Below are positions 1-38,935 of a stretch of DNA of 38,935 nucleotides, piece after piece. The stretch is from Nitrospirota bacterium. GTDB lineage: Bacteria > Nitrospirota > Leptospirillia > Leptospirillales > Leptospirillaceae. The translations under genes and the position numbers were made by a program. The number at the start of each line of letters is the position of its first letter. Position 1 is the first letter of the stretch. Under the pieces are notes generated by a model. That model saw nothing but the letters and a program-made list of their open reading frames with translations, did no database searches and was not told the origin of the DNA. Location of the stretch: assembly GCA_021827365.1 (NCBI GenBank), contig JAKAWK010000005.1:1-38935 (forward strand). Direction: 5' to 3'.

Positions 1-2862
1 GTTCAGCAACCGGATGTTTACGCCGAAGCGTCCCGAAGCGATCTGCTGTCCGCGGCTCTTCGGGTATTTTCCGAGCATGTCCTGGATCTCCCCGCCCTCC
101 CCGTTTAAGGAGAGGATGCCGAGCTGTTCGGAGGCTTCGGCATAGGCCCGGTAGGCAACCTCGCCCTGGGAGCCGAAGGACATGGAGCTGATAATGAAAG
201 GATAGGTCTGGTCGAGAACGGAGACGTCGACCCGGTCCGGAGGAATGGCTGTTCCGTGGGGAACGAGGTCGAGGAGATGGCGGATGGAAATGGGATTCTC
301 CGCCTCGATCGCCGAAAGCTTTTCCTGATATTTGGAATAGGGCTCGTTGGAGTTGGCCACGTCGAGGGCCAGCTTCCAGACCTTGGGATAAAGATGGAAG
401 ACCTTGGTCGGCTTGTCGGTCCTGGGAGCGTGAAAGAAGGGAGCCCGGGCCCGGGCCTCCCCCTCGATCCTGGACCACGAGAGCCCGGACTTTTCGCTGG
501 TGAAGAAGTTTGGAGTGGCGAAAAGCTCCGAGACATCCACAGAAAGTCCGATCGAGGACATGAGGCGTCCGTAGCCTCGCATTTCGTGAATTCCCATCGT
601 CGAAATGATCTTTTCGATCCCTTTCTGCATGGCAAGGACCGCCCGGTCCATGCGGGCCTCGGCCTCCGTTTCCGAAAAGGCGTCTGCGCCCTTCGGGGGA
701 ACCAGGACCGACTCGAGCATGAGGAAGGGGCACATGGCATCCGCCCCCATCGAGAAATAGAAGATGAGGTCGTGAAGGTTTCTGAGTGCCCCGCTATGGA
801 CGATGAGGGAGAGGGTCCGCCTGAGGTTGGGGGAGCCGGGGGCGACAGCGGCCCGGCGCAGGGCCCGGTCGACTGTCGCGACGGTCAGGGCCGGCTCGAC
901 CCAGTCCCGTCCCGGCCTTAATGCGGCGCTGTCGTCGATCACCAGGATTTCTGTTCCGTCCCTGGCCGCCTCGATCGCAGCCCTGCCAAGAGCCTCGAGC
1001 CGATCCCGGACATTGGCGCCCTCCTCCATCGTCGAATCCAGGACACGGATGGCTGAACGGGGAAAATACCGGGGCAGATCCTCAAGCAGATAGGTTCCGT
1101 GTTTTTTGGCCAGGGTACGGTAGGCCTCGACAGGGAGAGGAGGGGCTCCCGAAAGGTGTCCACCCAGGAGGATGGGAAGGGAGATGTCGAGTCCCTTGGG
1201 GACGCGGACTGAGGTTCCGAAGTAGGGCCGGGGACCGAGCACGATCCGGGGAGAAAAGTGTTCCATTTCCCTCTCCCGGTCGATGGCCGGATTGGTCACC
1301 ACCGCGACGCTCTCCTTGAAATAGTCCGGAATGTTCTGGCGTTCGGTGTTGAGAGAGGCCAGAGGGCCGTCGAATCCCAGGGATCCGACAGGATCCATTC
1401 CTATCGAGGCCATGCCGGAGAGGATGTCGAGATCCTCCGTGGCAAAACCGAAGGGATTCCAGAGGGTCTGGACAGGCCGGTCGAAGGTCGGTCCGTCATC
1501 TCCGAGGGCCAGAAATTCCCTGGCGGAAAGGTCACCCAGGTTCGTTTCGTGCTTCGTTTTGCTGATGGCCGGCCGAATTCTTTCGTTGAAACGCTCGAAG
1601 AGGGTATTCTGGATATCCGGATATCCCAGAAGGCGGACCCCGTCAGGGGAGAGCAGAACCGCCATCTTTTCCCCGGGTGAGAAAGGCTTGGGTTCGGAAA
1701 CCATCTGGTGGGCCCGGATGATTCCCCGTTCGGAGGAGAAATAGAGGGTGCTCTCCGTTTCGAAGGTCCAAAGGGGACGGAGTCCCAGGGCGTCGACGGA
1801 AAAGACCGCCTCGTTCCCGTAGCGGGCAATGATGGCCGCCGGTCCCTGGGCCAGGGGGCCGAGGAATCGCCGGTAGAGGAAATACATGGCCTTTCTTTCT
1901 TCGTCGAGGGCGGAAATGATATGGGTGACGGGAGGAAAAAGGATCTCCATGGCTTCGATCAGACTGAAGCCGAATTGGACCATGAGACCTTCAAGTGTCC
2001 GGTCGAGGTCCTGTGAGTCGCTGCCGCTGGCCACGGGCGGGATTCCGAGCATGGCCGATTCCCGTCGGAGCTTGTCGATGGTGTTGATCTCTCCGTTGTG
2101 GCCAAGAACCGAGAAGGGCTGGACGCGCTCCGTCACCGAGAGGGTGTTGGTCGAGTACCGGCTGTGGCCCAGGACGAGCGTTCCCTGGCACTGGGGGTCC
2201 TTGAAATCCAGGAAATAGTCGGAGAGGATGAAACTCGTGCCCTTGACCTTGTAAACGACAACCGTCGGGGAGAGGGAGGCGATATGGAGAATTCCGTCCC
2301 GTTCGAGACGGGTGCGGGCCTGGAAGGTGGCATGGAGAGGGTTGGCCCCGGCAGGGGAGAGGAGGGCCACCTGCCAGAAATGGGGCTGGTTGTCGGGAAA
2401 GGGGGTGACCCGCTTGGGCAGGGTCTGGCCCTTCCGGACCATCAGAACCTCGAATCCTTCCTCCCGGAAAATCTTTTTGATGAAGCCCGGCTCATTGTCC
2501 GGATGGTCGCCCCTCAGGTAGAGATGGCCGGCCACGAAGCGGGGATCCTCGACCAGGGATCCCTCGAGACCTTCCTTCTGGAGCCAGCGCCGCCAGAGTG
2601 GCTTTGGAATGTCCATCTGGATCCCGCAGCCGTCTCCCTCGTTCCGGATCTGTCCGGCTCGGTGCTCCATCTTCTGAAGCGCCTCGAGGGCTTCATGGAC
2701 CAGACGGTGCGATCCTCTTCCGGTCTTGGAGAGGACGGCGATGACCGCACAACTGTCCCTTTCCTGGTCGGAAAATGAGCCGGAGAGGCTGGGGATCATG
2801 TCTTGCGCTGTCTTGGCGGGAGAAGGCCGCGAGGAACTGTCGGGAGAAGATTCAGTTATCAT
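1..2862 (-). CDS. gltB: Glutamate synthase large subunit-like protein (GATase_2 + central domain + start of FMN-binding domain), 3'-truncated at window edge
   Basis: Minus strand is open from ATG at 2862 to position 1. Translation MITESSPDSS...RDSCAVIAVLSKTGRGSHRLVHEALEALQKMEHRAGQIRNEGDGCGIQMDIPK...GHSRYSTNTLSVTERVQPFSVLGHNGEINTIDKLR...SSMSFGSQGEVAYRAYAEASEQLGILSLNGEGGE matches GltB-type motifs. Absent from the ORF track because no stop lies inside the window. Confidence 0.9.
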   Translation of the reverse strand, partial: MITESSPDSSSRPSPAKTAQDMIPSLSGSFSDQERDSCAVIAVLSKTGRGSHRLVHEALEALQKMEHRAGQIRNEGDGCGIQMDIPKPLWRRWLQKEGLEGSLVEDPRFVAGHLYLRGDHPDNEPGFIKKIFREEGFEVLMVRKGQTLPKRVTPFPDNQPHFWQVALLSPAGANPLHATFQARTRLERDGILHIASLSPTVVVYKVKGTSFILSDYFLDFKDPQCQGTLVLGHSRYSTNTLSVTERVQPFSVLGHNGEINTIDKLRRESAMLGIPPVASGSDSQDLDRTLEGLMVQFGFSLIEAMEILFPPVTHIISALDEERKAMYFLYRRFLGPLAQGPAAIIARYGNEAVFSVDALGLRPLWTFETESTLYFSSERGIIRAHQMVSEPKPFSPGEKMAVLLSPDGVRLLGYPDIQNTLFERFNERIRPAISKTKHETNLGDLSAREFLALGDDGPTFDRPVQTLWNPFGFATEDLDILSGMASIGMDPVGSLGFDGPLASLNTERQNIPDYFKESVAVVTNPAIDREREMEHFSPRIVLGPRPYFGTSVRVPKGLDISLPILLGGHLSGAPPLPVEAYRTLAKKHGTYLLEDLPRYFPRSAIRVLDSTMEEGANVRDRLEALGRAAIEAARDGTEILVIDDSAALRPGRDWVEPALTVATVDRALRRAAVAPGSPNLRRTLSLIVHSGALRNLHDLIFYFSMGADAMCPFLMLESVLVPPKGADAFSETEAEARMDRAVLAMQKGIEKIISTMGIHEMRGYGRLMSSIGLSVDVSELFATPNFFTSEKSGLSWSRIEGEARARAPFFHAPRTDKPTKVFHLYPKVWKLALDVANSNEPYSKYQEKLSAIEAENPISIRHLLDLVPHGTAIPPDRVDVSVLDQTYPFIISSMSFGSQGEVAYRAYAEASEQLGILSLNGEGGEIQDMLGKYPKSRGQQIASGRFGVNIRLLN

Positions 2863-3057
2863 TTGTCAGACCTGGGATAAATGAAAAGTGGATGGACAGG
2901 AATATAGGGAAAAGATGATCAGGGCGCATGGTCTCTCAAGGGTCCCGGGACAGCAGGAAAAAAGGCCGGCAGGTCTCCGGGTTCGCAGATTAAAGAGTTT
3001 TATGAAGAGCCGAAGGAGGCTCTCTCAAAGAGACCTCTCGCTTCGGATTGTCCGGCA

Positions 3058-3087
3058 ATTATAACCGAGGTCTTTTTCCTGTCGCAA
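3058..3087 (-). promoter_or_regulatory. Candidate sigma70-type promoter directed toward gltB
   Basis: Minus strand TTGCGA-18 nt-TATAAT (plus strand ATTATA 3058-3063, TCGCAA 3082-3087). Implies a leader of about 190 nt. Confidence 0.45.
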
Positions 3088-3262
3088 CATTTTTGTGCGG
3101 CGGGAGCTTTCGCAAGGGACGGGGACCCGCCCCCCGGATGGCCGTGAGTTTGGACGGCCGTTTGTGAGATGATGGGAAATCCTTAAGGGTTTTGCGACGG
3201 ACTTCCCTGAGAGGAAAGTCCTGGACATCGACCCTTTCCTTTTCTTCTCCAGCACTTGGACC

Positions 3263-4141
3263 ATGACAGGAGGAAAAGCGCAAATGAGAGGGCTAAACAG
3301 AGAGGACCTGCTGGATTATCTGGAGCGGTGCCGCATGCCGGACGGCGGATACTGCTCCTTCCATGACCCCGAAAGCGGAGCCGGATTTTCAAATGTTGCG
3401 GATACCTGCTTCTGCCTTTCGGCCTTCCGACTTCTTGGGGGAGAGATTCCCGAACTTTCGAAAACCCGAAGTTTTATCCTCCAGGTGCTCTCGACCGACG
3501 GTTTACATCGCCAGTCTCCCTATCTTTCCTGGGCCTTGGAATCCAAGCTTCTCGCGGGACTGCCCCTTTCCGGAGAGGAGGGGCAACTTCTCCGAAAAGA
3601 GACGGTCCGCCTTCTTGCGGCCAAGGGATCCTGGATCGAACAGTCTGATCTTGTTGGCGAGATCGCCCGTCTCATGAACGTCCGCCTCCTGGCGGATCTT
3701 CCCCCAAATCAGGAGGAGATCGGACCCCTCTCGGCCCTGATCCGGGAATCTCCCGAACTTCCGACAATTCTTGAGCTTAGCGATCTTGCCCTGCTCTCGG
3801 GACTCCTTCCTGGAGGCCGCCGGGTCTCCAAGGCGGAGAGCCTCTACCGTCATCCCTCCCTTGGCTATGTTCTCGTTCCCGGATCCTCCCGGTCGGACCT
3901 TTTCATCTTGCTGGCCGGTCTACGATTGAGAGAGGAGCCCCTGGATTCCGGAGAGATCCTGCGCTTCCGGATTCGGGTGCTTTTCTGTCAGGGGCTTGGC
4001 GGAGGATTCGGGCCTGTCGGAGGGGCCCGTCCCACCCTCGAAGCCACCCGGGCGGCCCTTGAAATCCTTTCCCTTCTCTCCGATGAGTCTTTAGGGCAAA
4101 ACACAGGGTCAGGAATTGTCGGAAATGGAAAAAAGGCCTAG
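3263..4141 (+). CDS. Prenyltransferase beta-subunit / squalene-cyclase-fold (alpha/alpha toroid) repeat protein
   Basis: 292 aa; MPDGGYCSFHDPESGAGFSNVADTCFCLSAFRLLG and GLGGGFGPVGGARPTLEATRAALEILSLL resemble prenyltransferase/squalene oxidase repeats. Confidence 0.6.
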   Translation: MTGGKAQMRGLNREDLLDYLERCRMPDGGYCSFHDPESGAGFSNVADTCFCLSAFRLLGGEIPELSKTRSFILQVLSTDGLHRQSPYLSWALESKLLAGLPLSGEEGQLLRKETVRLLAAKGSWIEQSDLVGEIARLMNVRLLADLPPNQEEIGPLSALIRESPELPTILELSDLALLSGLLPGGRRVSKAESLYRHPSLGYVLVPGSSRSDLFILLAGLRLREEPLDSGEILRFRIRVLFCQGLGGGFGPVGGARPTLEATRAALEILSLLSDESLGQNTGSGIVGNGKKA

Positions 4142-4203
4142 GATAGATCTTCGTCCCACCCGGCCCGTTCAACGTTCTCAAAAGAAAGAAAAGGGGAGAG
4201 GAT

Positions 4204-4977
4204 TTGGGTGCAGAAGACTTCATGCCCCATCTTTTCAGAAAACAATTTCTCCTGAAATCGGACATATTTTCCGAATACCTCCTCAAGGTCCTGGCTTTTG
4301 AACGAATTCCGCTGGTCTTCCTCTTCGACAGCCACGTGCGGCTCATCTATTCCTCGATGGTCATCGAAGCCGACCGGCGGGAAAATCTCCTTCTCCTTGA
4401 CGCCCTCCACCCCGAGATGGGAAATGATCATCTGGTCTCGGGAAGTTCCGTCACATTTGCCGGGAAGGCCAAGGGGGTGGAGACCGGCTTCCGGGCCAGG
4501 ATCCGGGGGGGAACCACGGTAGCGGGACAACCGGCGGTCAGTCTTTTTTTTCCCCATGAAACCTACCATGCCCAGAGACGACAGGCGCTTCGGGTTCCGC
4601 TTTCCCCGACCACCCCTCCGGTGCGCCTCACGACACCTCACGGAGGACAGGAGTTTGTCAGGCCTGTGAATGTGGGGAGCGGCGGAATGCGGGTGCTCTT
4701 TCCCGAAAAAAACGAGAAGGGGGAACCCAACGACCTGTTCCGGGAAGGGGAGACGGTCCTTATCGAGAGCGCTGATCTGGGAGGTTTCCGTCTGCCGCCT
4801 CTTTCCGGGCGAATCATCTACCTCGAACATTCGGGCCGAGAGACGGGCACCGATCTCATGGCGATGGGAATTCTCTTCCTCGACTTTCCGAAGGAGTGCG
4901 AGGAGCCCCTCATCGACTTTGTCGCCCGGAAGGACCGGGAGAATCTGAAAAACCTCCGGAACGATCCCCGGGGATGA
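4204..4977 (+). CDS. PilZ-domain protein (YcgR-like)
   Basis: 257 aa; TTG start at 4204 or ATG at 4222. RRQALRV (RxxxR) followed by NVGSGGMRV, typical PilZ layout. Confidence 0.7.
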   Translation: MGAEDFMPHLFRKQFLLKSDIFSEYLLKVLAFERIPLVFLFDSHVRLIYSSMVIEADRRENLLLLDALHPEMGNDHLVSGSSVTFAGKAKGVETGFRARIRGGTTVAGQPAVSLFFPHETYHAQRRQALRVPLSPTTPPVRLTTPHGGQEFVRPVNVGSGGMRVLFPEKNEKGEPNDLFREGETVLIESADLGGFRLPPLSGRIIYLEHSGRETGTDLMAMGILFLDFPKECEEPLIDFVARKDRENLKNLRNDPRG

Positions 4978-4995
4978 CCGGAGTCTCTTTACGAG

Positions 4996-5024
4996 TCGCA
5001 ACCGGCGATTCCGTGGACTATAAT
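4996..5024 (+). promoter_or_regulatory. Candidate sigma70-type promoter for the 5075-10848 gene set
   Basis: Consensus -10 TATAAT at 5019-5024, weak -35 TCGCAA at 4996-5001, 17 nt spacer, about 50 nt upstream of the ATG at 5075. Confidence 0.45.
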
Positions 5025-5074
5025 GGAGTGACGGTCCGGCCTTCCATTCACCTCCCTCTGCAAGGACTCATGCC

Positions 5075-6052
5075 ATGGCCTCAAAAAAGGGCGTCGCCCT
5101 TGTCAAGACCAAGACGTTAAACGAAGGAAAGAACGGCCCTTCGCTCTTCCTGACGCTGACCTTCCGCGGAGACCGGAAGGAGGATCCTCCCGTTGACTAT
5201 CCGGCCCGTCTCTGGGAAAACGCGGGGGCGGTCGATCCGGCGATCAAGGTGGGAAGCCTGGTCATGGCCGAGGGCCAGCTTGTCCTTTACAATAACGAGC
5301 AGCAGATCCGTCTCTCCCGGATCGAACCCCTCAAGGCCTCGGAGGAGGAGATCGCCGCCTTCATCCCGAAAAGCCGGGTCGAAGCCTCCTCGGGCATGGC
5401 CCGTCTTCGGGAGTTTATGGACTCCCTGGCCGATCCCCAGCTGCGCGCCTTTGGTCTTGAAATCCTTGCGGACCCGGAGGTGGCCCAGCTTTTCCCCCGG
5501 GCCCCGGCGGCCAAGCGGAATCATCATGCCATGGTGGGCGGGCTTCTCGAACACACCCTCGAGATCATGGCGATGGGTGACGCTGTCGCTCCGATCCTTT
5601 CCCTTAACAGGGACCTGCTTCTTCTTGGCCTTTTTCTCCACGATATTGGAAAATGCTGGGAAATTTCACCATCCGCCGGGTTTTCCTACACCGATGAAGG
5701 GCGTCTGGTCGGTCACATGGCCCTGGGAGTCGAAAAATGCACCCAGGTCGCCCGCCGGCTCCCCGAATTTCCCGAACGTTATCTTCGCCTCCTTCACCAT
5801 TTCATCCTGGCCCATCACGGGGAACTCGAATACGGCTCGCCTCTCCTGCCTGCCACTCCGGAGGCCATGGCCGTCCACATGCTCGACAATCTCTCGGGGC
5901 AGGTCTTCGCCATGCGCCAAGTCTCCGCCGGTCCTGATGGATGGGGATACGAAAAGAACCGGGGGGCTTTCATCTACAAGGAAGGCTCCGACCTTTCTCG
6001 ACTTGACCATACCCCCCTGGGGAAGGGGATCCGTAAGGTTTTCGGTCCGTGA
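5075..6052 (+). CDS. HD-domain 3'-5' exoribonuclease, YhaM-like, with N-terminal OB-fold-like region
   Basis: 325 aa; SLFLTLTFRG...KVGSLVMAEGQLVLYNNEQQIRLSRIEPL, then HHAMVGGLLEHTLEIM...LLLGLFLHDIGKCWEIS...GHMALG...LLHHFILAHHGELEYGSPLLPATPEAMAVHMLDNLSG. Confidence 0.85.
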   Translation: MASKKGVALVKTKTLNEGKNGPSLFLTLTFRGDRKEDPPVDYPARLWENAGAVDPAIKVGSLVMAEGQLVLYNNEQQIRLSRIEPLKASEEEIAAFIPKSRVEASSGMARLREFMDSLADPQLRAFGLEILADPEVAQLFPRAPAAKRNHHAMVGGLLEHTLEIMAMGDAVAPILSLNRDLLLLGLFLHDIGKCWEISPSAGFSYTDEGRLVGHMALGVEKCTQVARRLPEFPERYLRLLHHFILAHHGELEYGSPLLPATPEAMAVHMLDNLSGQVFAMRQVSAGPDGWGYEKNRGAFIYKEGSDLSRLDHTPLGKGIRKVFGP

Positions 6053-8868
6053 GCCCTCCCAAAGTCTCTTCCGCCTTTCTCTCCGACCTCCGCTCTCTTC
6101 TGGGGTCTGACCGTGTCCTGGCAGACGAGTCGCACAGGAAAGCCTATTCCTACGATGCGGGGATCCACAGAATCTGGCCGGCGGCGGTGGTCCTTCCGGA
6201 AACGGCCGAAGAGCTCTCGAAGATCGTGGCCTTCTCCCGGCGGACGGGGGTTCCCCTGACGCCTCGTTCGGCGGGGACCAACCTGACCGGAGCGGCGATC
6301 GGCCCGGGGATCGTGGTCGGAATGACCCGTATGAACCGGATCGATCTCTCCTGCCTGGAGGAGGGTGTGGTCCGCGTCGGTCCGGGGGTCATTCTCAAGG
6401 AGCTTTCCGACCGTCTGGCACGCCTGGGACATTTCTTTCCCCCCGACCCCTCCTCGGCCCAGGCCTGCCAGATCGGGGGGATGATCGGAACGAATGCCGC
6501 CGGGGCCCATGCCCTCAAGTACGGAGCCATGAAGGACAATGTCCGGGCCCTCTCCTTTCTGGATGACAGGGGGAATCTTCATCCTCTCGCCACCGTCTCC
6601 TACGGATCCTGGGAGGAGCTTCCGAACCGGGTTCCCGTCCGGGGATTCCAGGACCTCCTTCGCCGTCTCCCCGCCTGGAGCCCTCTTCTGATTTCCCGGA
6701 TGCCCCACGTCTCCAAGAACTCCTCCGGATACAATCTCTTCGATCTGGCGGTGGCCTTCGAGAGAGGCAGAAGCCACCCGGAGACAGGGGTCTTCGATCC
6801 GGTACGCCTTGTCGTGGGATCGGAGGGGACGCTGGGCTTCGTGACGGAGGCGACCCTCGGGGTTTTGCCTCTTCCGAAGCGGCGGGTGACTCTCCTTGCC
6901 TACTTCCTGAGCCTGGGCGACCTCGGGGCGGCGGTGAGTGAGCTCCTGGATCTCTCTCCCTCGGCCCTCGAAATGATGGACCGGGCCACACTGGATCTGA
7001 TCGGACGCTCCCGGTTCGGAATTCCGGAGGAGGCGGACTCCCTTCTACTGGTCGAATTCGATTCGGAGCCCCAGGAGGACTTGATCTCCGCCTCCCGGAC
7101 TCTTCTTGCCCGCTATCCCTCTCCCGCCCCTCTTCAGGTGGCCGTGGATCCGGAGCACCAGAAGATTCTCTGGAAGGCCCGCCATTCCCTCTTTCCCACC
7201 CTTTACCGCTATGACGGAATCCGCCGGCCCATCAACTTTGCCGACGATGTGGCCGTTCCTGTCAGGCGCCTTCCGGAGCTTTTGGCCTTTCTGCGGGATT
7301 TCTTCCGGGAGGAGAGGATTCCGGTGGCGGTCTACGGCCATATCGGAAACGGAAACGCGCACATCAATCCCCTGATGAATGTCCGGGAGGAAGGAACCCC
7401 CGAGCGCCTCCTCCATATCAGTCAGACCATCCATCGCGAGGCGATTGCGCGCTTTCAGGGGGTCCCCTGCGGAGAGCACGGGGAGGGGAGGGTCCGGGCT
7501 GAGTTTTTGCCGATGGTTTACGGGGAGGAGATCTACGGAATGTTCCGGGAGGTCAAGCATGCCTTCGATCCGGAGGGAATCCTGAACCCGGGGGTCAAGA
7601 TCTCGACGGCTTCCTTTCTCGACGATCTCGATCTCGAACGTGTGGCCCGGCCCTGCGCCACCTGCGGAAAATGCAATACCGTCTGTCCCCCCTTCGATGT
7701 CCTTCGGGAGGAGACCTCCGGTGCCCGGGGCTGGTACCAGATCCTGTCCGATCCCTCTCTGGGACCGCCCCCGGACAGTCTCCTCGATGCCTGCCTGAAC
7801 TGCAAGTCCTGCCGCGCCACCTGTCCGGCAGGCGTGGACGTCTCCCGGGTCATTCTCGACGCCCGGGCGAAGAGGGGTGGAGATCCTGTCTCCCGCCGCC
7901 TCTTCCGGGCCCTCATCGACGGTCGGCTCGACCGGCTGGTTCCTCTTCTCGGCCAGACCCAGGGGCTCTGGGACCGCCTCTTCTTCCGGAGCCTTCTCGA
8001 AGGACTCTCCCGGAGGCTTCTCAAAAGGGTGGCTCCGACCGCCTTCATCCCCCGGACGCTTCGGCTTCCCGTCATCCGGAAGAAGACGCTTCGGGAGAGA
8101 TTTTTCTCCCTCACCTCCGAAGGGGGGCGGACCGGGGACCTGGCCTACTTCCACGGCTGCGCCGCCCGGTATTTTGACGACGGAATCGGGGAGGCTGTCA
8201 TTGCCCTTCTCATGCGATCACCCCGAACCCTGGTCCTTCCTCCCCAGACCTGCTCGGGGACCCCTATTGAAACCTACGGCCATGCCGACCTGGTTCGGGA
8301 GGCGGCCCGGAAAAACCTCGACACCCTTTCCGGCTATCCGGTCATCGTGACCGGATGCGCCTCCTGCACGCTGGCCCTCAAAGACATGCCGGAGCTCTTT
8401 GCCGAGGGATCATCCGAACGGGAGAAGGCCCTGATCCTCTCCTCCCGGGTCCGCCACATCTCCGAGTACATGTTGTCGGAGGAGATGGAGCCGGTTCTTT
8501 CTGAAATCTCCGAAAAAACACGGACGCATCCCCTGGCCGAAGGGATCACCTATCATGAATCCTGCCATCTCCGGGCGGCGGGGGTGACCGAAGCCCCCCA
8601 TCGTCTGATCCGGCAGATCTTTGGTCGGGATTTCCATACCATGGCCGACGAGGACCGCTGTGCTGGAGGAGCCGGATCCTATCTTGTCAAGAATCCGGAA
8701 CTTTCCGGACGCATCTTTGAACGAAAGCGGGCGGCGGTTGCCTCCTCCGGGGCCAGAACGGTGACCACCGGGTGCCCTGCCTGCCAGATGAAGCTTCAGG
8801 ACGGGCTCGGAGCGGAGGCCGACGTGGCCCATATGGCCATTCTTATGGCCCGGGCTCTCGATCACTGA
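6049..8868 (+). CDS. FAD-binding oxidoreductase fused to 4Fe-4S and two CCG domains (D-lactate/glycolate dehydrogenase-like)
   Basis: 939 aa, GTG start overlapping the previous stop. VVLPETAEELSKIVAFSRRTGVPLTPRSAGTNLTGAAIG (FAD_binding_4); CATCGKCNTVCPPFD and CLNCKSCRATCPAGVD (4Fe-4S); YHESCHLR and TTGCPACQMKL (CCG domain). Confidence 0.88.
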   Translation: MSPPKVSSAFLSDLRSLLGSDRVLADESHRKAYSYDAGIHRIWPAAVVLPETAEELSKIVAFSRRTGVPLTPRSAGTNLTGAAIGPGIVVGMTRMNRIDLSCLEEGVVRVGPGVILKELSDRLARLGHFFPPDPSSAQACQIGGMIGTNAAGAHALKYGAMKDNVRALSFLDDRGNLHPLATVSYGSWEELPNRVPVRGFQDLLRRLPAWSPLLISRMPHVSKNSSGYNLFDLAVAFERGRSHPETGVFDPVRLVVGSEGTLGFVTEATLGVLPLPKRRVTLLAYFLSLGDLGAAVSELLDLSPSALEMMDRATLDLIGRSRFGIPEEADSLLLVEFDSEPQEDLISASRTLLARYPSPAPLQVAVDPEHQKILWKARHSLFPTLYRYDGIRRPINFADDVAVPVRRLPELLAFLRDFFREERIPVAVYGHIGNGNAHINPLMNVREEGTPERLLHISQTIHREAIARFQGVPCGEHGEGRVRAEFLPMVYGEEIYGMFREVKHAFDPEGILNPGVKISTASFLDDLDLERVARPCATCGKCNTVCPPFDVLREETSGARGWYQILSDPSLGPPPDSLLDACLNCKSCRATCPAGVDVSRVILDARAKRGGDPVSRRLFRALIDGRLDRLVPLLGQTQGLWDRLFFRSLLEGLSRRLLKRVAPTAFIPRTLRLPVIRKKTLRERFFSLTSEGGRTGDLAYFHGCAARYFDDGIGEAVIALLMRSPRTLVLPPQTCSGTPIETYGHADLVREAARKNLDTLSGYPVIVTGCASCTLALKDMPELFAEGSSEREKALILSSRVRHISEYMLSEEMEPVLSEISEKTRTHPLAEGITYHESCHLRAAGVTEAPHRLIRQIFGRDFHTMADEDRCAGGAGSYLVKNPELSGRIFERKRAAVASSGARTVTTGCPACQMKLQDGLGAEADVAHMAILMARALDH

Positions 8869-8889
8869 CATTTTTTCGAAAGGACGGTC

Positions 8890-9249
8890 ATGGCAAAGAG
8901 GTTGCGCTTCGAATGGCAGTATCCGGCGGATTTCCAGCATCATCCGGTCTCGGGGATCTACGGGGGTGTTCTTCCCTCCGGGGATTTGGTCATGGAGTTC
9001 TTTCTCGAACGGATGCCCCCGCCGGAATACGAGGTCCGGGAAATTTCCCCCGAGCTTCCGACGGGAAAACCGGTGGAGTTTGCCGAGCAAAAGGTTGTCC
9101 GCCTCGTCCAGTGCGGCATGGTGGCCAATCTCCAGACCGCCCGCTCCTTTCACGAATGGCTAGGTCACACCCTCCGGCAGATTGACGAGGCCCGGGCCGG
9201 TAGCACCCCGCGCGACGAGAAGAAGGGAGGGCCGGGCGGATACCTCTGA
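8890..9249 (+). CDS. Conserved-looking small protein of unknown function
   Basis: 119 aa ORF, 21 nt after the oxidoreductase and 36 nt before the helicase. MAKRLRFEWQYPADFQHHPVSGIYGGVLPSGDLVMEFFLER... Family not recognised with confidence. Confidence 0.7.
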   Translation: MAKRLRFEWQYPADFQHHPVSGIYGGVLPSGDLVMEFFLERMPPPEYEVREISPELPTGKPVEFAEQKVVRLVQCGMVANLQTARSFHEWLGHTLRQIDEARAGSTPRDEKKGGPGGYL

Positions 9250-9285
9250 TCTCCCGAGTCCGGGGGGAGGGGGATTTCGCGCATC

Positions 9286-10848
9286 ATGGGAAAGAAAGGA
9301 AGGCGTTCTGACTCCAGGGAGAGGCAGGAACACAAGAAATCTCTCTCGGAACTCCGGGAGCGGGAGATTTCAGCGGTCCGGCGCATCCTTCCCCTTCTGG
9401 CCAAGGACCTGTGGCCTGGTGCCAGACGGATCCAGAAGAGTTGGACCGCCTGGCTGGGACCCACCAATTCGGGCAAGACCCACGAGGCCCTGGGGCGACT
9501 GAGAAAAAGGGGGGGGAGCTATCTGGCCCCTCTCCGCCTTTTGGCCCAGGAGGTCCATGAACGCTTCGAGTCGGACGGGATCCCGACCAGCCTCCACACC
9601 GGGGAGGAGCGGATCCATCGGGAGGAGTCGGTTCATGTCTCGGCCACGGTCGAGATGGGGTCGACCACCCGCGAAGACGGATGCGTGGTGATCGACGAGA
9701 TCCAGATGCTCTCGGACCGGGAGCGGGGCCATGCCTGGGTCCGGGCCCTCCTGGGCTCGCCTGTTGAGGAGGTGCTCCTGTGTGGAGCCCCGCACTCCGA
9801 AGGGGCGATCCGTCGTCTGGCAGACTATGCGGGGGTGCCGATCGAGATCCATCGCACTGTCCGGAAGACCCCCCTGACCCTTTCGCCGGAACCCATCCCT
9901 TTGGGACAGGTTCCGGACGGGAGCATCGTGGTCGCCTTCAGCCGGATGGATGTGCTCGACCTGGCCCGCCTTTTTCGCGACCGGGGGCGTCCGGTCGCCA
10001 CGATCTACGGAGCCATGCCGCCCGAACTCAGACGGGCGGAATCGAAACGCTTCCGTTCGGGGGAGGCCACGGTCATGCTGGCCACCGATGCCGTGGGAAT
10101 GGGTCTCAACATCCCGGCGGAATATGTGATCTTTTCCACCGCCACCAAGTTCGACGGGCGGGAGGACCGCATGCTGACTCCGGACGAGGTCCTCCAGATC
10201 GGGGGCAGGGCCGGCCGGTTCGGTCTCCACCGGGAGGGGATCGTGGCCGGAATGGACCGCAGGACTCACGCCATCGTCCGGCGGCAGTTCGACGGCCTGC
10301 CGGAATCTCTTTCCGGTCCCTTTCCCTTCATGCCGGACTTTCCCATCGTTTTGTCCGCGGCCTCGGTCCTCGCTTCGGAAAATCTCGAGACAATCTTATC
10401 CCGCCTCCACGCCTCGATCCTGACGGACGCTCACCTCCGGTCGGGAATCGGGCCCGAGGTCCGCCAGCGTGCGGCGAAGATCGAGCAGGCCTGTCCGGGG
10501 CTTCCCCTCGCCGAGCGGTGGCTCCTTCTTTTTGCTCCCGTCAACCGCACTACGGAGTTCGACTTCTGGCGATGGGTGGCAACGATCGGGAGAACCGGAC
10601 GACCGGAAGGGGTACCGGTGGTGCGATGTCCCCCTGTGCGGGAGATCTATGGCCGAAAAGAAGGAGAGGAGACTCTGGCCCGTCTCTCCCTGTACCGATG
10701 GCTCTCCCTTCGGATTCCCCACCGGTTTCCGGAGTATGATGTCTCCCTGGGACGCTATCTCCGGGTTCTTGAGGAAACCCGTGTCATTCTCGAGCGGGAG
10801 GGGAGGGTCCGTCGCCGGAGGAAGCACGGGGATCGGATCGCAGAATAG
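9286..10848 (+). CDS. SUV3-type ATP-dependent RNA helicase
   Basis: 520 aa; AWLGPTNSGKTHEAL (motif I), TGEERI, ATVEM, VVIDEIQMLSDRERGHAWVRALLG (motif II DEIQ), LLCGAPHSEGAI, IVVAFSRMDVLDL, VMLATDAVGMGLN, QIGGRAGRFG (motif VI). Confidence 0.9.
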   Translation: MGKKGRRSDSRERQEHKKSLSELREREISAVRRILPLLAKDLWPGARRIQKSWTAWLGPTNSGKTHEALGRLRKRGGSYLAPLRLLAQEVHERFESDGIPTSLHTGEERIHREESVHVSATVEMGSTTREDGCVVIDEIQMLSDRERGHAWVRALLGSPVEEVLLCGAPHSEGAIRRLADYAGVPIEIHRTVRKTPLTLSPEPIPLGQVPDGSIVVAFSRMDVLDLARLFRDRGRPVATIYGAMPPELRRAESKRFRSGEATVMLATDAVGMGLNIPAEYVIFSTATKFDGREDRMLTPDEVLQIGGRAGRFGLHREGIVAGMDRRTHAIVRRQFDGLPESLSGPFPFMPDFPIVLSAASVLASENLETILSRLHASILTDAHLRSGIGPEVRQRAAKIEQACPGLPLAERWLLLFAPVNRTTEFDFWRWVATIGRTGRPEGVPVVRCPPVREIYGRKEGEETLARLSLYRWLSLRIPHRFPEYDVSLGRYLRVLEETRVILEREGRVRRRRKHGDRIAE

Positions 10849-10902
10849 GGTCTTGACGACTCATAGGACCCGAAAGCGGGACAAATCGGGAGGATGAGAC
10901 CG

Positions 10903-11520
10903 TCAGGTCCTCTTTTTGTAGCGGCCCAGGTGAAAGGGGAGACCTCCAAGAGTTTCTCTCCAGGATTCTTCCTCCAGAAAAATGCGTTGAACGGAGAGAT
11001 CGGTGGTGCGGTCCAGGTGGCAACCGGCGGCCAGGTGCTTCCAGAGGGGGGTCGCCAGTCTCTGGACGGCCGCCAGCGGGGGAGAGTCGGAGAGGACATG
11101 TTCCATGAGGAAAAGGGTTCCCTCCGATTTTAGCGTCCGGCTAATCTCTCCAAGACTTGCCGGGAGGTCGTCGACGGAGCAGAGGACGAGGGTGACGACG
11201 ATGCTGTCGAATGATTCATCCGGAAAGGGAAGGGCGGTCGCCGATCCCACGACGGGATAGCCCGTTCTGGACAGACCTTTCCCCAGCCCCTTCTTCAGCA
11301 TGAAGGGGGAGCGGTCGAGAAAGACCGTCCGCGTGTCGGGGAGATCCAGAAATGGAAGGTTGCTCCCCGTTCCGGCCCCGATGTCGAGAACCCTTCCCCG
11401 GACCCCGGAGAGGAGGCGTGACCGGAGGGGAGAAAGGGTCTCCTTTTCGGTGCGGGCCAGAAGCGGATCGTAGACGGCGGCAAAAAGACGTTCATACCAC
11501 CCCGCCTGTGAATGTTTCAT
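10903..11520 (-). CDS. Class I SAM-dependent methyltransferase (UbiE/phospholipid methyltransferase-like)
   Basis: 205 aa; GRVLDIGAGTGSNLPFL (SAM motif I), ALPFPDESFDSIVVTLVLCSVDDLPASLGEISRTLKSEGTLFLMEH. Confidence 0.85.
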   Translation of the reverse strand: MKHSQAGWYERLFAAVYDPLLARTEKETLSPLRSRLLSGVRGRVLDIGAGTGSNLPFLDLPDTRTVFLDRSPFMLKKGLGKGLSRTGYPVVGSATALPFPDESFDSIVVTLVLCSVDDLPASLGEISRTLKSEGTLFLMEHVLSDSPPLAAVQRLATPLWKHLAAGCHLDRTTDLSVQRIFLEEESWRETLGGLPFHLGRYKKRT

Positions 11521-11610
11521 CTTCCCTTCCTTTCCATTATGCTCATTCTAACTGGAATTCGTCCGATTTTCTCCCGGACCATTCGTTGACCCTTTCCAAG
11601 GAGACCTCTT

Positions 11611-12180
11611 ATGGCCCCTCAAAATCGATCCCCCCGTTCCCTATTGTCTGCCCTGTTTTTGGCCGGATGCCTTTTCCTTCTTGCTCCCGGTAAATCCACC
11701 GCAGCTGTTCTTCCGCTCAGCCTCTCGGTTCAGGGGATCGGAATCGGCGTGCTGTCCGGTCAGTCGACCCTTACGAACAGCGTCGGGGGATATACCGGAG
11801 GGGGATTCGGAGCGGGATTTTTAGGGACCCTCCATCTTTTTGACAACCTGGCCCTCCGGGGACAGGCGAATTACCTTCACTTCACAGGAAACCCCCTCAT
11901 GACGGCCTTTCCCGTGACCCTGGGTCTCGAGTACGACTTTTTGCACTTTACCGACCTGATCTACTTTTACGGGGCTCTTGACGCCGGCTACAACAACACC
12001 CAGGCCGAAGGGACAGGAGGGAACAACTTTACCTGGGACGCCGCCCTGGGGCTCAACCTTGGGCCGGTCTATGCCGAAATACGGTACGCCCAGATTGCCG
12101 GACCCCTGGTGACGACAAGCCAGGGAAGCCTGGGAAGTCTGTCCTATGTGCCGGTCGTGGTCGGTTTCACCTTTTTCTGA
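11611..12180 (+). CDS. Small outer-membrane beta-barrel protein
   Basis: 189 aa; N-terminal signal peptide (LLSALFLAGCLFLLAPGKSTAA), alternating hydrophobic strands, C-terminus SYVPVVVGFTFF ending in Phe. Confidence 0.65.
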   Translation: MAPQNRSPRSLLSALFLAGCLFLLAPGKSTAAVLPLSLSVQGIGIGVLSGQSTLTNSVGGYTGGGFGAGFLGTLHLFDNLALRGQANYLHFTGNPLMTAFPVTLGLEYDFLHFTDLIYFYGALDAGYNNTQAEGTGGNNFTWDAALGLNLGPVYAEIRYAQIAGPLVTTSQGSLGSLSYVPVVVGFTFF

Positions 12181-12348
12181 GCGGAAAATTCGAGAGTGTG
12201 GCAGGGCCTTCCGGATAAGCCGGGAGGCTTCCCTTTCGAGCGTCATGAAAAGGGAACCTTTCACCTTGTGGCAAGGGCTTTCCTGGAACGGGAGAAGGAC
12301 GTGACATCCTGGGGATGAAGGGAGAGGGAAGGGAGCTTTTCGGGTGTG

Positions 12349-12424
12349 TGGTGCCGAGGGGCGGAATCGAACCGCCGACACGAGGCTTTTCAGGCCTCTG
12401 CTCTACCGACTGAGCTACCTCGGC
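12349..12424 (-). tRNA. tRNA-Phe (anticodon GAA), 3' CCA encoded
   Basis: Minus strand GCCGAGGTAGCTCAGTCGGTAGAGCAGAGGCCTGAAAAGCCTCGTGTCGGCGGTTCGATTCCGCCCCTCGGCACCA; full cloverleaf, anticodon loop CTGAAAA. Confidence 0.97.
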
Positions 12425-12434
12425 ACAGCGCATG

Positions 12435-12464
12435 ACTATAATCGTTTCCCGGGTCGTGTGTCAA
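12435..12464 (-). promoter_or_regulatory. sigma70-type promoter of tRNA-Phe
   Basis: Minus strand TTGACA (12459-12464) - 18 nt - TATAGT (12435-12440), just upstream of the tRNA 5' end. Confidence 0.75.
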
Positions 12465-12558
12465 CAAAAAAATTCCCGGAAATCCGGGCGGGAGACGGCC
12501 GGAAAGACAGGAAAACAAAGGGGAGGCCCGACATTTACTGAAAGAGGGGCGGGCTTTC

Positions 12559-12587
12559 TTGGAAAAGGCTCCCGATCATGCTATAGT
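12559..12587 (+). promoter_or_regulatory. Candidate sigma70-type promoter for bamA and the lpx operon
   Basis: TTGGAA (12559-12564) - 17 nt - TATAGT (12582-12587); leader of about 160 nt before ATG 12754. Confidence 0.6.
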
Positions 12588-12753
12588 CTCGAAGGTTTGG
12601 ACAAGATCAGGGGCTTTTTTGCCTCCGCGGGAACGGGCCCTTTATCCAGAGAATCCTCCCTTGAGCCTTTGCAGGATATTCCGTTGAATGCATGTCTTAT
12701 CTTGAAAGATTGCCGCACTCCGAGACATCCTTGCCCTCTTCTGTTCCGCCGTC

Positions 12754-15174
12754 ATGACACGGACCGGTTCATTGTCTGAATCTGACTCCGGCCAGAAAGC
12801 CACCCGGACAGGGAGGACCGCTGTCTTCCCACCTTTTCCGGCCTTTCTCGCGCTCTTTCTCCCGCTGCTTCTGGGCCTGTGTCTTTTTTTTCCCCATGCT
12901 TCCGGAGCGGCCGGAGCCTCTGAGCAAAATCTTGCCCCCGTCCAGATTACACGCATCGATATCGAGGGAAACCGGAAGATCGATACCGGAACCATCCGTC
13001 AGAAGATCCACAACAAGGTGGGTGACCCCTTTTCCCAATCGGCCATCTCCTCCGACCTCAAGTCCCTTTACCAGACCGGATACTTTGACCAGATCCGGGT
13101 CTACGCCCGGGGTTTCGAGGGAGGCGTGGCCCTGACCTTCGTCGTGACGGAGCGTCCGACCGTCGAAAAAATCAGCTTTGTCGGAAACAACAACCAGTCC
13201 GACGCGGACCTTCGTAAAAAGCTGACCATCCTTCCGGCCTCCTTCTACGACGGGTACGAGGTTCACCAGAACGTTCGCCGGATAGAAGAACTTTACCGGA
13301 AATCGGGCTACTACAACGCCTCCGTGGTTCCTGTCACCAGACGGATTTCGAACCGGAAGGTCGAGCTGATTTTCCTTATTTCCGAGGGGACCGTCACCCA
13401 CATCACCAAGGTGAGCTTTTCCGGAAACAAAGCTTATCCCGCCTCTGTGCTCCAGAAAAAGATCAAGACCAAACCCTACAACTGGCTGACCTCCTGGTGG
13501 ACCGATTCAGGAATCTACAAGAAAAGCCAGACCGATGAGGACATCCAGCGCCTCCGGGACTTCTATCTGAACCATGGCTACATCAACATCGCCGTGGGAG
13601 AGCCCAAGCGGATCTTCCACAATCACCGGAAGAGTATGGAAATCAAGTTTCCGCTCACGGAGGGGGACCAGTTCCGGATCGATCATGTGGGGGTCTCGGG
13701 AAATACCCTGTTCAGCAAGAAGAAGGTTCTGGAGGTCGTCAAGACAAAGTCCGGCGAGGTCTTCTCAAGGAAGCGCCTCCAGAAGGACATCAACAACTTG
13801 ACGAGAAAGTACGGGCACAAGGGGTATGCCTTTGCCATCGTCACGCCCCAGATCGTTCCCAACATCCGGAGGAAGACTGTCAATCTGACATTTCTGATCA
13901 CCGAGGGAGGATTGGTCCATATCCGGAAGATCAACATCGCCGGAAACGAACTGACGGGCGACAAGGTCATCCGGCGGGTCCTGGGGGTCCAGGAAGCGGG
14001 CATCATGGATACCCAGGCCCTCCAGGATTCCTACCGGAACCTCAACAACCTCAACTTCTTCAAGAATGTCCAGATCGTTCCGCAGCAGGTAGGGGACAAT
14101 CTGGTTGATCTGAACGTCAAGGTCAAGGAAAAACCGACCGGAACCTTCTCAATCGGAGGCGGTTACAGCACGCTCTTCGGGGTTATGGGTATGGCGACCA
14201 TTGCCCAGAACAACGTCTTCGGGACCGGAGACTCCGTCAGTCTCTCCGGCGAGCTGGGAGGCTTCATCACCATGTACTCCCTTACAATCACCGATCCCTA
14301 TTTCCTGGATACCCCCACGGCCGCCACCCTGTCCTTCTTTGACACCTTCATGGACTATTTCACTTACTGGAACAGCGCCCTGGGCGGTTCGTTGAGTCTG
14401 ACCCGCCGGTTCGGGTATTATTTTTCCACCTCCATCTCCTGGCTGGTGGAGACCGAACAGATCTTTCTCGTGGCGGTCACGCCCCAGCAGGCCCAGGAGG
14501 CGCCGGTTCTGGCGCCGTTCCTGCAACAGATAGGATACTGGACCCAGAGCGGTCCCTCCATCGGATTTTCCTACGACCGGCGGGACAACTACATGCTTCC
14601 CCACAGGGGCTATCACGTCTGGGGCAACATCGGAGTTTACGGAGGAACCTTCGGAGGAGACACGTCCTTCTATCAGGCGACGGGGAATGCGACGGTCTTT
14701 TTCCCCATCACCGAGAAATCGACTCTCTCTTTCCACTTTGCAGTGGGCTACGAGAACCCCTTGGGGCCGGACGGCTTCATTCCAGTCTGGGACCGGTTTT
14801 ATGTCGGCGGAATCTATTCGAACCGGGGATACAATTTCGGATTTGCCGGCCCCATGCCCTTCGGCTATCTGGTCGGCGGCGACAAGGAGCTGATCTTCAA
14901 CGCCGATTATGTCTTCCCCATCTTTGCCAAGTACGGGTTTTACGGAGATATCTTTTTCGACAATTCGGGGGAATATCTGCCGGGCCAGCCCCTGTCCCTC
15001 TCCGGCTTCAACTGGCCTGGAACCGGCATGGGCATCATGTGGAACTCCCCCATGGGCCCCCTGACCCTCGATCTTGGCTGGCCGCTGGCCAACAACGCCT
15101 ATATCAAGGGCTTCCCCGGCAACTATCCGGGGCCTGTGGTCAATTTCGAGATGGGATCCCTTTATGGCGGGTGA
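12754..15174 (+). CDS. bamA: Outer membrane protein assembly factor BamA (Omp85: POTRA repeats + barrel)
   Basis: 806 aa; signal peptide, repeated POTRA patterns (ITRIDIEGNRKIDTGTIRQKI; EKISFVGNNNQSDADLRKKL; ITKVSFSGNKAYPASVLQKKI; IDHVGVSGNTLFSKKKVLEVV; IRKINIAGNELTGDKVIRRVL), C-terminal barrel. Followed by skp, lpxD, fabZ and lpxA. Confidence 0.95.
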   Translation: MTRTGSLSESDSGQKATRTGRTAVFPPFPAFLALFLPLLLGLCLFFPHASGAAGASEQNLAPVQITRIDIEGNRKIDTGTIRQKIHNKVGDPFSQSAISSDLKSLYQTGYFDQIRVYARGFEGGVALTFVVTERPTVEKISFVGNNNQSDADLRKKLTILPASFYDGYEVHQNVRRIEELYRKSGYYNASVVPVTRRISNRKVELIFLISEGTVTHITKVSFSGNKAYPASVLQKKIKTKPYNWLTSWWTDSGIYKKSQTDEDIQRLRDFYLNHGYINIAVGEPKRIFHNHRKSMEIKFPLTEGDQFRIDHVGVSGNTLFSKKKVLEVVKTKSGEVFSRKRLQKDINNLTRKYGHKGYAFAIVTPQIVPNIRRKTVNLTFLITEGGLVHIRKINIAGNELTGDKVIRRVLGVQEAGIMDTQALQDSYRNLNNLNFFKNVQIVPQQVGDNLVDLNVKVKEKPTGTFSIGGGYSTLFGVMGMATIAQNNVFGTGDSVSLSGELGGFITMYSLTITDPYFLDTPTAATLSFFDTFMDYFTYWNSALGGSLSLTRRFGYYFSTSISWLVETEQIFLVAVTPQQAQEAPVLAPFLQQIGYWTQSGPSIGFSYDRRDNYMLPHRGYHVWGNIGVYGGTFGGDTSFYQATGNATVFFPITEKSTLSFHFAVGYENPLGPDGFIPVWDRFYVGGIYSNRGYNFGFAGPMPFGYLVGGDKELIFNADYVFPIFAKYGFYGDIFFDNSGEYLPGQPLSLSGFNWPGTGMGIMWNSPMGPLTLDLGWPLANNAYIKGFPGNYPGPVVNFEMGSLYGG

Positions 15175-15246
15175 CAACGGTCCCCGACAATCGGGGGAGC
15201 GGGCCAATGGATCCGCTCTCCTCTCTCACCAAGCAAAGGAGACTTG

Positions 15247-15819
15247 ATGACACGCATGCGACAGTCCGCCGCGGCAATTCTTGCGGCCGGGATCCTTCTT
15301 ATCACAGTGTCACCGGCCATGGCCGACAGCAAGGTGGGGACGGTCGACATCCAGCAGGTCTTCCAGAAGACGAAGCTCGGGAAGGCCATTCAGTCTCACC
15401 TCAAGAATTTTGCCGACCGTCGCATCTCCAAGATGCGGACGGAGCAGAAGGCCCTCCAGGACGAGCAGGGACAGATCCGGCAGCAGGTGGGGGTGATCAG
15501 CAAGGATGCCCTCCGTGCCAAGGAGATGGAGTTCCAGAAGAAGGTCCAGGATTTTCAGAAGCGCCAACAGAAGGTCCAGACCGAAATCGCCTCCGAGAGT
15601 TTTGTGGAGTTCCGGAAGTTTCTCGATGCGGTGAATGCTGCCACCGGAAGCCTGGGAAAGAAGTACGGGTTCACTGTGATCCTGTCCCAGCACCCCCTGC
15701 GCGTTCCCCTGGGACCCTATCCGCCTCCCTTTCAGTCCCCCCGTTACCTCTATATCAATCCTGATGCCGACATCACCCAGTCGGTCATCAAGTACGTCAA
15801 CGAGCATGCGAACCAGTAA
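15247..15819 (+). CDS. skp: OmpH/Skp family periplasmic chaperone
   Basis: Signal peptide plus VGTVDIQQVFQKTKLGKAIQSHLKNFADRRISKMRTEQKALQDEQGQIRQQ; coiled-coil composition; between bamA and lpxD. Confidence 0.88.
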   Translation: MTRMRQSAAAILAAGILLITVSPAMADSKVGTVDIQQVFQKTKLGKAIQSHLKNFADRRISKMRTEQKALQDEQGQIRQQVGVISKDALRAKEMEFQKKVQDFQKRQQKVQTEIASESFVEFRKFLDAVNAATGSLGKKYGFTVILSQHPLRVPLGPYPPPFQSPRYLYINPDADITQSVIKYVNEHANQ

Positions 15820-15825
15820 GGCTCC

Positions 15826-16944
15826 ATGCGCTCCGTCCTGAGGGCGGACTCCGGAAGAACAAAAGGAGCTTCCTTGATCACACTCTCGCAGATCGCCGAT
15901 CAGGTAGGCGGGGTTCTGGTAGGTTCCGACGGCAAGGAAGAGATCCGCTCCATCCGCCCCATGAACGAGGCAGGTCCGCAAGACCTGACCTTTCTTGCCA
16001 ATCCCAAGTACCGGAAGGCGGTTCCGGCCCTCAGGGCCGGAGCCATCCTGGTGCCGGAGATCCTTCCCGAAGCCCAAATCCCCCAGATCGTGGTTCCTTC
16101 CCCTTACCTGGCGATGGCGCTCCTGCTACAGCATTTCTTTCCCCTGCCGACCCCTTCCCGGGGCATCTCCCCCCAGGCGGCCGTCGACCCTTCCGCCCGT
16201 ATCGCCCAGGATGTGGAAATACGCCCGGGATGCGTGGTCGAATCTGGAGCCGAGATCGGATCCGGGACGATCCTCTTTGCCGGGTGCGTGGTCGGGGCCG
16301 GGGCCAGGATCGGGGAACACTGCATTCTCCACCCGAGGGTTTCGGTCCTTGACCGGGTGCGGATTGGGAATCGGGTCATCGTCCAGAGCGGTACCGTCAT
16401 CGGCTCCGATGGCTTCGGCTATGCCGAAGGGCCGGAGGGACAGCGTCTCAGAATCCCGCAGACGGGAACCGTGGTCCTTGAGGATGACGTGGAGATCGGA
16501 GCCAACGTGACCATTGATCGGGCCACCTTTGGCGAAACGGTTATCGGACGCGGAACCAAGATCGATAACCTTGTCCAGATCGCCCACAATGTCCGGACAG
16601 GACGGGACTGCGTCATCGTCGCCCAGGCCGGCATCTCCGGGTCGACGCGGCTTGGTGACCGGGTCATTCTGGCGGGGCAGGTGGGGGTCGTAGGCCACAT
16701 CGAAATCGGATCGGAGTCAATGGTCGGAGCCCAGTCGGGTGTCGCCCAGACCCTGCCGGCGGGATCCCGGGTTTCGGGGAGCCCGGCCCTCTCCCACCCG
16801 CTCTGGCTCAGGATCCAGGGGACCCTCAAGAATCTTCCGGCTCTTGCCCGGCGTCTTTCAGCCCTCGAAAAAGCCGTCTTTGGACGGGACACCTCGCGCG
16901 AACCCTCAACCGACTCCGAAGGGGAGACCCATGGGACCCATTGA
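15826..16944 (+). CDS. lpxD: UDP-3-O-(3-hydroxyacyl)glucosamine N-acyltransferase LpxD
   Basis: 372 aa; N-terminal LpxD domain (DLTFLANPKYRKAVPALRAGAILV) and left-handed beta-helix hexapeptides (GSDGFGYAEGPEGQRLRIPQTGTVVLEDDVEIGANVTIDRATFGETVIGRGTKIDNLVQIAHNV). Confidence 0.96.
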   Translation: MRSVLRADSGRTKGASLITLSQIADQVGGVLVGSDGKEEIRSIRPMNEAGPQDLTFLANPKYRKAVPALRAGAILVPEILPEAQIPQIVVPSPYLAMALLLQHFFPLPTPSRGISPQAAVDPSARIAQDVEIRPGCVVESGAEIGSGTILFAGCVVGAGARIGEHCILHPRVSVLDRVRIGNRVIVQSGTVIGSDGFGYAEGPEGQRLRIPQTGTVVLEDDVEIGANVTIDRATFGETVIGRGTKIDNLVQIAHNVRTGRDCVIVAQAGISGSTRLGDRVILAGQVGVVGHIEIGSESMVGAQSGVAQTLPAGSRVSGSPALSHPLWLRIQGTLKNLPALARRLSALEKAVFGRDTSREPSTDSEGETHGTH

Positions 16945-17392
16945 GATTGGAGAAATTCTGACCATTCTTCCGCACCGCTACCCGTTCCTCCTCGTGGACC
17001 GGGTTCTCTCCGTCGAGCCGGGCCACAGGATCGTCGCGCTCAAGAATGTCACCATCAACGAACCCTTTTTCCAGGGACATTTTCCTGGAACGCCCATGAT
17101 GCCTGGAGTTCTTCTGGTGGAGGCGATGGCCCAGGTCGGTGGCATCCTGGCCATCTATTCCGGACAGGAGAAGGAGGACCGGATTCCTTTTTTTCTTGGG
17201 ATCGACGATGCCCGGTTCCGGCGGCCGGTCGTTCCCGGCGATACTCTGACCATCACCGTGACCACCCTCAAAGTTCGCGGAAGCTCCTGGAGGATGGCGG
17301 GAACTGTCCGGATCGGTGACCAGCCGGTGTGCGAGGCCACCCTTCTTGCAATGATCCGGAAAAAAGGGGAGGGAGACGCGAATGGCGGTTAG
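16931..17392 (+). CDS. fabZ: 3-hydroxyacyl-[acyl-carrier-protein] dehydratase FabZ
   Basis: ATG at 16931 overlaps the end of lpx[61 protein letters not shown]. Confidence 0.97.
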
Positions 17393-18254
17393 GAAAACAC
17401 CCAAAGACACCTCCGGAGACTATACGGAAGGCGCTATCGTCGTCCATCCGTCGGCGATCGTCCATCCGGGGGCGATCCTCGAGCCCGGGGTCGTGATCGG
17501 TCCCTTCTGTACGGTCGGCGAACACGTCCGGATCGGGGTCGGAACCCGGCTTATTTCCCATGTCGTCATCGACGGCCATACGACCCTGGGATCCGGCAAT
17601 ACGATCTACCCCTTCACGACCATCGGGATGGCTCCCCAGGATCTCAAATACCAGGGAGAGCCTGCCCGAACAGTGATCGGATCGGGAAACACGATCCGGG
17701 AGTCTGTCACCATCCACCGGGGAACCCAGGGGGGCGGCATGGAGACCGTTCTGGGGGACAACAACCTCCTCATGGCTTACTGCCATGTGGCCCATGACTG
17801 CAGGATCGGTTCCCGGGTCATCATGGCGAATTCGGCCAACCTTGCCGGCCATATCACAATCGAGGACGGAGCGATCATCGGCGGGCTCTCGGGGATCCAC
17901 CAGTTTGTCCGGATCGGACGGCTCGCTCTGGTGGGGGGCATGAGCGGGGTTCCCAAGGATGTTCCGCCCTTTGTCTGGGCTTCCGGAAACCGGGCCTTTC
18001 TTTACGGCTTGAACCACGAGGGGCTCCGACGAAACCATGTCTCTCCGGAAGCGGTTTCCCTCCTCAAGAAGGCCTACCAGATCCTTTTCCGGTCGGGACT
18101 TCCCATGAGCGAGGCCGTCGGACGTGTTCATTCGAGCCTTCCCATGACCCCGGAAATCGAGCATCTTCTCTCCTTCGTGGAGAGCTCCGAGCGGGGTGTC
18201 CTGACCGCCCCCCGCGAGAGCGGCGGGAGTTCCTCCCCGATGGAGGAGTCGTGA
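17382..18254 (+). CDS. lpxA: UDP-N-acetylglucosamine O-acyltransferase LpxA
   Basis: 290 aa; IHRGT, LLMAYCHVAHDCRIG (catalytic His region), GLSGIHQFVRIGRLALVGGMSGVPKDVPPFVWASGN. Confidence 0.96.
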   Translation: MAVRKTPKDTSGDYTEGAIVVHPSAIVHPGAILEPGVVIGPFCTVGEHVRIGVGTRLISHVVIDGHTTLGSGNTIYPFTTIGMAPQDLKYQGEPARTVIGSGNTIRESVTIHRGTQGGGMETVLGDNNLLMAYCHVAHDCRIGSRVIMANSANLAGHITIEDGAIIGGLSGIHQFVRIGRLALVGGMSGVPKDVPPFVWASGNRAFLYGLNHEGLRRNHVSPEAVSLLKKAYQILFRSGLPMSEAVGRVHSSLPMTPEIEHLLSFVESSERGVLTAPRESGGSSSPMEES

Positions 18255-19075
18255 CTTTGGAAGGTTCTTCCTCCGGGTCTCCCGTCGGCATGATCGCCGG
18301 AAACGGAACCTTTCCCTTTCTGTTTCTCGAGGCGGCGGCCAAAGCCGGCCTCCGGGTTGTTGTCGTGGCCCACGAGGGCGAAACCGATCCGGCGATCAAC
18401 ACCCTGGGATTTCCTGTCCGCTGGATCAGGCTGGGCCAGGTCGGGGCGATCTTCGACACCTTTCACCAAAATGGGATCCGCCAGGCCGCCTTCGTCGGAG
18501 GCATCAAGAAGCCCCGTCTTTTCGAACTTCGCCCCGACTGGAAGGGGATGATGATTCTGGGACGTCTGGCCCGCTACCATGATGACGAGGCCCTCCGGGC
18601 CCTGGCCACCGAATTCGAAAAGGAAGGGATCACCATCGAGCCCTCGACCTTTCTGCTTCCCTCTCTTGCGGTCACGGAAGGGGTCCTTTCGAAACGGGCC
18701 CCGACCCAGACGGAAGAAGAGGATATCCGGATCGGGAGAGAAGTGGCCCGGATCATCGGACCGGCCGATGTGGGCCAGTGCGTAGTGGTTCGGGAAAAGG
18801 TCGTGGTCGCGATCGAGGCGATCGAGGGAACTGACGAAACCATCCGCCGAGCCGGTCGCCTGGTCGGAAAGGGAACGGTGGTGGTCAAGATGGCCAAACC
18901 GGGACAGGATCTCCGGTTCGACCTTCCTGCGGTGGGGCCGGAGACGATCCGGGTGATGGAGGAGGCCGGTTCGGCCGTCCTGGCGGTTGAGGCCGGGAAA
19001 ACCCTTTTGTTCGACCGGGACCAGACCGTCTCCCGGGCCGATGCTTCCGGCATCGTCCTTGTGGGGATTCTCTGA
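18251..19075 (+). CDS. lpxI: UDP-2,3-diacylglucosamine pyrophosphatase, LpxI type (DUF1009)
   Basis: 274 aa; VGMIAGNGTFPFLFLEAAAKAGLRVVVVAHEGETDP...DVGQCVVVREKVVVAIEAIEGTDETIRRAG...VVVKMAKPGQDLRFDLPAVGPETI. Confidence 0.93.
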   Translation: MTLEGSSSGSPVGMIAGNGTFPFLFLEAAAKAGLRVVVVAHEGETDPAINTLGFPVRWIRLGQVGAIFDTFHQNGIRQAAFVGGIKKPRLFELRPDWKGMMILGRLARYHDDEALRALATEFEKEGITIEPSTFLLPSLAVTEGVLSKRAPTQTEEEDIRIGREVARIIGPADVGQCVVVREKVVVAIEAIEGTDETIRRAGRLVGKGTVVVKMAKPGQDLRFDLPAVGPETIRVMEEAGSAVLAVEAGKTLLFDRDQTVSRADASGIVLVGIL

Positions 19076-20064
19076 TGGCTCCCGCGGAGACCCTGTCGGT
19101 CGGGGTGGTCGGCGTGGGCTATCTGGGCCAGCATCATGCCCGTGTCTTTTCCGAACTCCCCCATGTCAGACTTTCCGGCATCTTCGACACCGATCTCCGG
19201 AGGGCCCAGGAGATCGGCTCCCGTCTCAAGGTCCCTGTCATGCCGACTCTCGAGGAACTCGTGGACAGGGTCGACGCCCTCTCCATCGTCACCCCTACGG
19301 TGACCCACGCCGATCTGGTCCTGGCGGTCCTTGGCCGCAAGAGGATCCCTATTTTCCTGGAAAAGCCGATCGCCGATTCCGTTCCCGCCGCCACCCGGAT
19401 TCTTTCAGCGGTCCGTGAAGCCGGAATCCTTCTCCAGGTGGGCCACATCGAACGCTTCAATCCCGGAGTCGTCGCCATGGTGGAATCCGGAGTCCGGCCC
19501 GCCTATATCGAAGCCCAGAGACTCTCCCCCTTCGGCCTTCGGGCCAACGATGTCCCGGTCATTGTGGATCTCATGATCCACGACATCGACATCATCCTGG
19601 CCCTGGTCCGATCGAAGATTACCTCCATGAGGGTGGTGGGAACTCCTGCGATTACACCCCACATCGACCTGGCCAACGCCTGGATCGAGTTCGAAAACGG
19701 CTGTCTGGCGCAGGTTACGGCATCCCGGGTTTCCCTGGAAAAGCTCAGGAAGATCCGGGTCTTCGACCGGAGGGGGCTCTACTTCTCCCTCAACTACGAC
19801 ACCCGGGAGCTCTCCCAGGCGCAGGTTCACCTTGTTCCGGGCCACATTCCGGAAATCACCCGCTCGAAACGGACCTTCGAGGCCGAAGAACCCCTCAAAA
19901 GAGAGCTGGGGACTTTCGTGGACTCCATCCGGGAAGGACGTCCCCCTCATGTGAGCGGAGAGGAGGCCTTCCAGGCTCTCGAGGTGGCCCTTGAGGTGAA
20001 CCGCCTGGCCGAAGAAAGCCTCCTTCGTTTCCGGGATCTCAAAGAGAGCGATTCCCTCCCGTGA
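19075..20064 (+). CDS. Gfo/Idh/MocA-family NAD(P)-dependent oxidoreductase (GnnA-like?)
   Basis: 329 aa; VGVVGVGYLGQHHARVF Rossmann motif, IFLEKPIADS (EKP), GHIERFNPGV, VDLMIHDIDIIL. Lies between lpxI and lpxB. Confidence 0.9.
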   Translation: MAPAETLSVGVVGVGYLGQHHARVFSELPHVRLSGIFDTDLRRAQEIGSRLKVPVMPTLEELVDRVDALSIVTPTVTHADLVLAVLGRKRIPIFLEKPIADSVPAATRILSAVREAGILLQVGHIERFNPGVVAMVESGVRPAYIEAQRLSPFGLRANDVPVIVDLMIHDIDIILALVRSKITSMRVVGTPAITPHIDLANAWIEFENGCLAQVTASRVSLEKLRKIRVFDRRGLYFSLNYDTRELSQAQVHLVPGHIPEITRSKRTFEAEEPLKRELGTFVDSIREGRPPHVSGEEAFQALEVALEVNRLAEESLLRFRDLKESDSLP

Positions 20065-21260
20065 CGCCCAGGCTTCTCGTCGTGGCGGGCGAGGCGTCGG
20101 GGGACCAGCACGGGGCTCACCTCCTCGCCGAGATGAAAAGTCTCTGTTCCGGCATGACCTGTTTTGCGGCCGGAGGGCCGGCCCTCGAAGGGGCCGGGGC
20201 CCGAATCATCGTTCCCATGGAACGCCTCGCGGTCATCGGCCTCTTTGAGGTGGCGTCGCACCTCCCGAAGATCTATGCTGCCTACCGCAAAATCCTGGAG
20301 ACTGTCAGCCGGGAGGGGATCAGGACCGCGGTGCTGATCGACTTCCCCGACTTCAATCTGATCCTGGCCCGGGCCCTCCGGCGCCGGGGGGTCAAAATCT
20401 ATTACTATGTGAGCCCCCAGATCTGGGCCTGGCGCAAGGGGAGGGTCCGGACCATCCGGCGGCTGGTCGACCACATGTTCGTGATCTTTCCCTTTGAAGC
20501 CGACTTCTATCGCGCCCACGGCGTCCCGGTGACCTATGCGGGTCATCCCCTCATGGATTCCCGCTTTCCCGGGGAATCGGACAAGGGGGCCCTGAAGAGG
20601 GAGTTCGCAGGGGAGGGGGAGGGTCCGATCCTCGTCCTGGCCCCGGGAAGCCGTCAGGGCGAGGTGGGACGCCTCTATCCCCGGATGCTGGGAGCCTATC
20701 TCCGCTTGCGCGAGAAGATTCCGGCTCTCCGGGCCCTGGTTGCCGAATCGCCCTCGCTCTCCGAGGCCTTCTACCGGGATATCGAAGCCCGGTCAGGCTT
20801 CGGGGCGGATCGGGACCCGGCAAGACCCCTCCGGATCCGGGGCCGGTTTCGGGAGGTGATGGGAGCGGGAGACTGCGCCCTTGTGGCTTCGGGAACCGCA
20901 ACTCTTGAAACCGGCCTGGTGGGGACTCCGATGGTGGTGGTCTATGCATTAAACCGCGGAACGTACCGGATCGCCCGGCATCTCGTGAAGGTTCCGGCGA
21001 TCGGAATGGTAAATCTCGTTTCGGGACGGACCGTCGTCCCCGAGCTGATCCAGGACGAGGCCAGTCCGGAACGGATGGCGGAAGAGGCCTTCCGGATCCT
21101 GACCGATTCTGAACGGAAGGCCTCGATTTTGAAGGATCTTTCTGACCTCCGGGAGATTCTGGGAGCCCCCGGGGCCTCAAGACGGATCGCCCGGCAGATC
21201 ATCGACATGGCGGGATGGGACTGCACGCCATCTCCCGGGGCCCCGGACCCCCGGCCCTGA
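20061..21260 (+). CDS. lpxB: Lipid-A-disaccharide synthase LpxB
   Basis: 399 aa, GTG start; LVVAGEASGDQHGAHLL...KIYYYVSPQIWAWRKGRVRTIRRLVDHMFVIFPFEADFY...YAGHPLMD...GTATLETGLVGTPMVVVY. Confidence 0.96.
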   Translation: MTPRLLVVAGEASGDQHGAHLLAEMKSLCSGMTCFAAGGPALEGAGARIIVPMERLAVIGLFEVASHLPKIYAAYRKILETVSREGIRTAVLIDFPDFNLILARALRRRGVKIYYYVSPQIWAWRKGRVRTIRRLVDHMFVIFPFEADFYRAHGVPVTYAGHPLMDSRFPGESDKGALKREFAGEGEGPILVLAPGSRQGEVGRLYPRMLGAYLRLREKIPALRALVAESPSLSEAFYRDIEARSGFGADRDPARPLRIRGRFREVMGAGDCALVASGTATLETGLVGTPMVVVYALNRGTYRIARHLVKVPAIGMVNLVSGRTVVPELIQDEASPERMAEEAFRILTDSERKASILKDLSDLREILGAPGASRRIARQIIDMAGWDCTPSPGAPDPRP

Positions 21261-22573
21261 TGAAGATCCTGAATCTTCTTCTCTGGCCATTTCTCCTTCC
21301 CGTTCTTCTTCTCGTCTATCTTCTCTGGCCGAAGGCCCGGCCCCATTTTTCCGAACGTCTCGGGCTTGGACGGCTTCGTCTTATGGAGGAGGGATATCTC
21401 CTCTTTCACTCCGCCTCCCTGGGAGAGGCCCGAGGGGCCATCCGGCTGATCGAAGCGCTTTCCCGCCGGGTCCCCCTCCTCCTCACCACCATGACGCTTA
21501 CAGGGAGGGAGTCGCTTTCAAAAGCCTGGCCGGACCTTCCTGTCACGCTCTCCCCCCTGGATCTTCCCGGGATCTGGAGTCCCTTTCTTAAAAGCCGGAG
21601 AGTCCGGGGCATTCTTCTCTTCGAAACGGAGATCTGGCCGGGGATGCTCTCCTCGGCCAGGGAGCTTGATATTCCGGTGGGGCTCGTGAACGGCCGTCTT
21701 TCCTCCCGAAGCTTCGGCAGGTACCGGAAACTCGCCCTCCTCGTTCGTCCATTCATGGAAAGAATCGCTCCTGTGGCTGTCCAGAGCGAACGGGACCGGG
21801 AGCGATTCCGTCTCCTTGGCGTCCCTCTGGAGGCCCTTCATGTGACGGGAAACCTCAAATGGGACGTGAATCCGACGGCCCTCCTTCCGGAACGGGCCCC
21901 CGGAGCCCGCGAATGGCTGGGAATCGGAAACAATGGTGCGGAGGACTCTCCCAACCTTCGGGTTCTGGGAAGTTCGGTCCATCCGGAGGAGGCCCTGGCC
22001 CTTTTCCGGGCCTGCAGGAGGGTTACGGAGAAGGGGCATCCGATCTCGCTTGTTCTGGCTCCCCGACATCTCGAAACCCTGCCCGGGCTCCTGTCCCGGC
22101 TTCCGTCCTCTGCCCGTATTTCTCTCAGAACCTCCGAATCCGGCAGGGAAGGAGGGGAGGAAGCCCTGAAACCTTTGAGTCCCGATCAAAACCTTTATAT
22201 CCTGAATACTTACGGAGAGCTGGGAGCAGTGACGGCCCTCGCCGATGTCGTCTTCGTGGGGGGAACCCTCGATCCGGTGGGAGGCCATTCTCCCGTTGAG
22301 GCCGCCTTCCACGGAAAACCCCTTTTGTGGGGCCCCCACCGGGACCATATAGCCGATCTGGCAGAGAGCCTCTCGGAGGCGGGAGCGGTGCTTGAGGTTT
22401 CAGGAGAGGCCGATCTCGAGGCGGCCCTTTCGACCTTGGCTTCCGACAGGGAGAGGAGAGTGCGCATGGGAGCGGCGGCCAGGGGGGTTTTTGAGGCCTG
22501 CGGAGGCCCGCTCGAACGCACCCTTTCCGTTCTTTCCCCCTTCATCGAGTCGATTTTTCCGGAGAGAAAATGA
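21260..22573 (+). CDS. waaA: 3-deoxy-D-manno-octulosonic acid (Kdo) transferase
   Basis: Preferred ATG at 21260 overlaps lpxB stop. FHSASLGEARGAIRLIEAL, LFETEIWPGML, NGRLSSRSFGRYRKL, GNLKWD, VFVGGTLDPVGGHSPVEAAFHGKPLLWGPH. Confidence 0.95.
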   Translation: MKILNLLLWPFLLPVLLLVYLLWPKARPHFSERLGLGRLRLMEEGYLLFHSASLGEARGAIRLIEALSRRVPLLLTTMTLTGRESLSKAWPDLPVTLSPLDLPGIWSPFLKSRRVRGILLFETEIWPGMLSSARELDIPVGLVNGRLSSRSFGRYRKLALLVRPFMERIAPVAVQSERDRERFRLLGVPLEALHVTGNLKWDVNPTALLPERAPGAREWLGIGNNGAEDSPNLRVLGSSVHPEEALALFRACRRVTEKGHPISLVLAPRHLETLPGLLSRLPSSARISLRTSESGREGGEEALKPLSPDQNLYILNTYGELGAVTALADVVFVGGTLDPVGGHSPVEAAFHGKPLLWGPHRDHIADLAESLSEAGAVLEVSGEADLEAALSTLASDRERRVRMGAAARGVFEACGGPLERTLSVLSPFIESIFPERK

Positions 22574-23652
22574 AACCTCTGGGGCCGGCAGCGCTTCCGC
22601 TCTCCCTTCTCTATGCTCTCGGAGCAGGACTCTTCCGGCTGGGTTACGAATCGGGGATTCTGGAACGGAAATCCTTCAAAATTCCCGTTCTTTCCGTAGG
22701 AAACATTGAAGTGGGCGGGGCGGGAAAGACTCCCCTGGTCCTCTCCCTTTGCCGATATCTCCTGGCCCTGGGAAAACGGCCGGGGATCGTCTCCAGGGGA
22801 TACGGGAGACGGGATCCCTCCCGGGATCTCTTCGTCTGCCGGGGCCAGGGAGCTCTCGTCTCCCCGGAGGAGTCGGGAGACGAGGCGGCCCTTTATGCAA
22901 TGCGCCATCCGGAGATTCCTGTCGTGGTGGCCAGAGACCGGCGCCGGGGGGTGGCGATGATGGAGGGGCTCTGCGAGATTGTTCTTCTTGACGACGGCTT
23001 CCAGTCCCTTGAAGTCCGTCCGGCGGCCTCCCTTGTCTTTCTTCCCGCCTTCCTGGCAGAACGGCCTCCGGGCTTGTCCGACCTTCTGCCTGCCGGGCCT
23101 CTCCGGGAGCCGGCCGGGAGTCTTTCAAGAGCCACCCACTGGGTGATGACCTCCGCGGGGGATCCGGACCGGGACCGCAAGAGGGAAGAGCGTGTTCGGC
23201 ATCACCTTCTGGAAATCCTCACTCCGGAGGACCTTCGGCCAATCCTTTTTCAGCGTTTCCTCCTGTCAGAGGTCCGGGACCTTTCGGGGGACCGGATCTG
23301 TCGGCCGGAGGAGCTCTCAGGAAGGAGGGTGGCGGTGGTCGCCGGCATCGCCAACCCGGAGCGGGTGGAAGGGAGCCTTCGGAGCCTGGGCGCGGAGGTC
23401 GTCGGGATGCTGGCCCTTCCCGACCACGTCTCCTGCACGCCTCCGGTTCTTTCACGGATCGGCCTCTTTGCCGGACAGATGAAGGGGCAGGGGGCCACTC
23501 TACTTTTGACAACAGAAAAGGACCGGGTGAAGTGGCGAAACTCTCCGGCCGGGGATCTCCCGGTCGGGGTCCTAAAAGGGGAGGCGGAGCTAATGGAGAA
23601 AGAGAAATGGGAGGAACTCCTCTCGGCGCTTCTGGGAGGCGTGAGAAATTGA
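22570..23652 (+). CDS. lpxK: Tetraacyldisaccharide 4'-kinase LpxK
   Basis: 360 aa; VLSVGNIEVGGAGKTPLVLSLCRYL (Walker A), VSRGYGR, SGDEAALYAMRHPEIPVVVARDRRRG, IVLLDDGFQ. Confidence 0.95.
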   Translation: MKPLGPAALPLSLLYALGAGLFRLGYESGILERKSFKIPVLSVGNIEVGGAGKTPLVLSLCRYLLALGKRPGIVSRGYGRRDPSRDLFVCRGQGALVSPEESGDEAALYAMRHPEIPVVVARDRRRGVAMMEGLCEIVLLDDGFQSLEVRPAASLVFLPAFLAERPPGLSDLLPAGPLREPAGSLSRATHWVMTSAGDPDRDRKREERVRHHLLEILTPEDLRPILFQRFLLSEVRDLSGDRICRPEELSGRRVAVVAGIANPERVEGSLRSLGAEVVGMLALPDHVSCTPPVLSRIGLFAGQMKGQGATLLLTTEKDRVKWRNSPAGDLPVGVLKGEAELMEKEKWEELLSALLGGVRN

Positions 23653-24623
23653 GCGGCACCTCCTCTAAAGGCCCTCCGGGGAGCGAGACCTTTCCCTACC
23701 GGCTCCGCTGGGCCGGGATGTCCCTTCTCCGGGAATTCTTCTGTCTCCTTCCGGCCCCGATGGCCCTTTCCATGGGGGAGAGGGCGGGAGATCTTCTCCG
23801 TCGTCTCCTTCCCCGAAAAAGGGCCATCCTCCGCGACAACCTGCGAAAATCCGATCTTGGGCTCAGGGGAGAGCGGGAGATCGGAAATTTCGAAACAAAG
23901 GTTTTCCGTCATTTTGGAAGGCTGGGGGCGGAGGTCATGCGGCTCAAGGTCCTTTCCGACCCGGAGATCGCCCGGATGGTGCCGGTGGAGGGCCTTGAGC
24001 ACTTCCGGAGCGAATTCGGGAAGGGCCGGGGGGTCATCCTTCTCACGGGCCATATCGGAAACTGGGAGTACTCCCTTCGGCGAATCGCCCTTGAGGCTCC
24101 GGGGAAAGTCCACCCGGTGATCCGGCGCATCAAGTCTCCGACGGTTCACGACTTCGTCGACGACCACCGGGGGAAATATGCCAAGGGGGAATCAATCCTT
24201 GCGGATTCGGGAGTCAAGCCTCTCGTCCGGGCCCTGTCGAAGGGCCATGTGCTGATTGTTCTCCTCGACCAGAACGCGGGAGGTGAGGGGGAGGGGGTCT
24301 TCGTCCCCTTCTTCGGAAGGATGGCCTGCACCTATTCGAGCCTTGCGCGTCTCTCTCTTTTGATGGACCTTCCGGTCATTCCGGCGGCCTCCATCCGGAA
24401 GCCGGACGGAAGCTTCCAGGGGATGATCCGTCCTCCGATCTCTCCGATGAAGGAACTTCCCCAGGAGGAAGCGGTTTTCCGGCAGACGGCCCTCTACACG
24501 AAAGCCCTGGAGGATCTTGTCCGATGCTCACCCGAGCAGTGGATCTGGATCCACCGGCGCTGGAAGACCCGGCCCCCGGAGGAGAAAAAGGTTGGCCCTC
24601 TTGAGGGGCAGAGCCTTTCCTGA
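23649..24623 (+). CDS. Lysophospholipid acyltransferase family protein, lipid A acyltransferase LpxL/HtrB-like
   Basis: Likely TTG start at 23649 overlapping lpxK stop (ORF extends upstream to 23532). VILLTGHIGNWEYSLRRIAL (HxxxxE-like), LLDQNAGGEGEGVFVPFFGRMACTYSSLARLSLLMDLPVIPA, EQWIWIHRRWKTRP. Confidence 0.9.
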   Translation: MSGTSSKGPPGSETFPYRLRWAGMSLLREFFCLLPAPMALSMGERAGDLLRRLLPRKRAILRDNLRKSDLGLRGEREIGNFETKVFRHFGRLGAEVMRLKVLSDPEIARMVPVEGLEHFRSEFGKGRGVILLTGHIGNWEYSLRRIALEAPGKVHPVIRRIKSPTVHDFVDDHRGKYAKGESILADSGVKPLVRALSKGHVLIVLLDQNAGGEGEGVFVPFFGRMACTYSSLARLSLLMDLPVIPAASIRKPDGSFQGMIRPPISPMKELPQEEAVFRQTALYTKALEDLVRCSPEQWIWIHRRWKTRPPEEKKVGPLEGQSLS

Positions 24624-24740
24624 TGTGCTAAACTTCCTTTTCTTTGCCTCTCCGGCTTCTACCCGGACCGGTTGCCTTCGTCGGCAACCCCAGGCCAGAA
24701 TCTGTCGAAACTCAAATCTTTTACCTTCCGGAAGAGGGAA

Positions 24741-25853
24741 ATGCGGTATTTCTGTTTGACCAAACTCCCGGGTCTGGTCGTCATTCTTCTAGGTTTTTTG
24801 ATGTTATCCGTTCCCCCGTCTGCCATTGCCGCAGGCGGCTCCTCACCTCTTGGCGGCTCTGCCCCCCAACCGCAAACCCCGGGAAGTCCCGACCCGTATT
24901 CCGGCCAGGGGCCCACGTCTTCACCGCCCGCTCCTTTGGCGGATCCGCTCGTCGATCACCCGGGGGCCTTGCCGGTGGCCCCTTCAACGACGACCGGGAT
25001 GCTCGCAAGCGGCATCGCCCATGCGGGAAACCGGATCTTCCTCGAACCCCTGATCGTCAAAGACGGGGACATCGACAACCAGCTCACCCTCATGCCGGCC
25101 TACGGGGGCATGCCAGGTCGATCAAGCGCCTTTACCACGCCGATCATGCTGGAGAAGCGCCTGACCCACCATTTCAGCCTTCGTGTCGACACGCATTATA
25201 TTGATCTCTGGACTCCCGGAAAGGGTTATTCGGGCTTCCAGTATGCGGGACTCCAGGGAAAGCTTCTTCTCTATGAAAATGATCCTCACGAAATTTTCAC
25301 GACCTTCATCATGCGGGGAATCACACCGGTCGGAGGCTCTCCCGTCGGACAGGGGAACCCCTTTACGCTCTACTCCTACCTTGTCTTCAATAAGGGTCTG
25401 GGAGATCTCTCCTCTTTCTGGCTCCGGCCCATCGCCTTCCAGACCGATGTGGCCGGAATCGTGCCCTTCGGGAATGGCCCCATGCCTCTTTCGGACTTCA
25501 TCGGGCTCACCGATTACGGAGATTCCTTCAGGTTCGACGGGGCGATCGAGTACAGCCTGATGTACCTCCATGACATCGAGGGAGTGAGAATGCCGGATTT
25601 TTTTGCCCACCTGACGCCGGCGGTGGAGTCGCGGACACTGGTAAACCTCTCGAACAACGGGTTTTATGGGGCGACGGAGGGGTACCTCTCTTATGAAATG
25701 AATTATCAGGCGGACTGGTATCAGGTGAGTGTGGCCTACCAGCAGCCCTACGGGGTGGATTCATCCTTCGTGGGGCAGCGATATGTGCTTTATACGACCT
25801 TTTTCTATGGGTGGTTGTTGAAGAAGATGGGCTACCATTCGACGCCGTTCTAG
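24741..25853 (+). CDS. Putative outer-membrane beta-barrel protein
   Basis: ORF 24672-25853; more likely ATG at 24741 (MRYFCLTKLPGLVVILLGFLMLSVPPSAIAA signal peptide), Pro/Ser-rich linker, strand-rich body, terminal Phe (GYHSTPF). Confidence 0.6.
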   Translation: MRYFCLTKLPGLVVILLGFLMLSVPPSAIAAGGSSPLGGSAPQPQTPGSPDPYSGQGPTSSPPAPLADPLVDHPGALPVAPSTTTGMLASGIAHAGNRIFLEPLIVKDGDIDNQLTLMPAYGGMPGRSSAFTTPIMLEKRLTHHFSLRVDTHYIDLWTPGKGYSGFQYAGLQGKLLLYENDPHEIFTTFIMRGITPVGGSPVGQGNPFTLYSYLVFNKGLGDLSSFWLRPIAFQTDVAGIVPFGNGPMPLSDFIGLTDYGDSFRFDGAIEYSLMYLHDIEGVRMPDFFAHLTPAVESRTLVNLSNNGFYGATEGYLSYEMNYQADWYQVSVAYQQPYGVDSSFVGQRYVLYTTFFYGWLLKKMGYHSTPF

Positions 25854-26390
25854 GGGGAAAGAATGGTTCGAAATACTGGAGGGATTCGATCCCGGGTGCA
25901 TGATGAAGGCCTCTTCCAAAAGACCTGGAAGGGACTTTTGCCGGGATCAAGGCCATAGAGGAAGAGTCCGATTTTTGGAGGACCCTTCGCCAAAAATTCC
26001 CTGTTCCAGAGATCGGTTCAAGCGGCCTTTCGGAAAACAGTCATCGGTGAGGGACCCTTTCACCCGAATCCCAATCATGAAAATAGGGGTAAACTGGAGA
26101 GGGTCTTTCCCTTAGACTCGGATTTTTTCCTGGCCCTTCCAGGTCCGGTCCTGGTTTGGCGTGGGAGAGTCCAGAGCCCCGAATTGGGCCCTTGAAGGCG
26201 TTGACAGGAAGCCCCTCCTCCGGGAGAGGCGGCGCTTCGAGCTTCATTCTCCTGTTTTCAGAAAAAGGACTGGATTTAACCCGGATCCACTGGGAGAATG
26301 ATCATAGATTGACAAGTTTGAAGTAACAGCGGCATCGAACCCGGTTTTACAAGCTTCCTCACCCGTTCCATCCATATTAGAGGAGGTCCC

Positions 26391-27929
26391 ATGAAATTCC
26401 TGGCCGTCCACCCGAGTTCTCTCATGTACACAAAAATATTTTTGAGGCTGGAACCTCTGGGCCTGGAGCTTCTGGCCCAGGCCGCGCGCCGGGGCGGGCA
26501 CGAGGTCCGCCTGATGGATCTCCAGGTGGAAACTCACAGGGACTTTGTCCGGCTCCTTGACGACTGGAAGCCCGATGCGGTGGGGTTCTCGCTTAACTAC
26601 CTGGCCAACGTTCCGGAGGTCATCGACCTTGCAAAACTCACAAAGAGCCGCCATCCAGAAGCTTTTGTCTTCGTGGGAGGACACAGCGCATCCTTCATCG
26701 CCCGGGAGATTCTTGACCATGGGCAGGGATCGATCGACTGTATCTTGAGGGGAGAAGGCGAAGCCTCCATCGAGAAGCTGCTTCTTGCGGTGGATCACGA
26801 TAGAAATGCGATCGGAGCGGTCCCAGGAACGGTCTTTGCCGGAGGAGAGGGGCCCCCTCCCGTCTTCGTGGAAAGCCTAGATGATCTGAGGCCAGCCAGG
26901 GATCTGCTGCGCCACCGGAGGAAGTATTTCATCGGAACGCTTGATCCCTGTGCCTCCGTCGAATTTGCCAGGGGCTGCCCGTGGGACTGTTCATTCTGCA
27001 GTGCCTGGACCTTCTACGGGCGAAGCTACCGGACCGTAAGCCCGGACAAGGCCGTTGAGGATCTGGCGACCACCAGGGAACCCGGGATCTTTCTCGTTGA
27101 TGACGTGGCCTTCATCCACGACAGGCTCGGGTTCGATATCGGAGAGGCGATCCTTTCGAAGGGAATCCGGAAGGAATACTATCTGGAAACCCGGGGGGAT
27201 GTGCTCCTTCGGAACAAGGAGGTCTTTCGGCTCTGGAAAGCGCTGGGTCTTCGGTATATGTTCATGGGGATCGAGGCCATCGACGAGGAAGGTCTCAAGA
27301 TGCACAGGAAGCGCATCTCCCTGGGTAAGAATTTCGAAGCACTCGAATTTGCGAGGACGCTGGGGATCACCGTCGCCATCAACCTGATTGTTGATCCGTC
27401 CTGGGACCGGAAACGTTTTGAGGTCATCCGGGAGTGGTGCCTGGAGATTCCTGAAATAGTCAATATCAGCGTCAACACGCCCTATCCGGGAACCGAGGCC
27501 TGGGTCAGGGAATCGAGGCCATTTACGACACGGGACTACCGCCTCTACGACATCCAGCATGCCGTCCTCCCGACCCTCCTTCCCCTTCCTGAATTCTACG
27601 AGGAACTGGTCAAGACCCAGCAGATCCTCAACATGAAGCACCTGGGCTGGCGGGCCCTCAAGGGAACGGCCTCCATCGTGGCCCGGCACCTCCTCCACGG
27701 CCAGACGAACTTCCTCAGGATGCTCTGGAAATTCAACAGCGTCTACAATCCGAAGCTTCAACTCTCCGACCACCAGCAACCGGTGCGATATGCCATGTCG
27801 CTTCCCTCTTCCGAGAGAGATTCCACCCGATCCAATGTCCAGTTCATTCACGAACCCCGCGGAAGGAAGAGCCGGCAAATTGATGAGGCGACAGAAGAGT
27901 TCGTCAACGGAAGCCTGACAGGCACATAG
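26391..27929 (+). CDS. hpnR: B12-binding domain radical SAM protein, probable hopanoid C-3 methylase HpnR
   Basis: 512 aa with AGGAGGT upstream. MKFLAVHPSSLMYTKIFLRLEPLGLELLAQAARRGGHEVRLMDLQVE (B12-binding-type N-terminus), FARGCPWDCSFCSAW (CxxxCxxC). Overall pattern resembles HpnR proteins as recalled, not aligned. Confidence 0.8.
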   Translation: MKFLAVHPSSLMYTKIFLRLEPLGLELLAQAARRGGHEVRLMDLQVETHRDFVRLLDDWKPDAVGFSLNYLANVPEVIDLAKLTKSRHPEAFVFVGGHSASFIAREILDHGQGSIDCILRGEGEASIEKLLLAVDHDRNAIGAVPGTVFAGGEGPPPVFVESLDDLRPARDLLRHRRKYFIGTLDPCASVEFARGCPWDCSFCSAWTFYGRSYRTVSPDKAVEDLATTREPGIFLVDDVAFIHDRLGFDIGEAILSKGIRKEYYLETRGDVLLRNKEVFRLWKALGLRYMFMGIEAIDEEGLKMHRKRISLGKNFEALEFARTLGITVAINLIVDPSWDRKRFEVIREWCLEIPEIVNISVNTPYPGTEAWVRESRPFTTRDYRLYDIQHAVLPTLLPLPEFYEELVKTQQILNMKHLGWRALKGTASIVARHLLHGQTNFLRMLWKFNSVYNPKLQLSDHQQPVRYAMSLPSSERDSTRSNVQFIHEPRGRKSRQIDEATEEFVNGSLTGT

Positions 27930-28119
27930 TCTCCCCGATCCCTTCCGCGCAGAACCGGCGGCGGGCGGATGTGCGGAGAGCCATCCCGGATTCCAAAGGG
28001 TCACCTGGCTCAGGCGACCGTCTCTGCCGGTCCGGAAGGGCCACCCCCCGGGAAGTCTCCGGATCCGGGGAGAGGGAAACGGCTTCCGGCTCGCTTGAAT
28101 CCCTCCTTTCTTCCGGATA

Positions 28120-28128
28120 TGCTAAAAT
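28120..28128 (+). promoter_or_regulatory. Candidate extended -10 promoter element
   Basis: TGCTAAAAT (TGnTANAAT-type) immediately upstream of ATG 28135. Confidence 0.35.
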
Positions 28129-28134
28129 ATTCTG

Positions 28135-29394
28135 ATGCATCCACACAGAGATCAATTACCCGCCCAACCGCCCGATGAAGAGGTCCCCGCCCCTCCCGAG
28201 TCCCTGAGAAGGCCGCCGGCATCCCTGCGCCCCTCCAGCTCCGAACTATCCTCAGGGAAAGCCCTGCCGCCCGGAAGTTCCGTCCTGGTTGTCCTCTTCG
28301 GGCGGATTGGGGATGTGATCTTCACCCTTCCCTCGGTCCAGGCTCTCAAGAGGGCCCGCCCGGACATCTCCGTCGACTGGCTGGTCGAAGACCGGTGCGC
28401 CGATCTTCTTTTGGGCCATCCGGCCCTTCGCCAGGTCTTTCTCTTCCGGAGAGGGGACTATTCCCGGGCGCTCAAAGCCCGGCGGTACGGACAGGCTATC
28501 GGAATTCTGGGGGATCTGGTGCGGAGTGTGAGGGAGGAGCGCTATGCCGCCGTCCTCGACTTTCAGGGACTCCTCAAATCCGGGGTGGCGACCTTTCTTG
28601 CCCGGGGGGATCTCAAGCTGGGATCTCCCTCCACCTACGGACGGATGAAGGAAGGGGCAGCTCTCTTTTCCCGGCAGGTTCCGATGACCCAGGAAGGGTT
28701 ACATCTGGTCCAACGCCATCTCCTCGTCGTCCGGGAGCTTCTGGGTCGGGCCGTTTCGCCGGAGCCTCTTCGTCTCGCCTTTACAGAGGAGGAGCACCAC
28801 CATGTGCGCTCCCTTGTGGGATCTTCCCCCTATGTTCTGATCCACCCCTTCGCCAGCTGGGCGACCCGAAACTGGCCCTCCTCTTCCTGGGCCCGGGTTG
28901 TCCGGGAAGTCTCGGGCCGGGGATTCCGGATCGCCCTGGCGGGGGCCGGTGGGGCGACCCAGGAGGAGATGAAGGCGGAGATTGAAAAATCGGTCTCCGG
29001 GGGTCTTGTCGATCTTCTGGGGAGACTCTCCCTTCGGGAGCTTTCTCTGGCCATGGGTCTCTCCGAAGCCGTTCTGGCAGTGGACTCCGGTCCCATGCAC
29101 CTTGCGGCCTCAACCGGGACCCGGGTGGTGGCCCTGTTCGGGCCGACCGATCCGGTCCGCCTGGGACCCTACGGCCCCCGGGTGGGGACGAGGGGAGAGG
29201 AGGAGATGGGACCTAACGGAAGGGTGGTGACGGCAGGGCTTCCCTGCCAGCCCTGCATGATGCGCCGCTGTCCCATCGGAACGCCCTGCCAGGACCGCCT
29301 GGAGCCCGAGGCGGTGATCGCGGCCTTCGAGGAGGTCCTGAGGGGACGGGAGAAGGCGGGACAGGCCCGGGAGCTTATGGAGAGCCGGAGATGA
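28135..29394 (+). CDS. Glycosyltransferase family 9 / heptosyltransferase-family protein
   Basis: 419 aa; SVLVVLFGRIGDVIFTLPSVQALKRARPDISVDWLVE, PSPYVLIHPFASWATRNWPSSSWARV-type region, VDSGPMHLAASTGTRVVALFGPTDP, CQPCMMRRCPIGTPC. N-terminal start uncertain. Confidence 0.9.
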   Translation: MHPHRDQLPAQPPDEEVPAPPESLRRPPASLRPSSSELSSGKALPPGSSVLVVLFGRIGDVIFTLPSVQALKRARPDISVDWLVEDRCADLLLGHPALRQVFLFRRGDYSRALKARRYGQAIGILGDLVRSVREERYAAVLDFQGLLKSGVATFLARGDLKLGSPSTYGRMKEGAALFSRQVPMTQEGLHLVQRHLLVVRELLGRAVSPEPLRLAFTEEEHHHVRSLVGSSPYVLIHPFASWATRNWPSSSWARVVREVSGRGFRIALAGAGGATQEEMKAEIEKSVSGGLVDLLGRLSLRELSLAMGLSEAVLAVDSGPMHLAASTGTRVVALFGPTDPVRLGPYGPRVGTRGEEEMGPNGRVVTAGLPCQPCMMRRCPIGTPCQDRLEPEAVIAAFEEVLRGREKAGQARELMESRR

Positions 29395-30545
29395 CAACAC
29401 CCCCTTCCAAAGAGACCTCCTTGCGGACACTGAAAAACCTCCTGATCGTCAAGCCCTCGTCCCTGGGAGACATCCTTCATGCCCTTCCCCTTGTCGAAGA
29501 ACTGCATTCCGCCTTTCCCGGCATTTCCGTGGACTGGGTGGCCAATGGAGAATTCGTTCGCCTGGTTCGGCGCCATCCGGGCCTCCGGAATGTTTGGGAA
29601 TTTCCCCGCAAGGAATTCGGGCGGCCGGCCTTCTTCCGGAAGATGGGGATCCTCTCCCGGAATCTTTCCGCCAATCCCTATGAGGTCGTCCTGGATGCCC
29701 AGGGGCTCCTGCGATCGGCCCTCCTTTCCCGAATGGCGGCAAGGGGGGCAGGTTCGCAGGTCTTGGGCTTTGCGAGCGCCCGGGAGGGGGCGACGCTCCT
29801 GTATGACCGGACTGTCAAGATCCCCGAATCTCCCGGCCATCCCTTCCACGCCGTCCCCCGGAACCTCCTCTTTCTCCAGGCCCTGGGGGCGGGGGGAGGA
29901 GGGACTCCGGGTCCGCTCCGGCTCCATTACGCTCCCGAAGACCGGGAGACCGTCGATCGCCTCCTGGCAGAGTGCGGACTCTTGCCGGGAGAGCCCTTCA
30001 TCGCCCTTCATCCCGGGGCAAGACGGGAGAGCAAGCGTTGGCCCTCGAGCTACTTCTCGGACCTTCTGCGGACCATGGCGAAAAAAGGTCTGCCCCGACC
30101 TCTCCTCCTGGGGGACAGAGGCGAGGCGTCCCTTCTCTCCCAAATCGAGGCCCGTTCGGGTGTTCCCGTTTCCGTCCTGGCGGGCCGGATCCCCCTCGAT
30201 CTTCTGCCCCATTTCCTGTCCCGGGCCATCCTTTTTGTGGGGAACGACTCCGGACCCCTCCACATGGCGGCCCTTTCCGGTGTGCCCACCCTGTCCTTTT
30301 ACGGGTCCTCCGATCCCGGCCGCACCGGCCCCTGGGGGGATCCGCAGAGAAACATCGTTCTCCGTGAGCCTATCGCCTGCTCCCCCTGCGGGGACTTCCG
30401 CAAATCCTGCACGCATATGACCTGCCAGGTCAGCCTTCCTCCCCAGTTGGCCCTCGACGCGGTCCTGCTTCTGCTTGAAGGGGCCCGGGAGCGGGGGAGC
30501 GGATCCGTCCCCCTCCCGACTCTCTCCGGGAGCGGTCCCCGATGA
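29391..30545 (+). CDS. Glycosyltransferase family 9 / heptosyltransferase (WaaC-like)
   Basis: 384 aa; NLLIVKPSSLGDILHALPLVEELHSAFPGISVDWVANGEF, ALHPGARRESKRWPSSYFSDLL, GNDSGPLHMAALSGVPTLSFYGSSDPGRTGPWG, CSPCGDFRKSCTHMTC. Confidence 0.9.
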   Translation: MTTPPSKETSLRTLKNLLIVKPSSLGDILHALPLVEELHSAFPGISVDWVANGEFVRLVRRHPGLRNVWEFPRKEFGRPAFFRKMGILSRNLSANPYEVVLDAQGLLRSALLSRMAARGAGSQVLGFASAREGATLLYDRTVKIPESPGHPFHAVPRNLLFLQALGAGGGGTPGPLRLHYAPEDRETVDRLLAECGLLPGEPFIALHPGARRESKRWPSSYFSDLLRTMAKKGLPRPLLLGDRGEASLLSQIEARSGVPVSVLAGRIPLDLLPHFLSRAILFVGNDSGPLHMAALSGVPTLSFYGSSDPGRTGPWGDPQRNIVLREPIACSPCGDFRKSCTHMTCQVSLPPQLALDAVLLLLEGARERGSGSVPLPTLSGSGPR

Positions 30546-31564
30546 CGGAGCCCCTCCCGAAAAACGGACGCCTTTATGTCCGGGGTCTCAACTGGATCGG
30601 AGATGCCGTCCTCTCCCTCGGAGCCCTTCAGGGCCTCAAAAAGGTGCGACCGGATCTCCATCTCACCGTGGGAGCCCCCCCGGCCACGGACGGGGTCTAC
30701 CGGCTTTCAGCCGCAGTCGACGCGGTCGTTCCCCCTCCCGGGCTCCGCTCGGGTCTCAGATTCGACGCCGCCGTGATCCTCCCGCGCTCTTTCAGGAGCG
30801 CCTGGGAGTCGCTCTTCCTCTCGGGCCGCCGGATCGGTTTCGCCTCGGAGGGCCGATCCCTCCTTTTGACTCAGGTGCTGGACTATCAGGGCTGGAAGAG
30901 GGCCCATCGACATCAGTCGACCTATTACGAGACTCTTGTCCGGTCTGTCGATCCCGGGGCCGCCTTCGAACCCCCGGTCTTTTTCCTGTCCCCAGAGGCC
31001 CTCTCCCGGGCCAGAGGGCGGCTTTGGTCGTTTGTGGCGGAGGGAGAACGGGTGGTGGCCGTGAATCCCGGCGCCTTTTACGGTCGGGCCAAGACCTGGC
31101 CCTCCCATCACTTTGTCCGCCTCCTTGGGGATCTTCTCGAGGCCCGGCCGTCCCTTCATGCGATCCTCTTTTCGGGGGAGGCGGACCGTCCCCTGGCCCG
31201 GGAGATCGAACGCCGCCTTCCCCATCCCCGACTCCATTCGGTGGCGGGAGAGCTGTCTCTTCCCGAGAGCGCAGCCCTTCTCTCCCTTTGTGACGCCCTG
31301 GTGACAAACGATTCGGGAATGATGCATCTGGGATCCGCCACCGGCCGTCCCGGGGTCGCCCTCTTCGGGCCGACCGACCCGGTCGCGACCGGTCCGGTTC
31401 CTCCCGCGTCGGGCCGGGGAATCTCCGTCCTTTCGGTCCCGACCCCCTGCGCGCCCTGCCTTCTCCGGGAATGTCCCATTGACCATCGCTGCATGGAAGG
31501 GCTCGCCCCCGAGCGGGTGCTTTCCGAGATCCTGACGGTGCTGAAAGGAGATACGCTTTCGTGA
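30542..31564 (+). CDS. waaF: Glycosyltransferase family 9, ADP-heptose:LPS heptosyltransferase II-like
   Basis: 340 aa; RLYVRGLNWIGDAVLSLGALQGLKKVRPDLHLTV, VAVNPGAFYGRAKTWPSHHFVRLL, VTNDSGMMHLGSATGRPGVALFGPTDPVATGP, CAPCLLRECPIDHRCM. Confidence 0.88.
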   Translation: MTEPLPKNGRLYVRGLNWIGDAVLSLGALQGLKKVRPDLHLTVGAPPATDGVYRLSAAVDAVVPPPGLRSGLRFDAAVILPRSFRSAWESLFLSGRRIGFASEGRSLLLTQVLDYQGWKRAHRHQSTYYETLVRSVDPGAAFEPPVFFLSPEALSRARGRLWSFVAEGERVVAVNPGAFYGRAKTWPSHHFVRLLGDLLEARPSLHAILFSGEADRPLAREIERRLPHPRLHSVAGELSLPESAALLSLCDALVTNDSGMMHLGSATGRPGVALFGPTDPVATGPVPPASGRGISVLSVPTPCAPCLLRECPIDHRCMEGLAPERVLSEILTVLKGDTLS

Positions 31565-32157
31565 AAAACAGGAAGAGACATCCGATGGTCCTGGCCGACC
31601 GGGACGGGACCCTCATCCGGGACGTTCCCTATCTCTCCCGTCTCGAGGACATCGCCCTTCTTCCGGGGGTGGCGGAGGCTATTCGCCAGCTCAACCGGCG
31701 CCAGATCCCGGTGGCGATGGTCACCAACCAGTCCGGGGTGGCCCGGGGGTATTTCCCGGAATCCTTCGTCCTGGAGAGCCATGCCCGTCTCATGGAGCTT
31801 CTGGCGGCGGAGGATGCCGCCATCCAGGGGCTTTACTACTGCCCACACCTTTCGCCCAAGGACCCTCATTCCATCCCGGAGGCCGCCCTGGCCCGATACC
31901 GGCGGGCCTGCTCGTGCCGGAAACCGGAGCCTGAGCTTCTTCTCCGGGCCCTTTATGATCTGGAAGGAGATCCGGAGAGGAGCGTCGTCATCGGCGACGC
32001 CGACAGGGACCTTTTGGCGGGCCAGGCGGCGGGTGTTTCGCTTGGATACCGCATCGTGGGCGGGGAATCAGGGGCACAAACCGTTTTTTCCCCGTTTCGG
32101 GTCCTCTCCTTTGCGGAAGGGGTGGAGCGTTTCCTTACCTGGCTCGACCGCGGGTGA
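31561..32157 (+). CDS. gmhB: D-glycero-beta-D-manno-heptose-1,7-bisphosphate 7-phosphatase
   Basis: 198 aa, GTG start; VLADRDGTLIRDVPYLSRLEDIALLPGVAEAIRQLNRRQIPVAMVTNQSGVARGYF, YYCPHLSPKD...CSCRKPEPELLLRAL, VVIGDADRDLLAGQAAGV. Confidence 0.93.
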   Translation: MKNRKRHPMVLADRDGTLIRDVPYLSRLEDIALLPGVAEAIRQLNRRQIPVAMVTNQSGVARGYFPESFVLESHARLMELLAAEDAAIQGLYYCPHLSPKDPHSIPEAALARYRRACSCRKPEPELLLRALYDLEGDPERSVVIGDADRDLLAGQAAGVSLGYRIVGGESGAQTVFSPFRVLSFAEGVERFLTWLDRG

Positions 32158-32213
32158 GACCTCCGGGGGGCTCCCGGGAGGGGGCCGGAAATCCCGCATT
32201 TCCGGGAGGTCTC
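32156..32213. repeat. Nested inverted-repeat element immediately after gmhB (no T-run, so not a canonical terminator)
   Basis: GAGACCTC (32156-32163)/GAGGTCTC (32206-32213) encloses palindrome CTCCCGGGAG (32171-32180) and CCGGAAAT-CCCGC-ATTTCCGG (32185-32205). Confidence 0.7.
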
Positions 32214-32319
32214 CTCCTGTATTCGGAACCCGGATCATGATATTCTTCTTCCAAAGATCACCGGGAGTTCCCGGTTACGAAAAATAACATACGGAGTCAT
32301 CTTTCTTCTGGAGGTTCCC

Positions 32320-32511
32320 TTGGGTGTCGATCCCTTTCTTCTGTCGATTCTGGTCTGCCCGAAGTGCCACGGCTCCCTGACGCTCAGAAACAACCCCGAC
32401 GGTCTCTTCTGCCAGCCATGCGGGCTTCTCTATCCGGTCCGGGACGACATTCCGGTGATGCTGGTCGAGGAGGCCATTCCCCTTGCCACAACCGGAGAAG
32501 GCCGCCCCTGA
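32320..32511 (+). CDS. Trm112-family (YcaR-like) small zinc-ribbon-type protein
   Basis: 63 aa, TTG start; LLSILVCPKCHGSLTLRNNPDGLFCQPCGLLYPVRDDIPVMLVEEA. Confidence 0.9.
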   Translation: MGVDPFLLSILVCPKCHGSLTLRNNPDGLFCQPCGLLYPVRDDIPVMLVEEAIPLATTGEGRP

Positions 32512-33596
32512 AGACCGTCCCTTCCGCCCCTGTCCGGAAGATTCTCCTGATCGGTCTCCGGAGCCTGGGCGACGTCATCCTCACGACGGGGGCCATCTCC
32601 GCTCTCAGGGAGCTCTATCCCGGGGCCCGGATCGATTATCTGACCCGGGCCCCCTACGACTCCCTTCTGGAGGAGGAACCCGGCCTCCACCGGGCCTTTT
32701 GTCTTCCTTCCCGAAGGGAGTCCCTGTTTTCGAGCCTCTGGGTGTATGGCAGATTTCTTCTGGAGATCCGACGCCAGGGCTACGATCTGGTGATCGACTT
32801 CTTTGCCCGGGGACCCCGCTCCCGGGTCATCACCTTTTTTGCCGGAGCCTCCTTTAGCCTGGGTCTGGTCGACAAGAGCGCCTGGATCCACCGTCGCCTG
32901 GACCCTCATGTTTACACCATGACCGTCTGTCCGCCGGTCCAGCTTGCCCTGACCCGGGACCGGATCCCCTACCTGATCAGCCGACTGGGAAGGCTTGGGG
33001 GAGTCCACCTCCCGAGGCTGGCCGTGAACGAAAAAGACCTGGACAGGGCGCGGGATCTCCTGGCCGAAGAGGGGATTCCGGAAAGGCGCTACTGGATCTT
33101 TTTCTGCGGCTCGGGGTCCCCGACCAAGAACTGGCCTCCTGACCGCTTTTCCGAGATTGCCGGTCGCCTCCTTGGGGAGGGCTTCCATGTGCTCTGTCTG
33201 GGAGGAATGGCCGATCGGGAGCAGCAGGAGGCCTTTGCCGCCTCCTTCGGAACACTTCCCCCCGGGGTCCATGTCCGGACCCAGATCCCCTGGGAAACCC
33301 TCAAGGGTCTCTGCCGGCTGGCCCGGGGAACACTCTCGAACGACTCGGGACCGGCCCATCTTGCCCAGGCCGTGGGTTCTCCCTGCCTGGTCCTCTTCGG
33401 CCCGGGGGACCATGTCTCCTATGCCCCCTTTTTCGGGAGCTTCCTCAAGGCCGATCTGGCCTGCCAGCCCTGCCAGTCCTTTGCTGCCCGCTGTCCGGAC
33501 AACCAGTGCATGAAGCTGATTTCATCCGAGACGGTCTGGGAAGAGATCCGGAAACTTCCTGCCCCATCGGCTTTGGCCTCTTTCTCCGGAGAATGA
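32508..33596 (+). CDS. Glycosyltransferase family 9 / heptosyltransferase-family protein
   Basis: Open frame from 32364; the GT9 domain begins about KILLIGLRSLGDVILTTGAISALRELYPGARIDYLT. Start possibly the CTG at 32508 overlapping the previous stop. LSNDSGPAHLAQAVGSPCLVLFGPGD, CQPCQSFAARCPDNQC. Confidence 0.85.
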   Translation: MKTVPSAPVRKILLIGLRSLGDVILTTGAISALRELYPGARIDYLTRAPYDSLLEEEPGLHRAFCLPSRRESLFSSLWVYGRFLLEIRRQGYDLVIDFFARGPRSRVITFFAGASFSLGLVDKSAWIHRRLDPHVYTMTVCPPVQLALTRDRIPYLISRLGRLGGVHLPRLAVNEKDLDRARDLLAEEGIPERRYWIFFCGSGSPTKNWPPDRFSEIAGRLLGEGFHVLCLGGMADREQQEAFAASFGTLPPGVHVRTQIPWETLKGLCRLARGTLSNDSGPAHLAQAVGSPCLVLFGPGDHVSYAPFFGSFLKADLACQPCQSFAARCPDNQCMKLISSETVWEEIRKLPAPSALASFSGE

Positions 33597-33597
33597 C

Positions 33598-34626
33598 ATG
33601 GCCCTCTCCCTGGGAATCATCCGGACCCGCTATCTGGGAGATGTCATCCTCCTGATGCCCCTCATCCGGGAGATCCAGTCCTTCGATCCCAAGGCCCGGG
33701 TCACGGTTGTGCTCAATGCCGGGACCACCTATCCCCTTGAGCGTGTCCCGGGAATTTCCCTCCTGACCATGGCCACAAACGGGAAAGTCCGCCGGTTTTT
33801 CAGCACCTTGTCCCTGGCCCGGGAAATCCGGGACCTAAGACTTGATCTTCTTCTCGATCTGACCGTCTCCGACCGGTCCCGTCTCATTTCCCGGTTTTCC
33901 GGGGCAAAAAGAACGGGGGCGGCAGGTTCCGCCGCCGATTTGCGAGAGGCCGACCCCTGGCAGACCTATCTTCCGGTTGACCTGGATTTCGGTCCGGAGC
34001 CGGTGGCTGTTCAGTATGGAAAACTTTTTTCGGCCCTGGGACTCCCCGTCACAGGGTCCGGCGACAAGGCCTATCCCCCGGATCCCCGGTGGAGCCAGGA
34101 GGCCCTGGATTTTTGGGCCCGGAACTTCCCGAAAAAGGAACCGGTCCTGTTCCTTCATCCGGGAGGGCGCCACTGGTTCAAGCGCTGGCCTCCCGACCGC
34201 TTCGCCAGGCTTGCCGACCTGTGGAGCCTGCGGACGGGAGGAGGGGTGATGGTGGCCGGCTCCTTCCCCGAACGGACCCTCGTCGAATCGGTCCTCTCCG
34301 GAGTCGCCCGGGCGAAGGTCATTCCCCTGATCGGAGCTCCGATCGGACTTCTTGATGCCTTAATCCGCCGGGCGACGGTCTTCGTGGGCGCCGACAGCGG
34401 ACCGCTCCATATGGCCGATGCGGCCCATCTCCCGCTGGTCGGACTCTTCGGCTCGACCCTTCCCGCGGTCTGGGGTCCCACGGCCTCCCCCCGGCGGGAG
34501 GTGGTCTACCATCGCCTCTCCTGTTCCCCCTGTGCCCATACCGGTTGCAGCCGGGGACCGGATAACTGCCTGGAGTCCATTCTGGTCGAGGAGGTCTACG
34601 ACCGGGTGGAAAGGGTCCTGGCATGA
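33598..34626 (+). CDS. Glycosyltransferase family 9 / heptosyltransferase-family protein
   Basis: 342 aa; LGIIRTRYLGDVILLMPLIREIQSFDPKARVTVV, LFLHPGGRHWFKRWPPDRFARLADL, VGADSGPLHMADAAHLPLVGLFGSTLP, CSPCAHTGCSRGPDNC. Confidence 0.88.
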   Translation: MALSLGIIRTRYLGDVILLMPLIREIQSFDPKARVTVVLNAGTTYPLERVPGISLLTMATNGKVRRFFSTLSLAREIRDLRLDLLLDLTVSDRSRLISRFSGAKRTGAAGSAADLREADPWQTYLPVDLDFGPEPVAVQYGKLFSALGLPVTGSGDKAYPPDPRWSQEALDFWARNFPKKEPVLFLHPGGRHWFKRWPPDRFARLADLWSLRTGGGVMVAGSFPERTLVESVLSGVARAKVIPLIGAPIGLLDALIRRATVFVGADSGPLHMADAAHLPLVGLFGSTLPAVWGPTASPRREVVYHRLSCSPCAHTGCSRGPDNCLESILVEEVYDRVERVLA

Positions 34627-35357
34627 CGGCCGACCTCAGGGTTCCGGTCCTCTACTATCATCGGGTGGCTCCGGATGCCGATCCCCGGACCGGGGTGACC
34701 CCCGGGCAGTTTTCGGCCCAGATGGCCCTTCTTGGACGTCTGGGATTTGTCGGGACCTCTCTTGAGCGGGCCCTGACCTGGAAGGAGGGTTCCGATCCGT
34801 GGAATCGTCGCCCTCTGGCGATCACCTTCGATGACGGCTACGAGGACAATTTTGCCTATGCGGCCCCGATTCTCGAGGGGTTCGGCTTCGTGGCGACGAT
34901 TTTTTTCGTGGCCGGCCGAATGGGACAAAGCGTCGACTGGACAACGGATCCGGTCTGGGCGGGCCAACGCCTGATGGAGCCGTCAAAGGCCCGGGAGCTC
35001 GTAAGGCTGGGATTCGAGGCGGGCTCGCATACGGTGACCCATCCGGATCTCGCGAAGATTCCGGATCCGGAGGCCTGGCGGGAGATCCGGGATAGCCGGG
35101 AGCGCCTCTCCCAGGATCTCTCCTGCCCGGTCACGACCTTCTGCTATCCCTATGGCTCCTTCCGGGACTCCCATCCCTCGATGGTCCGGGAGGCAGGGTA
35201 CAGGGCGGCCCGCACCGTCCGCCGCTACCGGCCCGGGGGAAGCTCCGATCCCTTCCGGATGGCCTGCCGCCCGGTATCGGGACGGATGGGGTTCCCCCGT
35301 TTTGCCCTGACGCTTTTAAGCTACCGGCTGGGTCTTCGGGGAGGGGATGTTCCATGA
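34623..35357 (+). CDS. Polysaccharide deacetylase (NodB homology domain)
   Basis: 244 aa; PVLYYHRVAPDADPRTGVTPGQFSAQM, PLAITFDDGYEDNFAYAAPILEGFGFVATIFFVAG, GSHTVTHPDLAKI, TTFCYPYGSF. Confidence 0.93.
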   Translation: MTADLRVPVLYYHRVAPDADPRTGVTPGQFSAQMALLGRLGFVGTSLERALTWKEGSDPWNRRPLAITFDDGYEDNFAYAAPILEGFGFVATIFFVAGRMGQSVDWTTDPVWAGQRLMEPSKARELVRLGFEAGSHTVTHPDLAKIPDPEAWREIRDSRERLSQDLSCPVTTFCYPYGSFRDSHPSMVREAGYRAARTVRRYRPGGSSDPFRMACRPVSGRMGFPRFALTLLSYRLGLRGGDVP

Positions 35358-36523
35358 CAGAGCCTCTCACAATCCTTCATCTCGACTGCACCATGGGGCA
35401 GGGCGGCCAGGAGAAGGACCACATCCACGAGGCGATGGCCTTTTCGAAGATGGGCCACCGGTACGTCATCGCGGCCCGTCCGGGAACCTTTCTCCTGAGG
35501 GTGGCCGAAAGCCTGGGCATGGGACTTTCCGTTCCCTTCCGCTCGAACTTCGACCTCCCCTCCTTCCGGCTCATCCGGCGCTTCATCAGGGAAAACAGGG
35601 TCCAGATCCTGGTGACGACCAGCTACATCGACAGCGTCCTTGGGTGGTTTGCCGCCCTTTCCCTGGGACGGGACCGCCCGGTCGTCATCCGTCAGCGCCA
35701 CCTGCTCAATCCCCCGAAGCGGCTCATTCCTTATCGTCATTTCTGCGATTTTCTGGTGGCGGTCAGCGATATCGCCCGGTTTGGCTATATCGAGCGGTCG
35801 ATCCCCTTCTGGAAGGTGGTCTCCCTTCCCCGGGGAATTCCCGAGCCGGGGGAGGGCAAGGGCCCGCCTCCCTCCGTCAATTCCGATATCCCCGAAGGAG
35901 CCCGGGTCGTCCTCCAGGTCGGCACCTTCCAGCGGGACAAGGGACAGCTCTCCCTTCTGGAATCCATGCTCCCGGAGCTCCTGATCCATCCCTCCCTCCA
36001 CCTTGTCCTTCTGGGGGACGGACCTCTCCGGGGAAATCTCGAAAGGAGACTCTCATGCGAGCGCTTTCGAGAGGTCCGTTCCCGGATCCACCTGCCGGGG
36101 TGGTGCAATCCCGTTCCCTTTTACAAAAAGGCAGCTGTTACGGTCATCTCCTCCTTCCGGGAGGCCTTTTCTCTGGTGGCTCTCGAATCCCTTGTCCTGG
36201 GAGTTCCCGTGGTGGCCTTCCGGCAGGGGGGGCTTCCAGAAGTTCTGTCCTGGGCGAACTGGGGAGAGATGGTCGATCCCTGGGACTTCCCGGAGCTCTC
36301 CCGAAGGGCGGTCTCCTGGGCCATGAGGCCCGAGCTTTCATGTCCGGAGATCACGAGGATCCGCCGGGTGTATGATGAGCGGTACAGCATCGAGGCGGCG
36401 GCCGCACGGACCGAACGCTTCTACCGGTGGGCCCTTGAGCGAAAGAAGGCGGGAAGGCTCGGGGTCAACCCTTACGAGATCGCCGGGGGACGGGGGGATC
36501 CGTTTTTCCCACCCCTTTCATGA
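35354..36523 (+). CDS. Glycosyltransferase family 4 (GT-B) protein
   Basis: 389 aa; ILHLDCTMGQGGQEKDHIHEAMAFSKMGHRYVIAARPG, VLQVGTFQRDKGQLSLLESM, LVLLGDGPLRGNLERRL, SSFREAFSLVALESLVLGVPVVAFRQGGLPEVL. Confidence 0.92.
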   Translation: MTEPLTILHLDCTMGQGGQEKDHIHEAMAFSKMGHRYVIAARPGTFLLRVAESLGMGLSVPFRSNFDLPSFRLIRRFIRENRVQILVTTSYIDSVLGWFAALSLGRDRPVVIRQRHLLNPPKRLIPYRHFCDFLVAVSDIARFGYIERSIPFWKVVSLPRGIPEPGEGKGPPPSVNSDIPEGARVVLQVGTFQRDKGQLSLLESMLPELLIHPSLHLVLLGDGPLRGNLERRLSCERFREVRSRIHLPGWCNPVPFYKKAAVTVISSFREAFSLVALESLVLGVPVVAFRQGGLPEVLSWANWGEMVDPWDFPELSRRAVSWAMRPELSCPEITRIRRVYDERYSIEAAAARTERFYRWALERKKAGRLGVNPYEIAGGRGDPFFPPLS

Positions 36524-36557
36524 CCCGGCATAACCCGAAGACTTGAGGAGAAAATCG

Positions 36558-36869
36558 ATGGAGATTCCCATGCACAAGGGAGGAGGGGAGGAGAGGGCGA
36601 AGGCTCCCGGACCCACCACGCCCTCCCGGAAGATACGACAGGTCCGGATGAATCCGAGGGTGGCCCGGGGGCTTCCCTGCCTCGATGGAACACAGATCCC
36701 GGTCACGGTCTTTCTGGAGCTCTTCAAGAAGGGATATACGATCGACCGGATCGTCACGGAATGCTACCCGGAACTCTCCCGGGAGGACGTTCTCTTTGCG
36801 GTGGATTTCATCATTGACTGGGTGAGACGGGCTCCGGGCTATCTCTCTGATCTCGTCGACCGGTCCTAG
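36558..36869 (+). CDS. DUF433-family small protein
   Basis: ATG at 36558 (ORF from 36543); NPRVARGLPCLDGTQIPVTVFLELFKKGYTIDRIVTECYPELSREDVLFAVDFIIDWV fits the DUF433 pattern. Confidence 0.75.
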   Translation: MEIPMHKGGGEERAKAPGPTTPSRKIRQVRMNPRVARGLPCLDGTQIPVTVFLELFKKGYTIDRIVTECYPELSREDVLFAVDFIIDWVRRAPGYLSDLVDRS

Positions 36870-36890
36870 AAGCCGGGAAGGGCCCCGGAT

Positions 36891-37295
36891 TCACCCCTCC
36901 TCAAGCTCTCCGGAAGACTCGCTGAAGGTAAGACGGGAAGGATTCCAGACCGGAAGTTCGATCCCATTGGGCCGGGGTGAGCGTTCCTCGGACGGGAAGG
37001 TATAGGTGCATTCGAAGCCGACATCGGCCAGGTCGGCCTTGTTGATGGGGAAGGCAACGCAGGGGGATGGACGTCCGATGTGGTAGATCCGGCAGAGAGC
37101 GTGGCTTCCATAGATCTTGAGAAAGGGACAGGAGAAGGAGATCTTGCAGCAGTTTCCGCACTGGTTGCAGGAACCCTCCCGCTGTTCGACCGACCTTTTC
37201 ACGTACCCGGGACGAAAGAGGCAGAGCAAGGCCCGTCGGGCCTTGCCCCGAAATCCTCCGAAAAAACGCATAAAAAAATCCATGATTTTCCACAT
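36891..37295 (-). CDS. YkgJ-family cysteine-cluster protein (CxxCxxCC)
   Basis: 134 aa; GSCNQCGNCCKISFSCPFLKIYGSHALCRIYHIGRPSPCVAFPINKADL. Confidence 0.85.
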   Translation of the reverse strand: MWKIMDFFMRFFGGFRGKARRALLCLFRPGYVKRSVEQREGSCNQCGNCCKISFSCPFLKIYGSHALCRIYHIGRPSPCVAFPINKADLADVGFECTYTFPSEERSPRPNGIELPVWNPSRLTFSESSGELEEG

Positions 37296-37352
37296 TATCG
37301 GATATCCTCTGGAATGATTTTTCCTGATCGATCGAAATTCCCTCTATCTTTC

Positions 37353-37381
37353 AATGTAGTGCAACGGATTCTTCCGATCAA
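37353..37381 (-). promoter_or_regulatory. Candidate sigma70-type promoter for the YkgJ-family gene
   Basis: Minus strand TTGATC - 17 nt - TACATT (plus strand AATGTA 37353-37358, GATCAA 37376-37381). Confidence 0.3.
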
Positions 37382-37405
37382 CCCCCGGATTTCTGTTCTA
37401 AATTG

Positions 37406-38314
37406 TCAAATCTGATCCTCCGGCCGAAAAGAGAGCAGGGAGAGGACGAAGCCAGAGAGAGCCAGCCGCCCGGCCGGGGGAATGGCCTCGCCATCGGCCT
37501 GGAAGGGAATCTCCCCTCCACGGGCCGTGGGGTGGAAGACAACCTCTCGGACCTTCAGGGAAAAAGGCCGTACCCACCCCGGAGCTCCGGGGAGAAGGCC
37601 TGCAAAGGCTGTCACGATTTTCCACCGGCCGCCGCACACCAGCGTGAGGTTTATGCGTGGCAAATCAGGCCGGTCGTCCGGGAGGGTCCGGAAAGGGCCA
37701 AGGTAGGGGGGAAGGCGGCTGGCCAGACACCAGCGCACAGCGGTCCGGGTCACCTGATGGCCGTTTTCAAGGGTCAGGGTCAGGGAAAAAGCGGGAAGGT
37801 CCGGAGAGAGGAGGGAGGCGAGTCCCGCCAGGTAATAGGAGAGGGATCCCATAAGGAACTTCCCGGTGATCCGCCGGACAGCGAGACCGTCCCATCCCGC
37901 CCCGGCCATCAGGAGAAAGGGACGGGATCCGGCAAGGCCGGGCCGCACTCTCAGGACTCCTGCCCGGGGGAGTCTTTCCCAGAGGAGGTCGGGGTGGGAC
38001 AGGAAGGGTGGGATGTCGAGGTAGCGGGAGAGAACATTTCCGGTTCCCCCCGGAAGGACGAGGATCGGAAGCCCGGACGGGGGAGAGAGGCCCAGGATCC
38101 GGTGAACCGTGCCATCCCCGCCGTAGACCACCAGAAGATCCCGGTCGGAGTAGCGGTCAAAGAAGTTCTCCGGAGGGGACTCCGGGAGAGAACGAAGGAT
38201 GTGGCCCTCGGGAAACTTGGCCATGAAGGAGTCGAGAAGGGGGCCAAGAGCCGCTCTCCTTTGGCGGGATCCGGCCCCGGGATTGGCGATCAGCAATGGT
38301 CGCCGGAAGATCAT
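37406..38314 (-). CDS. Diacylglycerol/lipid kinase family protein (DAGK catalytic domain)
   Basis: 302 aa; RPLLIANPGAGSRQRR, DLLVVYGGDGTVHRILG, LPILVLPGGTGNVLSRYLDIP. Confidence 0.92.
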   Translation of the reverse strand: MIFRRPLLIANPGAGSRQRRAALGPLLDSFMAKFPEGHILRSLPESPPENFFDRYSDRDLLVVYGGDGTVHRILGLSPPSGLPILVLPGGTGNVLSRYLDIPPFLSHPDLLWERLPRAGVLRVRPGLAGSRPFLLMAGAGWDGLAVRRITGKFLMGSLSYYLAGLASLLSPDLPAFSLTLTLENGHQVTRTAVRWCLASRLPPYLGPFRTLPDDRPDLPRINLTLVCGGRWKIVTAFAGLLPGAPGWVRPFSLKVREVVFHPTARGGEIPFQADGEAIPPAGRLALSGFVLSLLSFRPEDQI

Positions 38315-38935
38315 GAAGCCGGGGCCGTCTCCTTTTGGTAGGAGGCGGGGACCGAAAAGGTTCCGGGAGGAACGGAACGGACGGAGAGAGCCGTGACCTT
38401 TTCACTCTCCACCTGGCGCTCGGGGATTTTCGAGGAATCGTAAAGATGGAGGGCGGAAAGAATCTTCACGAGGAATCCCTTGGAATAGTCGGTTGTCCGG
38501 ACGGTCTCGAGGGCAAGTGGCATGAAGGGAGGAGGAACCGCGGTCTTGCCGGAGGCGCCTTTTTTCGCGAGGGCGGCAAGTCCCGTCTGGAAGTTCCGGT
38601 AAAGATCGCTTCCGGGGAAGGTCGTGGCCAGACACTGCACGATCTTCTGGTCCCCATTGATCATGCCGACCACGCGCCCCTTGAATCGGTGAAGGGTCGT
38701 CCTGTCGGTGCAGGGGACTCCTGCAACGGTCCGGATGAGCGTTCCGGAAATGACCTTGTCCTTGGGATTGCTTCCCGCATACTGTCCCAGGAGTTGGGAG
38801 AAATCGACAAATCCCATGATTTTGTCGAGGGAGTCGGCATGGTAGGTCCTCTTCCCGTTGTCGAGAGAGGCCACGGTCCGGGTGGAAAGGTTCCAGAGAT
38901 AACTCCGGTCGCTCCCCTCTGCGGGGGCGTCGATG
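38311..38935 (-). CDS. Uncharacterised protein, 5'-truncated at the window edge
   Basis: Frame stays open from an internal GTG (38874) to the edge (...SDRSYLWNLSTRTVASLDNGKRTYHADSLDKIMGFVDFSQLLGQYAGSNPKDKVISGTLIRTVAG). Its stop overlaps the lipid kinase start. Confidence 0.7.
   Translation of the reverse strand, partial: IDAPAEGSDRSYLWNLSTRTVASLDNGKRTYHADSLDKIMGFVDFSQLLGQYAGSNPKDKVISGTLIRTVAGVPCTDRTTLHRFKGRVVGMINGDQKIVQCLATTFPGSDLYRNFQTGLAALAKKGASGKTAVPPPFMPLALETVRTTDYSKGFLVKILSALHLYDSSKIPERQVESEKVTALSVRSVPPGTFSVPASYQKETAPAS

Follow-up and report, generated by a model that had tools for sequence, protein, structure and literature searches.

The window, a stretch of 38,935 nucleotides from a member of the Nitrospirota, contains a locus that can probably be explained as a housekeeping operon lengthened at its 3' end, a SUV3-type RNA helicase gene having been appended to an older operon for a YhaM-type exoribonuclease and an oxidoreductase. 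According to the ORF listing the locus (5075-10848, forward strand) is composed of four co-directional ORFs, with an overlap of 4 bp between the first two followed by gaps of 21 nt and 36 nt. A preliminary description of this DNA had given the same layout, and its coordinates and strand were confirmed. The gene identities proposed there agreed with matches in Pfam, NCBIfam and PDB, the 119-aa protein (p119) being without a family. The features of the region are as follows.

4204..4977, forward: YcgR/PilZ-like protein (PF07317, 5.9e-10), upstream flank, outside the proposed operon
4995..5000, forward: possible -35 element GTCGCA (GTCGAT in the sister clade), 18 nt before the -10 element
5019..5024, forward: -10 element TATAAT, invariant in 11/11 genus loci, 55-62 nt upstream of yhaM
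5075..6052, forward: yhaM, YhaM-type 3'-5' exoribonuclease, 325 aa; HD domain, weak OB-fold match
6049..8868, forward: fused GlcD/GlcF-type FAD/Fe-S oxidoreductase, 939 aa, D-2-hydroxyacid dehydrogenase-like; FAD_binding_4, FAD-oxidase_C, Fer4 and CCG domains; GTG start, overlapping the end of yhaM by 4 bp
8890..9249, forward: p119, genus-restricted 119-aa orphan matching no family, 21 nt after the oxidoreductase gene
9286..10848, forward: short SUV3-type RNA helicase, 520 aa, 36 nt after p119; DEXQc_Suv3 and Helicase_C
10903..11520, reverse: convergent SAM methyltransferase (PF08241, 4.7e-16), 3' boundary of the operon

The YcgR/PilZ-like gene lies upstream of yhaM in most of the genus, and the methyltransferase gene occupies the same position in the genus loci. 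Elsewhere in the window we observed a long open frame of 954 aa that runs off the edge (1-2862, reverse), a tRNA-Phe (gaa) gene (12349-12424, reverse) and ORFs resembling by eye BamA, an OmpH/Skp-like protein and LpxD (12754-16944, forward). The BamA-like gene and a small ORF (11611-12180) are found downstream of the operon in several members of the genus.

About two TATAAT hexamers per strand are expected by chance in the window, so a single one means little. The TATAAT at 5019, taken for a -10 element in the preliminary description, is nevertheless real and is supported as such by a footprint: the hexamer is present in all 11 genus loci, whereas at 6 loci from other genera of the family the 110 nt preceding yhaM do not contain it. 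GTCG is likewise conserved approximately 18-19 nt upstream of TATAAT in 11/11 genus loci compared, GTCGCA being a weak match to TTGACA. Because the -35 element is weak, a consensus scan for sigma-70-type sites returned no full site at this promoter. A predicted promoter upstream of yhaM is thus supported by the sequence footprint.

The distribution of the genes was followed in a phylum sample of 118 genomes, 14 from the genus of the window and 104 others. Within this sample SUV3 is restricted to the window's genus, where it was found in 10 of the 14 genomes; among the remaining genomes there was none, the weak matches being partial and resembling generic helicases. YhaM is far more widespread in the same sample. 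Of the 11 genus genomes that show the complete stretch, 10 have the genes in the order YhaM–oxidoreductase–p119–SUV3, and four other genera of the family (g2-g5) carry YhaM and oxidoreductase genes as an adjacent pair that is accompanied by neither helicase nor p119. None of the four genes was found in G074 and G092, which are 66-71% complete.

The exception in gene order is G028 (95% complete). It retains YhaM, oxidoreductase and p119, and p119 directly meets the convergent methyltransferase gene; SUV3 was not found anywhere in this genome. While absences in metagenome-assembled genomes (MAGs) can otherwise be assembly gaps, the sequence of the G028 locus runs unbroken through the helicase site. 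G028 groups with the clade of the window in trees based on YhaM and oxidoreductase (bootstrap 82), on PNPase and RNB (81) and on all four proteins (93). Since G028 falls inside this clade, loss of the helicase in G028 appears favoured over a late gain elsewhere. In the PNPase and RNB tree G086 and G089 (PNPase loci L162 and L159, RNB loci L181 and L178) stood on a long branch, which may mean that the bins of these two MAGs are mixed.

Purifying selection acts on each of the four genes, dN/dS being not above approximately 0.2 for any of them. Estimated by NG86, in which dS is saturated in the more distant pairs, the values against relatives were 0.05-0.10 for YhaM, 0.11-0.20 for the oxidoreductase, 0.08-0.16 for SUV3 and 0.02-0.07 for p119, the most constrained of the four. 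The linkage has been retained although the helicases of the genus have diverged to approximately 73% identity and synonymous changes are nearly saturated. Such long-kept linkage exceeds what a chance neighbourhood would give, and a functional coupling is conceivable. Co-directional genes in conserved order (10/11 genomes) share a promoter whose footprint is present at all 11 loci. Because promoter and order are conserved and purifying selection maintains every one of the genes, a genus-wide operon of four genes is likely, and the genes are likely to be co-transcribed and co-expressed. The gap between p119 and SUV3 (9247-9285) contains a G-rich inverted repeat, CTCCC...GGGAG, that is not followed by a T-run; GC hairpins also look possible in the corresponding gaps of other genus members, whose sequences align poorly.

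p119 was present in 12 of the 14 genus genomes, one copy being partial because the G082 contig ends inside it, and was absent from the 104 sampled genomes outside the genus; a profile search of the other genera of the family was also negative. None of 11 homologues had a Pfam match at E<=10. Searches gave no significant match in PHROGs (best E 0.18) or PDB and none in PADLOC or viral contigs, and an AlphaFold model built from close homologues was unusable (mean pLDDT 47). It had been suggested that p119 might take part in a helicase-exonuclease unit. In G028 p119 persists in the absence of the helicase and is therefore not tied to it.

The product of yhaM combines a Pfam HD domain (1.6e-10) with a best NCBIfam match to NF010007 YhaM (3.9e-40). 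Because its score of 137.8 bits is below the curated equivalog cut-off of 460 bits, we regard it as YhaM-type and not as a strict equivalog. Its best match in PDB was YhaM 9h3f (E 1.7e-35, residues 9-280). The metal-binding residues of the HD domain are preserved, H150, H151, H160, H189, D190, H214, H247, H248 and D271 being invariant in 12 homologues. In these catalytic residues and in overall length it resembles YhaM / CBF1, the 3'-5' exoribonuclease of Firmicutes, but it differs in the low equivalog score. A reading of the locus as a defence system was rejected; PADLOC matches to YhaM and the helicase were generic HD/helicase hits of partial coverage, with E 2e-10 at best.

The helicase matched PF22527 with 155 bits (cut-off 27) and contains the motifs GPTNSGKT, DEIQ and QIGGRAGR. 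In an alignment of 10 genus homologues GPTNSGKT and DEIQ were invariant or nearly so, as expected of the DEXQc_Suv3 RecA1 domain. The best PDB match was mitochondrial Suv3 (6f4a, 2.4e-56), with residues 42-484 aligned to residues 150-618 of 6f4a, so that the alignment includes the C-terminal region up to residue 484. Core motifs, DEXQc_Suv3 domain and the helix before motif I are common to both proteins. The window helicase is, however, shorter (520 aa). It lacks the N-terminal domain of eukaryotic Suv3, only about 40 residues preceding the core, and its C-terminal domains PF18147 and PF12513 reach 18.2 and 16.9 bits against Pfam cut-offs of 22.5 and 27. The nuclease linked to it is HD-type, and not RNB or PNPase as for mitochondrial Suv3. 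An AlphaFold model from 10-11 close homologues was too poor to be used (mean pLDDT 46).

Other bacterial SUV3-type helicases (Alcaligenes, Noviherbaspirillum, Microvirga, Azospirillum and others) are 37-42% identical over the core, but their frames are mostly longer (about 590-1100 codons compared to 520), only three being of similar length. The closest relatives outside the phylum are proteobacterial (approximately 38-41% identity), and in the helicase tree the group of the window, which has a long branch, falls with weak support among proteobacterial sequences. The gene does not stand out as foreign in GC or GC3. Since SUV3 was found in no other part of the phylum sample, the simplest reading is that the helicase was probably acquired horizontally.

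In the preliminary description helicase and exonuclease had been interpreted as a degradosome-like unit. SUV3 would unwind RNA and hand the 3' end to YhaM, comparable to Suv3-Dss1 of yeast mitochondria, as a speciality of this genus; we consider this very unlikely. In mtEXO the contact is made by a Suv3 helix located before motif I, which docks on an HTH domain of the RNB-family nuclease Dss1 (PMC5758563). According to residue numbers printed in the alignment, LWPGARRIQK appears to be the equivalent in the window helicase, which speaks for a YhaM-SUV3 unit, as does the gene order conserved in the genus behind a single conserved promoter. However, the docking helix has been described as highly conserved across Suv3 proteins generally (PMC5758563), and a helicase-docking HTH as in Dss1 was not found in the YhaM-type protein, for which HD and, weakly, OB are the sole Pfam matches. 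Moreover, we compared 40 further SUV3 loci from Proteobacteria, Chloroflexota, Bacillota, Actinomycetota and Bdellovibrionota, with flanks of up to 10 kb. The linkage of SUV3 and YhaM in related genomes, named there as a check on the proposed unit, held within one genus (10/11), but a clear YhaM was near SUV3 at none of these 40 loci. A weak HD match near SUV3 of a Coriobacteriaceae member (L121) was rejected as a generic HD/HDOD protein. Most SUV3 genomes are devoid of YhaM: among 21 outside the phylum, 15 had no match at 1e-5, one had a weak HD match only, and in the 5 with a clear YhaM the gene was elsewhere in the genome. Helicase and nuclease are thus not conserved together as would be expected of an mtEXO-like system, because their linkage is confined to one genus, G028 and four genera have YhaM but no SUV3, and SUV3 occurs without YhaM in 15/21 genomes. 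The likeness to DEAD-box degradosomes (RhlB, CshA) lies in the concept of a nuclease with a helicase, the candidate pair here being read from genes, and the helicase belongs to another family (PMC5818665).

The partner of the helicase might instead be PNPase or RNase R encoded elsewhere, the adjacency to yhaM being incidental. PNPase (human) and RNB-family Dss1 (yeast) are the documented partners of SUV3, and PNPase was found in 21/21 and an RNB protein in 20/21 genomes of the family. We nevertheless regard this partnership as doubtful. Genes for PNPase and for an RNase R of RNB type are present in the host genome, but both are unlinked to the helicase, and the RNase R has OB, CSD2, RNB and S1 matches but no HTH match. 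A role unrelated to any exonuclease, for instance in ribosome or RNA remodelling or on DNA/RNA hybrids, within a neutral neighbourhood, is a tentative possibility. Clustering of neighbours at the 40 SUV3 loci revealed no family broadly shared across lineages except SUV3 itself, and SUV3 of rice has been reported to work on DNA as well as on RNA (PMC4207899). The long retention of the linkage in the genus argues against mere neutrality. Both of these explanations are sub-cases compatible with an appended helicase, and the confidences overlap; the YhaM-SUV3 unit is the true competitor. An obligate YhaM-SUV3 machine is unlikely, because YhaM shows no such docking domain in Pfam and both PNPase and RNase R are encoded in the same genome. 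A machine for RNA degradation of the mitochondrial type may exist here but finds no support in the comparative evidence.

We therefore return to the lengthened operon. A predicted sigma-70-like promoter at approximately 4995-5024 would drive yhaM and the overlapping oxidoreductase gene, the family-wide pair, and in this genus p119 and a compact SUV3-type helicase would have been added to the operon, with horizontal transfer as the most likely origin of the helicase. To judge from related proteins, YhaM would act alone, as it does in Firmicutes, trimming or degrading RNA from its 3' end, while the helicase would unwind structured RNA and probably aid general RNA turnover without a fixed pairing with YhaM. 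As far as the gene contents of these genomes indicate, the helicase is a dispensable addition to an older exoribonuclease–oxidoreductase pair.

We know of no description of an RNA-decay pair composed of SUV3 and YhaM. That a compact, horizontally acquired SUV3 was recruited in one genus to work with YhaM as a bacterial helicase-exonuclease pair for RNA decay is hardly probable; if true, bacteria would have their own equivalent of the mitochondrial Suv3 degradosome, in which the nuclease is an unrelated one. As found, the locus presents a conserved operon that ends in the gene for a compact bacterial SUV3, and a naturally helicase-free relative provides a built-in comparison.
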